Below the pieces are notes generated by a model. The model made no database searches and was not told where the DNA came from. It was given only the letters and a program-made list of their open reading frames with translations. From contig JAIYCV010000008.1 in assembly GCA_027487845.1 (NCBI GenBank), positions 1-64,000 on the forward strand: a stretch of 64,000 nucleotides of DNA, given 5' to 3'. The stretch is from Flammeovirgaceae bacterium. GTDB taxonomy: Bacteria; Bacteroidota; Bacteroidia; Cytophagales; Cyclobacteriaceae. A program made the position numbers and the translations under genes. How positions within the stretch are numbered: the first letter of the stretch is position 1; the number at the start of each line of letters is the position of its first letter. Shown here in pieces: positions 1-64,000 of the stretch.

Positions 1-93
1 AATGTTCAGGCCAATTCAACCTAAAATATCCTTGCGGTGATATAGGGTACAGTTATTTTTTTATTCTTAAACAAAAAAATGATTTTCACACAG

Positions 94-117
94 CCTCGCA
101 AACGCGCGCCAGCGAGG
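94..117. repeat. REP-like GC-rich palindromic element, copy 1
   Basis: The arms CCTCGC (94-99) and GCGAGG (112-117) are exact inverted repeats around a core containing GCAAACGCGCGCC. The same core word recurs at 201-290, 332-350 and 1040-1094 and nowhere else that I noticed in the window. The GC-rich element stands out from the AT-rich spacer. Its role is unknown; REP/BIME-like or MITE-like is an inference. Confidence 0.6.
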
Positions 118-200
118 GGAATATCGGTATAGTTCGGCAAGGGATTATTATGCTAATAAAAAGGGGTACTTGGAGCTAAATAAAATCGAATAGCAGGGGC

Positions 201-290
201 ACGCGTTGCAAACGCGCGCTAGCTTTATATATTTTCCCCAGTTAGCGCGCGTTTGCCCTAGCTTGCTGGAGCGCGTTTGCAACGCGTTCC
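201..290. repeat. REP-like inverted pair, copy 2
   Basis: The 17-mer ACGCGTTGCAAACGCGC at 201-217 has its exact reverse complement at 271-287. A second inverted pair lies inside it: GCAAACGCGCGCTAG at 208-222 against TTAGCGCGCGTTTGC at 242-256. The unit 241-290 is repeated in degenerate form at 1040-1090, on the far side of the toxin-antitoxin genes and in the same orientation. This is the clearest structured repeat in the window and looks like a BIME-type double palindrome. Confidence 0.7.
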
Positions 291-331
291 TTCTTAATCT
301 TAATGTTTTAGCCTTAATGCTAAATTTCCAT

Positions 332-350
332 GAGCGTTTGCAACGCGGGC
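332..350. repeat. REP-like half element, copy 3
   Basis: GCGTTTGCAACGCG at 334-347 matches the right half of the 268-290 element. It is a solitary, truncated copy about 115 bases upstream of the antitoxin start. The rest of the stretch from 1 to 462 is AT-rich and shows no coding sequence that I can support. Confidence 0.5.
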
Positions 351-462
351 TGTTTTTGTAATCTAGGCCAAGTTAGGGTCTACTAGCGTCTCTTTTAAGC
401 TATCTATTCCGAAAAACTGATCTAAAAATGGTATAAAAAGTTAACTTTGACAAGACAAAAAT

Positions 463-714
463 ATGGATATGGACATTCAGGCAGAAAAATTACTATTGAT
501 TGAACAACTCCTTCGGGTAAGAGATGTTCGGATAATGGAACAGGTACGTCAACTACTTAATAAAGAAAATAATCCGATAGTAGGTTATGAAGCAGATGGG
601 CGAGCCATTACGCATCTTGACTTTATTAAGACGATTGAGCAGGCAGAGAAAGAGCATGAGTCTGGAAAGTATCAGACAATAGACGAACTTGAAAAGGAAT
701 CAGAGGCTTGGTGA
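463..714 (+). CDS. Putative antitoxin of a ParE/RelE-type toxin-antitoxin pair
   Basis: An 83-residue, acidic, mostly helical protein directly upstream of a ParE/RelE-like toxin gene; the stop overlaps the toxin start by one base (TGATG). The N-terminal half (residues 1-35) is a predicted amphipathic helix rich in Leu, Arg and Glu, and could be the DNA-binding or dimerisation part. The C-terminal half contains a G-Y-E-A-D-G-R-A-I-T turn followed by an acidic tail ending in E-S-E-A-W, which would suit toxin binding. Small Bacteroidota antitoxins with a GY..DG..(I/L)T..D(F/Y) centre are familiar partners of RelE-family toxins; that assignment is from memory of the family and from position. Autoregulation is expected but no operator is obvious apart from the repeats upstream. 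Confidence 0.7.
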   Translation: MDMDIQAEKLLLIEQLLRVRDVRIMEQVRQLLNKENNPIVGYEADGRAITHLDFIKTIEQAEKEHESGKYQTIDELEKESEAW

Positions 715-1028
715 TGAAGAAGCACTATCGGGTAGTAATACCACCTTCGGCCAAAGAATCCCTATACGATATCATAGAGCACATCAAGAAAGATTCACCA
801 ATAGCAGCGATCAAAGTTCGCCAAAAACTCATTGACACTGCTAAGAGTCTAAAGGAGTTGCCGGAGCGATTTTCAAGAGAGGAATACCTATTGGGGAAAC
901 CGGGAAATTACCGTTCAGTTGCATTGTGGCATTACAAAATCGTTTACAAAGTTCTGGATGATGAAGTCGTCCTCCTAAGGTTTATCCATACCAGCAGAGA
1001 TCCAGAATTGATCAGAAAGATGGAATAA
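714..1028 (+). CDS. ParE/RelE-family toxin
   Basis: A 104-residue basic protein with the compact layout of RelE/ParE toxins: an N-terminal strand (YRVVIPPSAKESLYDI), two helices (roughly 13-60), then a C-terminal sheet with YRSVALWHYKIVYKV and VVLLRFIHTSRDP. The conserved Arg in the YRS strand and the late H-T-S-R-D match the family. ParE members poison gyrase and RelE members cut mRNA on the ribosome; the sequence alone does not decide which. The ATG at 714 is chosen because it overlaps the antitoxin stop by one base; TTG or GTG starts 3-6 bases upstream are possible but unnecessary. The pair sits between REP-like repeats, which hints at mobility or recent acquisition. Confidence 0.85.
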   Translation: MKKHYRVVIPPSAKESLYDIIEHIKKDSPIAAIKVRQKLIDTAKSLKELPERFSREEYLLGKPGNYRSVALWHYKIVYKVLDDEVVLLRFIHTSRDPELIRKME

Positions 1029-1039
1029 AACGACCCCCC

Positions 1040-1094
1040 GTTAGCGCGCTTCTGCTCTAGGTTGCTGGAGCACGTTTGCAAACGCGCTCCAGCG
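1040..1094. repeat. REP-like palindromic element, copy 4
   Basis: Bases 1065-1092 form a 28-base near-perfect palindrome with arms CTGGAGC/GCTCCAG around CGTTTGCAAACG, broken by one mismatched pair. Bases 1040-1090 align with 241-290 in the same orientation with only a few substitutions. The element starts about a dozen bases after the toxin stop. It could also serve as a hairpin at the end of the toxin mRNA, though no T-run follows. Confidence 0.65.
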
Positions 1095-1171
1095 AAAGTT
1101 CCTTCGCCCTTGCATTCTTTTATTTTCAAAAAACATTCTGTCGCCTTAAAATAATAAGCTATTTTTGAAAT

Positions 1172-2806
1172 ATGCTACGCACATTATTCTGTTTCACCTT
1201 TGTCTTGATGGGGTCGCTCCACGGAATGGCACAAACAACCAAGGCGGACAGCCTGCTTAAAAAAGCAAGCGGAGTACGTGTAGATACCCTCATTCCCATC
1301 AACAAAAAGATCGACAAAGTTGATTCAGTTAACTCCAGGGCGAATGCAGCGTTGAACAAATTACAAAATGTTAACCTAAACACAACGCTTACCCTACCCG
1401 ATAGCCTGAAGCCAAACACCGCCAAATACACAAACAAAGTAGATTCTGTAAAGCGGAAGCTTTCTACTAAAATCGATAGCCTAACAGCTCTTAAACTACC
1501 AACTGCAAAATATACCAAGCTTCTGGACAGCCTAAATAAATCTGCGCCCGTTAAGAAGATACAGCAAGCGCAGGCGGGAATTCAAAAACTAGAAAAGAAA
1601 GTTAACGCACCCATTGAAAAAGTAAATGCAAAACTCAACGGAGCTGGCTCAAAAGTAAACGCGAAACTAAATGAGCTTAACAAAGAAGGCCTCGACTTGC
1701 CGGAAGGTGTAAAAGTACCTAACGCTAGTGGCGTAACAACGCCAGGCCTAGGTCCTTTACCTGGTGCGAACACCCCCAACTTAACTACGGGATCACAACC
1801 TAGCTTATTGCCGGGTATGCCAACAGTAAATCCTAATACCAACGTAGTACAACAGGAGCTACAAAAGATCACCTCGCTACCTCAAAAGGAGATTAGTCAG
1901 CTAAAGAATACGGGTGCGCTAGGTGATGCAACGAAGGGTTTAAGCCAGGTAAAGCAAATTAGCACGCAAGCAAAAACATATACGCAAGAAATAAAAAGCG
2001 TTTCCGCAGGCGACCTTTCTAACGCTAAAAACATTTCAAAAGAACTTGAGGCAAGGGCATCTAGTATTGGCGAGGTGAAAGAATTGCAAGCGCAGACCAA
2101 CATGCTGGACCAGTACAAAGGCATGGCTGCTAAAGGAAACAACCCAGAAGAGCTGAAAAAGCTTGCGCAGGAGCAGGTTAAAAAAGAGGCTATTAACCAC
2201 TTTGCAGGGAAAGAGCAATTGTTGCTGGGGGCTATGGATCAACTTAGCAAGTATAAGCTAAAACACCCAACCGCTACGGAAGTGAAAGCCGCTTTTAAGG
2301 GAGTATACAACGAAATGAGTGGAAAGCCGCTTCGCGTTCGTTTAGTTCCTGGGTTTAACCTGCAGTTTCGAACTGCCAGCGATTTTAGCATAGATTATAA
2401 TCCCTTTATAGCCTATCGTATTTCGGGCAAGTGGTCAGCCGGCTTTGGCTGGGTAGAGCGGACGCAATTTCACTCATTTATAAGTACCGTTCCCACCGGT
2501 AGAGTATTTGGCCCTAGGTTATTCACCGATGTGTATTGGAAGAAAGGGTTTTCCTTCCGTGGGGAAGCCGAGCGGATCAACAATTTTGTTGCCGCTAGCC
2601 AAGTGTTTGGACAGGCAGAAGACGGAAGGCAGTGGTCGTGGAATTTCTTTGTGGGTGTCAAAAAAGAGTATAAGTTCACAAAGCACATAAAAGGAAACAT
2701 TCAAGTACTCTATAATGTTGGGCACTACATACGCAATACCAATGCCTATGGCGACAAATTGAATGTAAGGATGGGCTTCGATTTTTCGCTAAAAAAGCGA
2801 AAATAA
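1172..2806 (+). CDS. Secreted coiled-coil protein with C-terminal outer-membrane-like domain
   Basis: A 544-residue protein of a family I do not recognise by name. Residues 1-21 are a signal peptide ending at G-M-A-Q. Residues about 25-180 are Lys/Asp/Ser/Asn-rich with repeated L-x-K-x-D-S-L and K-V-N-A-K-L-N heptad-like units, pointing to a coiled coil. Residues 180-230 form a Pro/Gly/Thr-rich linker, followed by another helical region to about 370. The last 170 residues, from L-R-V-R-L-V-P-G-F-N to the end, alternate aromatic and polar residues and close with G-F-D-F-S-L-K-K-R-K, as a small barrel or barrel-like sheet would. The likely location is the outer membrane, with the coiled coil in the periplasm. 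It is transcribed alone; 2807-3047 holds no recognisable gene. Confidence 0.6.
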   Translation: MLRTLFCFTFVLMGSLHGMAQTTKADSLLKKASGVRVDTLIPINKKIDKVDSVNSRANAALNKLQNVNLNTTLTLPDSLKPNTAKYTNKVDSVKRKLSTKIDSLTALKLPTAKYTKLLDSLNKSAPVKKIQQAQAGIQKLEKKVNAPIEKVNAKLNGAGSKVNAKLNELNKEGLDLPEGVKVPNASGVTTPGLGPLPGANTPNLTTGSQPSLLPGMPTVNPNTNVVQQELQKITSLPQKEISQLKNTGALGDATKGLSQVKQISTQAKTYTQEIKSVSAGDLSNAKNISKELEARASSIGEVKELQAQTNMLDQYKGMAAKGNNPEELKKLAQEQVKKEAINHFAGKEQLLLGAMDQLSKYKLKHPTATEVKAAFKGVYNEMSGKPLRVRLVPGFNLQFRTASDFSIDYNPFIAYRISGKWSAGFGWVERTQFHSFISTVPTGRVFGPRLFTDVYWKKGFSFRGEAERINNFVAASQVFGQAEDGRQWSWNFFVGVKKEYKFTKHIKGNIQVLYNVGHYIRNTNAYGDKLNVRMGFDFSLKKRK

Positions 2807-3047
2807 AATAGGAAATACACATTCCCTCCATTCCTTGTCGGTGCTTTTCAGTTAAGGGGGTGGCCTCGCCATCTTAGAAGGCAGTTCAAGGATCGTCATC
2901 AACGTGGAGACGCACCAAATAAAAAACCTTTTGGTTTAAGTATTAGCACATTAGTTTGCAGTTCCCTTTTTTTTTAATATTTTGCCTTGCCTATCACAAC
3001 AACGGCTATTAGTCATTAAGAAATCTTAATACAAAACCCAAATTTTT

Positions 3048-5837
3048 ATGAAAATGAAAGCAACCTTTTTGGCCTTGCTGTTAGTTTCTGCTACCAGTTT
3101 CGCCCAGAAAAAAGGAAAAGAGAAAACGCCCACTTCACCCGAAAAGCAGGTAACTGCCTCGTTAACAGCGCCCGTTAAAGTAACTACGGTAGAGGGCATT
3201 ACCGAGTACCGTCTGGCCAATGGTTTAAAAGTGCTCTTGTTTCCCGATCCATCGAAACAAACAATTACCGTAAACATAACGTATCTGGTAGGTTCAAAAA
3301 ACGAAAACTACGGAGAAACTGGTATGGCTCACTTGCTTGAACACCTTGTTTTTAAGGGTACTCCAAACCATCCTGATATTCCATCTGAGTTGACCGCGCA
3401 TGGGGCCCGGCCAAACGGAACTACCTGGGTAGACCGCACCAATTACTACGAAACCTTCAACGCAACGGAAGAAAACCTAAAATGGGCCATTGACCTTGAG
3501 TCGGATAGAATGGTGAATTCATTTATTGCTAAGAAAGATTTGGACAGCGAAATGACGGTTGTGCGTAATGAATTTGAAAGCGGTGAGAATAGCCCATTTA
3601 GAGTGTTGATGGAGCGTGTAATGGCAACTGCCTTTATATGGCATAACTATGGCAAAACAACTATCGGGTCGAAGGCCGACTTGGAAAATGTGCCGATTGA
3701 CAAACTTCAGGCTTTTTACAAGAAATACTATCAGCCAGATAATGCTGTTTTGTTAGTGGCCGGAAAATTTGATGAGACTAAAACACTGGAGTTAATTAAT
3801 CAAAAATTTGGCATCGTGCCCCGTCCAGCCCGTGAAATAGCGCCCACGTATACGCTGGATCCCGTCCAAGATGGTGAGCGCACCGTTACACTAAGAAGGG
3901 TAGGTGATGTTCAGTTAGCGATGGCCGCTTATCATATTCCTGCCGGCTCTCACAAAGATTATGCAGCCATTGAAGTGTTATCAACCATTTTGGGAAGCGA
4001 ACCTGCTGGCAAACTGTATAAATCAATGGTAGATTCTAAAAAGGCAAGTAGCATTGGTGCGTTTGCTTTTCAATGGAAAGAGCCAGCTCTGTTATTGGCT
4101 TACGCAGAAGTTTTGAAAGAAAATTCCTTAGACGATGCAAAGGCAACTTTAATTAAAACACTTGATGACTTGACCACTTCTGCCCCTACTAAGGAAGATG
4201 TAGAACGGGCAAAAAATGATATCATTAAACAAATCGAATTAGGCTTCAACTCTTCTGAGCGCATTGGCCTTGAGATCAGCGAATTTGTAGGTACGGGTGA
4301 TTGGAGATTGCTTTTTGTTACGCGTGATAAAATAAAGGCCGTTACCGTGCTTGATGTAGCGCGTGTGGCAAAGCAGTATTTAAAGCCCGATAATCGCACG
4401 TTGGGCGTATTCATTCCCACAGAGAAACCTGAGCGTTCGGAAATACCTGCCACCCCCGATGTAGAAGCCTTGGTGAAAGATTATAAGGGCTCTCAAACAA
4501 TTGCACAAGGCGAGGAATTTGATCCAGCACCAGCTAATATTGAAACTAGAACAAGTAGAACGGAGCTTCCAAACGGAATGAAGCTGGCCATGCTGTCGAA
4601 GAAAACCCGCGGTGAGTCGGTAGAAGCCCGTATTACACTTCGATTTGGCGATGAAAAGTCGCTGCAAGGAAAAGGTTCTGCGGGAGAGTATGCCGCAAGC
4701 ATGCTCAATAAAGGAACATCAAAGTATACCCGCCAGCAAATCAAAGATAAGTTCGACCAGCTAAAGGCCAACGTTTTCATTGGGGGTGGAGCCACGCAGG
4801 CTTTTATCAACATCAGTACTACAAAGCCAAACTTGGTGGAAGCACTTAAGTTGGTAGCCGATGTGTTGAAAGACCCTACTTTTCCAGCCGATGAATTTGA
4901 AAAAGTGAAATCGGAAGAATTGGCAGGCATTGAATCGCAACGCAGCGAGCCGCAGGCAATCGCTTTCAATAAAATTCAAAGGCATACTACTCCCTATCCA
5001 AAAACGGATCCTCGCTACATCAGCACGTTCGATGAAGAAATAGCCACCATTAAAGCATTGACCATCGATGAAGTAAAGAAATTTTATAAAGACTTTTACG
5101 GGGCAAATAATGCCACCATGGCGTTGGTGGGCGATTTTGACGCCAACGAGTTGAAGACGCTAGCTACCGAGTTGTTTGGAAATTGGAAAAGTGGACAAGC
5201 GTATGCGAGAATTACGAATAAAGCGACTGCGGTCCCGGCAATCAACGAATCCATCGAGACGCCAGACAAGGCAAATGCTTTTTTTGTAGCGGCTTATAAT
5301 TTTGATTTCAGAGATGACAATGCCGACTACCCGTCTTTGGTGCTGGGAAATTTTATGCTGGGCGGAGGCTTTTTGAATTCGCGCTTGGCAACCCGGATTC
5401 GCCAAAAGGATGGGTTAAGTTATGGAGTTGGTTCCCAGTTTAGCGCAGGGTCGCTCGATCCGATTGGTTCTTTCTTCGCCTATGCTATTTATGCCCCTGA
5501 AAATGCAGAAAAGCTAGAAAAGGCCTTCAAAGAGGAAATTGAAAAAGTGACTGCTACGGGCTTTACAGCCGAAGAAATAACCGAAGCCAAATCAGGCTGG
5601 TCGCAATCGCGCACAGTAAACAGAGCCCAAGATGCAGGATTGGCAGGCACGCTAAATAACTACCTTTTCATAAAAAGAGATTTGAAATGGGACGAAGAAT
5701 TTGAGAAAAAAGTAATGGCACTGACGCCAGAACAAATCAATGCCGCCATGAAAAAGCATTTGAAGCTGGAATCATTTAGCATTATTAAAGCAGGTGATTT
5801 TGTGAAAGCGAAATCGAAAGCGGCCGAGAAAAAATAG
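3048..5837 (+). CDS. Secreted two-domain M16 (pitrilysin-type) zinc metallopeptidase
   Basis: A 929-residue protein with a signal peptide (1-19, ending S-F-A-Q) and two tandem M16 units. The first carries the inverted zinc motif HLLEH (His95, Glu98, His99) within G-M-A-H-L-L-E-H-L-V-F-K-G-T, and the downstream acidic ligand region S-E-M-T-V-V-R-N-E-F-E. The second unit, from about residue 510, has G-S-A-G-E-Y-A-A-S-M-L-N-K-G-T where the motif should be, so it is non-catalytic, as is usual in fused M16 peptidases. G-G-F-L-N-S-R-L-A-T-R-I-R-Q-K-D-G-L-S-Y in the C-terminal half is the conserved substrate-gripping Arg/Tyr signature. It is expected to degrade peptides in the periplasm. It is monocistronic and ends just before a strong terminator. 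Confidence 0.92.
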   Translation: MKMKATFLALLLVSATSFAQKKGKEKTPTSPEKQVTASLTAPVKVTTVEGITEYRLANGLKVLLFPDPSKQTITVNITYLVGSKNENYGETGMAHLLEHLVFKGTPNHPDIPSELTAHGARPNGTTWVDRTNYYETFNATEENLKWAIDLESDRMVNSFIAKKDLDSEMTVVRNEFESGENSPFRVLMERVMATAFIWHNYGKTTIGSKADLENVPIDKLQAFYKKYYQPDNAVLLVAGKFDETKTLELINQKFGIVPRPAREIAPTYTLDPVQDGERTVTLRRVGDVQLAMAAYHIPAGSHKDYAAIEVLSTILGSEPAGKLYKSMVDSKKASSIGAFAFQWKEPALLLAYAEVLKENSLDDAKATLIKTLDDLTTSAPTKEDVERAKNDIIKQIELGFNSSERIGLEISEFVGTGDWRLLFVTRDKIKAVTVLDVARVAKQYLKPDNRTLGVFIPTEKPERSEIPATPDVEALVKDYKGSQTIAQGEEFDPAPANIETRTSRTELPNGMKLAMLSKKTRGESVEARITLRFGDEKSLQGKGSAGEYAASMLNKGTSKYTRQQIKDKFDQLKANVFIGGGATQAFINISTTKPNLVEALKLVADVLKDPTFPADEFEKVKSEELAGIESQRSEPQAIAFNKIQRHTTPYPKTDPRYISTFDEEIATIKALTIDEVKKFYKDFYGANNATMALVGDFDANELKTLATELFGNWKSGQAYARITNKATAVPAINESIETPDKANAFFVAAYNFDFRDDNADYPSLVLGNFMLGGGFLNSRLATRIRQKDGLSYGVGSQFSAGSLDPIGSFFAYAIYAPENAEKLEKAFKEEIEKVTATGFTAEEITEAKSGWSQSRTVNRAQDAGLAGTLNNYLFIKRDLKWDEEFEKKVMALTPEQINAAMKKHLKLESFSIIKAGDFVKAKSKAAEKK

Positions 5838-5860
5838 TATTCAAGGTAAAAATCTAAAAA

Positions 5861-5885
5861 AGGTCGGCCAAAGGCCGACCTTTTT
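5861..5885 (+). terminator. Rho-independent terminator after the M16 peptidase gene
   Basis: AGGTCGGCC (5861-5869), loop AAA, GGCCGACCT (5873-5881), then a T-run to 5885. The stem is preceded by an A-run, so the hairpin could also work on the minus strand. Confidence 0.92.
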
Positions 5886-6025
5886 GCTTTTTATACCTTT
5901 TGAGATCAAGGGAAAAGGGCTTTCTTGTCGGAGAGTGTCGAAAATCCTACTCGATGTCTTGCAAATCTTATAAATCTTGCTCATTTTTGCAGCCCTTTAG
6001 AAATAAAGGTTAATTTATTACTATT

Positions 6026-6187
6026 ATGAAGCGCACCTACCAACCTTCCCGCAAGAAAAGAAAAAACAAACACGGCTTTCGTGAGCGTATGGCTACTGCC
6101 AATGGTCGCAGGGTGCTTGCTGCCCGCAGAAGAAAAGGTCGTAAGAAGCTTACCGTTTCTGACGAAAAGACCCTTAAGAATAACTAA
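6026..6187 (+). CDS. rpmH: 50S ribosomal protein L34
   Basis: A 53-residue, strongly basic protein beginning [12 protein letters not shown] and containing [24 protein letters not shown], the L34 signature. Length is slightly above the 44-47 residues of many bacteria, with an extra C-terminal tail (residues 42-53). It lies 44 bases upstream of rnpA, the almost universal rpmH-rnpA pairing. In many genomes dnaA/oriC lies near this pair, but I see no dnaA, yidC or yidD here. Confidence 0.97.
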
Positions 6188-6231
6188 TTCTTTTAATGTA
6201 ACTTGCCCTCAAGGGGATTATCATTAATCTC

Positions 6232-6624
6232 ATGGGTGAGCATACATTTTCAAAACAGGAAAGACTCAATAAAGAAATTTGGATAAAGGAACTCTTTGAA
6301 AAGGGTTCCTCTTTTAATTTATACCCTTTTAGGGTGATTTATTTTATCCACCCGGACCAAACTTGGCTCGTTCATCAGTTACTCATATCCGTCTCGACTC
6401 GTAATTTTAAGAAATCCGTTGATCGCAACACCCTAAAACGTAGAATCCGGGAAGGTTATCGCCTTAACAAACCCGTTTTGATAAGCCCAAAAAAATTACT
6501 AGTTGCCTATATTTACACTGCAAAAGAAATTTTGCCTTCGAATATCATTCATGAGAAAGTGATCCGTTCGCTTTCAACAATTAGCGGCCGAGAATCAAAA
6601 AACGCAACGGATAAAACGAAATGA
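6232..6624 (+). CDS. rnpA: Ribonuclease P protein component
   Basis: A 130-residue basic protein that assists the RNase P RNA in cutting 5' leaders from tRNA precursors. The family hallmark is the Arg-rich helix S-V-D-R-N-T-L-K-R-R-I-R-E-G-Y-R at about residues 63-78, preceded by the L-L-I-S-V-S-T-R-N-F-K-K strand; most bacterial homologues read a(V/K)xRNxxKR(R/L)xRE. The C-terminal third is divergent, as is common in Bacteroidota. The stop overlaps the downstream S41 peptidase start by 4 bases (ATGA), so the two are translationally coupled. Confidence 0.92.
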   Translation: MGEHTFSKQERLNKEIWIKELFEKGSSFNLYPFRVIYFIHPDQTWLVHQLLISVSTRNFKKSVDRNTLKRRIREGYRLNKPVLISPKKLLVAYIYTAKEILPSNIIHEKVIRSLSTISGRESKNATDKTK

Positions 6625-8300
6625 GCGAAAAAGAAAAATTTCAGGAAAAGCGAAAGGGGGGGGTGGCATTCAAAACGTCCATTACGGGAGTTGTCATTTT
6701 CTTATTATTTGCATTTGTTTCTCCTGGAGAAAAGTACTTTGAGATCGCAAAAAGCATTGATATTTTCTCCACCCTCTTCAAAGAAATAAATGCCTATTAC
6801 GTGGATGAAGTCGAGCCCAAGAAGTTAATCCATACAGGCATTTCTGCAATGCTTGAATCGCTCGATCCGTATACGGATTACATCCCTGAGGAAAGCCAAG
6901 AAGCCTTCGGTATTTTAACTACGGGTCAGTACGCAGGCATTGGAGCTTTGATCGGCTCGTTAGGTAAAAAGACAATTGTCACCCAACCGTATGAGGGTTT
7001 TCCAGCTCACAAGGCGGGTATAAAAGTAGGCGATGAGTTGATTTCGATTGATGGAAAAAATGTAACAGGTAAGTCTACTTCCGAAACCAGTGCATTGCTG
7101 AAGGGGAAGCCAGACACGCCTGTTGTGGTGGAAATAAAAAGAACTGGACAATTGAATCCAATGAAATTCAACCTCGTCAGGCAAAAGATAAAAATTGCGA
7201 ATGTTAAGTACTCTGCACTACTTGAAAACAAAGTAGGCTACATTAAGTTGGAAGATTTTACGCCTGGTGCAGGAAAAGAAGTGGAGCTTGCAGTCGTAAA
7301 ACTAAAAGAGCAAGGAGCCGAAAGTTTAGTATTGGATTTAAGGGATAATCCGGGCGGACTTTTGCATGAGGCAGTTAACATAGCCAATGTGTTTATTCCA
7401 AAAGAAAAAGAAATAGTTGCCACCAAAGGAAAGCTCACGGAATGGAATAAGTCCTACATCACCCTGAATAACCCGATTGATGTAAGTTTGCCGCTGGTAG
7501 TCTTAATCAATAACAACAGCGCATCGGCATCAGAGATTGTGGCAGGGGCGTTACAAGATTATGACCGTGCTGTGTTAATAGGGCAGCGCACATTTGGAAA
7601 AGGGCTGGTTCAAGTTACTAGGCAATTGCCTTACAATTCTCAGCTAAAAATAACAACCGCTAAATATTACATACCCAGTGGGCGGTGTATTCAAGAACTT
7701 GACTATGCGCATCGCCAAACCGATGGACACGTAAATAAATTTGCGGATTCGCTCAGACGTGAATTTAAAACTTCAGCTGGAAGAAAAGTGTTTGATGGAG
7801 GTGGACTAAGCCCCGATATCCAGCTTGCCAAAGAAGATGTTTTGGCCATTACCTCCGCACTTGCTTCTTCTGGGTTGTTTTTTGAATACGCTTCGATTTT
7901 TTGCACAAGCCACCCCACACCTAAATCATTAAAGGAATTTAAGCTAACCGATACGGAGTATAAAAGCTTTGCCGCATGGGTAAGCGACAAAAAGTTTTCT
8001 TACTCCACCGAATTAGAAAGGCAATTAGAAGGCTTCATTCAGGTAGCTAAAAAAGCGGGAGTTTCAAATTTACAAACTCAGTTATCGTTGCTTGAAAACA
8101 AAGTAGACCAAAGCAAAGCAAGTGATTTGATCCGCTTCAAAGCGGAGATCAGCTTTTCACTTGAACAAGAAATTGCGTTTCACTATCACTTAGATAAAGG
8201 ATTGGCCGAGGTATCCTTGACGCACGATAAAGAAATGGAAGCAGCCAGGAAAATACTTGCCGACAAGGAGGCGTTTCAAAACATATTGAAAGCAAACTGA
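6621..8300 (+). CDS. S41 C-terminal processing peptidase (CtpA/Prc type)
   Basis: A 559-residue membrane-anchored serine protease. Residues 17-35 form one N-terminal transmembrane segment. An N-terminal helical region is followed by a PDZ domain (about 95-185, with G-x-G-A-L-I-G and A-G-I-K-V-G-D-E-L). The catalytic core includes L-R-D-N-P-G-G-L-L (about 240-248). Ser302 in N-N-S-A-S-A-S-E-I-V-A-G-A-L and Lys327 in G-Q-R-T-F-G-K-G-L-V-Q have the spacing of the Prc Ser/Lys dyad. A helical extension of about 170 residues follows, longer than the minimal family. It probably trims C-termini of periplasmic proteins. It is coupled to rnpA upstream (4-base overlap) and tsaB downstream (1-base overlap). 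Confidence 0.92.
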   Translation: MSEKEKFQEKRKGGVAFKTSITGVVIFLLFAFVSPGEKYFEIAKSIDIFSTLFKEINAYYVDEVEPKKLIHTGISAMLESLDPYTDYIPEESQEAFGILTTGQYAGIGALIGSLGKKTIVTQPYEGFPAHKAGIKVGDELISIDGKNVTGKSTSETSALLKGKPDTPVVVEIKRTGQLNPMKFNLVRQKIKIANVKYSALLENKVGYIKLEDFTPGAGKEVELAVVKLKEQGAESLVLDLRDNPGGLLHEAVNIANVFIPKEKEIVATKGKLTEWNKSYITLNNPIDVSLPLVVLINNNSASASEIVAGALQDYDRAVLIGQRTFGKGLVQVTRQLPYNSQLKITTAKYYIPSGRCIQELDYAHRQTDGHVNKFADSLRREFKTSAGRKVFDGGGLSPDIQLAKEDVLAITSALASSGLFFEYASIFCTSHPTPKSLKEFKLTDTEYKSFAAWVSDKKFSYSTELERQLEGFIQVAKKAGVSNLQTQLSLLENKVDQSKASDLIRFKAEISFSLEQEIAFHYHLDKGLAEVSLTHDKEMEAARKILADKEAFQNILKAN

Positions 8301-8980
8301 TGGCGATACTTCTTTCCATCGAATCTTCGACTTCGGTTTGCTCTGTTGCTATTCACAAAAGCGGTAAGCTAGTCGTATCTTCTGAAATGTTTGTTCCGCA
8401 ATCTGCATCCACTCACTTGGCAGTAATGGCAGAAGAATTGTTTCATCGATCGGGCATTCAAAAAAGTGAATTAAATGCCGTGGCTGTTGCTGCTGGTCCA
8501 GGCTCATATACCGGTTTGCGAATAGGTGTATCCCTTGCCAAAGGGCTTTGTTTTTCGTTAGGCATTCCGCTGATCTCTGTCAATACGCTCTTATCCATGA
8601 GTCATTACGTGCGTTCTGCTGGTTGCGGTGGCTACCTTTGCCCTATGATAGACGCACGAAGAATGGAAGTATATTGCCTGCTGATGGACGCGCAGGATAA
8701 ATTAATTAAAGCTACAGCGGCTACTGTAGTTGATGAGCTAACATTTAAAGAACCACTTGATGAAAGCATAGTTTATTTCTTCGGTGATGGCGCTTCTAAG
8801 TGCAAGGAGGTAATCCATCATCCAAATGCTCGATTTCTAGATGACATCGTTCCCTTGGCTTCTTCTTTGGGGGCGCTTGCATTCGAGAAGTTTCAAGATC
8901 AGCAAACCGAAAACTTGGTCACGTTCGAGCCGATTTATCTCAAAGAGTTTTTGATAAGAAAACCAAAAATACAAATTTGA
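8300..8980 (+). CDS. tsaB: tRNA threonylcarbamoyladenosine biosynthesis protein TsaB
   Basis: A 226-residue ASKHA-fold protein that scaffolds TsaD and TsaE during t6A37 formation on tRNAs reading ANN codons. The start I-L-L-S-I-E-S-S-T-S-V-C-S-V-A-I, the central A-V-A-A-G-P-G-S-Y-T-G-L-R-I-G-V-S-L-A-K-G-L (about 61-82) and G-I-P-L-I-S-V-N-T-L are diagnostic. Length is normal. The ATG at 8300 overlaps the S41 peptidase stop by one base, and its own stop overlaps the next gene by one base, so 6232-9558 is one operon. Confidence 0.93.
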   Translation: MAILLSIESSTSVCSVAIHKSGKLVVSSEMFVPQSASTHLAVMAEELFHRSGIQKSELNAVAVAAGPGSYTGLRIGVSLAKGLCFSLGIPLISVNTLLSMSHYVRSAGCGGYLCPMIDARRMEVYCLLMDAQDKLIKATAATVVDELTFKEPLDESIVYFFGDGASKCKEVIHHPNARFLDDIVPLASSLGALAFEKFQDQQTENLVTFEPIYLKEFLIRKPKIQI

Positions 8981-9558
8981 TGTTAGCGGAAGACATGGAT
9001 ACTAACACCACAGAAATGACAAGTAAAGCCACTGACGAGGGCGGAACGGCTGGGTATGCTCTAAACCGAGTTTCATTGAGTGCGCTTAAAACATTAGACC
9101 TCGAAGATTATTATACCCAAGGCGAAAGAGTATTGTTCGATTTAAAAGACAATCTCTACCAAGGTATGATTCTTCGTGAGAAAGACTTCCGCGAGTTCAT
9201 TAAAAATCATGATTGGCAAGCGTACAAAAACAAATTTGTCGCCATCACGTGTTCCGAAGACGCGATCATTCCAACATGGGCTTACATGTTGATAAGTTCT
9301 GCCCTGCAGCCATTTGCTAGCAAAGTGGTGTATGGCTCGTTAGCCGATCTGGAGACAATCCTGTACAATGAATCACTTTCGAAAATTGATTGGAATGCCT
9401 ACCAAGGTGCTAAGGTGGTTATTAAAGGGTGCAGTAAAATTGAAGTTCCAGTGGCTGCCTATGTTTATGCAACCAATCAACTCCGTGGGGTGGCCGCTAG
9501 TATCATGTATGGCGAGCCTTGCAGCACCGTGCCGATCTTTAAAATAAAAAAGCCTTAA
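8980..9558 (+). CDS. DUF2480 family protein
   Basis: A 192-residue cytosolic protein of the Bacteroidota-restricted DUF2480 family. The core L-N-R-V-S-L-S-A-L-K-T-L-D-L-E-D-Y-Y, F-D-L-K-D-N-L-Y-Q-G-M-I-L-R-E-K-D-F-R, and C-S-x-D-A-I-I-P-T-W-A-Y-M-L are what I recognise. The C-terminal part has K-G-C-S-K-I-E-V-P-V-A-A-Y and a final C-S-T-V-P-I-F-K. No function is established. The ATG at 8980 forms TGATG with the tsaB stop, a better start than the TTG one codon earlier. Residues 1-25 are low-complexity and probably disordered. Confidence 0.85.
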   Translation: MLAEDMDTNTTEMTSKATDEGGTAGYALNRVSLSALKTLDLEDYYTQGERVLFDLKDNLYQGMILREKDFREFIKNHDWQAYKNKFVAITCSEDAIIPTWAYMLISSALQPFASKVVYGSLADLETILYNESLSKIDWNAYQGAKVVIKGCSKIEVPVAAYVYATNQLRGVAASIMYGEPCSTVPIFKIKKP

Positions 9559-9570
9559 AAGATTTCAATT

Positions 9571-9600
9571 TTTGGGCTGTTCCAAGTCCGCCAGCCCAAA
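9571..9600. terminator. Hairpin after the rpmH-DUF2480 operon, possible terminator
   Basis: TTTGGGCTG (9571-9579) and CAGCCCAAA (9592-9600) form a perfect 9-base stem with a 12-base loop, starting 12 bases after the DUF2480 stop. There is no proper T-run behind it on the plus strand (TCCTTC), so it may be a weak terminator or an mRNA 3'-end stabiliser. Confidence 0.5.
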
Positions 9601-9717
9601 TCCTTCAAGCGGTTGGCGTTCCCAGCTTCCCGAGCTGAAGTGTTTGTTTACCTTCAATTTTTTGCGTCATCCTAAAATCCTCTTAATCCTGCTATATTTC
9701 GCCTTCAATTTTTAGTT

Positions 9718-11019
9718 ATGCGACAACACCTGCTGAGCGATGGAGCCAACGAACTTAGCTACGAGATCCGCGAGATCGTAAAGAAGGCCACCGTAATAAA
9801 AAACCTGGGGCGTGAAATTTTTTGGGAAAACATTGGCGATCCGATCCAAAAAAATCACATCCTTCCCGAATGGATTCGAGCCGTAATTGCCGATTTAGCA
9901 TTGCAAAACGACACGTACGGTTATTGCCCGTCAAAAGGAATTTTGGAGACGCGTGAGTTTTTAGCAGCGCGTACCAACGCACTCAACAAAGTTCAAATCA
10001 GTCAAGATGACATTTGTTTTTTCAACGGCCTTGGCGATGCCATCGCAAAAGTGTATCAATACATAACGCCCACTTCACGTGTGATTGGACCTAGTCCGGC
10101 CTACTCAACACACTCCAGCGCAGAAGCTGCGCATGCCAGTCATGAACCGTTGACCTACACGCTTGACCCTAACAACAAGTGGTATCCCGACTTAGATGAT
10201 TTGTACAACAAAGTGAAGTACAACCCCAACGTAGTCGGCATACTTATTATTAATCCGGATAACCCAACAGGCATGGTGTACCCGTTGGAAACATTGAAAC
10301 GTATTGTTGCCATTGCGCGTGAGTTTAACTTGTTTTTGATCTGCGATGAGATCTATTTGAATATTACCTACAACGGGGCGCGGGCTTATGCTCTTGCCGA
10401 AGTGATTGAAGATGTGCCGGGCATAGCCATGCGAGGCATTAGCAAAGAATTGCCTTGGCCGGGAGCACGATGCGGCTGGATGGAATATTATAACCGCGAT
10501 AAAGATACCGACTTCAACCGCTTATGTCAGGCGATTGATAATGCCAAGATGATTGAAGTGTGTTCTACTAAGCTTCCGCAGTTAGCGATACCAAAAATTC
10601 TGGGCGATCCACGTTTCAAAATTTATCGTGAAGAGACGAACCAAAAGATTGGTAAGCGCAGTAGAATTATTTCAGATATTCTTAGCACCGTGCCAGAGCT
10701 AACGTTCAACCAAACGTTTGGTGCTTTTTATAACACCATTATTTTTCGCAAAGGCACGCTTAGACCAGATCAAAAAATCAAGATTCAAGATGCAAGGATA
10801 AGAGCGTTGGTGGAAGAGTGGACAAGCACTGAGATGCCGCTCGACAAGCGTTTTGTATATTATTTGCTTGGCGCGAAAGGTGTGTGTGTGGTGCCTATCT
10901 CTTCGTTTTGCTCAGAGTTGCAGGGTTTTCGAGTTACCTTACTGGAAGAAGATGAGGCTAAGTTGGTAAAAACATTTACAGCCATTAGAGATGGTATTGT
11001 GGAGTATTTGAGGAGTTGA
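9718..11019 (+). CDS. PLP-dependent class I aminotransferase
   Basis: A 433-residue fold-type I aminotransferase. Visible landmarks are N-P-D-N-P-T-G (about 179-185, substrate and cofactor contacts), Asp210 and Tyr213 in C-D-E-I-Y, and the Schiff-base Lys243 in G-I-S-K-E-L-P-W-P-G-A-R-C-G-W. The P-W-P-G motif after the lysine and the long insert near residue 350 are typical of an alanine/aspartate-type subgroup common in Bacteroidota. The exact amino-donor specificity cannot be read from sequence. It stands alone on the plus strand about 160 bases after the preceding operon and converges with the S41 lipoprotein gene. It may supply amino groups to the same pools as the ilv operon 2 kb away, which is only a positional suggestion. 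Confidence 0.88.
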   Translation: MRQHLLSDGANELSYEIREIVKKATVIKNLGREIFWENIGDPIQKNHILPEWIRAVIADLALQNDTYGYCPSKGILETREFLAARTNALNKVQISQDDICFFNGLGDAIAKVYQYITPTSRVIGPSPAYSTHSSAEAAHASHEPLTYTLDPNNKWYPDLDDLYNKVKYNPNVVGILIINPDNPTGMVYPLETLKRIVAIAREFNLFLICDEIYLNITYNGARAYALAEVIEDVPGIAMRGISKELPWPGARCGWMEYYNRDKDTDFNRLCQAIDNAKMIEVCSTKLPQLAIPKILGDPRFKIYREETNQKIGKRSRIISDILSTVPELTFNQTFGAFYNTIIFRKGTLRPDQKIKIQDARIRALVEEWTSTEMPLDKRFVYYLLGAKGVCVVPISSFCSELQGFRVTLLEEDEAKLVKTFTAIRDGIVEYLRS

Positions 11020-11070
11020 TTGCAACTATACTAACAAAATTGAGTTCGTGTATTTGGGAGAAACAAAATA

Positions 11071-12072
11071 TTACTTTAAAACCTCAACTATCGCTCTTTC
11101 AACTATCGAATCTTTCATTTTTAGAGAATCTTCTTTTGTTGTATATACAATAATGTCAGGTTCAATACCCATGCGTATGGGTTTTCTATTTAAGTCACAA
11201 AGCAGGGAAGTAGAAACTCGATATGACCAACCGTTGGGTAGCTCTTTTAAAATGGGTGACGTGCCACTGCCTCCATTAGTGTAATCTCCTATTTGAATTA
11301 TTTGTGGAAAACACTTCATAGACAGGACGAATTCTTCGGTCGCACTGAAAGAATATCGATTGGTTAAAACTGCAACCTTTCCTTTAAACTGCACTGACCC
11401 AGAGGGCTCAATATCATCGGCAACGAAATCACTCATCTTGGTGGGTTGTTGTTTATTCACGCGGTATCTTTCGTAAGCATATATTCTTTGCTTATCTGCA
11501 AACCTACTCGCTATGATTTGTCTCGGACTTTTGTTTCCACCGCTATTACTTCTCACATCAATAATGATTCCTTTGACTTTGTTAAAATCTTGAATGATTT
11601 GATCAATTATTGAGTACTGTTCATCTTGATTGCCGAAGGTTCCGATGTAAATGTAGCCCACATCTTGACTTATTAATCCGTAACCAATGGCACTGTTATA
11701 CTTGTAATAGGTTAGATAATTTTGCCGTATCCAATTGAGCCCATAAAAGTTAAAATCGTATCGCGGATAGTATCCAATCTTAGCTTGATTTTTTGGATAG
11801 ATAGTTGTGTGTCCATCCTCAAGGATATTTACCAAACGCCCCAACACATTTTTCAGATCGTACTCACTTGTTTTTTGATTTATTTGAGGCCGATAAATAT
11901 TATAGATTGAGTCCCAATTTACCCTTTTACTTTCAAATTCAGGCCAACAGTCATCAACGCCATTCCAAAACTCATCAAAGATTTCTATTGGGGTGTTTGT
12001 AGGATCTTTCCCAAGAAAAAAATCGGTGCAGGAAACCAACAGAAGTGCCGCGATAAATGATATTTTTCTCAT
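11071..12072 (-). CDS. S41 family peptidase, lipoprotein
   Basis: A 333-residue protein with an N-terminal lipoprotein signal (L-L-V-S-C, Cys15), so it should be anchored to the outer membrane or periplasmic face. The S41 core is visible as I-I-I-D-V-R-S-N-S-G-G-N (169-180) and N-R-Y-S-F-S-A-T-E-E-F, with Ser243 the probable nucleophile, then I-G-D-Y-T-N-G-G-S-G-T. A PDZ domain is not obvious, unlike the 6621 peptidase; the layout is closer to tricorn/IRBP-like S41 proteins. N-terminal G-H-T-T (87-90) is the conserved helical-domain signature. The start overlaps the stop of the upstream gene as TAATG, so the two minus-strand genes form an operon. Confidence 0.86.
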   Translation of the reverse strand: MRKISFIAALLLVSCTDFFLGKDPTNTPIEIFDEFWNGVDDCWPEFESKRVNWDSIYNIYRPQINQKTSEYDLKNVLGRLVNILEDGHTTIYPKNQAKIGYYPRYDFNFYGLNWIRQNYLTYYKYNSAIGYGLISQDVGYIYIGTFGNQDEQYSIIDQIIQDFNKVKGIIIDVRSNSGGNKSPRQIIASRFADKQRIYAYERYRVNKQQPTKMSDFVADDIEPSGSVQFKGKVAVLTNRYSFSATEEFVLSMKCFPQIIQIGDYTNGGSGTSPILKELPNGWSYRVSTSLLCDLNRKPIRMGIEPDIIVYTTKEDSLKMKDSIVERAIVEVLK

Positions 12073-12722
12073 TAGTTGACCTTAAAAATGACCGAAGTTG
12101 TTAGCTGATGACTTAAGGAAGTTAGGGTCTCGAACTTTCTTAAATTATTTAACTGAAATTGATACTCAAACCTCAAATTCCATTTAACTGCTAATGATTT
12201 GCTAAAAGCCATTCGCCAATTTATTGTCGAAAACTCAGAAATTCCAAGTAAATTTAGCTGTGGAGGCAAACTTCTTGCATATCCAGCTTGGAAAGAAACA
12301 GCCATTATTGATGACCAAACCTGTGCACTAAGCAAGTCTTTCCTCATCGGCAATTCAACTAATAAACTTGGGCTCAATGAAGTAATCAATTCTCCATTGA
12401 TATCAGAAACGCCAGAATAATTACTACTCTGTCGAAAGTTAATATTTAGGTCAAAGAGTCCGCCAACAAAAAACAGTATGTTATTGCTTTTTGATCTAAA
12501 TTTTCTGTGATGAGCAAATTGAAGATAACCAATTTGTCCATTAGTAGAAAACCCGTTAGAAGAAGATGTTAAAAATGAAGACGCATAAGACAGTTGAATA
12601 TGATTTTTGCTTTTTTCTCCATCAGCCTTAACAAAAAATATAACGGGAGATGCTGACCCACTATGGGTAAACGAGGATACTGATTGATCTTTGATGGCGT
12701 AATAAATCCAACCTGTTCCCAA
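12072..12722 (-). CDS. Hypothetical barrel-like envelope protein, main reading frame of a frameshifted gene
   Basis: A 216-residue frame that opens without a convincing start: the first usable codon is TTG at 12722, yet the frame is open and plausible further upstream (K-K-Q-I-G-L-G-T-G-W-I-Y-Y). The body alternates hydrophobic and polar residues, contains F-A-H-H-R-K-F, L-F-V-G-G-L-F-D-L-N-I-N-F and W-N-L-R-F-E-Y-Q-F, and ends S-V-I-F-K-V-N, which suggests an outer-membrane barrel. A secreted barrel needs a signal peptide, and one is encoded immediately upstream in the neighbouring frame (12731-12799). It is coupled to the S41 lipoprotein gene downstream. The family is not recognised. Confidence 0.6.
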   Translation of the reverse strand: MGTGWIYYAIKDQSVSSFTHSGSASPVIFFVKADGEKSKNHIQLSYASSFLTSSSNGFSTNGQIGYLQFAHHRKFRSKSNNILFFVGGLFDLNINFRQSSNYSGVSDINGELITSLSPSLLVELPMRKDLLSAQVWSSIMAVSFQAGYARSLPPQLNLLGISEFSTINWRMAFSKSLAVKWNLRFEYQFQLNNLRKFETLTSLSHQLTTSVIFKVN

Positions 12723-12730
12723 TCCAATTT

Positions 12731-12799
12731 GTTTTTTCCGCGACTGACAAAGCGAAGAAAAGGGATTACCAATAAAGATATTAGAATTGCAGTTTTCAC
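12731..12799 (-). other. Out-of-frame signal peptide segment ending at an A AAA AAC slip site
   Basis: From a GTG at 12799 the frame reads V-K-T-A-I-L-I-S-L-L-V-I-P-F-L-R-F-V-S-R-G-K-N, a good signal peptide. The frame continues into implausible sequence and stops near 12569. At 12731-12737 (plus strand GTTTTTT) the minus strand reads A AAA AAC in the signal-peptide frame, the canonical heptamer for -1 ribosomal slippage. A slip there enters exactly the 12072-12722 frame. A single A lost from a run of seven would look the same. Confidence 0.6.
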
Positions 12800-12875
12800 C
12801 TTGTCAAATTGCCGAGAGTACAGCAAAGATAACCCCTCTACCTAACACTCGTCCAACAACTGTATAGAATTTTTT

Positions 12876-12908
12876 TTGGCCTTTTACTTGAATACCACGT
12901 TAAAATTG
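12876..12908 (+). promoter_or_regulatory. Candidate promoter of the ilv operon
   Basis: TTG at 12876-12878 and TAAAATTG at 12901-12908, 22 bases apart, resemble the Bacteroidota -33 TTG / -7 TAnnTTTG promoter (one mismatch). The leader-peptide ATG is 36 bases downstream, a suitable distance. The call rests on consensus resemblance only. Confidence 0.4.
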
Positions 12909-12943
12909 GTGAATCTTGTATCGAAGCAGAAGAAAATTAACAC

Positions 12944-13033
12944 ATGATGATCGTATCCAATAACGACAAGTTTAATCTCAGCACCTCAAGTGTTGTGATA
13001 AGTGTCATTATTCTCCGAAAACCGGGGCAGTGA
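12944..13033 (+). CDS. ilv operon leader peptide
   Basis: A 29-codon open frame, ATG 12944 to TGA 13031-13033, not long enough for ordinary gene callers. It starts M-M-I-V. Codons 17-24 (12992-13015) read Val-Val-Ile-Ser-Val-Ile-Ile-Leu, seven branched-chain codons out of eight; ten of the 29 residues are Ile, Val or Leu. Directly downstream lie a GC-rich segment able to pair with the left arm of a strong terminator, then ilvE. This is the arrangement of classical ilv attenuation as known from enterobacterial ilv operons: stalling at Val/Ile/Leu codons when charged tRNA is scarce lets the operon be read. A second ATG at 12947 could equally be the start. Confidence 0.88.
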   Translation: MMIVSNNDKFNLSTSSVVISVIILRKPGQ

Positions 13034-13090
13034 TGATTATGTTTTAAACTATATCAAAACCGCCCCGAGAGATTGGGGCGGTTTTGTTTT
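13023..13090 (+). terminator. ilv attenuator: terminator with competing antiterminator
   Basis: Terminator: AAAACCGCCCC (13056-13066), loop of 8, GGGGCGGTTTT (13075-13085), then GTTTT. Antiterminator: CGGGGC at 13023-13028 pairs exactly with GCCCCG at 13062-13067, consuming the left arm of the terminator. The 13023-13028 segment lies over the last codons before the leader stop, 8 bases past the Val/Ile/Leu run. A ribosome stalled on the run leaves it free (readthrough); one that reaches the stop covers it (termination). The structure was read by eye, not by energy calculation. Confidence 0.88.
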
Positions 13091-13127
13091 ATATGGGCTA
13101 CTGCAAACTAACGATTGTTTTAGAAGT

Positions 13128-14018
13128 ATGGAATATTATAACAGCGAAACGATTCTCTTCCTAGACGGAAACTTTGTCAAAGCCAGCGAAGCCAAGACCG
13201 ACCTTTTCGGGCAAACTTTACATTATGGCTATGGCGTGTTTGAAGGCATTCGTGCATATGAAACGGTGAATGGCACAAAACTTTTCAAAGCACATGAGCA
13301 CTTTGAGCGATTGAAAAGAAGTTGCAAACTCATGGGCATTCCTTTCGAGTATTCAACCGAAGAAATGGTGCAGGCAACCTATCAAGTGCTGGAGAGAAAC
13401 AGCTTATCAAATGCCTACATACGTCCGTTAGTTTTTTGCAGTCCGAATATGTCATTGACTGCCCCAAATGGAGTTTCTTTGATGATAGCCGCTTGGGAAT
13501 GTGAACAACACCCTACCTTAAAGCCATCGCGGATCTGTATTTCATCGTTCCAGCGACCCAACCCGAAAGCGGTAACCATGGAAGCCAAAGTCTGTGGCTT
13601 GTATGTGAACTCCATTTTGGCAACAACGGAAGCAAAAAAACGCGGCTTTGATGATTGCTTACTTCTCGACCTTAGCGGATTTGTAGCAGAAGGACCAGGA
13701 GCCAACTTCTTTTATGAGAAGGATGGAATTATTTACACGCCCCCTGCCGAAAGTATTTTACCAGGTATTACACGCAAGACGGTCATTCATATTTGTCGCC
13801 AATTGGAGTTGCCGGTGGAAGAAAAATATTTTAGACCCGAAGAATTATTTGAAGCGGACTCGGCCTTCTTCTGCAGCACGATGCTAGAGATTGTTGGCGT
13901 AAGTTCAATCGAAGGTCAACCAATGGGGCTCGATTGGAAAGATTCGATGGGCGCATTAATCCAAGAGACGTACCGGAATATTGTGTTAGAAAAGAGTTAT
14001 TCGTATGTAATTGTTTAA
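13128..14018 (+). CDS. ilvE: Branched-chain amino acid aminotransferase
   Basis: A 296-residue fold-type IV PLP enzyme that transfers amino groups between glutamate and the keto acids of valine, leucine and isoleucine. Landmarks are L-H-Y-G-Y-G-V-F-E-G-I-R-A-Y (31-44), the PLP Lys154 in M-E-A-K-V-C-G-L-Y-V-N-S-I-L, and the cofactor-phosphate region D-D-C-L-L-L-D. The length fits group I enzymes. The ATG at 13128 is chosen because the longer frame, open from 13002, runs through the attenuator terminator and overlaps the leader peptide. First structural gene of the ilv operon, 42 bases after the attenuator stem. Confidence 0.94.
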   Translation: MEYYNSETILFLDGNFVKASEAKTDLFGQTLHYGYGVFEGIRAYETVNGTKLFKAHEHFERLKRSCKLMGIPFEYSTEEMVQATYQVLERNSLSNAYIRPLVFCSPNMSLTAPNGVSLMIAAWECEQHPTLKPSRICISSFQRPNPKAVTMEAKVCGLYVNSILATTEAKKRGFDDCLLLDLSGFVAEGPGANFFYEKDGIIYTPPAESILPGITRKTVIHICRQLELPVEEKYFRPEELFEADSAFFCSTMLEIVGVSSIEGQPMGLDWKDSMGALIQETYRNIVLEKSYSYVIV

Positions 14019-14095
14019 ACTAGCCTTGAGCTATGAGCTTCAGGTTTTGAGCCAGCGTGCTCACTTCTCGAAGCTCGCGGCTCGTACCTTATAAG

Positions 14096-15775
14096 ATGGA
14101 ATTGAATAAATATAGCAAAACAATCACGCAAGACCCAACACTACCAGCATCTCAAGCGATGTTGTATGGAATTGGTTTGACGGAAGAAGATTTGAAAAAG
14201 GCTCAAGTTGGAGTGGTAAGCACCGGCTATGATGGCAACACGTGCAACATGCACTTGAACGACTTAGCAAAAGAAGTGAAACAAGCCGTTTGGAAGCAAG
14301 ACTTGGTAGGATTGATTTTCCACACCATTGGCGTAAGCGATGGCATTGCGAATGGTACCGAAGGCATGCGCTATTCATTGGTGAGCCGTGAGGTGATTGC
14401 TGACTCAATAGAAACGGTGTGTGGCGCTCAGCATTACGATGGCCTCATTGCCGTAGTGGGTTGCGATAAAAATATGCCTGGCTCGTTGATTGCCATGGGT
14501 AGGTTGAACCGTCCTGCAATTATGGTGTATGGTGGCACTATTGCCGGTGGTCATTGGAAAGGAAAAGAACTGAATATCATTTCTTCATTTGAAGCCTTGG
14601 GCGAAAAAATACAAGGCAAACTTACTGAGGAGGATTTCAAAGGCATCATACAAAATTCTTGTCCTGGTGCTGGTGCGTGTGGTGGTATGTACACAGCTAA
14701 CACAATGGCATCGGCTATCGAAGCATTGGGCATGGCATTACCGTATTCGTCTTCTAATCCAGCGTTAAGCAAAGAAAAATCCGAAGAATGCATAGAAGCG
14801 GGAAAAGCCATCCGCTTGCTGTTGGAAAAAGATTTGAAGCCTCGTGACATCATGACGTTCAAAGCCTTTGAAAATGCCATTACTAGTGTGATGGTGTTGG
14901 GTGGATCTACCAATGCGGTATTGCATTTGATAGCGATGGCGAAGAGTGTAGGCGTAAAAATTACTCAAGAAGATTTTCAACGCATTTCGGATAAGACGCC
15001 ATTGATTGCTGATCTTAAACCAAGTGGTAAATATTTGATGGAAGCGCTTCATAAAATTGGAGGCGTTCCATCGGTAATGAAATATCTGTTGCAGAAAGGA
15101 TACTTGCATGGAGATTGTATCACGGTAACGGGCAAAACAATTGCTGAGAATATTGCCAGCGCGAAAGACTTGAATTTCGATACACAGGATGTTATTGTTC
15201 CCTTCGAAAAGCCAATTAAAAAAACAGGGCACTTACAAATTCTATACGGGAATTTGGCCGAGAAAGGATCGGTTGCAAAAATTACAGGCAAAGAAGGTGA
15301 ACGCTTTAAAGGAACGGCCCGTGTTTTTAATGGCGAGTTTGACTTAGTGGATGGCATCAAATCCGGAAAAATAAAAGAGGGCGATGTAGTAGTAATTCGT
15401 TACGTTGGCCCAAAGGGTGCCCCAGGTATGCCAGAAATGTTGAAGCCTACAAGCTTAATCATGGGGTCAGGACTTGGTAAGCATGTTGCATTGATTACCG
15501 ATGGAAGGTTTTCCGGAGGATCGCATGGATTTGTAATTGGTCACATCACGCCAGAGGCAGCCGAGGGTGGGTTAATTGGGCTTGTGGAGGATAACGACTG
15601 GATTGAAATCGATGTAAAAAAACATCAAATCAATTTGTTGGTAGATGAAAAAACATTGGCGATCAGGAGATCGCACTATACCGCACCAGCACCTCGCGTT
15701 ACGAGCGGTGTACTTTTTAAATATTCAAAACAAGTTAAAACAGCAGCTGATGGATGCGTTACTGACGAAGATTAA
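14096..15775 (+). CDS. ilvD: Dihydroxy-acid dehydratase
   Basis: A 559-residue Fe-S dehydratase that converts 2,3-dihydroxy-isovalerate and -methylvalerate to the keto acids. Cluster cysteines are visible in T-C-N-M-H (about 57), G-C-D-K-N-M-P-G-S (about 124-132) and [14 protein letters not shown] (about 196-209). [11 protein letters not shown] near residue 470 is the conserved C-terminal catalytic loop. Start at 14096 because translation upstream enters the repeat-like ilvE-ilvD spacer. The end overlaps the ilvB start by 26 bases, indicating translational coupling. Confidence 0.96.
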
Positions 15776-17513
15776 ACCTGAAGTTGATACCGTAGTTCAA
15801 CAAACAAAAAAGATTTCGGGCTCGGAATCCTTGCTTCAATCATTAGTAGAGGAGGGAGTTACTACGTTGTTCGGATATCCTGGAGGTGCTATCATGCCTG
15901 TGTACGATGCCCTCTATAGTTATGCTGACAGACTTACTCATATTTTAGTTCGTCATGAACAAGGAGCAGTGCATGCAGCGCAGGGATATGCGCGTGTGTC
16001 GGGCCAAGTGGGTGTCGCGTTTGCTACTTCTGGGCCGGGCGCTACAAACTTAGTTACGGGTCTGGCGGATGCGATGATCGACTCAACTCCGATCGTTTGT
16101 ATTACAGGTCAGGTGTTTGCACACTTACTGGGAACGGATGCGTTTCAAGAAGTGGATGTAATTAATACCACGCTGCCCGTTACAAAATGGAACATTCAAG
16201 TGACCGAAGCGAAAGATATTGCTCCCGCTATCGCGAAAGCATTTTACATAGCCCGCACAGGAAGGTCAGGGCCTGTATTGGTTGACATTACAAAAAATGC
16301 GCAAAATGAAAAAATAGACGAAGTAGCCTATAAAAAGTGCGAGGGTATCAGAACGTATAAGCATAAGCCCATCCTTCAAACCACACAAATTGACGCTGCT
16401 GCCAAATTGATTAACAACGCAAAGCGTCCGTATATCTTGGCGGGTCAAGGGGTTTTGTTATCGGGTGCCACCAAAGAGCTTATTGCTTTCTCAGAAAAGA
16501 CGGGTATTCCTGTCGCTTGCACGCTCTTGGGTTTGGGTGCTTTTCCACAAGATCATCCAAATTACGTGGGCTACTTGGGCATGCACGGAAATTATGGCAC
16601 CAACGTGAACACCAATGCCTGCGATGTGTTGATTGGTTTGGGTATGCGCTTTGATGACCGCGTTACCGGTAATGTGTCGAAATATGCTAAGCAGGCAAAA
16701 GTTATTCATATTGAAATCGATAAAGCGGAAATAAGTAAAATTATTAAAGCTGACGTGCCTGTTCATGCCGATGCCAAAGAAGCGTTGATTGCCTTAACCG
16801 AAATTTGTACTCCTAATAATTTCGAAGCTTGGATTGAAACTTTTCGAAAGTTCGATGCCATTGAGCACGACAAAGTTGTGCGGCATGAATTTAATCCGAA
16901 AGGAGAAGAATTAATGATGGCCGAGGTAATCAATCATCTTTCAAATCTGACTAAGGGAGAAGCAGTAGTTGTAACTGATGTAGGTCAACATCAGATGACA
17001 ACATCAAGGTATTATCGCTATCAAAAGCCAAGAACAAATATTACTTCTGGTGGTGCTGGTACAATGGGCTTCGCCCTGCCTGCTGCCATGGGAGCAAAAC
17101 TAGGTGCTCCCGAGAAACAAGTGGTGGCAGTTATAGGAGACGGTGGTTACCAAATGACGGTGCAAGAACTTGGCACCATTATGCAGTACAAGATTCCCGT
17201 TAAGATTATGGTGCTAAACAATAATTTTTTAGGCATGGTGAGGCAATGGCAACAACTTTTTCATGAGAAACGGTATTCATTCACCGAAATGGATAATCCT
17301 GACTTTATCAAGTTAGCCGAAGCCTATAGTATCAGAGCAAGAAAAGTAACGAAGCGCGATGAACTGCAAGAAGCTCTCAAAGAAATGTTGGCTGCGAGAA
17401 CGTCTTATTTCTTAGAAGTAGTGGTGGGCAAAGAAGACAACGTATTCCCGATGGTGCCAGCAGGAGCTGGAGTGGCGGATGTGATTTTGGAAGCACCAAT
17501 TAGTAGTAAGTAG
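15750..17513 (+). CDS. ilvB: Acetolactate synthase, large (catalytic) subunit
   Basis: A 587-residue ThDP-dependent enzyme, first common step of valine and isoleucine synthesis. The N-terminal domain has [15 protein letters not shown] and the catalytic Glu in [15 protein letters not shown]; the C-terminal ThDP motif begins G-D-G-G-Y-Q-M-T and continues to [13 protein letters not shown]. An FAD-type middle domain ([12 protein letters not shown]) is intact. The ATG at 15750 gives a family-normal N-terminus; the frame is open back to 15645 but that part reads as a shadow of ilvD. It would work with the ACT subunit encoded next. Confidence 0.95.
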
Positions 17514-17514
17514 C

Positions 17515-17584
17515 AAGACACAAGTAGTAAGATAAAATAATGAAAGAAAAAGTATTAAATCTCGTGTCTTGATACTTGTGTCTT
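17515..17584. repeat. Inverted repeat in the ilvB-ilvN spacer
   Basis: AAGACACAAGTA (17515-17526) has its exact reverse complement TACTTGTGTCTT at 17573-17584, able to form a 12-base stem with a 46-base loop inside the ilv mRNA. The right arm is part of GTCTTGATACTTGTGTCTTA (17566-17585), which recurs with two changes at 62745-62764. It is probably a dispersed Bacteroidota intergenic repeat rather than a gene-specific signal. Confidence 0.6.
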
Positions 17585-17598
17585 AAATCTCAAAAGAA

Positions 17599-17889
17599 AT
17601 GAAACAAGACTATACCCTAATCCTAACTGCAGACAATAATTTTTCGGTACTCAATCGGATTATTAACGTATTGAATAGAAGAAGAGTGCGTATAAAAAAG
17701 ATGATGGCGCATGAATTGGAGGATGACTTCAGGCGTGGCGGTATGGTGCTATTGCTTTTCACAACATCAGACCTTATGGAAAAGGTGAAGCTTCAGTTAG
17801 AGAAACTGATTGAAGTGGACGAGGTAATAGTGCAAGAGGGAAGTGCCGCTTATCTTGAAAAGAGTGAACAAATCGTGGATGTGGATTAG
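17599..17889 (+). CDS. ilvN: Acetolactate synthase, small regulatory subunit (single ACT domain)
   Basis: A 96-residue ACT-domain protein starting Y-T-L-I-L-T-A-D-N-N-F-S-V-L-N-R-I-I-N-V-L-N-R-R, the usual ligand-facing helix of acetolactate synthase small subunits, which mediate valine feedback inhibition. It is much shorter than the roughly 160-residue IlvN/IlvH proteins and lacks their C-terminal domain, resembling the short IlvM type. Position behind ilvB supports the assignment. Whether it confers valine sensitivity cannot be told from sequence. Confidence 0.88.
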   Translation: MKQDYTLILTADNNFSVLNRIINVLNRRRVRIKKMMAHELEDDFRRGGMVLLLFTTSDLMEKVKLQLEKLIEVDEVIVQEGSAAYLEKSEQIVDVD

Positions 17890-17912
17890 GGGTGCGGTAG
17901 GTCATCAAAATA

Positions 17913-18488
17913 ATGAATAAAACAGATAATAAATATCCCACAGCTTATGCATCCATAAAAGAAGCTACTACAATGGCGGGTTTTACAATGGCTTCTGATG
18001 TTTTAACATGCTCACTACTTAGAACGCTCGCAGCCTCTAAACCAGGCGGGAAATTCCTTGAGCTAGGAACAGGTACGGGTTTATCTACTTCGTGGATTTT
18101 AGATGGGATGGATTCTTCGTCAACACTTATTTCGGTTGATAACGATCCTATTTTTTTGGCGATTGCCCAAGCTAATCTAGCTGAAGATGATCGCCTTGAC
18201 TTAGTTTGTGTTGACGGTGGCGAATGGATAGAAGAGAACAAAGCTAAAAAGTACGATTACGTTTTTGCCGACACCTGGCATGGTAAATATTTAATGCTCG
18301 ATGAAACACTTGCTATGTTAAACAAAGGAGCATTATATATCATTGACGATATGCTCCCACAAGCTAACTGGCCAGATGGGCACGCAGAGAAAGCTTCTCA
18401 ATTAATTGCAGAACTCGAGCGAAGACAGGATTTAACAATTACAAAACAAGATTGGGCGACTGGGATAATTATAGCAACAAAACAATAG
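17913..18488 (+). CDS. Class I SAM-dependent O-methyltransferase-like protein
   Basis: A 191-residue Rossmann methyltransferase. Motif I is F-L-E-L-G-T-G-T-G-L-S-T-S-W-I (about 47-61), followed by the acidic S-V-D-N-D-P (about 75-80) that binds the ribose of SAM, and D-Y-V-F-A-D-T-W-H-G-K-Y with an aspartate where catechol-type O-methyltransferases bind metal. The overall pattern resembles the CmoM/O-methyltransferase group. The substrate is unknown. It sits between ilvN and ilvC, 23 bases after ilvN, and would be co-transcribed, though nothing in BCAA synthesis needs a methyltransferase. The 80-base spacer to ilvC is AT-rich. Confidence 0.78.
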   Translation: MNKTDNKYPTAYASIKEATTMAGFTMASDVLTCSLLRTLAASKPGGKFLELGTGTGLSTSWILDGMDSSSTLISVDNDPIFLAIAQANLAEDDRLDLVCVDGGEWIEENKAKKYDYVFADTWHGKYLMLDETLAMLNKGALYIIDDMLPQANWPDGHAEKASQLIAELERRQDLTITKQDWATGIIIATKQ

Positions 18489-18569
18489 TCAATCAAACCA
18501 GAAACTTTTTTAACAACCAACAAATAAAAACGACTTACTAAACAATTAACTTTTAACTTAAACTAAACT

Positions 18570-19640
18570 ATGGCACAGATTAATTTCGGGGGAACGATAG
18601 AGGAGGTGGTAACAAGGGAAGAATTCCCAATGAGCAAAGCACTTGAATTTTTAAAGAAAGAGGTGATCGCAATCATTGGATACGGAGTTCAGGGCCCTGC
18701 CCAAAGTTTGAACCTTCGTGATAACGGATTCAATGTTATTGTAGGTCAACGCAAAGGGTCAAAAACATGGAATAAGGCAGTTGAGCATGGATGGATTCCT
18801 GGCGAAACTTTATTTGACATTGAAGAAGCAGTGAAGCGTGGAACGATCATTCAATTCTTGTTGTCGGATGCCGGCCAAATCGAGTTATGGCCAACCATCA
18901 AACCTTATCTGACAAAGGAAAAGACACTTTATTTCTCCCATGGTTTTGGTATCACATTTAAAGAACAAACGGGTATTGTTCCCCCCGCAGATATTGATGT
19001 AATCTTGGCAGCGCCAAAAGGTTCTGGAACATCCGTGCGCAGATTATTCTTGCAAGGAAAAGGTATCAACGCAAGTTATGCTGTATTTCAAGATGCAACC
19101 GGAAAAGCAAAAGACAAGGCAATTGCTCTCGGTATTGGAGTAGGAGCTGGTTATTTGTTTGAGACTGATTTTAAGAAGGAAGTATACTCTGATTTAACTG
19201 GTGAGCGAGGCACGTTAATGGGCGCTATCGCAGGGATCTTTGAGGCTCAATATGAGGTGTTGCGTTCTAAAGGACATTCGCCTTCCGAAGCATTTAATGA
19301 AACAGTAGAAGAACTAACCCAAAGCTTAATGCCGTTGGTTGCAGAAAATGGAATGGATTGGATGTATGCCAACTGTTCTACTACAGCCCAACGCGGAGCC
19401 TTAGATTGGAAGAAAAAGTTTAAGGCAGCAACGTTGCCTGTTTTCAACGAATTATATGAAAGTGTTGCATCTGGTGCTGAAGCGAAAAGGACAATCGATA
19501 CATGTAGCAAGCCTGACTACCGCGAGAAGTTGGCGGAGGAATTGAAAGAGGTTCGCGAAAGTGAATTATGGCAAGCAGGCGCAGCAGTTCGTTCGCTTAG
19601 ACCCGAAAAGAACGCAGTTGAAAAGAGCATGATAAATTAA
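18570..19640 (+). CDS. ilvC: Ketol-acid reductoisomerase
   Basis: A 356-residue NADPH-dependent enzyme that isomerises and reduces acetolactate and acetohydroxybutyrate. The Rossmann motif is G-Y-G-V-Q-G-P-A-Q (about 38-46); V-G-Q-R-K-G-S-K-T-W holds the basic and serine residues for the NADPH phosphate. A-P-K-G-S-G-T-S-V-R-R carries the catalytic lysine region, and S-D-L-T-G-E-R-G-T-L-M-G provides the Asp/Glu metal ligands. Its length fits the short class I enzyme rather than the 490-residue E. coli type, with a slightly longer C-terminal tail. An AT-rich leader precedes the ATG. Confidence 0.95.
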   Translation: MAQINFGGTIEEVVTREEFPMSKALEFLKKEVIAIIGYGVQGPAQSLNLRDNGFNVIVGQRKGSKTWNKAVEHGWIPGETLFDIEEAVKRGTIIQFLLSDAGQIELWPTIKPYLTKEKTLYFSHGFGITFKEQTGIVPPADIDVILAAPKGSGTSVRRLFLQGKGINASYAVFQDATGKAKDKAIALGIGVGAGYLFETDFKKEVYSDLTGERGTLMGAIAGIFEAQYEVLRSKGHSPSEAFNETVEELTQSLMPLVAENGMDWMYANCSTTAQRGALDWKKKFKAATLPVFNELYESVASGAEAKRTIDTCSKPDYREKLAEELKEVRESELWQAGAAVRSLRPEKNAVEKSMIN

Positions 19641-19647
19641 TTTTTAC

Positions 19648-20850
19648 GTGACGTTAAGCAGGCAAGGCGATTGGACAAATCACAAATTCTTTAAGACCGA
19701 CAAATTCATTCTTGCAATTTGGATCGCCTTGCCTGTGCTTAACTGGATTATCAATTTTCCGCACGATCGCCATAATAACTATAAAATATTTCGTGCCATG
19801 TTTTGGCACTTGGTTGAACAAAAAAATCTTTATGCTGCATATCCGCAAGAGCATGGGGATTTTTTTCATTACGGGCCGGCTTTTAGTTTAGTAATCGCCC
19901 CCTTCGCCATTTTTCCTGATGTAGTGGGAGGTTTGCTTTGGGGTTTATTCAACGTTCTTATCCTATTTTATGCGCTCAACAAACTTAAGCTAAAACAACA
20001 ACTCAACGTTTTATTAATGTTGCTAGCCACCATTGAGCTTGCCAATTCGGTTTGGGCTAATCAGTACAATCCCTGTATTTCAGCAATGATTATTTTGAGC
20101 TTTGCAATGGTTGAGGAAGAAAAAGATTTTTATGCTCCGTTTTGGATTTTACTGGGGGCTTTCACAAAAGTGTATGGAGTTGTTGGTTTGATATTCTTTT
20201 TGTTTTCAAAGAATAAGGTAAATTTTATTTTGGGATGTGTCGTTTGGGCGATCGCATTTTTTGTTCTTCCAATGGTATTGTCATCACCCAGCTACATTGT
20301 GCAAACATATCTCGATTGGTATTATGATCTGATTTCAAAGAACTCCCAACTCATTGTTTCGATTTCTTCGGATCTCACAATTATGGGGCTTGTACGAAAG
20401 CTCAGTGGCCATCTAGAACTATCCAATTTTTGGTTTTTTGCTTTTGGCCTACCATTGTTATTGTTACCGTTGATACGCGTAAAGCAATTTGGATCTAAGC
20501 AATTTAGATTACTGATATTAGCCTCGTTGCTTATGTTTATTGTTTTGTTTAGCACTGCGTCCGAACATCCAACTTATGTCATCTGCATTATCGGTTGTTT
20601 TCTTTGGTTGGTGCTTCAAGAAAAAATTTTTACAATGCGAAATATCATTCTCATTTTCTTTGTCTTATTCCTAACTGGGCTTGCGCCAACCTATGTCTTT
20701 TCGAAAGAAGTAGCGGTTTTTATTTTGTACTATGCCCTCAAGGCGTTGCCTTGTGTTGTTATTTGGTTTCTGTTGCTTTGGGATTTATACAAAAAGAATT
20801 TTCTTTCGATCCCCGATACAAATTATTTTATAATTAATTCAAGAAATTGA
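19648..20850 (+). CDS. Multi-pass membrane protein, GT87/DUF2029-like glycosyltransferase
   Basis: A 400-residue integral membrane protein with about ten hydrophobic segments. The N-terminal part H-D-R-H-N-N-Y-K-I-F-R, then L-Y-A-A-Y-P-Q-E-H-G-D-F-F-H-Y-G-P-A-F (about 60-78), matches the first-loop signature of DUF2029/GT87 polyprenyl-phosphate-mannose-dependent transferases, where an acidic residue is catalytic. Translation begins at GTG 19648, 7 bases after the ilvC stop; the reading is consistent from there. Substrate and acceptor are unknown. It is embedded in the ilv operon between ilvC and ilvA without obvious metabolic link. Confidence 0.72.
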   Translation: MTLSRQGDWTNHKFFKTDKFILAIWIALPVLNWIINFPHDRHNNYKIFRAMFWHLVEQKNLYAAYPQEHGDFFHYGPAFSLVIAPFAIFPDVVGGLLWGLFNVLILFYALNKLKLKQQLNVLLMLLATIELANSVWANQYNPCISAMIILSFAMVEEEKDFYAPFWILLGAFTKVYGVVGLIFFLFSKNKVNFILGCVVWAIAFFVLPMVLSSPSYIVQTYLDWYYDLISKNSQLIVSISSDLTIMGLVRKLSGHLELSNFWFFAFGLPLLLLPLIRVKQFGSKQFRLLILASLLMFIVLFSTASEHPTYVICIIGCFLWLVLQEKIFTMRNIILIFFVLFLTGLAPTYVFSKEVAVFILYYALKALPCVVIWFLLLWDLYKKNFLSIPDTNYFIINSRN

Positions 20851-20870
20851 TTTTCAAATCCTAATTCAAG

Positions 20871-22118
20871 ATGACACAAACTGTTCTCTACACAATCAAT
20901 ATTGATCAGGCATACGAGGTACTTAAAAAAGTTGTTTTAAAAACTCCTCTGCAATTTCATCGAAAACTATCGGAGAAATTTGGTGCCGATGTTTACCTGA
21001 AACGGGAAGACCTGCAAGTTGTGCGTTCTTATAAAATACGTGGAGCTTATAATCTTATTCAAAGCCTTACTGAGGATCAACGTAAGCAGGGTATTGTATG
21101 TGCAAGTGCTGGTAATCACGCGCAAGGTGTTGCATTTTCATGCAAGCTACTTACTATTCAAGGGGTAATTTACATGCCAGCCATTACACCTAAGCAAAAG
21201 ATTAACCAGGTGAAAATGTTTGGTGGAACTAACGTAGAGATTGTATTGATTGGCGATACGTTCGATGATTGTCAGGCACATGCGCTTGAATTTACCGCAG
21301 CAAATAATCGTGTTTTTGTTCCGCCTTTCGATCATTTGAAAATCATTGAAGGGCAAGGTACAGTAGGGAAGGAGATTTTTGAGGAGTTGGAAGGCGTTGA
21401 TTATTTATTTGTTCCGGTAGGAGGGGGGGGGTTGATTGCTGGGATGAGTCAATACTATAGAACGTATTCTCCAAGTACAAAGATTATTGGTGTAGAACCA
21501 ACTGGTGCGCCTTCTATGAAAGAAGCAATTAAAGCGGGGAAACCTGTAGTGCTTGATAAGATACAACGTTTTGTTGATGGTGCCTCGGTAAAGAAAGTAG
21601 GCGAACTTACGTTTGATCTTAGCAAAGACATGGCCGACATGCTTTTAGTGCCAGAAGGAAAAGTAAGTTCAGCAATTCTTCAATTGTATAATGAAGATGC
21701 TATTGTAGCCGAACCGGCAGGTGTTCTTTCGATAGCTGCACTGGATCAATATGCCGATCAGATTAAAGGTAAAAAAGTAGTGTGCATTGTAAGCGGAGGC
21801 AATAATGATATCGATAGAATGCAAGAGATTAAAGAACGATCTTTACTGTATGAGGGCCTCAAACATTACTTCATTGTTCGTTTTGCCCAACGCCCTGGAG
21901 CGTTAAAGGAATTTGTGAATCATATACTTGGTCCAACGGATGACATTGTGCGCTTTGAATTCATTCAAAAAAATAACAAAGAGACGGGGCCAGCCCTCAT
22001 CGGGATCGAATTGAAAGCAAAAGACGATTTTAATTCGTTGATCGAAAGAATGGATGCATACAAGCTTAATTACACGGTCGTTAATCAGAATGAAAATTTG
22101 TTTGAGTACTTAGTATGA
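20871..22118 (+). CDS. ilvA: Threonine dehydratase (biosynthetic)
   Basis: A 415-residue fold-type II PLP enzyme that deaminates threonine to 2-oxobutanoate, the entry to isoleucine. Lys55 in R-S-Y-K-I-R-G-A-Y-N is the Schiff-base residue; S-A-G-N-H-A-Q-G-V-A (about 84-93) binds the substrate, and V-G-G-G-G-L-I-A-G (about 185) the PLP phosphate. A C-terminal ACT-like regulatory domain begins near residue 335 (F-A-Q-R-P-G-A-L-K-E-F), so isoleucine feedback is likely; it is a single ACT-like unit rather than the double unit of the E. coli enzyme. The end overlaps the next gene by 4 bases (ATGA). Confidence 0.94.
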   Translation: MTQTVLYTINIDQAYEVLKKVVLKTPLQFHRKLSEKFGADVYLKREDLQVVRSYKIRGAYNLIQSLTEDQRKQGIVCASAGNHAQGVAFSCKLLTIQGVIYMPAITPKQKINQVKMFGGTNVEIVLIGDTFDDCQAHALEFTAANNRVFVPPFDHLKIIEGQGTVGKEIFEELEGVDYLFVPVGGGGLIAGMSQYYRTYSPSTKIIGVEPTGAPSMKEAIKAGKPVVLDKIQRFVDGASVKKVGELTFDLSKDMADMLLVPEGKVSSAILQLYNEDAIVAEPAGVLSIAALDQYADQIKGKKVVCIVSGGNNDIDRMQEIKERSLLYEGLKHYFIVRFAQRPGALKEFVNHILGPTDDIVRFEFIQKNNKETGPALIGIELKAKDDFNSLIERMDAYKLNYTVVNQNENLFEYLV

Positions 22119-22489
22119 TCAATCGATACGCTGGGGAGATTCACATTAATCCTATTTCTCAATTACGAAATGGTGATTTTAACAACGATGGACGTATTCA
22201 AAATGTAGACGCTACCTTAAAGGAAGCTATAGAACTCAATCAAAAAATTGGGTTTAATTTGCAACAGCTAACAGCTTGGCTCGATACTAACAAATCAGGA
22301 TTGCTGCAACTTCACTTTGCAGATGGGGGATATATAAGCCTAAGTGGTTTAACGGATTCACAACTTAAAGAATTGGAATCAAAAGGGCTTATTCAATTGC
22401 ATGATTTCGCTACTGATAAAAATTGGGTTAAGAAATTTGGTCATCATTTTGGGCTGATTTGGGAAGATGGTCAGGCTGTAGAAATTTAA
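22115..22489 (+). CDS. Hypothetical protein coupled to ilvA
   Basis: A 124-residue soluble protein that I do not recognise. It begins M-I-N-R-Y-A-G-E-I-H-I-N and has N-G-D-F-N-N-D-G-R-I, a Ca-loop-like or merely turn-rich stretch, at residues 20-29. The C-terminal half contains L-Q-L-H-F-A-D-G-G-Y-I-S-L-S-G-L-T and ends K-K-F-G-H-H-F-G-L-I-W-E-D-G-Q-A-V-E-I. There is no signal peptide or membrane segment. The ATGA overlap with ilvA and 2-base gap to the next gene place it firmly in the operon. Confidence 0.65.
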   Translation: MINRYAGEIHINPISQLRNGDFNNDGRIQNVDATLKEAIELNQKIGFNLQQLTAWLDTNKSGLLQLHFADGGYISLSGLTDSQLKELESKGLIQLHDFATDKNWVKKFGHHFGLIWEDGQAVEI

Positions 22490-22491
22490 CC

Positions 22492-23412
22492 ATGATAAAA
22501 TATTTTCCCTTCTCTTCTACGTTCGATTTGAAAATGGGAACGTCACTAATGAAAGAGGAATACGCCATTGTGGAGGTAGATCAACACTACTATTCTGAGA
22601 TAAAACTCAAACGATCTTTACTAGCAGACGATTATTCTTACTATTTCAACTCATTGCCTGAAACGAATTTGGCACAGTGGGAAGTAGTTGAAAAAGTAGC
22701 GAACGATTTAGTGAAGTTGGATTCAACTAGTTTCTCATTGACAAAAAATGGATTGAACTTTGAGTTTAGAAACGCTCTCCTAAAGGAAGAACTTACTTGT
22801 ACGTTAGGCGATGAACGCTCCATTCCCCTTGCACCGATGGATTGGATCGGGCGTCAGATTCAAGAGGATCTTGTGCTTCTGAACCCATTGGGTGAAGTAG
22901 TGGCAGGACAGTTGTGTTTCCCCAGTGGATGGGCGCTCAGTGAAAAATTGGGTAAACAATTCATTGACGTTCACGCTCCGCTCCCTTCACTTACCAGTCC
23001 AATGATTCTTGCTGCCAATAAGTTAATCGAGCGTTTGCCACTTGGAAAGCCGGTAGCTCGCAATAATTGGGGTTTTCGTTTAGATGATCAACTTGATTTA
23101 TCGTCTAAACACTCGGTAGCTTATCGCGAAAAGCTTTTGACTGTAATTCCTACACTGTCGTTGGAAGAGTTCGGCAAAAGAATATTTCTTCGGGTTGAAC
23201 ATCAAACGCTAACCAGGTTACCACAATCAGGTTTTGTGCTATTTACCATCCACACTTATAATAGTTCATTGGCCGAAGAATGTAAGAGTGTTGAACGAAC
23301 CCAAGCTATGTTTTCGTTTTTAAATTCTGTACCTCGTGAGATGATCGAGTATAAAGTGATGGACGGAATTTATGAAACTATTATTTGTTATTTGAGTTTC
23401 AGGAACAGTTAA
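22492..23412 (+). CDS. HDOD/DUF3445 family protein (haem-dependent oxidative N-demethylase-like)
   Basis: A 306-residue protein of the DUF3445 family, members of which are described as haem-dependent oxidative N-demethylases. I recognise M-G-T-x-x-M near the N-terminus, I-Q-E-D-L-V-L-L and L-C-F-P-S-G-W-A (about 128-156), L-P-L-G-K-P-V-A-R-N-N-W-G-F (about 182-195), and L-R-V-E-H-Q-T-L-T-R-L-P-Q-S-G-F-V-L-F-T-I (about 240-260). The family name is from memory. The ATG at 22492 is two bases past the upstream stop; the frame open from 22459 overlaps that gene and is not needed. Last gene of the ilv operon. Confidence 0.75.
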   Translation: MIKYFPFSSTFDLKMGTSLMKEEYAIVEVDQHYYSEIKLKRSLLADDYSYYFNSLPETNLAQWEVVEKVANDLVKLDSTSFSLTKNGLNFEFRNALLKEELTCTLGDERSIPLAPMDWIGRQIQEDLVLLNPLGEVVAGQLCFPSGWALSEKLGKQFIDVHAPLPSLTSPMILAANKLIERLPLGKPVARNNWGFRLDDQLDLSSKHSVAYREKLLTVIPTLSLEEFGKRIFLRVEHQTLTRLPQSGFVLFTIHTYNSSLAEECKSVERTQAMFSFLNSVPREMIEYKVMDGIYETIICYLSFRNS

Positions 23413-23504
23413 TCTAGCTGAGGATTAGGTTAACTAATTCAAATAGTCGCTGTTGCAAGTGCCAGTTGCAATCGATAAAAATTCCGAGTAAGAAATAGAT
23501 TGAC

Positions 23505-24062
23505 TTAATTCTTTTCAGACCGGTTAACTAATTTCCCTTCAATCTTTTTTAGCTTCTCCAATTGAATTGCCTGGCTTTCACGAAGTACTTTTACTTGCTC
23601 TTCTAATATAAAATCTACTTTTTGATTTAACGCTCGAATTCCCAATTCCGCCTTCAGGTTTATTAGATAATCGTTTTCGCTTCTTTTTCTATCTTTCTCG
23701 TCTTTCCTGTTTTGGCTCATCATAATGATGGGTGCTTGAAGCGCGGCTATGCATGACAATACCAGATTCATCAGGATGAACGGATATGGGTCAAAATCGT
23801 CTTTATTGGGGGCGAGTGTATTGAAGAGTATCCAACTAATTAGAATAATGAAGAATGAAGTAATGAAGCCCCAGCTTCCACCGAAACTGGCTACTTTGTC
23901 TGATATTTTTTGAGAAGTTGATAGTGGTTCTTCTGGAGGATGTAGTAAGTTTTCGATAATTAATTTTTCTTCGAGCAGTGCCTTATCGACAATTTCTTTT
24001 AGTTTTCTTGCCTGCTTTTGTTCTGCTTCCAAAAGTCGAGCCCTAGTTGATCGCATCTTCAT
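23505..24062 (-). CDS. DUF1003 membrane protein
   Basis: A 185-residue protein with a charged helical N-terminus (1-55), two hydrophobic helices (about 63-83 and 95-113) and a long charged coiled-coil C-terminus. F-G-G-S-W-G-F-I-T-S-F followed by W-I-L-F-N-T-L and D-P-Y-P-F-I-L-M-N-L-V-L-S-C-I-A-A-L-Q-A-P-I-I-M-M-S-Q-N-R-K are the DUF1003 hallmarks. The function is not established. It converges with the ilv operon and follows the secreted protein gene at 24121. Confidence 0.85.
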   Translation of the reverse strand: MKMRSTRARLLEAEQKQARKLKEIVDKALLEEKLIIENLLHPPEEPLSTSQKISDKVASFGGSWGFITSFFIILISWILFNTLAPNKDDFDPYPFILMNLVLSCIAALQAPIIMMSQNRKDEKDRKRSENDYLINLKAELGIRALNQKVDFILEEQVKVLRESQAIQLEKLKKIEGKLVNRSEKN

Positions 24063-24120
24063 TTTTTTAAATTCCTTCTAAGAAAAAGGAGTAGCTCCTG
24101 AATTTTTTACCCTCTGATTT

Positions 24121-25500
24121 TTACCGTATTCTCCCTCCACCTCCTCGTACCGTTCCAAAACCTGCTCGGTGGCCTCCCCAACTTTGTTGGTGAAATTGTT
24201 GTGCGTGGAAGTTGTTAAAGTGGTCTCGGTTGAACGAGTTACCGTTAGGAATACCCACGTGATTGATATTTTTGATGACATTTTTATTTTGCCGCACATC
24301 GTTTTGTGTCCTATGATTATTCAGCCTATTGCTGTTAAAATTATTTATATGGGTGAAGTGATTGTTAACATGATTGTTAAAACTTCTGTACACTGTCACA
24401 TTTTGAGTAACAAGAGTATTGTGTGCCTTGTAATAATTTCTGCAAAATCCGTAATAGTGTGGGTAGGCATTCAACGAGTTTCTAAAGAACCAACCTGAGT
24501 AATAGCCGGAAGGCATGCCCACGATGACCAATTTTCCCTCAGCCCCAAAGTAGAAACCAGTATGGTAATACCAAGGGCGCGGATACCAAATAGGTTGGGT
24601 ATACCAATAAGGATATCCAAACCAATACGGATAGGGATTGATGTTGTAATAGTCTGGGCTAACATAGTAATTGTTGTTTATAATAGGTTTTGCTTGGTTT
24701 ACCGAAGTCGATGAATTCTGCAGTTGATTTGAACTTTCGTTGGCTTCTGTGTTTGCGGAATAGCTATCCTGAAATTTTTGAGCCGATTTTTTCATTTCCT
24801 CCTGCATCTGTGGGTCGCTCTCCACTTTACTCTTGTAATCAGCCAGATCTTTTTCATTCTGTTCCGTTAACTTCACGCTCAAGTTGTCTAAATCTCTTCT
24901 TACTTCTTCGGGGTTTTCTTTATAGGCTTCTCCCAAACTTACCACATTATCAATTCTATCAGTCAGTAGGTTCAACACATCGGGTTGCGCCAAAACCTTC
25001 TTAAAGGCAAGTTGTGCATCCTCGGGCAGAGATTGGATAACTGCTTGCATAGATTCATCTGACTTTTCAAGAAGCGTATTCATCTTTGTCAGTTCGCTTG
25101 CTTGGGAAGGGTACACTTCACGCACAATCTTTTGAATGCCTTCTGGATAAGAAGCTAAGATTGATTTTAGTTCGTTGCTTGATTTGAGGGATGAACTTCC
25201 CAACTCTTTAATCAAGGCAGGATAGCGGCTCAACTCATACAATTTTTCTTGGTTGGCTTGCGATTTATTCGCGATCATATCTTGAAATGACTGGCTAGAC
25301 CGTGATTGCAGTCGCTCTAGCTTAATCAGCTTTTGAGTGTATTGTGATACAGTCAAGATCGTATTGCGCATATCAGCAGGATAGGCGGCAATGGCCGATA
25401 TGATTTCCTGTTCATCTTGCTTTATGCTGTCTTGCAAATTCTGACTGAAGGCACTTTGGGTTAGTAAAGTTGCCATTAATAGTGTTGCGAACGTTTTCAT
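24121..25500 (-). CDS. Secreted Asn/His/Tyr-rich envelope protein, DUF3300-like
   Basis: A 459-residue protein with a signal peptide (1-19, ending S-A-F-S-Q). Residues 25-240 are helical, acidic and reminiscent of DUF3300 proteins (I-A-A-Y-P-A-D-M-R-N-T-I-L, I-L-A-S-Y-P-E-G-I). Residues 270-345 are rich in Tyr, Trp and Pro (P-Y-W-F-G-Y-P-Y-W-Y-type repeats). The C-terminal 110 residues are Asn/His-rich and end in a Gly/Arg tail (R-G-G-G-G-R-I-R). The role is unknown; DUF3300 resemblance is my reading of the alternating YP motif and the Tyr/Trp patch. Probably transcribed alone. Confidence 0.55.
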   Translation of the reverse strand: MKTFATLLMATLLTQSAFSQNLQDSIKQDEQEIISAIAAYPADMRNTILTVSQYTQKLIKLERLQSRSSQSFQDMIANKSQANQEKLYELSRYPALIKELGSSSLKSSNELKSILASYPEGIQKIVREVYPSQASELTKMNTLLEKSDESMQAVIQSLPEDAQLAFKKVLAQPDVLNLLTDRIDNVVSLGEAYKENPEEVRRDLDNLSVKLTEQNEKDLADYKSKVESDPQMQEEMKKSAQKFQDSYSANTEANESSNQLQNSSTSVNQAKPIINNNYYVSPDYYNINPYPYWFGYPYWYTQPIWYPRPWYYHTGFYFGAEGKLVIVGMPSGYYSGWFFRNSLNAYPHYYGFCRNYYKAHNTLVTQNVTVYRSFNNHVNNHFTHINNFNSNRLNNHRTQNDVRQNKNVIKNINHVGIPNGNSFNRDHFNNFHAQQFHQQSWGGHRAGFGTVRGGGGRIR

Positions 25501-25580
25501 ATTGTGATAATTTATACAGTTAAAAAATTTATTACTTAGACTAAACCACTAGAAAAGAAATAGCACTTGAGCACGTTATT

Positions 25581-27491
25581 TTACTTTTCATCTGACGCTC
25601 TCGCAAATCTGGTAAACCAACCACCTTTGCTGTTTAACTCTTCGGGAGTTCCTTGTTCATTAATGTTACCCTGTGATAAAACAATAACATGATCTGCATC
25701 GCGTACCATAGAATAGCGGTGAGCAATTATAATAACTGTATTTTCTTTTCGTATTTCGTTGACTGTTCTTTTAATTTCTTCTTCGGTGGCGTAATCAAGG
25801 TTGGCAGTAGCTTCATCTAAAATTAAGATTTTCGGCTTAGCTACTAATACACGAGCAATCTGTATGCGCTGTCGCTCTCCCACTGAGAGCCCAAACCCAC
25901 TCTCTCCTACCAACGTTTGTAGGCCATCAGGCAAGCGCTCTAAGGTCACTTTCAATCCTGCTGCTGCCGCTGCTGCTTCTACTTCTTCTATGGCGGCATC
26001 GGGGCGTTTGTATCTAATGTTATCAGCTAATGTACCTCTGAAAATTGCACCATCGGCTGCAACCATGCCTATTTGCGATCGCACCGATGCGGGGTCTGAG
26101 TTTCTCAATTCCTGTCCGTCTATTAAAATTGTGCCTTGTTGCGGCTCATAAAGCTTCATCATTAAGTCAACGATAGTAGTTTTACCTGCTCCAGAGCTAC
26201 CTACTAAGGCCGTTACTTTTCCTGGTTTTATCGTAAATGAAAGTCCGTTCAATACCGTTTTGGTTTGGTTATATCCAAAATAGACATCCCGAAATTCAAC
26301 TTGGCCATTTTCGATTTGTAAATGCACACCACTCCTTTCTTCACCTCCACCGTGAAGCAGCTTGAAGGCGCGCGAGATGGAGGCAATGTTTTGCTGCATG
26401 GTTACCCATAACGAGGCTAAGTTATCAATCGGGTAGTAGAGTCGATCCAAGTAGGCTACAAACATGACTACATCGCCTGGTGTTAGTTGATGTTCTAAAG
26501 TGAGGAACCCTCCGTAACCTAATACCAACCCGCCCGCTATTTTTGTTAAGGTGTTTTCCCAAAACACATATTTGTTGGCTAGTTTATTTCGTTTGATATA
26601 CTCTTGATAAGCTTGCGATGAGATATTTTTGAATTGCTCGGCTTCCCGCTCTTCAGCGCCCGAAAGCTTTACTGTTTTTATGCCACCCAATGCATCTTGC
26701 ATTCGCGTGGATACCTCTTCCCATCGGTCATAATAGTCACTAAGCCCCGCTTCTAATTGATTGGCGGAGCGCCATGCGATCAGCAAGTAAAATGGAATAA
26801 CGGCAAGTGCCAATAAGGTCAAGGTGGCATTCTGCCAAAACATGATAACCAAAATGCCAAGCAGACTAATTAATTCTGGTAAAATTTGCTGTGACACGCC
26901 ATTAACAATGGAAGACACTTCCTCCGATTGATTGATTTGTTTGCTAAGTGCTGCACTCGACCTCTTACTGAAAAACGGCAACGGCATCTTTAGCACGTGG
27001 GTGAACGTTCGCTGGATGAAAGTTTGTTCAATATGACAAGCGAATTTTAGATTGAGATTTTCACCCATCCATGAAAAAAGATACCCTACTACATTAATGA
27101 AGAAAATCAAGCCTACTGCCCACAAAAGTGTATTGATTGCCTGCGCGGGCGTTCTTGGAGCAACGTAATTTTTTCTATGCTTTTCTTTATGAATGATAGT
27201 TTCAAGCGGATTACCCTCCCCTGGCACAGTATTGTCAAATGCAGTTGAATCGTTTGCCCAATTGGCAGTATCTGCTTTTGTTCTGCCTGTTTCATCTTTG
27301 ACCCTTTGAACGAACAAGCCAGAGATATCGTTGATGGCTTCGCGATAAACCAATGGCTCCACTAAGTTAGCTCCTGTGCTGAGTAAGCTAATGAACACTA
27401 CCAAGGCCAATCCCTTCTTATTTGTGAAAAAAAGATTGGCAATATTTTTCCAGATAGCACTTTTTGGTATTTGGTCTTTTTTCATAGCCAT
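25581..27491 (-). CDS. ABC exporter, fused permease and ATPase
   Basis: A 636-residue half-transporter. Six membrane helices occupy residues about 25-350, then an ATPase with Walker A G-S-S-G-A-G-K-T-T (about 430), signature L-S-V-G-E-R-Q-R, Walker B I-L-I-L-D-E-A-T-A-N-L-D and the H-loop I-I-A-H-R-Y-S. It should work as a homodimer. Between the first two helices is an unusually long charged extracytoplasmic loop of about 75 residues (roughly 50-125). The substrate is unknown. It is the last gene of a minus-strand export operon that also encodes an RND pump; a TPR protein lies 8 bases upstream. Confidence 0.9.
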   Translation of the reverse strand: MAMKKDQIPKSAIWKNIANLFFTNKKGLALVVFISLLSTGANLVEPLVYREAINDISGLFVQRVKDETGRTKADTANWANDSTAFDNTVPGEGNPLETIIHKEKHRKNYVAPRTPAQAINTLLWAVGLIFFINVVGYLFSWMGENLNLKFACHIEQTFIQRTFTHVLKMPLPFFSKRSSAALSKQINQSEEVSSIVNGVSQQILPELISLLGILVIMFWQNATLTLLALAVIPFYLLIAWRSANQLEAGLSDYYDRWEEVSTRMQDALGGIKTVKLSGAEEREAEQFKNISSQAYQEYIKRNKLANKYVFWENTLTKIAGGLVLGYGGFLTLEHQLTPGDVVMFVAYLDRLYYPIDNLASLWVTMQQNIASISRAFKLLHGGGEERSGVHLQIENGQVEFRDVYFGYNQTKTVLNGLSFTIKPGKVTALVGSSGAGKTTIVDLMMKLYEPQQGTILIDGQELRNSDPASVRSQIGMVAADGAIFRGTLADNIRYKRPDAAIEEVEAAAAAAGLKVTLERLPDGLQTLVGESGFGLSVGERQRIQIARVLVAKPKILILDEATANLDYATEEEIKRTVNEIRKENTVIIIAHRYSMVRDADHVIVLSQGNINEQGTPEELNSKGGWFTRFARASDEK

Positions 27492-27498
27492 ACGTAGT

Positions 27499-28242
27499 TC
27501 AGTCTAGTTTCAATTTTTCAACTGATGTTAATTCTTCCTTGGCATCGCGATCAGTTGAGTCAAGTTCAATCGCCTTTTTTAGTTCCTGAGTAGCGCGTTG
27601 TTTGTCTCCCCATTCTTTGTAGAGTAATCCAAGGTTATAATGACCTCTTGCATTTGCTGGCTCAAGTTGAAGTGCGCGTACGTAAAACTTCTCCGCTTCT
27701 TTCTTTTTGCCTTGATAGTCCAGTAAGTTCGCATAGTTAATATATGCTAACTCATCGGTAGAATCGAGCTGCATAGCTTCGCTAAATGCCGCTTCTGCTT
27801 CCCCTATTTTTTTTCCTGCCATTAAAAATATTCCATAGCTGTTTAATGTAGCAACTCGCTCGGTGCGATGGCTAGGTTCCGTTTGCAAATGCAATAGAAA
27901 TTGAAAATCCATTTCTTTTAAGTCCTCAGGTATCTTGTTACCCCATTCGGGTTCCGCACTGACACGATTGATTTTTGCATGTAACCGCTTCATTTCAATG
28001 TCTAATCTCTTTTCTTCTGAAAAAACAAATGCTTTTTGATAAGCTTCTTCGGCCATCTCAAAACGCTCTTCTGAAAAGAAGGCATCGCCTAACGAAACAT
28101 ATTGTTGAATTACTTTTCTCGACTGATATCGATCCCATTGGTCTTGCAGCGAGGGGATAAAAAAAGCCAGGATCATAATACTTGCACTACCCATGCTCAC
28201 TAAAATAGGCCACCATTTGGAGCGCAAATTTGTCGTACTCAT
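27499..28242 (-). CDS. Membrane-anchored TPR protein
   Basis: A 247-residue protein with one N-terminal transmembrane helix (about 12-28) and TPR units covering residues 45-240. Clear repeats include A-Y-I-N-Y-A-N-L-L-D-Y-Q-G-K-K-K-E-A-E-K-F-Y and A-R-G-H-Y-N-L-G-L-L-Y-K-E-W-G-D-K-Q-R-A, which carry the W/L-G-Y-A-F-A-P spacing. It probably scaffolds other proteins at the periplasmic or cytoplasmic face. It is co-directional with and between the outer-membrane factor and the ABC exporter, so it may assist the transport machinery; this is inferred from position only. Confidence 0.85.
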   Translation of the reverse strand: MSTTNLRSKWWPILVSMGSASIMILAFFIPSLQDQWDRYQSRKVIQQYVSLGDAFFSEERFEMAEEAYQKAFVFSEEKRLDIEMKRLHAKINRVSAEPEWGNKIPEDLKEMDFQFLLHLQTEPSHRTERVATLNSYGIFLMAGKKIGEAEAAFSEAMQLDSTDELAYINYANLLDYQGKKKEAEKFYVRALQLEPANARGHYNLGLLYKEWGDKQRATQELKKAIELDSTDRDAKEELTSVEKLKLD

Positions 28243-28274
28243 AAAATATAGGTTAACTCACAGAATGAAAATTC

Positions 28275-29708
28275 TTACTTCCAACCTCCGCCAAGCGATT
28301 GATAGATGTTTACCATTGCATGCATTTGTGCTTTTTTAGTTTCGATTAGCTCGAACTTGGCTTCAACAGCATCGCGTTGGGTTAATAACACTTCCATATA
28401 ATCTGCTCTCGCTGATTTGAAGAGACTCGTTGAAATAGTTATCGACTCATTAAGTGCTTGAACTTGCAGAGTTCTTAAATCGTAACTACTTTTCATATTG
28501 TCGATATTCGCAAGCTGATTTGTCACTTCAATAAAGGCCGTCAGAATGGCACGTTCATAGTTATAGACGGCCTGAATCTGTTTCGCGTTTGCATTGTAAT
28601 AAAATGCTTTGATGGCATTTCGATTAATAAGTGGAGCTGTTAAGCCACCTGCCAACGTGTATAACATTGATTCCGGTTTACTAATCAAGTAAGCAGCATT
28701 GAATGCCTCCAAGCCTAGCGTTGCCGAGATAGTTAAGGAAGGATAAAAATTTGCCCTAGCCACTGCCACATCTAGTTTCGAAGCTGCTAACGTGAGTTCA
28801 GCTTGGTGTATATCTGGTCGGTTTGCTAAAAGTTGTGAAGGTATACCTGCGTAAATTTTAGCAGGAATTAAATCGGCAAAGGTTTGTGAATTTCGGACGA
28901 TTGGTTTAGGAAACCTGCCCACAAGAAAATTGATTCTATTTTCGGTTTCTGTTATATCTTGAAGTGTATGAAATTGACGGCTTTGATTTTTAAGAACTTC
29001 TGCTTCAAATCTACGAACCGCCAGCTCTGTAACCTTTGCCGCTTCTTTCTCTTGCCTTACTATTGCTAATGCATTTTGTTGAATCTGAATGTTCTGCTTT
29101 AGAATTTCTAACTGATTGTCTAACGCCATTAATTCGAAATAGGAATTGGCAATTTCAGCGACCAAATGAGTGACCATAAAATTTTTGCCTTCCGTGCTAG
29201 CGAGGTATCGAAGCATAGCAGATTTTTTCGCATTTCTTAATTTTCTCCAAATGTCCGCTTGCCAAGACACGTTGGCGGCTAGTAAGAAATTTGATAAGGG
29301 ATCTGGAAATTCTTTCCCAGGTTCAATTTGCTGATTTGCATCAACAGATCCATCTCGTGTGTACCTTGGTGTTTTTTCAAGACCCGCGCCCGCTTGTAAA
29401 TCCACGAATGGCAAGTATTCACCTTTCCGCGCTCTTACCTCATTCTTAGCTATGTTGATTTCCTGTAGCATGATATTCAACTCTTGATTTCCCGCGAGTG
29501 CTGTGTCAATTAGCGCTACTAGGTTTGGATCGGTAAAGAAATCTTTCCATTTCAATTTCGCTGTGTTTACAGTATCTAACGAATTTCTAAAACTCATCGG
29601 CATCGCATTGTTCTCCTTTCTCGAAGTCAACGTGGGCGGAATACTACAGGCCGCCAGAATAAAACACAAACAGCCTACCCCTATATAGTTAAATCTATTT
29701 GTTCGCAT
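28275..29708 (-). CDS. RND efflux outer-membrane factor (TolC/OprM-type lipoprotein)
   Basis: A 477-residue lipoprotein from the ATG at 29708; signal C-F-I-L-A-A-C with the lipidated Cys about residue 21. The long helical domains include L-V-A-L-I-D-T-A-L-A-G-N-Q-E-L-N-I and repeated A-x-x-N-Y-Y/F-P-S-L motifs (A-N-F-Y-P-S-L-T-I-S-A-T-L-G), typical of the NodT family; both duplicated halves are present. It forms the trimeric exit duct. ATGs 9 and 33 bases upstream would put extra residues before the signal peptide, so 29708 is preferred; the start overlaps the RND gene by 14 bases. Confidence 0.9.
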   Translation of the reverse strand: MRTNRFNYIGVGCLCFILAACSIPPTLTSRKENNAMPMSFRNSLDTVNTAKLKWKDFFTDPNLVALIDTALAGNQELNIMLQEINIAKNEVRARKGEYLPFVDLQAGAGLEKTPRYTRDGSVDANQQIEPGKEFPDPLSNFLLAANVSWQADIWRKLRNAKKSAMLRYLASTEGKNFMVTHLVAEIANSYFELMALDNQLEILKQNIQIQQNALAIVRQEKEAAKVTELAVRRFEAEVLKNQSRQFHTLQDITETENRINFLVGRFPKPIVRNSQTFADLIPAKIYAGIPSQLLANRPDIHQAELTLAASKLDVAVARANFYPSLTISATLGLEAFNAAYLISKPESMLYTLAGGLTAPLINRNAIKAFYYNANAKQIQAVYNYERAILTAFIEVTNQLANIDNMKSSYDLRTLQVQALNESITISTSLFKSARADYMEVLLTQRDAVEAKFELIETKKAQMHAMVNIYQSLGGGWK

Positions 29709-32700
29709 GGTTATCATTTTCTTTAGGTTGTGGAAAGTCATCTACTGCATGAGCCATATCTTCAGACAAAGGATTATGGTCTTCATCTCTAATCAGCTTA
29801 CGGCCTTTGGCCAAGGTGCCAAAAATATAGTATAAACCCGGTACGATGATCACTCCGAAAATAGTGCCGAATAACATACCTCCAAGTGCGGAAGAGCCGA
29901 TTGTTCTATTGCCTATTGCGCCAGCTCCGTGAGCAAAGACTAAAGGAATTAACCCTGCGATGAACGCAAAGGAAGTCATTAAGATAGGACGAAAACGTAC
30001 TCGCGCTCCCTCAATGGCTGCATTAAGAACGGAAGCACCCTGCTGTTGTTTTTGAACAGCAAACTCGACAATTAGAACAGCATTCTTACCGAGTAAGCCA
30101 ACGAGCATTACCAAACCGACTTGGGCGTAGATATCATTTGCCAACCCCAAGCCTTTTATCAATAGGAACGATCCGAAAATCCCAGCCGGAAGTGAAAAAA
30201 TAACTGCCAACGGAATGATGAAACTTTCATATTGCGCTGCTAAAACGAAATAGACAAAGATCAGCACGATGATGAAGATATAGATGGCTTCATTCCCTCG
30301 TCTTGTTTCATCATAAGATAGAGCAGCCCAATCTATATCGAACCCTCTGGGTAAATTTTTCGCTGCAACTTCTTGCACTGCTTTGATGGCTTCACCGCTA
30401 CTAAATCCTTTTGAGGGTCCGCCTCTGATACCAGCCGTATTATACATGTTGTAGCGGTTGATTTCATTTGCACCTTGTTTCTTAGTGATTTTCATAAAAG
30501 CAGAAAACGGAACCATCTCACCCCGATTATTTTTCACCCATAGGTTCAATACATCGGAGGGAAGCTTCCTAAACTCGGGGGAAGCCTGTACAAAAACTTT
30601 GAAGAAGCGTTGGTACTTAATAAAACCAAGCTCATACGTGCTACCTACAAAAATAGACAAGGTGTTCATGGCATTGCCAATGGTTACTCCCTTTTGCATT
30701 GCTAAGGCGTTGTCTATCTCAATTTCATACTGCGGATAATTGGCACTGAAAAATGTAAACAAACCAGTTAGCTCCTTTCGCTCTCTCAGCTTGGCCATAA
30801 ATTCATTTGTGACTTTTTCTAGTTGGAGGTAATCCCCGCTATTGGTTTTATCTAGCAGCTGTAAAGCAAAACCGCCAGCGGCTCCAAAGCCAGGCACAGC
30901 AGGGGGATCGAAAAATTCAATGGTAGCACCCGGCAGTGCTTTTGCTTTTTCTTCTAACTCTAGAATAATCTCACTTACAGTATGCTTGCGTTCAGACCAT
31001 GGCTTCAAATTTATTAGGCAAGTACCCGCATTTGATCCTCGTCCTTCGGTTAGCACTTCATAACCAGCTATTGATGAAACCGATTTTACACCTTCCACTG
31101 TATTGATAGCCTGTACTAACTTATTAGATAAATCATTTGTCCGTTCAAGTGTAGAGCCAGGAGGGGTTTGTATAATGGCATACAGCATTCCTTGATCCTC
31201 GCTCGGAATAAATCCGGTTGGGAGATTGTTGACAATTCCAAAAATCCCCAAAGCAAAAATGATAAAAAGACCTACTGTAATTAGCCTTCGATGCGCTATC
31301 AATTGCAAGAGGTGAACATATCGTTTGGTAAGCTTTTCAAATAAGATATTAAATACATCCAGAAACCGATTGATGGGTGTTTTCTTTCGCGGTTTACCAT
31401 GGGTATTTTTCAATATCATGGCACACAATACAGGCGTTACCGTAAGTGCTACAATGCCTGAAAGTACGATAGACGAAGCCATTGTGATAGAGAACTGACG
31501 ATAAAACGTACCTACTGGTCCTGACATAAATGAAACCGGAACGAATACCGAAACCATCAATAACGTAATGGCTATTACCGCACCACTGATTTCACCCAGC
31601 ACTTTTTTTACAGCATTGTATGGCGAAAGATGTTCCTCTGCCATTTTTGCATGCACCGCCTCTACTACTACTATGGCATCGTCAACTACAATACCAATTG
31701 CCAACACCAATGCGAATAGCGTAATCATATTTATTGTAAGCCCGAACATCTGCATGCAGAAGAAAGCCCCTATCAATGAAATAGGAACAGCCAAAGTTGG
31801 AATCAGAGTAGAACGCCAATCACCGAGGAAAATAAATACAACTATGGCTACTAAAATAAAAGCATCGCGCAATGTGTGAACAACATTCTCAATAGACGCA
31901 TCCAAGAAATTCGAAACATCATAACTAATTTCGTATTCCATGCCAGGGGGAAAACTTTTCTTCAACGTTTCAAGTTCTGCTTTGACCTTTTCAATTACTT
32001 CGCTGGCATTGCTTCCATAGGTCTGCTTCAATACCATAGCTGCCGAAGGGTATCCGTTTAGATTGGAGTAGATATCGTAGTACTCGCTTCCTAAAGAGAC
32101 TTTGGCAAGGTCTTTCAACCGAAGGATTTCGCCATCGGGGTTTGCCTTGATGATAACATTTTCGTACTGTTTAGGGTCGTTAAACCTGTCGGAATAGGCA
32201 AGCACGTATTCAAGTGCTTCTGCCTGTTTACTGTCCCCCCTTCCAATACGGCCTGCTTTACCAATAATGCTTTGATCGCTCAACGCTTCCATTACTTCGT
32301 CTGGCGAAACTTTGTATGCTCGCATCCTATCAGGATTTAACCAAACGCGCATGGCATACTGACGGCTGCCAAGTATCCTTACTTGCCCGATGCCATTTAT
32401 CCGCTGCAGCTCTGGCACCATGTTAACACCAGCATAGTTAAACAGGAATTTCATATTGGCATTCTTGTCCTTGCTATATAAATTTACATACATGAGCATG
32501 CTTGGTATTACAGGAGTAATTACCACCCCTTCGCGCTGCACTAAGATGGGTAAACGGTTGGTTACTTGCTGCACCCGGTTGGACACTTGCACTAGCGCTT
32601 GATTGATATCAGTGCCAGGATTGAAAATAACTTGAATGTTTGCCTCACCCGCGCTTGTGGCATCTGAGGTCATGTATCTCATTCCCCAGGCACCATTAAT

Positions 32701-32904
32701 GGCCTGCTCCAGCGGAATAATAACCGATTCGGCAAGCGACTTAGCACTAGCGCCAGGATACGAAGCGCTGACCATAACCACCGGTGGAGCTACTTCGGGA
32801 AACTGCGAAGTAGGAAGTGTTTTGATGGCCAGGCCACCTAAGAATAATATCACTAGCGATATGACAATGGCTAGTACAGGTCTTTGAATAAATTTACTGA
32901 ACAT
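29695..32904 (-). CDS. RND-family efflux pump (AcrB/MexB type)
   Basis: A 1069-residue inner-membrane transporter with two groups of membrane helices separated by large periplasmic loops. F-I-Q-R-P-V-L-A-I-V-I-S-L at the N-terminus is the usual opening. The proton-relay aspartates are in V-V-D-D-A-I-V-V-V-E-A-V (about residue 405), and the duplicated G-L-I-P-L-V-F-A-H-G-A-G-A motif lies near 960. The size is normal for the HAE1 group. Likely substrates are hydrophobic drugs or bile-like compounds; specificity is not readable. It lies between the adaptor and the outer-membrane factor in the same operon. Confidence 0.95.
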   Translation of the reverse strand: MFSKFIQRPVLAIVISLVILFLGGLAIKTLPTSQFPEVAPPVVMVSASYPGASAKSLAESVIIPLEQAINGAWGMRYMTSDATSAGEANIQVIFNPGTDINQALVQVSNRVQQVTNRLPILVQREGVVITPVIPSMLMYVNLYSKDKNANMKFLFNYAGVNMVPELQRINGIGQVRILGSRQYAMRVWLNPDRMRAYKVSPDEVMEALSDQSIIGKAGRIGRGDSKQAEALEYVLAYSDRFNDPKQYENVIIKANPDGEILRLKDLAKVSLGSEYYDIYSNLNGYPSAAMVLKQTYGSNASEVIEKVKAELETLKKSFPPGMEYEISYDVSNFLDASIENVVHTLRDAFILVAIVVFIFLGDWRSTLIPTLAVPISLIGAFFCMQMFGLTINMITLFALVLAIGIVVDDAIVVVEAVHAKMAEEHLSPYNAVKKVLGEISGAVIAITLLMVSVFVPVSFMSGPVGTFYRQFSITMASSIVLSGIVALTVTPVLCAMILKNTHGKPRKKTPINRFLDVFNILFEKLTKRYVHLLQLIAHRRLITVGLFIIFALGIFGIVNNLPTGFIPSEDQGMLYAIIQTPPGSTLERTNDLSNKLVQAINTVEGVKSVSSIAGYEVLTEGRGSNAGTCLINLKPWSERKHTVSEIILELEEKAKALPGATIEFFDPPAVPGFGAAGGFALQLLDKTNSGDYLQLEKVTNEFMAKLRERKELTGLFTFFSANYPQYEIEIDNALAMQKGVTIGNAMNTLSIFVGSTYELGFIKYQRFFKVFVQASPEFRKLPSDVLNLWVKNNRGEMVPFSAFMKITKKQGANEINRYNMYNTAGIRGGPSKGFSSGEAIKAVQEVAAKNLPRGFDIDWAALSYDETRRGNEAIYIFIIVLIFVYFVLAAQYESFIIPLAVIFSLPAGIFGSFLLIKGLGLANDIYAQVGLVMLVGLLGKNAVLIVEFAVQKQQQGASVLNAAIEGARVRFRPILMTSFAFIAGLIPLVFAHGAGAIGNRTIGSSALGGMLFGTIFGVIIVPGLYYIFGTLAKGRKLIRDEDHNPLSEDMAHAVDDFPQPKENDNHANK

Positions 32905-32930
32905 CTTCTTTTATTTTTTTGATGAATAAG

Positions 32931-34013
32931 TTATTCAACATATACTTTCAGGTTGCGGATCACCACGTTCGGATCGAGGTATTCGTATTCCGATATCTTT
33001 TCTTGATTTCTTACTTTCCGTATTCCTTCTAATATGATTCGATCATTTTCAGCTAATCCTTCTTTAACTATATATAAATCTGGAATTTCCGATTCAATCA
33101 CGATTTCTCTTTGTTGTAACACGTGATCTTTATCAACTACAAAAACATACTTCTTTTCAAGTATTTCGAAGGTGGCTTTTTGTGGGATGAGCAGCGCATT
33201 TTTCAAAGGCACAGTCATTTTTATGTTGCCTGTTTCTCCATGTCGCAGCAATCGGTCTGGGTTCGGAAATGTTGCTCGAAATGCGATGTTTCCCGTCTCG
33301 TTATTAAAGTCAGCTTCAATTGCCTGTATTACCCCAGCATATTTGAATAGTTGATTATTTGCCATAAGTAGGTTTACATTTAAATTCTCCTTGTGCGTAT
33401 TTGATTTGTAGTTCAGGTATTCAGCCTCGGGTACGTTAAAGTAGACCCACATTTTACTATTATCAGATAGGGTAGTTAGCAAGTCTCCGTCATTTACTAA
33501 ACTCCCAAGCCGCACCTGAAAGCGATCCATGATGCCATCGAATGGCACTCGTATGTCAGTAAAGTTTAAATGAACTTGAGCCAATGACAACTCCGCTTTT
33601 GCCTTGTCCAACTTCGCTTGGACCAACGCCAATTCGTTTACTGAAACTACTTTTGTATCGGCAAGTTGTTTGGTATTTAAATATTCAATCTCTGCAAACT
33701 TGGCTTCGGCTTGAGCTTTTTGCAATTCTGCCTGGTACAAAAGCGGCATGATTTGAAACATGCGCTGGCCTTTTTTTAAAAATTGCCCTTCGTCTACATA
33801 TACTTTCTGGAGATAGCCTCGCTCTAAAGCGCGCAGTTCGATGTGTTGAAACGCCCGAATCTGGCACACATAGTCTCGCACGATGGCAGTATCTTTTTTG
33901 AGTGGACTGGTGACGGAAAATTTAATTTGTTCTTCCTTTTCTTCTTTTTTGGACGTGCAGCTTGCGGTGAGCAATAGCACGATAACGCTCATGAGTATGA
34001 GAATTTTTTTCAT
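32931..34013 (-). CDS. Periplasmic adaptor of an RND pump (MFP lipoprotein)
   Basis: A 360-residue membrane-fusion protein. The lipobox L-L-T-A-S-C places the mature N-terminus near residue 19. The half-lipoyl motif E-L-R-A-L-E-R-G-Y-L-Q-K-V-Y-V-D-E-G-Q-F (split: E-L-R-A-L-E-R-G-Y-L and V-D-E-G-Q-F-L-K-K-G) is followed by a helical hairpin (A-E-L-Q-K-A-Q-A-E-A-K-F) and the second half-lipoyl I-R-V-P-F-D-G-I-M. The C-terminal beta domains are intact. It bridges the RND pump with the outer-membrane factor, all three being encoded in order. Confidence 0.93.
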   Translation of the reverse strand: MKKILILMSVIVLLLTASCTSKKEEKEEQIKFSVTSPLKKDTAIVRDYVCQIRAFQHIELRALERGYLQKVYVDEGQFLKKGQRMFQIMPLLYQAELQKAQAEAKFAEIEYLNTKQLADTKVVSVNELALVQAKLDKAKAELSLAQVHLNFTDIRVPFDGIMDRFQVRLGSLVNDGDLLTTLSDNSKMWVYFNVPEAEYLNYKSNTHKENLNVNLLMANNQLFKYAGVIQAIEADFNNETGNIAFRATFPNPDRLLRHGETGNIKMTVPLKNALLIPQKATFEILEKKYVFVVDKDHVLQQREIVIESEIPDLYIVKEGLAENDRIILEGIRKVRNQEKISEYEYLDPNVVIRNLKVYVE

Positions 34014-34084
34014 AAAAATCTTCTGATTGATTGGTTAAAATAATGGACTAGCCACCGATTGGCTAAAAAAAACGAAGAATCTAC

Positions 34085-34411
34085 CTAAGGAGCTTGGGTA
34101 GAGATGTTGCTGAAGAGCCGTACAAAGAAAAATGAATCTACTTGTTGTTTAACAAGTGATGAAGGAAAGACGCCCGCTTGAACTGTTTCTAGTTGTTGGG
34201 TGAAGTAAAGTTGATAATCGCTGTCAATACTATCTTCTGTTCCATCTTCTTCTAGCTCCTGCGCAGCGGTTATTGAGAAATTTGAGTGATGAGACGAGAA
34301 TACTTTTTTGACGTTATAGGAGCTTTGGTAACCAAAACCTGGCGCAATAATCGACATCAATAGGAAACCTATCAGTGCTATTCTTGCTTTGGTATTGATG
34401 TTTCTCTTCAT
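34085..34411 (-). CDS. Small secreted protein at the head of the efflux operon
   Basis: A 108-residue protein from the ATG at 34411, with a signal-like hydrophobic stretch (A-L-I-G-F-L-L-M-S-I-I-A-P-G-F-G-Y). The mature part has an acidic patch E-L-E-E-D-G-T-E-D-S-I-D-S-D-Y and a C-terminal segment V-D-S-F-F-F-V-R-L-F-S-N-I-S-T-Q-A-P. Not recognised as a named family. It is co-directional with and 71 bases upstream of the adaptor, so it is probably the first gene of the operon. An upstream ATG at 34489 is possible but would precede the signal by 26 residues. Confidence 0.6.
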   Translation of the reverse strand: MKRNINTKARIALIGFLLMSIIAPGFGYQSSYNVKKVFSSHHSNFSITAAQELEEDGTEDSIDSDYQLYFTQQLETVQAGVFPSSLVKQQVDSFFFVRLFSNISTQAP

Positions 34412-34810
34412 CTCAATGGCATAAGAGCAAAACGATAAACTTAGATGAAAATGTTTTGCGATGCTTGCTGGTGGATAACGAATTAACACATTTAAGGTTC
34501 AATTTTTTTAGAAGAAATCAAAAAAAATATTTTTTGATGCTAACAAAATTGAAAGTAATCCTACTATACTAGTTAGTATTTGCCCAATTTTTGCAACCCA
34601 TAAAAGGCAATAATTAGAAAACAGTCTCATCAAATTAAAGTACGCTGTAATACTTTCCCTTGATTGAGTCAAATTAACAATAGTTCGTTTATATATTTGT
34701 ATTTATATTTTGAATTGAAATTATAAATAAAAATTATGATTTCTAATTTAGATTTTCTAAAAAGGAGAAAGCAGGATACTAGTTTAACTCGATCCTAACG
34801 TAAATTTATT
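34412..34810. promoter_or_regulatory. Divergent intergenic region between efflux operon and LysR gene
   Basis: About 400 AT-rich bases with no gene. TATATTTG at 34692-34699 fits the Bacteroidota -7 element TAnnTTTG and points toward the LysR gene, with TTG at 34664-34666 spaced a little too widely (25 bases) for a confident -33. A LysR-type T-N11-A site would be expected here, but AT-richness makes several candidates and I do not choose one. Confidence 0.4.
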
Positions 34811-35737
34811 ATGAATTACACGCTAAATCAGCTAGCTATTTTTTTAAAAATTTCTCAAACCAAGAGCATTACAAAAGCTGCGGAAGAACTCAACCTTACC
34901 CAACCGGCTGTTTCAATTCAGCTCAGAAATTTTCAGCAGCAGTTTGATATTCCGTTAACAGAAGTGATTGGGCGAAAAATATTTATTACTGATTTTGGAA
35001 AGGAGATTGCGATAGCTGCTGAGAGTATTCTTAACGAAGTGAAGGCAATTAACCATAAGTCTACAACATTTCGGGGTCAACTAGGAGGACGTTTAAAGTT
35101 GTCGGTTGTATCTACGGCCAAGTATGTGATTCCGTATTTCTTAACGGGTTTTTTAAGACAGCACCAAGAGGTTGAATTGATTTTAGACGTCACCAACAAA
35201 GCAAAAGTAGTAGATAGCCTAGACAAAAATGAAGTTGATTTTTCGCTTGTATCTGTTTTGCCCGACCAATTGGATATTGATAAAGTGGACTTGATCGCTA
35301 ACAAGCTTTACTTGGTTGGTAATAATGATAGAAAATTTCAAAGCAAAGCATATGATAAAAGTATATTAAACGAATTGCCTTTTATCTATCGGGAGGAAGG
35401 TTCTGGTACACGCTATGTTATTGAGCGGTTCATTGAACGGAACCAGTTGAAAGTAAAAAAGAAAATGGAGTTAACTTCCAATGAGGCGGTTAAACAAGCA
35501 ATAATTGCTGGGCTCGGTTATTCAATTATGCCGTTGATTGGTATTAGAAGCGAATTGAGTAATGGAGATTTGCAAATTATTCCAGTTAAAGACTTTCCGA
35601 TTAAATCGACCTGGCATTTAATCTGGCTCAAGAATAAACGTTTTTCACCAGTGGCATTTCAATTTCTTAATTACATTAAAAGTGAAAAAAACAGAATCAT
35701 AAAGGAGAAGTTTGAGTGGTTCGAGGAATACAAATAG
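34811..35737 (+). CDS. LysR-family transcriptional regulator
   Basis: A 308-residue regulator. The N-terminal winged helix begins L-N-Q-L-A-I-F-L-K-I-S-Q-T-K-S-I-T-K-A-A-E (see L-A-I-F-L-K-I and S-I-T-K-A-A-E-E-L-N) with the recognition helix in L-T-Q-P-A-V-S-I-Q-L-R-N-F (about 30-42). The substrate-binding domain follows from residue 90 (G-G-R-L-K-L-S-V-V-S-T). The divergent position beside the export operon is the classical arrangement, so it probably controls that operon in response to an effector. The C-terminal tail E-W-F-E-E-Y-K is charged. Confidence 0.92.
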   Translation: MNYTLNQLAIFLKISQTKSITKAAEELNLTQPAVSIQLRNFQQQFDIPLTEVIGRKIFITDFGKEIAIAAESILNEVKAINHKSTTFRGQLGGRLKLSVVSTAKYVIPYFLTGFLRQHQEVELILDVTNKAKVVDSLDKNEVDFSLVSVLPDQLDIDKVDLIANKLYLVGNNDRKFQSKAYDKSILNELPFIYREEGSGTRYVIERFIERNQLKVKKKMELTSNEAVKQAIIAGLGYSIMPLIGIRSELSNGDLQIIPVKDFPIKSTWHLIWLKNKRFSPVAFQFLNYIKSEKNRIIKEKFEWFEEYK

Positions 35738-35739
35738 TG

Positions 35740-36657
35740 TTAGTTTGCATTTTCAACTTGCCATTCATTAATCACCCTGTCGTCACCAGCACTTAGAATG
35801 CGATTTTTGCCTATCCAAAGTAGTTTATTCACGGATGTGCCATGGCCCGCATGCCTTGCCTTGTCCACCACTTTAAGGAGTTGTAGTGTGTTGCTGTCCC
35901 AAATTTTTACTGATTTATCCATGCTTGCTGTGGCGAAATAGCTTCCATCAGGACTAAACGCAATATGATTAATAGCATAAAGATGCGCTGCAACCTCGGC
36001 CGTTAGTTGATAGTTTGAATTGACTTGCCAAGCTTTTATCCGAGCATCACGCGAAGCACTTAAAAGAGTCTTCGAATCGTTGGCATAAGCCAAGGTAAAG
36101 ACGGAATTTGAATGCGCAAGCCATTCCTTCTTTTTTTGCAAGTTTGATAAATCAAAAATTCGAATAAAATAGTCACTATAACCGATTGCTAGTTCATTGG
36201 TAGTTTCATTTATAGCAATAGCTCGTGCACTTTTTTTTGATTCGCCAATTTTTGAAATGACTTTCCAAGTTGATAAATCGATGATCGTCACCAACCCATC
36301 TCCTGAACCAACAAAGAGTCTATTTTCAAAGGACTTAATATCGAAGATGTAAGAGCCAGAAATTTTCAATGAATTTAACTCTTTTCGTTTTTGCCAGTCA
36401 AGCAGATGAACGCCTTGGTAGTTTTCGCCTACCAGGAGAGTATCTTGTTCCATTAAGAAATGAAGTGCATAAACAGAATTACTCATTTTGGCAATTAGTT
36501 CTCCATTTTCGGGATTCTCAAGATCCCATTTCACCACCAAACCGTCACCCCCTGCGCTGAAGAAAAACTTACGTAACGAGCATTGCTCAATTGAATAAAT
36601 GCAGTCGGTATGCCCTGTAAACGAGTGAATCCTTTCAACGCTAATTTTTGAATGCAT
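35740..36657 (-). CDS. WD40-repeat protein
   Basis: A 305-residue beta-propeller from the ATG at 36657. At least five WD units are visible, opening with F-T-G-H-T-D-C-I-Y-S and ending in V-V-K-W-D-L, then I-I-D-L-S-T-W, I-R-I-F-D-L, I-K-A-W-Q-V, V-K-I-W-D-S and V-I-N-E-W-Q-V, so seven blades are likely. There is no signal peptide, so it is cytosolic. Such proteins scaffold complexes; the partner is unknown. Translation from 36717 would run into the divergent phosphopantetheinyl transferase gene and is rejected. It converges with the LysR gene. Confidence 0.85.
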   Translation of the reverse strand: MHSKISVERIHSFTGHTDCIYSIEQCSLRKFFFSAGGDGLVVKWDLENPENGELIAKMSNSVYALHFLMEQDTLLVGENYQGVHLLDWQKRKELNSLKISGSYIFDIKSFENRLFVGSGDGLVTIIDLSTWKVISKIGESKKSARAIAINETTNELAIGYSDYFIRIFDLSNLQKKKEWLAHSNSVFTLAYANDSKTLLSASRDARIKAWQVNSNYQLTAEVAAHLYAINHIAFSPDGSYFATASMDKSVKIWDSNTLQLLKVVDKARHAGHGTSVNKLLWIGKNRILSAGDDRVINEWQVENAN

Positions 36658-36703
36658 TTTTGTTACTTTTGAATGGTGAAAATAACATAAAGATTGCCAA
36701 TCG

Positions 36704-37336
36704 ATGCCGCTTAGCAAAATTGAAGTCGATAACTCCGGTGGATGGGCACTTTGGTGGATAACAGAAACCGAGACCGAACTTGAAGGGTTGTTGGCTGCTG
36801 ATGGTTGCGACCCGAAGATTTCGAATCAGATAAAAAGACTAGAGTGGCTTGCCAGTAGAATGTTGACTGCAAAATTGGCTACCGAGCTCAAGGTAAATTT
36901 TACCCAAATAAAGAAAGACGAGTTTGGAAAGCCGTTTTTAGAAAATAGCAATTGTCATATGTCTCTTTCTCACTCATATCCTTACGTTGCCGTTCAAATT
37001 AGCTTTGTCAACGTGGTGGGAATTGACATTGAAAAACCATCGTCAAAAATCAGCAGGGTGGCTCATCGGGTGTTTAGCTTGCAAGAGAGAGCCGATGCTG
37101 ATGATATTCTGCAGAAAAATTGTATTTATTGGTGTGCTAAAGAAGCTTTGTATAAAATCTACGGAAAACGAGGACTTTCTTATGCCGACAACCTGGCCAT
37201 AAAGCCCTTTAATTTGGAAGCTTTTGGCGAGTTAGATGCGGCCATTGTGATGCAAAAATGCACCGTTAAGGTAGAATTGCACTATCTGGTTGAAAACGAG
37301 ATTATTATTGTGTACACTAAAAAAGTGGTAAAGTGA
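36704..37336 (+). CDS. 4'-Phosphopantetheinyl transferase (Sfp type)
   Basis: A 210-residue enzyme that transfers phosphopantetheine from CoA to carrier proteins. The magnesium and CoA motif is V-V-G-I-D-I-E (Gly106-Glu110), and W-C-A-K-E-A-L-Y-K (Trp143-Lys151) is the second signature with the catalytic Lys/Glu. H-M-S-L-S-H-S (85-91) is the conserved strand before it. It is shorter than Sfp and of the kind often acting on fatty-acid or secondary-metabolite carriers. The start overlaps nothing; the stop is coupled to the following gene as GTGA (4-base overlap). Confidence 0.9.
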   Translation: MPLSKIEVDNSGGWALWWITETETELEGLLAADGCDPKISNQIKRLEWLASRMLTAKLATELKVNFTQIKKDEFGKPFLENSNCHMSLSHSYPYVAVQISFVNVVGIDIEKPSSKISRVAHRVFSLQERADADDILQKNCIYWCAKEALYKIYGKRGLSYADNLAIKPFNLEAFGELDAAIVMQKCTVKVELHYLVENEIIIVYTKKVVK

Positions 37337-37899
37337 AAATCATTTTTATTCTTTTATTTTCGTTCGTGACAATGGACGTTTTATCTCAAGCTTCGGTAAG
37401 CGATTTTAAATCCTTTGATATCGTCAGCAATGATTCCGTTGCATTAAATGATTTTTCGCGCGCGGCTGGTGTTGCCATTATTTTTACAAGTGCTACCTGT
37501 GCTTTTGATATTTACTATACGGAGAGAATTAAATTGTTGATAAACGAGTACCAAGGTAAAATTCAGTTTCTGTTTGTCAATTCAAGTCTCGGTGATAGTG
37601 AATCGATAGAGACGATGAAGGAATGGAGTATAAAAAGACGAGTTAATGCCCCTTATTTAGTCGATAAAAATCAACTTATTTCTGCGCAATTTGAAGCTAA
37701 AAAAACGCCAGAAGTAGTTTTGCTAAAATCTGTTCAAGGAAGTTTCACAATCTTTTATGCAGGGTCTTTAGACGATAACCCACAAGTGGCAGCGGACGTA
37801 AAACAACGCTATCTGAAAGACAACATTGAAAGACTATTATCTGGAAAACCAAACACAGAAAACGTAAGGGCAGTCGGGTGTACGATACGAAAAAATTAG
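37333..37899 (+). CDS. Secreted thioredoxin-like (redoxin) protein
   Basis: A 188-residue protein beginning at GTG 37333, with a signal peptide (about 1-19). The body resembles a TlpA/AhpC-type redoxin: V-A-I-I-F-T-S-A-T-C-A-F-D-I-Y-Y-T-E-R-I (catalytic-type Cys about residue 55) with a second Cys only near the C-terminus (V-G-C-T-I-R). The cis-Pro segment is K-K-T-P-E-V-V-L-L. The single active-site Cys with F-D-I-Y instead of C-x-x-C suggests a peroxiredoxin-like or atypical role. It is coupled to the phosphopantetheinyl transferase gene. Confidence 0.75.
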   Translation: MKIIFILLFSFVTMDVLSQASVSDFKSFDIVSNDSVALNDFSRAAGVAIIFTSATCAFDIYYTERIKLLINEYQGKIQFLFVNSSLGDSESIETMKEWSIKRRVNAPYLVDKNQLISAQFEAKKTPEVVLLKSVQGSFTIFYAGSLDDNPQVAADVKQRYLKDNIERLLSGKPNTENVRAVGCTIRKN

Positions 37900-37920
37900 T
37901 CTACGCTGCACTTAGTCGGT

Positions 37921-38844
37921 TCATTTCATCGATAGTATCTTCTTCAAATTGGCAAAACTTGTGGTAATACTTTCCAGTGGATTGGCAGGCATATCGTGCT
38001 CTACAAAGAAGTGCTTCATACCAGCTGTTGAGGCATTGGCAAAAATCTTTTTGAAATCAATAAAACCGTTACCCACGGGCTCAACTTTTTGAAAATCCCG
38101 TGATAGATCTTTCACGTGCCAAAGTGGAAACCGGCCTGGGTTTTTCGCGAAAATCTCCACAGGATCTTTTCCCCCTTTTATCGCCCATGCCAAATCTAGC
38201 TCCATCTTCATTAAGCTAGCATCCACTTGTGTTAAAAACATATCGTAGGGCAATTGGCCATCCACCGCTTTGAATTCTGCATCGTGGTTATGGTAGGCAA
38301 ACGTTAATCCTGCTTTCTTAGCAATTTCTCCAGTTTGGTTTAACACGTCAATAGAACTTTTTATATCGTCCATTGTATTGATTGGGGTGTTGGCACAAAC
38401 TAGAAAAGGCACGCCACCTTCGGCCACATCATCAACTAGCTCCTGCATATTATCCTTCAAATTTTTCATGGGCGGGATAACAATTGGTTTTCCATCGGGC
38501 GCGGTAGGCATTTTCGCCCCAGCGGGCATTTTGAAAGGTGCTCCTAGTACGTGGTGCGACTTCCACGTCAGGCCCAAATCCTTTAAAGTGGAGGAAAACT
38601 CTTTTGGCTTCATACCATAATAGCCGCCTTTTTTACTGAAGGCAGATTCAATTTCGGTAAATCCAACAGAAGCAATTTTTTTCAAAGTTCCGATGACATC
38701 GTTATCAATTTCGTTGAAAAAAGTAAATAATTGAAGTCCAATTGCCCGAGGTGCTGGCGAAATAGAAGCTAAAAGTTCTTGCGAAAAAGTCAATCCGCCA
38801 ATGGTTAAAGCAGCTTTCTTGATAAACGTTCTTCTGGTAGTCAT
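37921..38844 (-). CDS. Tat-exported TIM-barrel protein (sugar phosphate isomerase/epimerase family)
   Basis: A 307-residue protein with a twin-arginine leader (M-T-T-R-R-T-F-I-K-K-A-A-L-T-I-G-G-L). The TIM-barrel body follows AP-endonuclease-2/xylose-isomerase-like proteins: G-L-Q-L-F-T-F, a mid-barrel T-F-A-Y-H-N-H-D-A-E-F (metal ligands His), M-E-L-D-L-A-W and W-H-V-K-D-L (about 245), and F-V-E-H-D-M at the end. It is expected to act on sugars or related compounds in the periplasm. It is divergent from the Nudix-like regulator at 38924, which may control it. Confidence 0.85.
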   Translation of the reverse strand: MTTRRTFIKKAALTIGGLTFSQELLASISPAPRAIGLQLFTFFNEIDNDVIGTLKKIASVGFTEIESAFSKKGGYYGMKPKEFSSTLKDLGLTWKSHHVLGAPFKMPAGAKMPTAPDGKPIVIPPMKNLKDNMQELVDDVAEGGVPFLVCANTPINTMDDIKSSIDVLNQTGEIAKKAGLTFAYHNHDAEFKAVDGQLPYDMFLTQVDASLMKMELDLAWAIKGGKDPVEIFAKNPGRFPLWHVKDLSRDFQKVEPVGNGFIDFKKIFANASTAGMKHFFVEHDMPANPLESITTSFANLKKILSMK

Positions 38845-38858
38845 CTCTGGTTGTGTTT

Positions 38859-38929
38859 ATTGTACACAATGATAAGAAATTTTTGAAATACTAAATTAGG
38901 ATATCATTATTTATATTGGCACAATGATC
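38859..38929. promoter_or_regulatory. Candidate operator for the Nudix-like regulator
   Basis: ATTGT-AC-ACAAT at 38859-38870 is a perfect 5-base inverted repeat. The sequence ATTGTACACAATGATA (38859-38874) recurs as ATTGGCACAATGATC at 38915-38929, covering the start codon of the Nudix-like gene. AATGATA (38868-38874) and TATCATT (38902-38908) add a further inverted pair. All lie in the 79-base divergent region between the isomerase-like gene and the regulator. Operator function is inferred. Confidence 0.45.
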
Positions 38930-39694
38930 AATGACCCCCGTTCCCTCAGCCCTAAGGAGTTCTTTGAAAAGGGGCATAATTATTTTTTACCTCACATTTC
39001 TATTGATTGTGTGATTTTTGGATTCCATGATAATCAACTAAAAGTATTGCTGTTGGAATGGAAAGACACGCACCGTTGGTGCTTGCCTGGTGGTTTTGTG
39101 CTAAAAGGAGAGGATATCAACGATGCCGCAGACAATACCTTGCGCATGCGAACTGGTTTGCAAAAAATAATACTACATCAATTTCATACGTTTGGAGATC
39201 CAAATCGAGATCGGGGGACGCATGGACACAACACACCCCCGCATGTGAAAGGCCCAAGCTGGATTATGGAACGCTTTATCACTATCGGTTATTGGGCACT
39301 GGTAGAGTTTTCGAAAGTAACGCCTACACCAGATCAATTTTCTGCATCCTGCCAATGGTGGGAAATAAATTCTATTCCAACCCTTATCCTTGATCATAAT
39401 GTAATTGTAAAAAAGGCGCTGGAATCGCTTCGACTTCAATTAAATGATTACCCCGTAGGTTTCAATTTACTGCCGCCCAAGTTTACCATGCCTGAACTTC
39501 AAAGCCTTTATGAAACTATTCTTGGCGAAACGCTCGACAGACGAAACTTTCAAAAGAAAATGATTGCGTTAGATATAATTACCAGGCTCAATGAACGTAA
39601 ACAAGGCGGAGCCCACAAAGCACCCTATCTTTATAAGTTCGATAAAAAGAAATATCAAAATGCATTGAAAAAGGGCATATCGTTTGGCATCTAA
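38924..39694 (+). CDS. Nudix-domain transcriptional regulator-like protein (NrtR-type)
   Basis: A 256-residue protein of Nudix plus winged-helix layout. The N-terminal half has L-K-V-L-L-L-E-W and W-C-L-P-G-G-F-V-L-K-G-E-D-I-N-D-A-A, as in Nudix proteins, but the catalytic box is degenerate: where R-E-x-x-E-E should follow it has T-L-R-M-R-T-G. The conserved C-terminal part (M-P-E-L-Q-S-L-Y-E-T-I-L-G-E, then R-R-N-F-Q-K-K-M) is the winged helix of NrtR-type regulators, which have lost hydrolase activity and sense a nucleotide or sugar effector. It is divergent from a sugar-isomerase-like gene. Confidence 0.82.
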   Translation: MINDPRSLSPKEFFEKGHNYFLPHISIDCVIFGFHDNQLKVLLLEWKDTHRWCLPGGFVLKGEDINDAADNTLRMRTGLQKIILHQFHTFGDPNRDRGTHGHNTPPHVKGPSWIMERFITIGYWALVEFSKVTPTPDQFSASCQWWEINSIPTLILDHNVIVKKALESLRLQLNDYPVGFNLLPPKFTMPELQSLYETILGETLDRRNFQKKMIALDIITRLNERKQGGAHKAPYLYKFDKKKYQNALKKGISFGI

Positions 39695-39705
39695 GTTAAC
39701 TTAAT

Positions 39706-39990
39706 ATGGAAATTAAATTTGAAGAAGGCGCAACCAAGGGGGCGTTTTACCACGAAGAAAACGGAACGCGCTTAGCTGAACTTACCTTTTCGAAAGCAGG
39801 AGATAAGTTGCTCATCATTGATCACACAGAAGTGTCCGAAAAATTGAAGGGGAAAGGTGCAGGCAAGCTACTGGTTGATGCAGCTGTTTCCCATGCCAGG
39901 AGCAAAGGGATAAAAATTCTTCCATTGTGTCCATTTGCGAAATCGGTGTTTGATAAAACGCCTGAGTTTAAAGACGTGCTAAATAACTGA
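39706..39990 (+). CDS. Small GNAT-type N-acetyltransferase (YjdJ-like)
   Basis: A 94-residue single-domain protein. L-I-I-D-H-T-E-V-S-E-K-L-K-G-K-G-A-G-K-L-L-V (40-61) is the acetyl-CoA loop of the short GNAT class, followed by A-R-S-K-G-I-K-I-L-P-L-C-P-F-A-K-S-V-F (about 68-86). The substrate is unknown. It follows the Nudix-like gene by 11 bases and precedes the hydrolase by 2, so 38924-41932 is probably one operon. Confidence 0.88.
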   Translation: MEIKFEEGATKGAFYHEENGTRLAELTFSKAGDKLLIIDHTEVSEKLKGKGAGKLLVDAAVSHARSKGIKILPLCPFAKSVFDKTPEFKDVLNN

Positions 39991-39992
39991 TC

Positions 39993-40955
39993 ATGCCCTT
40001 AGTTGCAAAATCTTCCTATCGTGCACCTTGGTATTTGGTCAATGGCCACCTTGAAACCATTGTGCCAAGTATGGTCCGTAAGATTGAAGGGGTAACTTAT
40101 GATCGTGAGCGACTTGAGCTTAGTGATGGCGATTTTATTGATCTAGATTGGCTAGGGAATAAAAGTGACAAGCTGATTATAATTGCTCATGGCCTAGAGG
40201 GCAACAGCGATAGGCATTACAGTAAAGGCATGGCCAAGTATTTTTTTCAACGCGGGTGGAATGCATTGGCATGGAATTGCCGAAGTTGCAGCGGAGAGAT
40301 GAATCGCTTGCCTCGATTTTATCATCATGGCGCTACCGAAGATCTCGCTGAACTTATAGCACATGTGATTGCAAAAAAGCAATTTGAAATAATCGTGTTG
40401 GTGGGCTTTAGCATGGGCGGCAGCATGACGTTGAAATATCTTGGTGAACAACGCGAACTTCCAAAAGAGATCAAAGCAGGAGTGGTTTTTTCTGTGCCTT
40501 GCCATTTAGGTTCAAGCGCCAAAGAGCTAGACAAGCCATCTAAAAAGTTTTATCTCAATCGCTTTCTGAAAAAGCTTGGAAAGAAAATAAAAGTTAAATC
40601 AGAATTGTTCCCAGATTTTATCTCTCATAACGGATATGAAGCCATAACTACATTTGAAGAGTTTGATAATCGGTATACCGCACCCTTGCACGGGTTTAAA
40701 AATGCTGATGATTTTTATCAACGAGCTTCATCGTCAAATTATCTTTCTACCATTATTACACCGACACTGCTCGTAAACGCATTGAATGATCCCTTTCTTC
40801 CGCGGTTGTGTTTTCCTACAGAAACAGCAAAAGACCATTCCCACTTATTTCTGGAAACTCCTGAACGTGGCGGGCATACTGGATTTACTTTGGCTGGAAA
40901 AAAAGAAAATTGGATGGAGGTTAGAGCGTTTGAATTCATCAGCCAACAACTATGA
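39993..40955 (+). CDS. Alpha/beta hydrolase, YheT-like
   Basis: A 320-residue hydrolase of the UPF0017/YheT group. The opening P-W-Y-L-V-N-G-H-L-E-T-I-V-P-S (about 12-26) is family-typical. The oxyanion and nucleophile region is A-H-G-L-E-G-N-S and V-G-F-S-M-G-G-S-M-T-L-K-Y-L-G-E (Ser about residue 137); the acid is in N-A-L-N-D-P-F-L and the His in R-G-G-H-T-G-F. The physiological ester substrate is unknown. It is coupled to the cytochrome gene by a 4-base ATGA overlap. Confidence 0.9.
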   Translation: MPLVAKSSYRAPWYLVNGHLETIVPSMVRKIEGVTYDRERLELSDGDFIDLDWLGNKSDKLIIIAHGLEGNSDRHYSKGMAKYFFQRGWNALAWNCRSCSGEMNRLPRFYHHGATEDLAELIAHVIAKKQFEIIVLVGFSMGGSMTLKYLGEQRELPKEIKAGVVFSVPCHLGSSAKELDKPSKKFYLNRFLKKLGKKIKVKSELFPDFISHNGYEAITTFEEFDNRYTAPLHGFKNADDFYQRASSSNYLSTIITPTLLVNALNDPFLPRLCFPTETAKDHSHLFLETPERGGHTGFTLAGKKENWMEVRAFEFISQQL

Positions 40956-41932
40956 ATCAACATGATCTTTTAAAATTTTCACATTGGTTATCAATTCTCA
41001 GTGCGGTTGTTGTACTTGGATTTGTTGGTTGCTTGATTATACTCTCCAACCCAAATTCAATTGAGAATTTATTTGTTAAAAAACGGATAACCGCTACTAT
41101 CAAAGATAGTCTATGGCGAGCACCAGATACTTTGCTAATCCCAAAAACAAAGCAAGGGGAGTTGATACGTTATGGAAGAAATCTGATCGCGCACACTGCA
41201 AAATATTTAGGGCCTAAAGGAAGTGTGAAACAAATCTCTAATGGTATGAACTGCCAAAACTGTCATTTAGATGCGGGCACAAGAGCATTTGGTAACAACT
41301 ATGCATCGGTAGCTGCCACTTACCCAAAATTCAGAGCGCGTTCCGGAAGCATTGAAAGCATTGAAAAGCGAGTGAACGATTGCATCGAGCGGAGCCTGAA
41401 TGGTATTGCCATTGATTCGCTTTCGCGGGAAATGCGAGCGATGGTAGCCTATATTAGTTGGCTGGGGAAAGACGTGGTGAAAGGAAACAAGGCGAATGGC
41501 TCCGGGCTTATTGATCTTACTTTCTTAGATAGGGCAGCAGACGCTACCAAAGGACAAGTACTTTATGCACAAAAGTGCGTCACCTGTCATGGTAAAAATG
41601 GAGAAGGGTTAAAAAGAATGGATGGCATAGAATATCTATACCCACCGCTGTGGGGCGAGCATAGTTTTAATGTCGGGGCAGGTCTTTACCGCATCAGCAA
41701 CTTGGCGAAATACCTGTATGCCAATATGCCTTTAGGCGCCACGTTTTATGAACCTCAATTAACTAGCGAAGAAGCGTGGGACATAGCTGCATACGTTGTT
41801 TCATTGGAAAGGCCGATCAATAACTTCCCTCATGATTGGCCAAAGGTAGAAAGCAAACCAGTAGATCATCCGTTTGGTCCTTATGCGGATAACTTAACGG
41901 AAAAGCAGCATAAGTTCGGGCCGTTTAAATAG
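40952..41932 (+). CDS. Dihaem c-type cytochrome, TsdA-like
   Basis: A 326-residue exported cytochrome. An N-terminal membrane or signal segment (about 11-36) is followed by two haem sites, C-Q-N-C-H (about 104-108) and C-V-T-C-H (about 209-213). The first domain reads M-N-C-Q-N-C-H-L-D-A-G and later R-V-N-D-C-I-E-R-S-L-N-G; in thiosulfate dehydrogenase TsdA the cysteine of that N-x-C-x-x-R-S-(M/L)-N-G motif ligates haem 1, and it is retained here. The likely reaction is thiosulfate to tetrathionate oxidation or the reverse. No sox genes are near. The gene follows a hydrolase, an unexpected partner. Confidence 0.82.
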   Translation: MNQHDLLKFSHWLSILSAVVVLGFVGCLIILSNPNSIENLFVKKRITATIKDSLWRAPDTLLIPKTKQGELIRYGRNLIAHTAKYLGPKGSVKQISNGMNCQNCHLDAGTRAFGNNYASVAATYPKFRARSGSIESIEKRVNDCIERSLNGIAIDSLSREMRAMVAYISWLGKDVVKGNKANGSGLIDLTFLDRAADATKGQVLYAQKCVTCHGKNGEGLKRMDGIEYLYPPLWGEHSFNVGAGLYRISNLAKYLYANMPLGATFYEPQLTSEEAWDIAAYVVSLERPINNFPHDWPKVESKPVDHPFGPYADNLTEKQHKFGPFK

Positions 41933-41959
41933 AAACTTGCTTCCTTTTTATCAACCCCT

Positions 41960-42841
41960 TTACAAAATATTATTGAGCTGTTCCTTAATTTTTTCTAACT
42001 CTTCTTTCATCGTTACCACATACTTTTGCATTTCGGCATCATTGGCTTTCGATCCAATTGTATTAATCTCTCTTCCAATTTCTTGGGCAAGAAATCCCAG
42101 CTTTTTACCATTCGATTGTAAACCCAGCAATCCTTGTAAAAAGTAATCTAAGTGCGTTTTAAGCCGGACACGCTCTTCATGAATATCAAGCTTTTCGATG
42201 TAGTAAATGATTTCTTGCTCCAGTCTATTTGAATCAAACCCTTCGTTGCCAAAGAAATCCGTAATACTTGATTTTATGCGTGCACGTATTTTATCAATTC
42301 GTTTCGGATCCAATTCTTCCACAGCCAGCAAGCACGAGCGAATAGATTCGATGTATTGCACCAATTTAACTTCTAGCGATTTACCTTCGGCCAATCGAAA
42401 TTGTTCAAAACCGTCAAGTGCTTTAGCTATCAATTTATTTACTTTGTCCCACTCCGCAGGATCGAAGTCTTCTTTATTTGTGTTTTTAATTACATCGGGC
42501 GAATTAAGTGCCATCGCAAAGAGCGTACTGTCGTTTGCAACATTCACGCCATCGGCCAACTTCTTTAACTGAGTAAAGTAAGCCAGAAACAGTTCTTGGT
42601 TATAGATTTGCTTAACTTCTTGTTTGCCTGTTTGTAGGTAGTCAATTGATAATGAAACTTTGCCGCGCTCTAGTTTTTCAGCGATGAGGTTTCTTAACTC
42701 GATTTCTTTCTCTGAAAATAATTTTGGCAGACGCAAGCTGAAGTCAAGGAATTTTGAATTTAGGCTCTTTATTTCAACGGTGATGGTTACTTCGCCCGTG
42801 TTCAGTGTGGCCTGACCAAAACCGGTCATTGATTTTATCAT
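41960..42841 (-). CDS. YicC family protein (endoribonuclease)
   Basis: A 293-residue protein that begins M-I-K-S-M-T-G-F-G-Q-A, the family's fixed N-terminus, and has S-L-N-S-K-F-L-D (about 30), R-G-K-V-S-L-S-I (about 60) and the C-terminal block G-K-K-L-G-F-L-A-Q-E-I-G-R-E-I-N-T-I-G-S-K-A (in two parts: G-K-K-L-G-F-L-A-Q-E and R-E-I-N-T-I-G-S-K). YicC-type proteins are reported endoribonucleases. The length is normal. It converges with the cytochrome gene 27 bases away. Confidence 0.93.
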   Translation of the reverse strand: MIKSMTGFGQATLNTGEVTITVEIKSLNSKFLDFSLRLPKLFSEKEIELRNLIAEKLERGKVSLSIDYLQTGKQEVKQIYNQELFLAYFTQLKKLADGVNVANDSTLFAMALNSPDVIKNTNKEDFDPAEWDKVNKLIAKALDGFEQFRLAEGKSLEVKLVQYIESIRSCLLAVEELDPKRIDKIRARIKSSITDFFGNEGFDSNRLEQEIIYYIEKLDIHEERVRLKTHLDYFLQGLLGLQSNGKKLGFLAQEIGREINTIGSKANDAEMQKYVVTMKEELEKIKEQLNNIL

Positions 42842-42910
42842 GAATTTTTTTTAGATGACGGGCGAAGATAAGGAATTCTTTTAAGCCCTTGTTAATGAAC
42901 CGTGGTTACC

Positions 42911-45900
42911 TCAAAAATCAAAACCCAGAGTAACATATGCACGAGGGTCTTTTAGTTTATAATTTTCAGTAGGCCAGGCTACATCGAACTTAAGGTAGTA
43001 TCCAAAAATGATGGTGCGTAAACCTGCTCCATAACTATACAGCCACGGATTCTGATATTCTTTTAAGCTGACTTGAAAAGGAGCCTGAACCACTTCCCTA
43101 TCTCTCACGCTGTTATTTGAAGTAAGTGGCACAGGGCCGGTCCAACTAGAACCAATGTCATAGAATGCGGTAAACTGCAAATTGCGGAAGAAGTTAGAAG
43201 GAATGGCACCTCTCGACAAAGCGCGGATTAAGGGTACGCGCAACTCAACGTTGGCAAAGGCTACACTGGTTCCATAAAGCGTTGCATAGTCAAAACCTCT
43301 GAGGCTTGTCGCAAACTCCACAAACATCAAATTCTCATTAAAAGCGGTACCAGTTGGTGCTAGGGGATTTTTACTTCCTTCAGTGTTGGTTCTATTTCCA
43401 AACCAATTATCCAGACCACCCAACACGTATTTCTTTGGGGAGTTTCCGAAGAATGTGCCAGCGTAGCCGCGTACGGCAAAAACGATTTCTTTATATACTT
43501 TCTGGTAATGGCGGACATCCATAAAAAGTTGTGAGAAACCAGCGCTGCTATTTCCTAAGCCTTGATAATTAATAAAGTTAAGCTTAGCACGCGTTCCTTC
43601 AATGATATTCATACCAGTAACCAAACTGTTATCATAGACTAATTCAACTTTCGCTCCTGTATAAAATTGTTGCTTGCTGGGAGCATATCGGTAAGTGCTA
43701 GATTGAGGTGTCTCCAAACCGCGATCTACATATCGGGTATAGCCTAAAAAAGGCTTAACGCTAATTCTTGTTCGAACCGATAATGGCAAGGAAGCACCCG
43801 CCTCAATTTTTTGCCAGCTGTATTTTTGAAGATTTTCGTTTCCGTCCCAAAAGATTACTTTCCGATCGAAGCGAACACTGAAATCTATTCGATGTGGAAG
43901 GTATTGCACTTCACCGTAAAGGTCTCCACTTTTCCAATCAAAGGCAGATTGAACGCCACCTAAGAATCTGAAATTTTCAGTAATATCGTTCATCTGAGTT
44001 TCCAGTCTTATGCTTAGCCCACGTAAATTATCAACTACCAGATTAGTGACCAAGTTTTCGTAGGATACCTTTGGCTCGTATGGAAAAGGACCAGCGACTT
44101 TGTTTACCTCTTTGGCTTTCAAGTAGCGTGTTAAAAAATTCTCTGTTGGTTTTTTGTTTTTTGAGGTTTCGTCTGAAAACACATAATCGTCTGTATTGAT
44201 TGGCTTTTCCTGCGCCTTGACTGCAATAGAGTCTTTTTTCTTCGGGGCAACAGTTTCGTCAAACGAGTAATTATCTGTGTTAATTTCTTTATTTGATGGT
44301 TGGGCAATGGCTATCAAAGAGTCAGATTTAACTTTAATTGAGGAGTCTGACTTTTGTTTTAAACGTGAATTAATCAGCTCTTTTATTGAGTTTTTTATAG
44401 CGCTTGTTTTGGTCGAATCTTTGCTTGCAGCAGGCAACACATTTTGCTGAGAACTAGTATCTGTTTTTTCTTTCAGTCGTGCATTAATAAGTTCTTTAAT
44501 AGAAATGCCTTTGGCGGAGGCTTCCTTTTTTCGTTTTTCACTAACAAATTTAGCTTGTTGCAATTCTTTCCTTCTTGTGGGTGGGGTAAAAATTTGCCTA
44601 TTAAGGTTGAAATTTTTGTCCATAAAAATTTCTTCCTTCAAATTCTTATTCATTACAAATGATAGTGTACTCTTCTCGAAATTGAGATCGTAATTTTTAA
44701 TGCTGGAGTTGAAATTTGTAACCTGAGAATAAATACCGGAAGGCCTGTGAAACTTAAATAAATTGGTGATGCCGCGCTGGTCACTTAAGTAATAAAAATT
44801 GTTTTCATCTGCGGCCATCGGAGCGGTATCTTTGCTTAATGTATTGGTTACACGTTGCACAATATTGGATGCCGAATCTAGATCATACATAAAAAGATTG
44901 TAGTTTCCATTTATATTTTGAAAGCCTTGAGCTTTGTTCAATATGGTGTCATTGGTTCGGTTAGAGCTAAAAACTACACTGCTCGTTTTTCCAACAAAGG
45001 ATGGATCTAGGTCATCAAATATATCGTTCGTTAATCTCCTTACCTTGTCTCTTCTGCTACTTACTAAAAACAAATCGTTCTGTCCCTGCTGATCGGCACT
45101 TAACACCGCCAGTTTCCCATTGCTTGAAAAGTTAAAGCTTCTAATATTGCTGAACCTGTCTAAGGTACGTGGCAACTTGGTTCTAGAGTTGAGGTCATAC
45201 AACCAAAATACATATTGACCATATTTTATTCCAATAACTCCCAGTGTATTATTGTCAGCCCACCCTAGCAGGGGCACCGTATAATCTACATCTTGCTTAA
45301 ATACTTTGTTGCCGCCTTGTAATATGGTTGTCTCTTTTCCATTTTCAAGGGATTGGATCTTTACGGTAAACCTACCTCTGTCGTTTTCTGCATAAGCAAT
45401 TTTATTTCCATCCGGGCTAATTTTAACAGTTGTAAAAACTACTGTTCCTCTGTGGTCGGGTGTAAACTTTATTGAGTCTTTTGGAGCTGAATAACTCTGT
45501 GCCACTTTTTCTTCAATTCCAGTATAATATTGTCGCCAATCTATCATCAGCTGTTTGAAAGTTATTCCCAAGGTCACCCAAATGCTTTTCTCCTCATTCC
45601 TGATTACGCGCGTATAGTTCAGTATATTCGAAATACTGCTTTTGCCATACTTTTCTACTATGTAATTCCATATCGATTGACCGACCAGTGCACCTTCTTT
45701 GCCCGTGAACGTTAATGCTTTACTTGTTTTTTTGTTTTTTACTAGCTGCCTTACATAGTCATCCATTTCGGAGTTCCAACCTTTTGCTACATAGTTTGAT
45801 CCTCCTTCGATAAACCATTCTGGCAGGTTAAGCAGCACTGCATTTTGAAACATATCGCGCAAGCTGCCCCCAAACATCATTTGGTTAAGCATCAAGTGAG

Positions 45901-46321
45901 AAAACTTGTAGATAAGTTCTTCTTTAAATTGGCCTAGATTGCCGGGGTGGGCAATTTCGACATAGGGTTTTATAAATTCTGTTTCACCGCTCACACTATA
46001 TTTAGAGTGATTCAACCCCACGTTGCTTTGTTGAAGGTCAGTTATTGAGTTGTATAAAAATACCTTTGTTTTAAGGTATGGGCTTGAGCCAATTAGGTCG
46101 GTAACACGATCAAACTCCAGCTCCAAAAATTGGAGGGCATCGGTGGCTATTTTCTTTCTCTCCTCGTAATAATAAACATCAAAATTTTCGGAACTTACAT
46201 ACTTCCAGTCAAACTGCTTATACTGAACTCGATTTTTCCCAAAAGTCTCTTGCGCCTTTTGGCCTTTTGCCGAAGCAATAAAAAAAATGATGATTAATAA
46301 TGAGCCTCCAATCCTGAGCAT
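42911..46321 (-). CDS. Large outer-membrane protein: dead gluzincin domain, TolB-like propeller, C-terminal barrel
   Basis: A 1136-residue protein with a signal peptide (1-20). Residues 40-240 resemble a gluzincin peptidase, but the zinc motif is broken: L-I-Y-K-F-S-H-L-M-L where H-E-x-x-H is expected (Tyr138, Lys139, His142), although P-E-W-F-I-E-G-G (168-175) with the third-ligand Glu remains. Residues 285-580 are a TolB/PD40-type propeller (S-P-D-G-N-K-I-A-Y, F-S-S-N-G-K-L-A-V-L-S, S-S-N-R-T-N-D). A low-complexity linker (about 600-770) carries two tandem copies of S-I-K-E-L-I-N-x-R-L-K and two of I-N-T-D-(N/D)-Y. The C-terminal 350 residues read as an Omp85-type barrel, ending T-L-G-F-D-F. 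Confidence 0.8.
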   Translation of the reverse strand: MLRIGGSLLIIIFFIASAKGQKAQETFGKNRVQYKQFDWKYVSSENFDVYYYEERKKIATDALQFLELEFDRVTDLIGSSPYLKTKVFLYNSITDLQQSNVGLNHSKYSVSGETEFIKPYVEIAHPGNLGQFKEELIYKFSHLMLNQMMFGGSLRDMFQNAVLLNLPEWFIEGGSNYVAKGWNSEMDDYVRQLVKNKKTSKALTFTGKEGALVGQSIWNYIVEKYGKSSISNILNYTRVIRNEEKSIWVTLGITFKQLMIDWRQYYTGIEEKVAQSYSAPKDSIKFTPDHRGTVVFTTVKISPDGNKIAYAENDRGRFTVKIQSLENGKETTILQGGNKVFKQDVDYTVPLLGWADNNTLGVIGIKYGQYVFWLYDLNSRTKLPRTLDRFSNIRSFNFSSNGKLAVLSADQQGQNDLFLVSSRRDKVRRLTNDIFDDLDPSFVGKTSSVVFSSNRTNDTILNKAQGFQNINGNYNLFMYDLDSASNIVQRVTNTLSKDTAPMAADENNFYYLSDQRGITNLFKFHRPSGIYSQVTNFNSSIKNYDLNFEKSTLSFVMNKNLKEEIFMDKNFNLNRQIFTPPTRRKELQQAKFVSEKRKKEASAKGISIKELINARLKEKTDTSSQQNVLPAASKDSTKTSAIKNSIKELINSRLKQKSDSSIKVKSDSLIAIAQPSNKEINTDNYSFDETVAPKKKDSIAVKAQEKPINTDDYVFSDETSKNKKPTENFLTRYLKAKEVNKVAGPFPYEPKVSYENLVTNLVVDNLRGLSIRLETQMNDITENFRFLGGVQSAFDWKSGDLYGEVQYLPHRIDFSVRFDRKVIFWDGNENLQKYSWQKIEAGASLPLSVRTRISVKPFLGYTRYVDRGLETPQSSTYRYAPSKQQFYTGAKVELVYDNSLVTGMNIIEGTRAKLNFINYQGLGNSSAGFSQLFMDVRHYQKVYKEIVFAVRGYAGTFFGNSPKKYVLGGLDNWFGNRTNTEGSKNPLAPTGTAFNENLMFVEFATSLRGFDYATLYGTSVAFANVELRVPLIRALSRGAIPSNFFRNLQFTAFYDIGSSWTGPVPLTSNNSVRDREVVQAPFQVSLKEYQNPWLYSYGAGLRTIIFGYYLKFDVAWPTENYKLKDPRAYVTLGFDF

Positions 46322-46426
46322 CCTTCGCGTCTAATGGTAATACAAGAGTTTCGAAGATAACGGATTAATTGCGAGTTTATTCAATTCCATTTTCACTTTT
46401 TTATTCCTTTTGTAAAGATGCGCCTT

Positions 46427-47536
46427 CTAAGAAGCACTAAACCGTTTGATTCTGGCGATAGTTGCTTCGGGATCGATGGCTCCGTTTCCTTCCATAAAAT
46501 CTGCTAGCTGATTTGAAAAATATGGGGCAAGGCTAACTCCTTTGGTGCCAAATCCATTCATTACGAACATATTTTTAACGAGCGGGTGCTCTCCCAAATA
46601 CGGTTTTCTGTCCGCTGTGCTTGGGCGAAAGCCCCATTCTTGTGAAACCAGTTTATAAGGACGAACCAACAAATCGGCTAGCTTTCCGGTTAAATCCTCC
46701 TTGGCGGTGTTCGTAGTTTCTTCTGACAGATCCTTAGGATCGTATGTAGCACCTACTTTGTATTGCAAGTTACTTGCACTTGAAGGTGCCAGATAGACGC
46801 CCTTATTATACATCCTCGTCAAAGGCGATTCAAGTTGAATGTCGAGTGTTTCGCCTTTTAATGGACGAAGAGGCAACCAAGAGAAAAAATCGGTCTCTTT
46901 ATCCATCAATCCACCGCAAAAGACAATTTTATTCGACCTAATATCCTCGAATTCAAACCCTTCATTTACTATTTTTAATCTCTTCGTATCCAATTTTACC
47001 GCCCTATAACTTCCGCTACTTTCCAATAGCCATTTGGTAGCTTGGATAAATGCAGGCACATCGAGATAGCCGCATCGTTTTAGTAGCAAACCACCAAAGG
47101 GATCGCTTACTTCATCGCCATAGGTTGACCGAAGAAAGATAGCATCAATATACTCCTGGAAAAACGGGTCAGCGCTTTGTGCCATCCATTCGTTTTGCTC
47201 AAAAATGGAGTTAAAGGGTCGATAAAGCGGAATTGGATAAAAAAACTGGGATGCTAAAAACTGTTCTGCTTTGGGGTAAAATTCCATCAAGGCAGGGTAA
47301 AGCAACTCTGTTTTCCACGCAAGTGTCATTACTTTGCCAATGATTGGATTGAATAGTCCGGCTGCCACCGAAGAGGATTTATTCAACGAAGGCTGGTCGA
47401 AAACCATCACTTTTTTCCCTCGCCAAATAAGCTGAATGGCCAGGCAAGAGCCTGCGATGCCTTGGCCAACAATGAGGTAATCTGTTTCTGCTATTGGTGT
47501 CAATTTTATCGAATCAATGAAAAAGCAAGTAACCAT
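46427..47536 (-). CDS. FAD-dependent oxidoreductase (DAO family)
   Basis: A 369-residue flavoprotein. The dinucleotide motif is Y-L-I-V-G-Q-G-I-A-G-S-C-L-A (about 20-33), followed by F-D-Q at the end of the second strand. A C-terminal G-F-R-P-S-T-A-D-R-K-P-Y-L-G and N-G-F-G-T-K-G-V-S-L-A-P match glycine/D-amino-acid oxidase-like proteins. The substrate is unclear. The ATG at 47536 is the only one before the FAD motif, though the first 15 residues look unneeded; its 5' end overlaps the upstream control region of the divergent metallo-beta-lactamase-fold gene. Confidence 0.85.
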   Translation of the reverse strand: MVTCFFIDSIKLTPIAETDYLIVGQGIAGSCLAIQLIWRGKKVMVFDQPSLNKSSSVAAGLFNPIIGKVMTLAWKTELLYPALMEFYPKAEQFLASQFFYPIPLYRPFNSIFEQNEWMAQSADPFFQEYIDAIFLRSTYGDEVSDPFGGLLLKRCGYLDVPAFIQATKWLLESSGSYRAVKLDTKRLKIVNEGFEFEDIRSNKIVFCGGLMDKETDFFSWLPLRPLKGETLDIQLESPLTRMYNKGVYLAPSSASNLQYKVGATYDPKDLSEETTNTAKEDLTGKLADLLVRPYKLVSQEWGFRPSTADRKPYLGEHPLVKNMFVMNGFGTKGVSLAPYFSNQLADFMEGNGAIDPEATIARIKRFSAS

Positions 47537-47576
47537 TATTTATTCAAACCTTGTAACTTTGAACACAATACAAATT

Positions 47577-48224
47577 ATGCTTAAAATTAGGTCGTTTACA
47601 TTCAATGCCTTTCAAGAAAATACCTACGTTGTTTTTGATGAAACCAACGAAGCAGTGATTATAGATCCGGGCTGTTATTCTAAGGAAGAAATGCAGCAAT
47701 TAGATAGCTTTATTGACTCTTCCCGGCTTTCAATCAAATACCTGTTAAATACGCATTGCCATATTGATCACGTATTGGGTAATAATCATGTAATGGAAAA
47801 ATACAAAGTCCCGTTTCTCATCCACCAGAAAGACTTGCCAGTGCTGAAGGCGGTAAAGAGCTATGCCCCTAATTATGGGTTTCCGCTTTACAGTGAAGCA
47901 TTGCCCGATGGTTTTGTTACCGAAGGCGATAAAATAGAATTTGGGGCAAGTAGTTTGGAAGTTATTTTTCTGCCTGGCCATGCACCCGGCCATGTTGGGT
48001 TTTATCACGCAAGTGAAAAAATACTCCTTTCGGGAGATGTTTTATTCAGCGGCAGCATCGGGCGAACCGATTTACCAGGCGGAGATTTCAATACCTTAAT
48101 AGAGAGCATACACCAAAAGCTTTTTGTATTGCCTGCCGATGTGGCAGTGTATTCGGGCCACGGCCGCCCGACCACCATTGGCAACGAAAAAGTGTCGAAT
48201 CCATTTTGTGCCGTTGAAAACTGA
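47577..48224 (+). CDS. Metallo-beta-lactamase-fold hydrolase (glyoxalase II-like)
   Basis: A 215-residue enzyme. The zinc motif T-H-C-H-I-D-H (about 60-66) with L-P-G-H-A-P-G-H-V-G-F (about 129-139) and S-G-D-V-L-F-S-G-S-I-G-R-T-D (about 150-163) places it in the glyoxalase II-like, YcbL-type branch, with a final Y-S-G-H-G-R-P-T. The likely reaction is hydrolysis of a thioester such as S-lactoylglutathione-type compounds. The ATG at 47577 is preferred over 47517 because earlier residues overlap the divergent gene's start. Confidence 0.93.
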   Translation: MLKIRSFTFNAFQENTYVVFDETNEAVIIDPGCYSKEEMQQLDSFIDSSRLSIKYLLNTHCHIDHVLGNNHVMEKYKVPFLIHQKDLPVLKAVKSYAPNYGFPLYSEALPDGFVTEGDKIEFGASSLEVIFLPGHAPGHVGFYHASEKILLSGDVLFSGSIGRTDLPGGDFNTLIESIHQKLFVLPADVAVYSGHGRPTTIGNEKVSNPFCAVEN

Positions 48225-48230
48225 TTATTA

Positions 48231-48929
48231 ATGAAAGTGCTTCGTCATCTACCTAATGCACTCACCTCTGGCAACTTGTTATGTGGTTGTTTCGGCATTC
48301 TATTCGCTCTCCGCTACCAGTTGGAAGCAGCCGCCTACTGCGTGTGGCTGGCCTGTTTGTTCGATTTTCTTGATGGATTCGCCGCACGGTTGTTGAACGT
48401 ACCTTCGCCCATCGGAAAGGAACTTGATTCGTTGGCCGATATGGTGAGTTTTGGTGTATTGCCAGCGATGGTTATGTATTCCCTTTTGGGTTCCGCAGTG
48501 GTCGATCCGCCAGTGGCATATGCCGCTTTTTTAATTGCCATTTTTTCTGCCTTGCGACTGGCAAAATTTAATATAGACGACAGGCAAACAGATTCTTTCA
48601 TTGGAGTGCCTACGCCAGCCAATGCGCTTTTCATAACATCGCTTGTGTTCTTGCCTGCGCCTTTAAATAAATGGCTCTCTAATCCTACTTTTCTTGTGCT
48701 TATTACCCTTGTTTTTTCATTCCTGCTAGTATCTCCTTTTGAGTTGATTGCACTTAAGTTTAAGAATTTTTCATGGAGGTCAAATCAAGCGAGGTTTCTA
48801 TTTATCGGAGTTTCGTTTTTAACTCTTGTATTATTAAAACAAAGTTCCATACCGTTTATTATACTATTCTATATTCTTTTTTCGTTATTGTTGGACGTGT
48901 TTTCGAGTAAGAAACAAAAAAGTGTATGA
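48231..48929 (+). CDS. pssA: CDP-diacylglycerol-serine O-phosphatidyltransferase
   Basis: A 232-residue integral membrane enzyme that makes phosphatidylserine from CDP-DAG and serine, first step to phosphatidylethanolamine. The CDP-alcohol phosphotransferase motif D-x2-D-G-x2-A-R-x8-G-x3-D-x3-D is present as F-D-F-L-D-G-F-A-A-R-L-L and G-K-E-L-D-S-L-A-D-M (about 44-72). About six hydrophobic helices follow. P-N-A-L-T-S-G-N-L-L-C-G is the standard N-terminus. The 4-base overlap with porU links lipid synthesis and secretion genes in one transcript. Confidence 0.92.
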   Translation: MKVLRHLPNALTSGNLLCGCFGILFALRYQLEAAAYCVWLACLFDFLDGFAARLLNVPSPIGKELDSLADMVSFGVLPAMVMYSLLGSAVVDPPVAYAAFLIAIFSALRLAKFNIDDRQTDSFIGVPTPANALFITSLVFLPAPLNKWLSNPTFLVLITLVFSFLLVSPFELIALKFKNFSWRSNQARFLFIGVSFLTLVLLKQSSIPFIILFYILFSLLLDVFSSKKQKSV

Positions 48930-51900
48930 AGTTTAGGCTCGTTGTTTTTGCTTTTGTAGCCGGGATTATCATTTCTGGCCGTGCACAAAATTCTGTACTC
49001 AGCAGCGGCAAGTGGTATAAGCTATCCGTAAAAGAAAATGGCATTTACAAGATAGATTATAATTTCCTGAAAAGCACAGGAATTAACCCCGATCAAATAG
49101 ACCCAAAAAACATTAAACTTTTTAGCAATAGCAACGGCATGCTGCCTCAACTTAACAGTGCGACCAGGATAAATGATTTACAGGAGTTATCCATTTTTGT
49201 TGCCGGAGAAGCGGATGGAAAATTTAATGGAGAAGACTATATTCTATTCTATGGCCTTAGTTCAGACGAGCTTTTATTTGACACAAAAAGAAATGTATTC
49301 AACTATAAAAATAATTTGTATTCTGACAAGAATTTTTACTTTCTAACCGTTGGCGAAGACCAAGGCAAGCGACTTGCAACTAGTGAAAACTTGCCTACCC
49401 TCGCGCCTGTTGTAAATCAGTTTGATGATGTTGGCTACTATGAAACAGACAAGTTTAATAGTCAATCGTCTGGTCGCGATTGGTTTGGCGAAGCCTTCGA
49501 TGCTAATCCCGAAATTACGGTGCGCTTTGCCATTACTGGTATTGTGGAGAATACTCCGATAAAGCTCGTTTCAAGCGTAATGGCAAAAGCATTTGATGGT
49601 GCTTCCTTCAAACTTTTTTTAAATGACAATCAAGTAGGCGAACAGGTAGTAGGGGCTGTTCCCAATACTTCTTATGGGCTTAAGGGAAGAAAAGTTGCCG
49701 ACACGATTTCAATTAACTCAACTGCGGTAGGCGCACCCACCCGAACTAATCAGGATTTTAAGTTTCAATATGTTAAAACCTCTACAGCCACTTCTCTTGG
49801 CTACTTGGATTACTTTCTTTTTTCGTTTAAGCGGAAGCTGGCACTCTATGGAAGTCAGACTATTTTTAGAGCAAGCCAAAGTATGCAAAACGTGACCTCT
49901 ACGTTTGATATTTCGTCAACTCCATCCGCAAGTTTTGTTTGGGATATAACAGATTCTTTTAACGCTTCTCTGCAAAATGCAATCAATTCGTCTGACAAAA
50001 CCACGTTTACCACCAATACGCAACGCTTAAAGACGTTCGTTGTTTTCAAAAATGAAGGATTGAATGCACCCGCTTTTGAAGGCGCGGTTGTCAATCAAAA
50101 TTTGCATGCGCTCACCGATCTAGATTTTATCATTATCACCCACCCCAACTTTAGGACCGAAGCCCAGCGCTTGGCCGATCATCGTGTAGCGCATGATAAA
50201 CTCGCCACCAAAGTGGTTACAGTAGGTGAAATTTATAATGAATACTCAGGCGGAAAACAAGATGTAACGGCTATTCGCGATTTTATAAAAGGAGTTTACA
50301 ATAGAAGTAATAAAAGGCTTGCTAATGTTTTATTGTTTGGCCGATGTAGCTACGATTATCGAGATCTTGGTTCAACCAACACTAATTTTATTCCTACCTA
50401 TGAATCAGTCAATTCGCTAAGTCCATTGGAGACGTATTCATCTGACGATTATTATACATTTATGGAACCAAATGAAGGTGAATGGTTGGAGTATCCTGCG
50501 CAAGAACACACGATGGATATTGGTGTGGGTAGGCTTACCGTTACGTCACTTGCGGAAGCGCAAAACGTAGTCGATAAATTGATAGAATATGATGGTAGTA
50601 ATACAACAGGCCCGTGGCAAAAGCAAGTTGTTTTTGTTGCCGATGATGGAGACTTCAATATCCACCAAGGGCAAGCCGAGCAATTAGCTTCGACTGTGAA
50701 CAGCAAGTATTCAGAATTTAACACCAATAGAATTTATCTAGATGCCTTTAAGCAAATAGAAAGACCAAGCGGACAGATATCACCAGATACGAAGGCTGCC
50801 ATAAACAAGGCTGTTAAAGAAGGTGCCATCATTTTAAACTATACCGGTCATGGCTCTGAGCAAGTTTGGATGCAAGAGCGGGTGCTCGATGAAGAGGCAA
50901 TTAAGAGCTGGAAAAATAGTTCTCGCTATCCTTTATTTGTTACAGCCACGTGTGAGTTTGGCAGGCATGACAATCCGTTCTTAATTTCTTCTGGTGAGAA
51001 GATCTTACTTGAAAAAAGAGGAGGAGGCATTGGGTTGGTGACCTCGGCACGGCCTGTCTATTCAAGTACCAACTTTTCTCTCAACCAAGCATTTTACGAA
51101 TCACTCTTCATCAAAACAGATGGAAAATACAGAACACTGGGCGCTGTTTTTAAAGATACGAAAAACAAAAGTGTAAGTGGTGTTTCGAATAGAAATTTTG
51201 CCCTTTTGGGCGATCCTTCCATGAAGCTGGCGTTTCCAGAGTACCAAGCGATCGTTTCATCTGCTAAAACAAAAAATAATTCCGACACACTCCGTGCCCT
51301 TTCTACAGTAATTTTAAAGGGCGAGATTCGGTCAGGCACTCAAAAGGCCACAGGTTTTTCGGGCACGATAGAAATTGATTTGCTCGATAAAGAAACCACT
51401 TTGAACACTCTTGGCGATGAAAACCCCGTGTTTCCTTACGCGGATAGAAACAACGCACTTTTCAGAGGTAAGGCAACTGTTCGCAATGGTGACTTTCAAG
51501 CGGAGTTTATCGTTCCTAAAAACATTGAAAATAAAATAGGCAATGCTAAACTTAGTTTGTTTGCCAGCACGGCAACGGGGCTTCAAGCCAGTGGCTCTTC
51601 CACCGCCATTAAGTTGGGCTTAAGCGAGACCAACCTAGTCGCTGATACAAAGCCGCCAACCATTGTGCTTTTTATGGGCGATACCAGTTATGTAAACGGT
51701 GGCTTGGTCGGTCCAAACACTACCCTGGTTGCGAAACTGAGTGACATCAGTGGCATTAACATTTCCAGCAAAGGAGAAGGAAAAAATCTACTAGCGGTGT
51801 TAGATGATACAGCAACTTATGTGGTGAATAACTATTACATCGCAGATAAAGATACCTACAAAGCAGGAACTTTGTCCTTCCCGTTGGAAGGGCTATCAAA

Positions 51901-52312
51901 AGGCAAACACACCATTCGGTTGAGTGCGTCAGACACGTACAACAACACATCGACCGCTACCATCGACTTCGTGGTTACTGATGGCACTGGAATCGTAATT
52001 GATCAGTTTTATAATTATCCAAATCCGTTTAACTCAGATCGTGAAGTTGCCACCTTTCAGTTTGTACATAGCAGGCCGGGAGAAGACTTAGAAGCTTCAT
52101 TGCAAATCTTTGATCTACATGGCCAACTTCAAGATACCAAAGAGTTCAGTATTTTAAGCAGTTCATACAGAGTGCTATTGAACGAATGGAATGGGAACGG
52201 CCCCGCAGGAAACAAATTATCGAGCGGAGTATACGTAGCCCGCCTTTCTGTTCGTTCTTTGCTAGACGGTTCCAAAAACGAAAAATCTACCCGACTAATT
52301 ATTCTTAATTGA
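48926..52312 (+). CDS. porU: Type IX secretion sortase PorU
   Basis: A 1128-residue secreted protease of the C25 (gingipain-like) family that removes C-terminal secretion signals of T9SS cargo and attaches them to A-LPS. Signal peptide residues 1-20. N-terminal N-G-I-Y-K-I-D-Y is typical. Catalytic His642 in N-Y-T-G-H-G-S-E-Q-V-W and Cys676 in F-V-T-A-T-C-E-F-G-R-H-D are intact. The C-terminus (last 100 residues) carries Y-P-N-P-F-N and a G-V-Y-V-A-R-L-S strand, the CTD-like fold of sortase and cargo. It is followed by porV with an ATGA-type overlap region, as in other genomes. Confidence 0.95.
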   Translation: MKFRLVVFAFVAGIIISGRAQNSVLSSGKWYKLSVKENGIYKIDYNFLKSTGINPDQIDPKNIKLFSNSNGMLPQLNSATRINDLQELSIFVAGEADGKFNGEDYILFYGLSSDELLFDTKRNVFNYKNNLYSDKNFYFLTVGEDQGKRLATSENLPTLAPVVNQFDDVGYYETDKFNSQSSGRDWFGEAFDANPEITVRFAITGIVENTPIKLVSSVMAKAFDGASFKLFLNDNQVGEQVVGAVPNTSYGLKGRKVADTISINSTAVGAPTRTNQDFKFQYVKTSTATSLGYLDYFLFSFKRKLALYGSQTIFRASQSMQNVTSTFDISSTPSASFVWDITDSFNASLQNAINSSDKTTFTTNTQRLKTFVVFKNEGLNAPAFEGAVVNQNLHALTDLDFIIITHPNFRTEAQRLADHRVAHDKLATKVVTVGEIYNEYSGGKQDVTAIRDFIKGVYNRSNKRLANVLLFGRCSYDYRDLGSTNTNFIPTYESVNSLSPLETYSSDDYYTFMEPNEGEWLEYPAQEHTMDIGVGRLTVTSLAEAQNVVDKLIEYDGSNTTGPWQKQVVFVADDGDFNIHQGQAEQLASTVNSKYSEFNTNRIYLDAFKQIERPSGQISPDTKAAINKAVKEGAIILNYTGHGSEQVWMQERVLDEEAIKSWKNSSRYPLFVTATCEFGRHDNPFLISSGEKILLEKRGGGIGLVTSARPVYSSTNFSLNQAFYESLFIKTDGKYRTLGAVFKDTKNKSVSGVSNRNFALLGDPSMKLAFPEYQAIVSSAKTKNNSDTLRALSTVILKGEIRSGTQKATGFSGTIEIDLLDKETTLNTLGDENPVFPYADRNNALFRGKATVRNGDFQAEFIVPKNIENKIGNAKLSLFASTATGLQASGSSTAIKLGLSETNLVADTKPPTIVLFMGDTSYVNGGLVGPNTTLVAKLSDISGINISSKGEGKNLLAVLDDTATYVVNNYYIADKDTYKAGTLSFPLEGLSKGKHTIRLSASDTYNNTSTATIDFVVTDGTGIVIDQFYNYPNPFNSDREVATFQFVHSRPGEDLEASLQIFDLHGQLQDTKEFSILSSSYRVLLNEWNGNGPAGNKLSSGVYVARLSVRSLLDGSKNEKSTRLIILN

Positions 52313-52341
52313 TTACCTTTGACCCCTTTATTAAGCTGAGC

Positions 52342-53532
52342 ATGAAGAAGCTTCATTTAATTTTGATTTTTGTATCCGTTCTTGGCCCAATGCCAATGCA
52401 AACTTTTGCTCAATTCAAGGGTAGTAACAATACGTTTGCTACCCAAGCTGGTGGTGGAGTGCTGGTAGGTCAAGATGAGAGTAATAAAGTAATTACAACT
52501 GCCGTTCCCTTTTTGAGTATTACTCCAGATGCACGCGCGGCCGCCCTAGGTGATGCGGGAGTGGCAACTTCACCCGACATAAATTCTGCTTATTGGAATG
52601 CCGCCAAATTTGCATTCATTGATAAGGGGTATGGTGCTTCACTTTCTTATACACCTTGGCTTGCCAAAATTATAAACGATATGAAACTAGTGTATCTGAC
52701 TGGTTTTTATAAGATCTCCAGAAAACAGACAGTAGCTCTTTCTTTAAAGTATTTCGATTTAGGGAGAATTGATTTCCGCACAGGCACCAATCAACCCAAT
52801 GGAAGCTTTAACCCGAGGGATTATTCTTTTGATGCCACCTACTCTCAATTGCTTACCGAAAATTTTTCAATAGGAGGTTCAATACGTTATATTTTTTCAA
52901 ACCTTACGGGAGCAGGTGTTCCCGATGCAAGACCGGGCAGTTCAGTGGCAGTTGATTTAGGCGTTTATTATACGAAGCCATTTGTTAAGTCAAATGCTAC
53001 ACTTTCATTGGGAGCTTCCATATCCAACATAGGAACGAAAATTTCTTATACCGATGCAAACAACAAAGACTTTTTGCCAGGAAATCTAAGAATAGGCGGG
53101 GCATTGAAAAAGGAACTAGATCCATTCAACAGTTTAACTTTTGTGTTGGATTTCAACAAGCTATTAGTTCCTAGCCCCTATCCGGGAAGTAAATCTCAGC
53201 CTTTGTTAACGGGCGTTTTTGAATCGTTCTCGGATGCTCGCGGTGGCACTAAAGAAGAGTTTCAGGAAATATCAACTTCTGTTGGGTTGGAGTATTGGTA
53301 TAAACAAATTTTCTCTGGAAGAGTAGGTTATTTTTACGAATCGCCAAGTAAAGGCAACCGAAATTACCTCACTACAGGTGTTGGTTTTCGCTTTGAAAAA
53401 TTCGGATTAGATGCAGCGTATATGGTACCTCTTAACCAACAAAATAATGCGCTTGCTGAAACCATCCGCTTTTCGCTAATGCTTTCGGTTCCTACCAAGG
53501 AATCGAGGGATGACGATGCGGTAAAAGATTAA
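52342..53532 (+). CDS. porV: Type IX secretion outer-membrane protein PorV
   Basis: A 396-residue barrel, called LptO/PorV, that shuttles cargo from the translocon to PorU. A signal peptide of about 22 residues ends at T-F-A-Q. The FadL-like start F-L-S-I-T-P-D-A-R-A-A-A-L-G-D-A-G-V-A (about 53-71) is the strongest family signature, with S-A-Y-W-N-A-A-K following. The ATG at 52342 is used because it begins a good signal peptide; the TTG at 52309 would add 11 residues and overlap porU. Confidence 0.93.
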   Translation: MKKLHLILIFVSVLGPMPMQTFAQFKGSNNTFATQAGGGVLVGQDESNKVITTAVPFLSITPDARAAALGDAGVATSPDINSAYWNAAKFAFIDKGYGASLSYTPWLAKIINDMKLVYLTGFYKISRKQTVALSLKYFDLGRIDFRTGTNQPNGSFNPRDYSFDATYSQLLTENFSIGGSIRYIFSNLTGAGVPDARPGSSVAVDLGVYYTKPFVKSNATLSLGASISNIGTKISYTDANNKDFLPGNLRIGGALKKELDPFNSLTFVLDFNKLLVPSPYPGSKSQPLLTGVFESFSDARGGTKEEFQEISTSVGLEYWYKQIFSGRVGYFYESPSKGNRNYLTTGVGFRFEKFGLDAAYMVPLNQQNNALAETIRFSLMLSVPTKESRDDDAVKD

Positions 53533-53538
53533 CACTCC

Positions 53539-54795
53539 ATGCTCCAACGGCACATCGCACCTCCCTTCGTAAAGGCAGTTTCATTAGAGCTTCCTAAGCC
53601 AACCATCATTCATTTACATCAAGGTTTAGATCTTTTTTTGATTGGTGGCGTTAAGCAAAGCGTTTGCAAAATTGAACTGGTGTTGGAAGCCGGTAAGTGG
53701 TACGAAAATAAAGTTGGACTTTCAAGCTTCACAGCGGCACTGCTCGAAAAAGGAACCACAAAGAAAACGTCAACTGAAATCGCATCCCTTTTTGATTATT
53801 ATGGCGCTCATCTTGAGATCAATGCCGGCTATGATTTTGTATCTATTTCGCTGATTACCATAAAAGATCACCTGTCAGTACTGCTGCCGTTGCTGCAAGA
53901 GATACTTTTAATGCCTGCCTTCCCTGAAAAGGAATGGAGCATTATGAAAAGTATTTTTCTTCAAAACTTAAAAGTAAGTAATGAAAAAACCAGTGTAGTC
54001 GCTTCCAAGCTGATCCGAAAAACGATTTTTGGAGAAAAGCATCCATATGGAGCTTCCATTCAAGCGGAAGATGTCGAGTCGCTGGTGATCGCAGATTTTC
54101 TTGCTTTTTATCAATCTCAATTTAGAATAAAAAGCATTTTTGTTTGTGGTGAATTGAACACTAAGGAAGTAGATTTCATTTCAGGTGCGTTTAAAAGTCT
54201 TTTTCTGAAACCTGATGCCAAGTGTTTAGTTGAGGCATCGACTTTTCCTGCTTCTCAACAGCATATTGAAAAGGAAAGTATTCAATCTTCGATCCGGTTG
54301 GGCAAAAAAAGCATCATGAAATCTCACGATGACTATTTCGGTGTTTTGCTAGTAAATCATTTGTTGGGCGGATTTTTTGGCTCGCGCCTGATGAAAAATA
54401 TCAGGGAAGAGAAAGGATTAACGTATGGCATTCATTCAGCCGTTTTTACTTTTCAGAAAGATAGCATGTTTGTAGTTGAAGCAGATGTAAATAAGGCGAA
54501 CCTCTCGGTAGCGTTAACAGAAATAAAAAACGAAATCAATCGGCTGCAAACTGAAATGGTAAATGGCGATGAGTTGACGTTGGCTAGAAATCATTTCATT
54601 GGCAGTTTACAAAATGAGCTTGCAAATCCGTTTTCGGTGGCCGAAAAAATCAAAAACATAGAGCTTAATTCGTTAGGTAGCGACTATTACCAACGGCTAA
54701 TAGATAGTTTGGAAAGTATTACTCCCGCAAAGTTTCAGTTATTGGCGCTTAAGCATTTCCAACCAGATGAACTCTTTCAGGTGTCGGTTGGCTAG
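53539..54795 (+). CDS. Catalytically inactive M16 family protein
   Basis: A 418-residue protein that follows the M16B fold throughout but lacks the zinc motif: the position of G-L-A-H-F-L-E-H reads G-L-S-S-F-T-A-A (Ser63, Ala66, Ala67). The R/Y substrate-gripping signature G-S-R-L-M-K-N-I-R-E-E-K-G-L-T-Y-G is kept (in parts G-S-R-L-M-K-N and E-K-G-L-T-Y-G). It therefore resembles the non-catalytic subunit of heterodimeric M16 peptidases. No catalytic partner lies next to it; the 929-residue M16 at 3048 is far away. It is 6 bases after porV, so it is likely co-transcribed, and converges with the OmpA gene. Confidence 0.88.
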   Translation: MLQRHIAPPFVKAVSLELPKPTIIHLHQGLDLFLIGGVKQSVCKIELVLEAGKWYENKVGLSSFTAALLEKGTTKKTSTEIASLFDYYGAHLEINAGYDFVSISLITIKDHLSVLLPLLQEILLMPAFPEKEWSIMKSIFLQNLKVSNEKTSVVASKLIRKTIFGEKHPYGASIQAEDVESLVIADFLAFYQSQFRIKSIFVCGELNTKEVDFISGAFKSLFLKPDAKCLVEASTFPASQQHIEKESIQSSIRLGKKSIMKSHDDYFGVLLVNHLLGGFFGSRLMKNIREEKGLTYGIHSAVFTFQKDSMFVVEADVNKANLSVALTEIKNEINRLQTEMVNGDELTLARNHFIGSLQNELANPFSVAEKIKNIELNSLGSDYYQRLIDSLESITPAKFQLLALKHFQPDELFQVSVG

Positions 54796-54802
54796 CAATA
54801 AA

Positions 54803-56563
54803 TTATTTCTTGATAATCGTAAATTCAACCCGTCTGTTGTTGGCTTTGCCTGCCTCTGTTTCATTGGTATCAATGGGTTTCGATTCCCCAAAACCCCTCG
54901 CAGCCAAACGCTGTTTTGAAATGCGTTGGCTCGCGATATAATCCACTACAGATTGCGCCCTCCCTTGCGATAGGTCTTTATTGTATTGGTCAGATCCTTG
55001 GCTGTCCGTGTGTCCTTCAATCTCTATTTCGAGCGAAGGATTTTGTAGCAATAAATCCACCACCTTGTTTAGTTCAAGAAAAGACGCTGATTTCAGCGTA
55101 GTTTTATCGTAGTCAAAGTAGATGTTTTTTAACCGAACAGTTGCACCAATTTCGATAGGCGAAAGAGCAATGTCTTTAGTTACCAATTCGATATTTTCAT
55201 TTTCAATATTGACGCTATCGATCAAATTGAGATACCCTTCAGCGGATGCCGTTAAGGTGTACATTCCAAGCGTACTAATTTCGGTCGAGTATTTTCCGCC
55301 TTCTGTGTTTACACTTTGTGCTCTTGCTAATTTGCTCGTCAAATTCAATTTTGCATCTATTGGTTGTAGCGTTTTTTTGTCGGTAACTGTCCCTGTTAAA
55401 AATATTCTTTTTGCGATGGGTGTCAAATTAACAACCACATGAAGTGTAGTATCGTTGTTCAACTTTGGAATTCTCATATCCATATCGGCTGTTAAAAAAC
55501 CTTGAGCGGATGCATGGATAGAAAAGGAATTTACTTCAGGAATAGGAGTGTCAAATTTTCCGTCTGTGTGAGCAGTTAAATGGATGGGGGTTTGATTCTT
55601 CAAACTAAGTTCAATCGCAGCGCTAATTGGTAATTTTGTTTTTGCATTATAAACTATTCCACTTAAATTGATTCTGATATTTCTTGGCTTTAACACGAAA
55701 ATATCAAAGTTTCCTCCGTCCACTCGATTGCTTGCTCTCGCGGTAAATACATTTCCTTTTGAATCGAGCGAAAAATAGGCGTCTCCGCCCGTAGTATTGA
55801 TAGCCTTGCCTAAGTTTTTAGCCTCTGACCATTTTAGCCAAGAATCGTCTAGCCTGGTAACTTTGTAAATATCAGTACCACCCACTCTTCCTGGAACAAT
55901 CCGATCGCTTGCGAAAAATAAGGTGTTCTGATCGGGGCCAATAAACGGACCGTATTCGTCAGAAACAGTGCTTGCTGATATTTTTAAAGGTTTAGACCAA
56001 GTTCCGTCTGCCAACTCATTTGTCACGTAAAGATCGCTTCTGTTGCTTCCTTTTTGTTCCGCAAAATACAGGATCGCGTGCTTTTCATCGTTAGAAATAG
56101 TTGCCCCATTAAAAGTTCCCTTGTCCATTTCTTCGTATTCCTTAATGCGAAGTTCCTTCCAGGCGCCACCCGGCTTTACAATCGAAAAACCCTTTGAATT
56201 TTTTGCTCTGCCACCGCGCACAAACAATGATCCGTCAGGCAACGCTGTAAACACTTGATTGAAACGACTTTCATTTAGTGGTGACGTAAGCCGGGTGGCC
56301 TGGCTCCATGCGCCTTTCTCACTAATGGCAGAAACCCATATATCTTGACTATTTTCCCTTCCATAGGTGTTTTCGGGGTGGTTGCTAACGAAGAAATACA
56401 ACTTTTTACCGTCTGCCGAAATTACTGGTGCCACTTCATGATAACCGTTTGAATTCACTTCCTTGCCCATTTTTACAAGTTCATACCGAGCACTGAACTG
56501 CTGAGCCCAGGCATTTACGATGATAAATAAGAGTGAGGAAACGGAAAATAATTTTCTTTTCAT
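54803..56563 (-). CDS. OmpA-family protein with PD40 and carboxypeptidase-regulatory-like repeats
   Basis: A 586-residue outer-membrane-associated protein. The signal peptide ends at W-A-Q (about residue 21). Residues about 35-290 are PD40-type WD-like repeats (S-A-D-G-K-K-L-Y-F, G-P-D-Q-N-T-L-F-F-A-S-D-R). Two carboxypeptidase-regulatory-like beta domains (A-K-T-K-L-P-I and T-V-T-D-K-K-T-L-Q-P) occupy 295-460. The C-terminus is the peptidoglycan-binding OmpA domain with E-I-E-G-H-T-D-S-Q-G-S-D-Q-Y-N and R-A-Q-S-V-V-D-Y-I. It resembles PorE of the T9SS but lacks the TPR part, so the link to secretion is only suggestive. Confidence 0.88.
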   Translation of the reverse strand: MKRKLFSVSSLLFIIVNAWAQQFSARYELVKMGKEVNSNGYHEVAPVISADGKKLYFFVSNHPENTYGRENSQDIWVSAISEKGAWSQATRLTSPLNESRFNQVFTALPDGSLFVRGGRAKNSKGFSIVKPGGAWKELRIKEYEEMDKGTFNGATISNDEKHAILYFAEQKGSNRSDLYVTNELADGTWSKPLKISASTVSDEYGPFIGPDQNTLFFASDRIVPGRVGGTDIYKVTRLDDSWLKWSEAKNLGKAINTTGGDAYFSLDSKGNVFTARASNRVDGGNFDIFVLKPRNIRINLSGIVYNAKTKLPISAAIELSLKNQTPIHLTAHTDGKFDTPIPEVNSFSIHASAQGFLTADMDMRIPKLNNDTTLHVVVNLTPIAKRIFLTGTVTDKKTLQPIDAKLNLTSKLARAQSVNTEGGKYSTEISTLGMYTLTASAEGYLNLIDSVNIENENIELVTKDIALSPIEIGATVRLKNIYFDYDKTTLKSASFLELNKVVDLLLQNPSLEIEIEGHTDSQGSDQYNKDLSQGRAQSVVDYIASQRISKQRLAARGFGESKPIDTNETEAGKANNRRVEFTIIKK

Positions 56564-56635
56564 ACAAACTATTTAAAGTTTAACTTCGTGATGGCTAAAG
56601 TTGAGGAAACAAATTTCAATTATCAATTATTTACT

Positions 56636-57040
56636 ATGGATCGTAAAGAGTTTATTCGATTAGCGGGAGGTAGCGCGGGTTGGATGTTAATTAGTTCTTG
56701 CATGAGTGGTTGCTCAGGCAGCGATGTGAGCCCAGCGCCTACCAATGTTGATTTTACACTGGATGTTTCCACGGGAGCTCTTGCAACTAACGGGGGCTCT
56801 TTAAATAAGAGTGGAGTAATTGTTGCCCGAACGCTTTCTGGTTCTTTCATTGCCGTCTCCGCGGCATGCACTCATGAAGGCACCACCATCCAATTTCAAA
56901 GCTCAAACACCAATTTCCGATGCCCAAATCATGGGGCTGTCTTCAGTACTTCAGGCGCGGTGGTAAACGGACCAGCCACTAAAGCACTTACTCAGTATAA
57001 AACAACCCTTACGGGCACTTCCTTGCGAGTCACCTCCTGA
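56636..57040 (+). CDS. Rieske [2Fe-2S] domain lipoprotein
   Basis: A 134-residue protein from the ATG at 56636. An N-terminal leader with L-I-S-S-C (Cys22) suggests a lipoprotein. The cluster ligands are Cys78 and His80 in A-A-C-T-H-E-G-T-T-I and Cys96 and His99 in F-R-C-P-N-H-G-A-V-F, the compact C-x-H...C-x-x-H type. There is no catalytic domain, so it is an electron carrier. The partner is unknown; the convergent 57045 gene encodes a four-helix membrane protein that could bind haem. Confidence 0.86.
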   Translation: MDRKEFIRLAGGSAGWMLISSCMSGCSGSDVSPAPTNVDFTLDVSTGALATNGGSLNKSGVIVARTLSGSFIAVSAACTHEGTTIQFQSSNTNFRCPNHGAVFSTSGAVVNGPATKALTQYKTTLTGTSLRVTS

Positions 57041-57044
57041 TTTC

Positions 57045-57488
57045 TCAGCTCCTTACAGGAATAATTAAACCTCGACCACTCGCCAAAATTGCTGCAACAA
57101 TAATTGCTAGCGCTACTGCATTCAACACAAAAAGTCTTCGATGCTTAGCCTCATCCGAAGTCAATTTTTTATGACTAATGCGAGCAATTGTAATTAGAAT
57201 AATGGCCAGGATCATCATGGTAAAATGCTCGACTGTCCAATATCTTATGCTAGCGTCTTTCATGGTGGGGGAATTAAATTGTACAAAAGGGCTGACAAAA
57301 TAAAGAAGTAAACCGCCTACCAATTGCAGATGAGTGGCAATGAGAAGCCATAACGATAACTTATTATCGATCGACTCGAACTTTGACTTGTTAAGCCATC
57401 CTAAAAGCGACTTTAAAACAACCGCCAGCAACAAAATCAGAACAATGTAGCGGAAACTAGAATGAAGATGTGTTAAGCCTATATACAT
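57045..57488 (-). CDS. Four-helix membrane protein
   Basis: A 147-residue membrane protein with four hydrophobic segments (about 11-31, 47-66, 87-107 and 121-142). Histidines occur in T-H-L-H-S-S-F-R (6-13), L-I-A-T-H-L-Q, V-E-H-F-T-M-M-I and R-I-S-H-K-K; the paired His placement on two helices would suit haem b binding, as in small cytochrome b561-like proteins. That is inference from topology. It has G-R-G-L-I-I-P-V-R at the C-terminus. It converges with the Rieske gene and is divergent from the channel gene. Confidence 0.7.
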   Translation of the reverse strand: MYIGLTHLHSSFRYIVLILLLAVVLKSLLGWLNKSKFESIDNKLSLWLLIATHLQLVGGLLLYFVSPFVQFNSPTMKDASIRYWTVEHFTMMILAIILITIARISHKKLTSDEAKHRRLFVLNAVALAIIVAAILASGRGLIIPVRS

Positions 57489-57593
57489 AATTACGTAGAT
57501 TTGAATGTTGAAAATGGAGAGGCGAAATTAGACAAAAGTCACTTAATAATTGTGTACTGTTTTGATAAGTTTGGTTCATATCTTAGAAGCAAT

Positions 57594-58460
57594 ATGAGAA
57601 CAGGATTACTCGTGCTTGTACTCTTTTTGTTTGCCAAGCAGCCTTTAAATGCCCAGCCCGATACTGTGAGAATTGGCGCATACCTAATTAGTTTGCACGA
57701 TATTGATTTCCATGACAATGAGTACACGGCTCGCTTCTGGCTTTGGCTGCAGTACTCTAATCCAAATTTTGATTTCAAGCAACAGCTTGACATCCCCAAC
57801 GCCAAAACGATTGATAAACCAGAAGAAATAGCAGACAGTATCAACGGCAAACCTTGGGTGATGTTGAAAATGAAATGCACTATGAAGGAAAATTGGAAAG
57901 TGCATAACTTCCCTTTCGATAAACAACATGCATATATTCAAATTGAAAATTCAATCTATGATAATAAGACACTCTTCTTCAAACCCGATAAATTGGGCAG
58001 TACCTATGCGAAAGATCTTGGCGTAGACGGTTGGAAGATTTCGAATTTCAAAGTAAGCACTGGAAACAATGGATATGAAACATCTTTCGGAGATACTCGG
58101 GTAAAAAAACAATTTTCAGAGTTTGCCACCTTTGTAATTGAGCTGGACTTGGAGCGAGAGGCCTTCGGTCTATTCATGAAGCTCTTCAGCGGTATGTACA
58201 TTGCTTTCCTTATCTCACTGATCAGTTTTGCACCAAAACCCGAGGAATTGGAGCCCCGTTTTGGCCTTCCCGTAGGCGGGCTGTTTGCAGCAGTAGGTAA
58301 TAAGTATATTATAGATTCCATGCTGCCTGAATCATCTTCTTTCACGCTAGTCGACACGCTTCACATGATTACCTTCTTGGGGATTTTTTCTATTTATTGC
58401 TTTCGGCTATTTCGCTGCGACTTCATGATGCTGGTAAGAAAGAAGCCTGTGCCAAAGTGA
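57594..58460 (+). CDS. Pentameric ligand-gated ion channel homologue (Cys-loop superfamily), M4 out of frame
   Basis: A 288-residue protein with a signal peptide (1-21, ending N-A-Q) and an extracellular ligand-binding sheet. N-F-P-F-D-K-Q (105-111), preceded by W-K-V-H, is the strand of the Cys-loop superfamily; bacterial members such as GLIC and ELIC lack the disulphide. M1 spans about 191-213, M2 222-242 with the L-P turn (244-245) found in GLIC, and M3 249-272. The frame then stops at TGA 58458 after K-K-P-V-P-K, so M4 is absent. M4 is encoded immediately downstream in the -1 frame (58457-58537). The TGA is thus likely the result of a one-base deletion, or the gene is a recent pseudogene. 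ATG 57594 chosen for the signal peptide. Confidence 0.78.
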   Translation: MRTGLLVLVLFLFAKQPLNAQPDTVRIGAYLISLHDIDFHDNEYTARFWLWLQYSNPNFDFKQQLDIPNAKTIDKPEEIADSINGKPWVMLKMKCTMKENWKVHNFPFDKQHAYIQIENSIYDNKTLFFKPDKLGSTYAKDLGVDGWKISNFKVSTGNNGYETSFGDTRVKKQFSEFATFVIELDLEREAFGLFMKLFSGMYIAFLISLISFAPKPEELEPRFGLPVGGLFAAVGNKYIIDSMLPESSSFTLVDTLHMITFLGIFSIYCFRLFRCDFMMLVRKKPVPK

Positions 58461-58537
58461 ATTACATAGGGTCTCGCTCAATTATTGCTGTTTACCTCTT
58501 ACTCAATATGTTCTTTATTGTCTTGGCTATTGTATAG
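58457..58537 (+). pseudogene. Out-of-frame fourth membrane helix (M4) of the ion-channel gene
   Basis: In the -1 frame after the last codons of the channel gene, bases 58457-58534 encode 26 residues containing G-S-R-S-I-I-A-V-Y-L-L-L-N-M-F-F-I-V-L-A, a membrane helix with the S-R...L-L-x-N pattern of GLIC M4, then TAG at 58535-58537. The dtd stop begins at 58538, so the frame fills the space exactly. No canonical slippery heptamer lies at the junction. Confidence 0.65.
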
Positions 58538-58990
58538 CTATTTTTTGTCTTTGGTGTCAATGATAATGGTTACAGGGCCGTCATTTACAAGGGCTACTTT
58601 CATATCCGCACCAAACTGGCCAGTTTGAATGGATGTACCCAATTGTGTTTCGACTTCTTGCACAAATTGCTCATATAATGGAATGGCAATATCGCCCTTC
58701 GCTGCTTTTATATACGATGGTCTATTGCCCTTCTTCGTACTGGCGTGTAAGGTAAACTGACTTACCACAATAATATCACCCCCGCTATCTTTCACGCTGA
58801 TGTTCATCACACCTTGTTCATCATTAAAGATGCGCAGGTTTACAATCTTTTGTGCGAGCCATTTGAGATCCTCATTTGTATCAGCTTCTTCTACCCCCAC
58901 TAAAACCAGCAGCCCCGATTTAATTTCTGCGTTGATTTTGCTTTCGATCTCCACTGATGCACGGGTGACACGTTGGATAACAGCAATCAT
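58538..58990 (-). CDS. dtd: D-aminoacyl-tRNA deacylase
   Basis: A 150-residue enzyme that removes D-amino acids from mischarged tRNA. It begins M-I-A-V-I-Q-R-V-T-R-A-S-V and carries the two active-site motifs S-Q-F-T-L (77-81) and N-D-G-P-V-T (136-141). The second motif has an inserted Asp relative to N-x-G-P-V-T only in the variable position, so it is normal. ATG 58990 is used; the longer frame would add 33 residues of another gene's region. It converges with the channel gene. Confidence 0.95.
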   Translation of the reverse strand: MIAVIQRVTRASVEIESKINAEIKSGLLVLVGVEEADTNEDLKWLAQKIVNLRIFNDEQGVMNISVKDSGGDIIVVSQFTLHASTKKGNRPSYIKAAKGDIAIPLYEQFVQEVETQLGTSIQTGQFGADMKVALVNDGPVTIIIDTKDKK

Positions 58991-58991
58991 G

Positions 58992-59633
58992 TCAATACGC
59001 CTGTAGGCTGTTTGATTCGTGTATGAAATTTCCTGACACGTTTTTCTTTGCAATCGCCAGCATACCACTAGCCACTTTAATAGATTCAATGGCTTTGTAT
59101 TTTTTTGGTATCAAAAAACCAACGGCACTAAAAATTTTTTGCATCGATTGCTCTCCCTCTCTTTTTTCAATTCTTGGGCCGAGCAACAATGAAGGTCTGA
59201 AAACATGGCAGCTTTCAAAACCGAGGGATGAAATCGCTTCCTCGATTTCACCCTTTACCTTATTGTAAAAAACAGAAGACGCTTTATTAGCGCCTAGTGC
59301 TGAGACCAGTAAAAACTGTTTTGCACCCAAGGCCTTAGTTAACTTCGCTATTAGTAAAGGGTAATCAAAATCGATTTTGCGAAATGCTTCTTTTGATTTT
59401 GCGCTTTTGATGGTAGTACCTAGACAACAAAATATATCATCAGCCACTAACTTTTCTTTTTGACTTTCAATAGAATCAAAATCGGCAATTATCAACTTTA
59501 GCTTGGGATGTGAAAAGGGCAATGAAGTTCTGGCAATTGCAGTCACTTGGGTGTATCGATCGTCATCCAATAATAGTTCAACCAATTGATTACCGATCAA
59601 CCCCGTTGATCCAACGATGAGTGCAGTTGCCAT
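58992..59633 (-). CDS. Atypical SDR / NAD(P)-binding protein (HTATIP2-like)
   Basis: A 213-residue Rossmann protein. G-S-T-G-L-I-G-N-Q-L-V (about 8-18) is the dinucleotide-binding loop. D-D-I-F-C-C-L-G-T-T-I-K (about 66-77) and L-V-S-A-L-G-A-N (about 109-116), Y-N-K-V-K-G-E-I-E (about 123-131) and R-P-S-L-L-L-G-P-R (about 144-152) match the TIP30/HTATIP2 group. The Y-x-x-x-K pair (Y-N-K-V-K) is the SDR catalytic pattern. The substrate is unknown. It lies 1 base upstream of dtd, and its own start overlaps the previous gene's stop (TAATG). Confidence 0.85.
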   Translation of the reverse strand: MATALIVGSTGLIGNQLVELLLDDDRYTQVTAIARTSLPFSHPKLKLIIADFDSIESQKEKLVADDIFCCLGTTIKSAKSKEAFRKIDFDYPLLIAKLTKALGAKQFLLVSALGANKASSVFYNKVKGEIEEAISSLGFESCHVFRPSLLLGPRIEKREGEQSMQKIFSAVGFLIPKKYKAIESIKVASGMLAIAKKNVSGNFIHESNSLQAY

Positions 59634-60154
59634 TAGAAAGTTTGTTGAATTTCTTTTTTAAGTTCGCTTAACGCAAGCGCGACAGCGTCTTCTTTTTTGT
59701 CGAGAATGTGTTGAAGAAGTTGCCGCGATAAATCAATCGCCTTTGAATCGGAATTCATCGCACCTGCTACTTCATTAATGGATGCTGTCAACTCTTCTTT
59801 CGCATTCTTCACCATGTTCCAAACATACTCGCTCATGTATACCTGCTGCGATACATTATGGTTGTATTCGTTTCTGATTTCGTCCAGTAAAATGCGATGA
59901 AATTCTTGCGCGGAGTAGGTAGGGTTTGATAAACGAAAAATCAACGCCTGCGGGGCAATTCGCTCCAAAAAGAGAGTAATGCGTTCATACGCTTGCAGGC
60001 GTATAGGCAAAACCGTTTCGATGCTTCTTCCCCGCACCTCGATTTTCTTCAACTCTATCTCTTTGCCGATAAAGGTGCGAACCATCAGGTACACCGCGTA
60101 TAGAACTACCGAGGCCGGCACCAGTATTTTTATCAATTCCAGTAATGTGTTCAT
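59633..60154 (-). CDS. Membrane-anchored hypothetical protein
   Basis: A 173-residue protein with a single N-terminal membrane helix (about 7-28) and a charged helical cytoplasmic or periplasmic domain. Residues 38-110 contain V-L-P-I-R-L-Q-A-Y-E-R-I-T-L-F-L-E-R-I (in parts: L-P-I-R-L-Q-A-Y-E-R, I-T-L-F-L-E-R-I) followed by H-N-V-S-Q-Q-V-Y-M-S-E, which I recall from a Bacteroidota family of unknown function. No enzyme motif is visible. It is the first gene of a three-gene operon with the SDR-like and dtd genes. Confidence 0.72.
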   Translation of the reverse strand: MNTLLELIKILVPASVVLYAVYLMVRTFIGKEIELKKIEVRGRSIETVLPIRLQAYERITLFLERIAPQALIFRLSNPTYSAQEFHRILLDEIRNEYNHNVSQQVYMSEYVWNMVKNAKEELTASINEVAGAMNSDSKAIDLSRQLLQHILDKKEDAVALALSELKKEIQQTF

Positions 60155-60221
60155 GAATCTTATTCTTTAAAAATATGTTCGAAATTTACGTAATTTTAAC
60201 CAGTACACACTGCACATTTAA

Positions 60222-60539
60222 ATGACTGATCTTTTGCTACCTACAACACTTTCTTTGCGGGCGATGGACGAAATTATCCATATCATGAAAACGAAGAATA
60301 TTCCCGAAAATTACTATTTACGACTTGGGGCAAAGGGTGGCGGTGGATGTGGTGGCGCGCAACTAATTATTGGTTTCGATAAGCAAAGGGAAACCGACTT
60401 AGTTTACAAGCAAGGCACCCTTGATGTATTGGTTGATAAAAAACACGTGCTATTTTTAATAGGGAAAGAAGTAGATTTTTATGAAGGCGCGGATGCAAGC
60501 GGTTTTTTGTTTTTGGATAAAGAAAAACAGGATAGCTAA
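60222..60539 (+). CDS. A-type Fe-S carrier-like protein (HesB/IscA) with reduced cysteines
   Basis: A 105-residue protein of the HesB/IscA fold: I-P-E-N-Y-Y-L-R-L-G-A-K-G-G-G-G-C-G-G (about 27-45) matches the first conserved loop, with Cys43. The C-terminal C-G-C-G motif of true IscA/ErpA proteins is missing; the corresponding end reads E-G-A-D-A-S-G-F-L-F-L-D. It therefore probably cannot hold an Fe-S cluster in the usual way. The stop overlaps the convergent folB stop in the tetranucleotide CTAA. A transport or structural role cannot be deduced. Confidence 0.82.
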   Translation: MTDLLLPTTLSLRAMDEIIHIMKTKNIPENYYLRLGAKGGGGCGGAQLIIGFDKQRETDLVYKQGTLDVLVDKKHVLFLIGKEVDFYEGADASGFLFLDKEKQDS

Positions 60540-60898
60540 CTTCGGTTTGTCAATACCACTACGCTTGCTTTTCTGCAAACCCCGCCAATGGGAGGATTGA
60601 ATTTTGAAATCTTGACTTCAACGGCAATCGCCTCTTTAAATGTTGCAAGTGTGTCGAGCGCAATTTGATTGGCTACTGTTTCAAGCAGTTTGGAAGGTTT
60701 CTCCATTACGGCCTTTACCACTAAATATAATTCTTCATAATTTAACGTGCCAGTCAACTCATCGCGAAAGGCAGATGCATCGAAGGTTGTATCCACTAGA
60801 ATATCTACCTCAAATTTATTGCCCGAGGATCGCTCATGCGGATAAACACCATGATAGGCGTGAAACTCCAATCCTTCGAGAGAGACCTTTCCCTGCAT
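60536..60898 (-). CDS. folB: Dihydroneopterin aldolase
   Basis: A 120-residue enzyme of folate synthesis that cleaves dihydroneopterin. It begins G-K-V-S-L-E-G-L-E-F-H-A-Y-H-G-V-Y-P-H-E-R (in parts: V-S-L-E-G-L-E-F-H, A-Y-H-G-V-Y-P-H-E-R), and L-N-Y-E-E-L-Y (about 50-56), L-L-E-T-V-A-N-Q-I-A (about 68-77) and a C-terminal K-F-N-P-P-I-G-G-V-C-R-K follow; Glu in P-x-E and Lys in the final part are the catalytic residues. The length is typical. No other folate gene is adjacent. Confidence 0.93.
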   Translation of the reverse strand: MQGKVSLEGLEFHAYHGVYPHERSSGNKFEVDILVDTTFDASAFRDELTGTLNYEELYLVVKAVMEKPSKLLETVANQIALDTLATFKEAIAVEVKISKFNPPIGGVCRKASVVVLTNRS

Positions 60899-60966
60899 TT
60901 GACTTCTTTTTGCTGTGGGTATTTTAGTGCGCTGAATTACAATTTGAATATTGAGAATGCTACTGG

Positions 60967-61686
60967 TTAATCGATCTCATCGAAAAACGATCTTTGCACT
61001 TTCTTCTCCTCCACAAAAACCTCCACCAATTCGGTCTCTTGGACTTCAACAATAACAGGTTCAAGACTACCCATTTTCTGATCGGTTCGTTCGAAATCAT
61101 TATTAGGATACAAAACTTTTTTGATTTGTTTTTTTGCGTTTGCTAAGTGCATGTCTGGATCGAAGTCGCGTGTAACAGTTTTAGCTCGTTCTACCCTGTC
61201 CATCGTATCGTTTGCCAATCGCTTCATATCGGAAAGTAAATTATCCCGATGTGACTCAAAGTTGCGATAGGTTTGAACTAGCTCTTTCAATCTATCTTCC
61301 ATTTCTTCCAGCATCTGCCTGGCTATCGCCTCTGCTTCTTCAATGGAGTTTTTGGCTTTTGCTTTCGCCTCGTTTATTAAGGCTTCTGCTTTCATATTTG
61401 TCTCCCGCATGTGGAGTTCCGCAGCTCTGTTGGCCTGATCAATCATGCTAGACCCCGTTTCTTCGGCAGTCTTGAGGGTTCTGTAAAGAGAATTTTCTAC
61501 CTCTCGTAGTTTTAAGACTTCACGTTCTGCGGCTTCGAGCTTAAAACGCATTTCTTTACCTTCGTCTTGGGTGCGCTCCCATTCTTGAGAGAGAGACGAA
61601 AGAAAAGCACTTACTTCTTCTTTGTCATAACCGCGCAGGGTGCGCTCAAATTGTTTTTGTCGGATCTCGAGAGGAGTTATCTTCAT
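60967..61686 (-). CDS. DivIVA-domain protein
   Basis: A 239-residue coiled-coil protein. The N-terminus M-K-I-T-P-L-E-I-R-Q-K-Q-F-E-R-T-L-R-G-Y-D (in parts: I-T-P-L-E-I-R-Q-K-Q-F, L-R-G-Y-D-K-E-E-V-S-A-F-L) is the membrane-curvature-binding DivIVA segment. Residues 30-170 are continuous coiled coil with A-E-A-K-A-K-A-K-type heptads. The rest is a charged tail ending S-F-F-D-E-I-D. Gram-positive DivIVA organises poles; in Bacteroidota the role is unestablished. It follows the HDAC-like gene in the same direction. Confidence 0.9.
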   Translation of the reverse strand: MKITPLEIRQKQFERTLRGYDKEEVSAFLSSLSQEWERTQDEGKEMRFKLEAAEREVLKLREVENSLYRTLKTAEETGSSMIDQANRAAELHMRETNMKAEALINEAKAKAKNSIEEAEAIARQMLEEMEDRLKELVQTYRNFESHRDNLLSDMKRLANDTMDRVERAKTVTRDFDPDMHLANAKKQIKKVLYPNNDFERTDQKMGSLEPVIVEVQETELVEVFVEEKKVQRSFFDEID

Positions 61687-61785
61687 AAAAAGGAATAGTA
61701 TAAAAAATGTAACCCTAGAAATTCGGTTTAAAGATAGTTAAACTCATTCGAATCAGTGCAACGTTAGCGTTATTACTTATAAGCA

Positions 61786-62688
61786 TCAAAAATAGATTTC
61801 TTGTGCTAATCGAAAGGTATTCGCGTGGGCTTCAATAATATCTTTAAAGTCGGGTGAATAGCCGCCCCCCATGCTGGCAACTAACGGGATGTTGTTTTGT
61901 TTGGCAATGGTAAGTACGGTTCGATCAGGCTGTTTGCATCCGTCTCGTGTTACGGAAAGCCTTCCCAGCTTATCAGTAGTTAATATGTCTACTCCTGATT
62001 GATAAAAAATAAAATCGGGCTCAACCTGATCAATCAGATTTTTCAAATGAGCATCTAACGCTTTTAGGTAAGCGAGGTCGTTGGTAAAATCGGGTAGACC
62101 AATATCTAAATCTGATTCTTCTTTGACTAAAGGATAGTTGTTAGCTCCGTGCATTGAAAATGTAAAAACGCGAGGGTCGTTCTTGAAAACTTGAGCTGTA
62201 CCATTGCCTTGATGAACATCTAAATCAACCACCAGAATTTGTTTTGCTAGTTTTTCATGAAGTAGGTAGTTCGCGGCAATCGCAATATCATTTAACAAAC
62301 AGAAGCCTTCTCCCTTATTTGTAAATGCGTGGTGAGTTCCCCCGGCAATATTCATGGCAATTCGATGGGTCATCGCAAACAACGCACATTCTATCGTTCC
62401 GTTCGCAATGGTTATCTCGCGATCGACTAACTCACGCGTCAGCGGAAAGCCTGTTCTTCGGATTTCTTGAGGCGTTAACAATAACGAGTTAAGTTTTTGC
62501 CAATAACGGGTGTCATGAGTAAGTGTAATCCATTTTTCTGCCAAAGGCGTTGGGTTAAAGATGTTTTCATTGTTGATTGTTCCCTCGTGTAGCAATTGTT
62601 GCGGAAGCACTTCATACTTGCTCATCGGAAACCGGTGGTTTGGAGGCAAAGGCAGAACGTACGATTCATTCCATGCTATTTTTAACAT
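61786..62688 (-). CDS. Histone deacetylase-like hydrolase
   Basis: A 300-residue arginase-fold zinc hydrolase of the class II HDAC / acetylpolyamine amidohydrolase group. Visible residues include G-G-T-H-H-A (His pair, about 135), G-F-C-L-L-N-D-I-A-I-A-A (about 146), the zinc ligands in V-D-L-D-V-H-Q-G-N-G-T-A (about 173-184), S-G-V-D-I-L near 231 and G-G-G-Y in M-G-G-G-Y. The bacterial substrate may be acetylpolyamines, acetoin-related compounds or acetylated proteins. About 100 bases separate it from the DivIVA gene. Confidence 0.93.
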   Translation of the reverse strand: MLKIAWNESYVLPLPPNHRFPMSKYEVLPQQLLHEGTINNENIFNPTPLAEKWITLTHDTRYWQKLNSLLLTPQEIRRTGFPLTRELVDREITIANGTIECALFAMTHRIAMNIAGGTHHAFTNKGEGFCLLNDIAIAANYLLHEKLAKQILVVDLDVHQGNGTAQVFKNDPRVFTFSMHGANNYPLVKEESDLDIGLPDFTNDLAYLKALDAHLKNLIDQVEPDFIFYQSGVDILTTDKLGRLSVTRDGCKQPDRTVLTIAKQNNIPLVASMGGGYSPDFKDIIEAHANTFRLAQEIYF

Positions 62689-62744
62689 ACTTAGGTTAAA
62701 TGTTAGTGGATACTTTTTGCCTTCGCTAACTAGTTAGGTCTTAC

Positions 62745-62790
62745 GTCTTGATACTTACGTCTTATGTCTAAATACTTACGTCTACTTCAA
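62745..62790. repeat. Dispersed intergenic repeat between HDAC-like and MOSC genes
   Basis: GTCTTGATACTTACGTCTTA at 62745-62764 matches the 17566-17585 word in the ilvB-ilvN spacer at 18 of 20 positions. Immediately after, TACTTACGTCTACTT repeats the same unit, and the stretch 62737-62790 has three copies of TTACGTCT. It looks like a tandem degenerate repeat. Confidence 0.6.
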
Positions 62791-63255
62791 AACCACCACT
62801 GCATCATTTTGTTTTAAGATTCCGCTTTTGATGACTTTTGCTGTAATCCCACCATGGCCACGCATAGCATTGTAACCTCCAGTGCCAAGTGCTTCTTCCA
62901 TTCGCGAACACGGATGGCATTCGCCAGAATATTCAAAGACGGCCTCCCCGATGGCAAACCGGTTGCCCTTTAAAGCAAGTAAGTTGATTCCTGAAATTAA
63001 AATGTTGCGCCTTGTAAGTGTGAAGTCAAGCAGTTGTTTTCCCAGATAAGAGGCTATTGCCAAGATATGTTCGTGCTGGATAAAAGTAACCTGCCGATTT
63101 CCGCCTTTGCTCCGGTCGCCATTCAGTCCTTTGTTTACTATCGCCTCTACTTCGGTTAGCAAGCTTGCTGGTTTTACCCTGTCTGGTCTCACGGAAATAG
63201 ATATCACTGTTCCATTTTGCGAATAGAACTCAACTAGCTGTTTTATTTCCATCAT
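62782..63255 (-). CDS. MOSC-domain protein
   Basis: A 157-residue protein containing a single MOSC domain, the molybdenum-cofactor sulfurase C-terminal fold. L-N-G-D-R-S-K-G-G-N-R-Q-V-T-F (about 44-58), R-R-N-I-L-I-S-G-I-N (about 82-91) and G-E-C-H-P-C-S-R-M-E (about 111-120) with its conserved Cys residues are recognisable. MOSC proteins carry persulfide sulfur or act on N-hydroxylated substrates. It is divergent from the amidohydrolase gene, whose start is about 57 bases away. Confidence 0.9.
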   Translation of the reverse strand: MMEIKQLVEFYSQNGTVISISVRPDRVKPASLLTEVEAIVNKGLNGDRSKGGNRQVTFIQHEHILAIASYLGKQLLDFTLTRRNILISGINLLALKGNRFAIGEAVFEYSGECHPCSRMEEALGTGGYNAMRGHGGITAKVIKSGILKQNDAVVVLK

Positions 63256-63311
63256 TTTTTTACACTTTTTCGTATTTCATCTTAATTTTAATCACAAATT
63301 AGAAACTCAGA

Positions 63312-64000
63312 ATGATAAGAACCTTACTGCTGCTGTTATTTTTATACGCCTTTCAATCTAATGCCCAGTTGAAGGCGTTGGTTGGGGGTACTTTGATCGA
63401 TGGGTTTGGAGGAAAACCGATTTTGAATTCGGTTATCGTCATTGATAGCGAAAGAATTAAAACGGTGGGTCAGCAAGGCCAAGTGGTAATACCCGCAGCT
63501 GCCGAAATCATTAGCACAGAAGGCATGACCATTATACCCGGCCTCTGGGATATGCATGTTCACTTATACATAAACGGGCATAGTGATTATCTGCATTGGG
63601 ATAAGAAATACCTGAAATCAGCGAAGGATATTATTATGCCTGCCTCGGCACACCAGTTGTTAATGGCTGGAATAACAAGTGCGCGGGATCTTGGCGGGCC
63701 GCTAGAAGCAAGTATTTCGGTACGGGATAGGATCAATAAGGGTGAATTGCCAGGCCCAACCATGTATATGGCTGGGCCCTTTATTCAGCATGCTCCGTAT
63801 CCAGGCACCGAGGCATTTCGGTGGGGTGTAAATGGCGTTGCAGATGCGAAAAGCAAAATACAACAATTAGTAAAAGCGGGAGTTAATGTGATAAAATTAA
63901 TTGATCAGGATGAAATGACGCAAGAAGAAGTTCAAGCGGTGGTAGACGAAGCCCATAAAAATAAATTGAAAGTAGTTGGGCATTCGCACAGGCCCGAGGA
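63312..64000 (+). CDS. Secreted amidohydrolase, 5' part
   Basis: At least 229 codons of an open frame that runs off the window. The signal peptide is M-I-R-T-L-L-L-L-L-F-L-Y-A-F-Q-S-N-A-Q (1-19). L-I-D-G-F-G-G-K-P-I is the usual amidohydrolase first strand, and P-G-L-W-D-M-H-V-H-L (His-x-His metal ligands) follows near residue 78-87. S-A-R-D-L-G-G-P is another family word. The final part R-I-V-G-H-S-H-type metal ligand appears at the window end (V-V-G-H-S-H). Substrate unknown; imidazolonepropionase-like group likely. Confidence 0.9.
   Translation, partial: MIRTLLLLLFLYAFQSNAQLKALVGGTLIDGFGGKPILNSVIVIDSERIKTVGQQGQVVIPAAAEIISTEGMTIIPGLWDMHVHLYINGHSDYLHWDKKYLKSAKDIIMPASAHQLLMAGITSARDLGGPLEASISVRDRINKGELPGPTMYMAGPFIQHAPYPGTEAFRWGVNGVADAKSKIQQLVKAGVNVIKLIDQDEMTQEEVQAVVDEAHKNKLKVVGHSHRPE

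Follow-up and report, generated by a model that had tools for sequence, protein, structure and literature searches.

The window analyzed here, a 64 000-nt stretch of DNA, carries a run of genes for branched-chain amino acid synthesis, and the question is what controls their transcription. The original prediction, made from the sequence alone, placed in front of the run a classical attenuator responding to Val, Ile and Leu. Having followed it up, we consider it very likely that a ribosome-mediated transcription attenuator for these three amino acids precedes the ilv operon.

All genes of the run are plus-strand ORFs. According to NCBIfam, the first gene of the operon is ilvE (branched-chain aminotransferase, 13128..14018), and the others include ilvD (dihydroxy-acid dehydratase, 14057..15775), ilvB (acetolactate synthase large subunit, ORF as listed 15645..17513), ilvC (ketol-acid reductoisomerase, 18570..19640) and ilvA (threonine ammonia-lyase, 20871..22118). 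The genes 3' of the leader thus synthesize the same amino acids as its control codons encode. The listed ilvB ORF (15645-17513) overlaps ilvD, and the true ilvB start is probably later. A short ACT-domain protein encoded at 17599..17889 (plus strand) scores below the NCBIfam curated cut-offs and is likely the acetolactate synthase small subunit; at ~96 aa and with weak ACT matches, this subunit is apparently reduced. Genes resembling a methyltransferase (17913-18488), a GT87 glycosyltransferase (19648-20850) and a haem-dependent demethylase (22459-23412) lie within or after the ilv genes. No plus-strand terminator-like site inside 13128-23412 comes near the attenuator in strength, and the number of plus-strand terminator-like sites in 12700-23700 (11) compares with 10.1 in shuffles. 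Judging from the sequence, the genes at 13128-23412 may form one transcript, all of it under the attenuator, as had been proposed.

Elements of the leader region

The leader peptide frame had been predicted to span 29 codons at 12944-13033, and we found it exactly there, on the plus strand, from ATG at 12944 to TGA at 13031-13033. Its translation is MMIVSNNDKFNLSTSSVVISVIILRKPGQ. The claim of seven branched-chain codons out of eight at 12992..13015 was confirmed as well, the codons reading V V I S V I I L.

An intrinsic terminator follows on the plus strand at 13055..13090, consisting of a stem (13055-13086) and TTTT (13087-13090). The terminator is therefore where it was expected, but its stem has 14 bp, not the 11 bases originally assigned to 13056-13085. 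The upstream ORFs (11071-12722) are oriented opposite to the leader, and therefore the terminator is not theirs. The six-base antiterminator pairing, CGGGGC at 13023-13028 with GCCCCG at 13062-13067, proved exact, but it is merely the base of a longer hairpin: upon folding, RNA 13022-13067 forms a single hairpin of -17.3 kcal/mol. Since this antiterminator hairpin (2:3, 13023..13067, plus strand) uses the 5' arm of the terminator, the two structures are mutually exclusive, as originally proposed, and the folding model bears this out. The 156-nt leader RNA as a whole folds with -53.5 kcal/mol (z = -5.83), and none of 200 shuffles is as good. One more plus-strand hairpin, at 13004..13037, might act as a protector or pause hairpin (1:2). 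Although it belongs to the minimum free energy fold, it is predicted not to outcompete the antiterminator, which wins over it in the model. The protector hairpin may be weak, or the kinetics may be unlike the model.

Promoter-like boxes are found on the plus strand at 12888..12918, with TTG at 12888-12890, 20 nt, and GAATCTTG at 12911-12918. By eye, TTG, ~20 nt and nAnYCTTG boxes precede the leader in most relatives; a strict box pattern matches in 27 of 38 relatives, a count that has no control and includes some shifted matches. Going by the consensus of Bacteroidota promoters, the boxes of the window are a putative promoter, and transcription would be expected to start near 12923, upstream of the leader and not downstream of 13033; as far as sequence can tell, this agrees with the original prediction.

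Ribosome position and the fold of the leader RNA

The nascent RNA was folded downstream of a ribosome whose A-site was placed at each codon in turn. For the window sequence, placing the A-site at ATT 13007, ATT 13010 and CTC 13013 gives antiterminator probabilities of 0.98, 0.97 and 0.99, respectively, the last for a shorter form of -8.8 kcal/mol. With the A-site at CGA 13016 and beyond, the probability is 0.00. The test was extended to the 39 aligned leaders described below. With a 12-nt footprint, the terminator 5' arm ceases to be paired between 0 and 4 codons past the last V/I/L codon in every one of the 39 sequences (1 to 5 codons for a footprint of 9 nt, -1 to 3 codons for 15 nt). The antiterminator segment is therefore placed to read the end of the run. 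A ribosome standing one or two codons short of the last V/I/L codon leaves arm pairing at 0.5 or higher in all 39 sequences, and one at the stop codon brings it to 0.3 or lower, again in all 39. According to the original prediction, a stalled ribosome would expose the antiterminator segment and a ribosome at the stop would mask it, and in the folding model this happens in 39 of 39 sequences each way. Energy-based folding with and without ribosome masking, suggested at the time as a check, thus returned the switch geometry as claimed. If the ribosome stands 8 codons short of the run end, arm pairing drops below 0.35 in 5 of the 39 sequences (L005, L011, L012, L023 and L044).

The equilibrium fold of the full-length leader RNA is the terminator only, and antitermination must therefore be kinetic. 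When no ribosome is present, the antiterminator is still predicted for the window (0.98), and the arm is mostly paired (at least 0.5) in 30 of 39 sequences, unlike in the case of a textbook protector hairpin. Termination without translation is not predicted by the model for the window sequence.

The proposed course of events is as follows. Polymerase would start near 12923, and a ribosome would translate the 29-codon leader. If charged Val-, Ile- or Leu-tRNA is short, the ribosome would stall in 12992-13015, leaving the RNA from 13023 onward free. The antiterminator (13023-13067) would then form ahead of the synthesis of the terminator 3' arm, and polymerase would continue through ilvE-ilvD-ilvB-(small subunit)-ilvC-ilvA. 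With an ample supply of charged tRNAs, the ribosome would reach the stop codon and cover 13023-13028, so that the terminator (13055-13086) would stop transcription after ~170 nt. In this scheme translation, stalling, kinetics, the start site and the response to amino acids are what we infer.

Conservation in the genus and occurrence in the phylum

A V/I/L-rich run may arise by chance. A plus-strand ORF 10-60 codons long in which V/I/L made up no fewer than 7 of 8 codons turned up in 16 of 2000 dinucleotide shuffles of 12723-13127, and therefore the run alone is not overwhelming evidence. There are eight V/I/L-rich short ORFs in the 64-kb window, four per strand; only for one of them, the 12944 frame, does a terminator-like hairpin lie 110 nt or less past the stop. 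Since such ORFs do occur by chance, the comparison with relatives is the deciding evidence.

We searched 58 genomes and obtained an ilvE match at E 1e-60 or better in 32 of 36 genus genomes, including the one under study. A V/I/L leader and a terminator are present upstream of ilvE in 31 of these 32 genus loci. The exception, G016 (L034), has no leader peptide but retains a hairpin and the O2 motif introduced below (AACTAACAATTGTT). In L124 (G096) the leader, terminator and motif are all present, and no ilvE start is evident by eye after the motif. The alignment of leaders (A1) comprises 39 sequences, these 31 genus loci plus 8 named MAG contigs. Seven of the 15 loci from the MAG search stayed outside A1: L046, L047, L051 and L052, whose contigs are equal in length to those of loci already included, and three named as other genera.

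The nine terminator pairs hold in 99.1% of A1 cells, with 16 two-sided changes, compared to 31.6-63.2% of cells in controls with the partner slid. The six antiterminator base pairs hold in 92.3% of cells (slid controls, 38.4-52.1%), the segment being misplaced by A1 in some rows, including L027, L028, L032 and L050. Five measures were taken for each pair count, and in each count two of the five, pairs with two-sided changes and further pair types, do not exceed shuffles (reached by 166/500 and 500/500 shuffles, respectively, for the terminator and by 108/500 and 100/500 for the antiterminator). The fate of the original prediction hung on conservation in relatives, where the leader, the terminator and the antiterminator are indeed all kept, with compensating changes. 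Across the best 10-codon windows, one per leader, Ile, Leu and Val account for 123, 105 and 92 of the 390 codons; the number of branched-chain codons per window is 7 to 9 in 37 leaders, 10 in one and 6 in one. V, I and L interchange between positions across relatives, and the remainder of the leader peptide is divergent.

We then looked upstream of ilvD in a wider range of genomes. In the order sample, an IlvD match was present in 96 of 146 genomes (97 places), and 60 upstream regions were taken from 59 genomes, two of them shortened by contig ends. The scan for a leader and a terminator succeeded in 31 of the 60 regions versus 3 of 60 for reversed sequences and 0 of 60 for the opposite strand; three of the 31 loci (L136, L154 and L175) look like chance. 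Once an antiterminator match was also demanded, 28 of 60 regions were left, the two controls combined giving 1 of 60. The phylum sample comprised 118 genomes, 47 of them with an IlvD match, and 30 loci were scanned, 19 of which showed a leader and a terminator (0 reversed, 1 opposite strand). Removal of our own locus and of one already counted (L184, L185) gave 28 phylum loci, of which 17 passed the first scan and 15 the full test (controls, 0/28). All three parts are therefore found upstream of ilvD at 43 of 88 further loci, the full test having failed at 32 order and 13 phylum loci. The stems are wholly different between families and the antiterminator matches each of them, for example, GTGAGGCACT with AGTGCCTCAC. 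Judged by sequence, the leader-terminator-antiterminator arrangement is present in part of the phylum. This is controlled sequence evidence for classical amino acid attenuation of branched-chain synthesis in that part, with control codons, pairings and switch points now mapped.

The rival explanations have to be weighed against these data. A plain terminator or 5' stabilizer preceded by an accidental V/I/L run is what the shuffles and the additional ORFs in the window would allow for; however, 39 sequences retain the run, its frame and both pairings, regions upstream of ilvD have the arrangement far more often than controls do, and the ORFs preceding the leader point the other way, making this explanation highly improbable. 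We assign as little credence to direct sensing of tRNA or amino acid by a T-box or riboswitch, with the leader ORF being incidental. Firmicutes ilv and leu leaders do often have T-boxes, but the gathering score of an Rfam family is not attained anywhere in the window; the leader-type matches are rnk_pseudo (23.9 bits) and Phe_leader (20.9 bits), with a gathering score of 55 each. The same is true for 15 loci of relatives, a single tRNA excepted, and it is the ORF and its pairings that are the conserved elements. Arrest of the ribosome by the leader peptide itself, through its conserved RKPG end, seems very unlikely too. Many genus members do share the end VIILRKPG plus one residue, but the leaders of other relatives end in QPTGWC, PPAG, HSPG, KKKR or PNRDDGG, and in most relatives the G-rich segment pairs with the terminator arm despite the changed peptide end. 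Since the peptide end is variable and the G-rich pairing is retained, it looks as if the RNA, rather than the peptide, is what is constrained at the leader end.

Attenuation by the ribosome thus remains our preferred reading, and it can be compared with known systems. Enterobacterial ilvGMEDA, ilvBN and leuABCD are ribosome-mediated attenuators. The window resembles the enterobacterial ilv and leu attenuators in having an Ile/Val/Leu-rich leader, a terminator, an exclusive antiterminator and biosynthetic genes downstream. It differs from them in phylum, in having ilvE first, in the O1/O2 motif, in the predicted weakness of the protector hairpin and in the lack of an Rfam match. Four features of the attenuator class were found, one of them by the folding model only, and the assignment of the window system to the ordinary ribosome-mediated leader-peptide attenuators is supported. 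For the ilvBNC attenuator of Corynebacterium, a conserved leader ORF or leader region in front of the ilv genes and alternative mRNA hairpins are reported (PMC10272879, PMC11857589). It shares these with the window and differs in phylum, in gene order and in that three hairpins are proposed for it. In the survey by Naville and Gautheret (2010), no leader-peptide attenuation had, as far as the authors knew, been demonstrated outside Proteobacteria and Actinobacteria except for their own histidine case in Firmicutes, ermC aside; the main text does not contain bacteroid, cytophaga or ilv, and what the surveyed systems share with ours is leader-peptide attenuation as a class (PMC2965389). Another study notes, in its main text, a distance of leader genes that peaks in Bacteroidetes, and ilv does not occur in that text (PMC4833913). 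A report of ilv attenuation in Bacteroidota was not among the papers listed in literature searches; as our coverage of the literature is incomplete, we claim no priority. The mechanism is a textbook one, and the points worth following are its spread in the phylum and the motif coupled to it.

A conserved motif next to the terminator

The motif TAAC-N4-GTT, unforeseen in the original prediction, occurs once before the promoter and again after the terminator. The latter copy, O2 (AACTAACGATTGTT, 13106..13119, plus strand), is located 24 nt past the G+C stem of the terminator. The former, O1 (CCTAACACTCGTCC, 12841..12854, plus strand), is a degenerate TAAC-N4-GTTA copy upstream of the promoter boxes. 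The sequence data suggest that the motif is a putative operator of a regulator, that is, a second layer of control. The attenuator would then be joined by a DNA-bound regulator at O1/O2, which at O2 might act as a roadblock and keep polymerase on the terminator. We find such two-layer control plausible and yet lean slightly against it.

Several observations favor it. Among the 40 ilvE and 24 leuC copies counted, O2 hardly varies, with a one-base variant in 2 of 40 rows. Its spacing to the terminator is equal in 37 of 39 A1 rows and one shorter in 2, whereas its distance to the start codon is variable among relatives. An O1-type motif is present in 35 of 38 ilv regions of relatives, our own included, compared to 2 of 38 for the reversed motif (L018 was excluded because of too little upstream sequence). 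The typical form of O1 in relatives is CTAACATTCGTTA, and in the nearest relative (L029) it is CCTAACATTCGTTC; where both were matched, O1 precedes the TTG box by ~45-49 nt. The leu genes provide an additional argument. With one mismatch allowed, CAAACTAACGATTGTT occurs in our genome twice, both times exactly, at ilvE and before leuC. Pfam assigns the leu genes of this genome to the aconitase family, aconitase C-terminal, isopropylmalate-dehydrogenase type and HMGL-like, and a promoter-like box is found close before the leuC hairpin. The LeuC text filter was passed by 29 of 30 loci (not L236), and, since L123 is the same as L228, these represent 28 distinct places. A G+C hairpin and U run precede O2 in these copies, with a spacing of 21-26 nt in 26 of the 28 and of 18 nt in two, and a V/I/L-rich ORF before the hairpin is present in a single region (L091). 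The hairpin and motif common to ilv and leu point to a regulon. The distance between leuC and ilvE, measured by motif positions, is ~76 kb here (G000:C15:13106 and 89435) and ~6-15 kb in many relatives.

Motif searches covered a family sample and a sample of relatives. Of the 58 relatives' genomes, 20 contain the exact 13-mer, and most of these 20 places are the ilvE, leuC or O1-type sites described above. Thirty family motif loci were compared with four reference proteins: 20 of them precede ilvE (6), leuC (6) or acyl-CoA dehydrogenase (8, including our own genome), again in line with two-layer control, and the remaining 10 precede none of the four. A strong hairpin accompanies the 12 ilvE and leuC motif copies and is absent from the 8 dehydrogenase copies. 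The form AACTAAC-NN-TYGTT is common to ilvE (13106-13119), leuC (L058/L059) and acyl-CoA dehydrogenase (L231).

Other observations speak against a second layer. In 148 family genomes, the looser motif was counted 37 times and its reversed control 31 times, which is barely a difference, and therefore the signal is in the place of the motif, not in its number. The left half of O2 is better conserved than the right half, making the dyad symmetry imperfect. No regulator gene was found among the 6 proteins scanned beside our own acyl-CoA dehydrogenase gene. Moreover, the motif could have a role at the RNA level or aid translation. Two further interpretations were dropped: a W-symmetric operator AACWA-N4-TWGTT, because the dehydrogenase copies have C at that place, and, by eye, O2 as a -7 promoter box, because the spacing from TA to TTG is one base too long. 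As for DNA looping between O1 and O2, no phasing is visible in their distances (~252 to 300).

Within two-layer control, a composite switch, in which a regulator on O2, at its fixed 24 nt, blocks polymerase while it is on the terminator, appears unlikely. If true, one terminator would integrate tRNA charging, read through the leader peptide, with a protein signal. Because the leu operon has the hairpin-operator half only, the pair would be a stand-alone module, and the acyl-CoA dehydrogenase gene would be a third target.

Two observations were made along with the motif. Upstream of leuC in L090, L091, L093-L095, L098, L101, L106 and L107, there is a similar stretch around GATTACCCAATAACCTAACCTAAACCT. 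It lies between the promoter and the hairpin, is absent upstream of leuC in our own genome and is possibly a structured RNA. A variant of the motif, AACTAACCCTTGTT (L113-L119), is found upstream of another gene together with a similar upstream block; the downstream protein, where readable, resembles NPNQxLYDQVMDVHDEVMPKMDEIMKLKREL.
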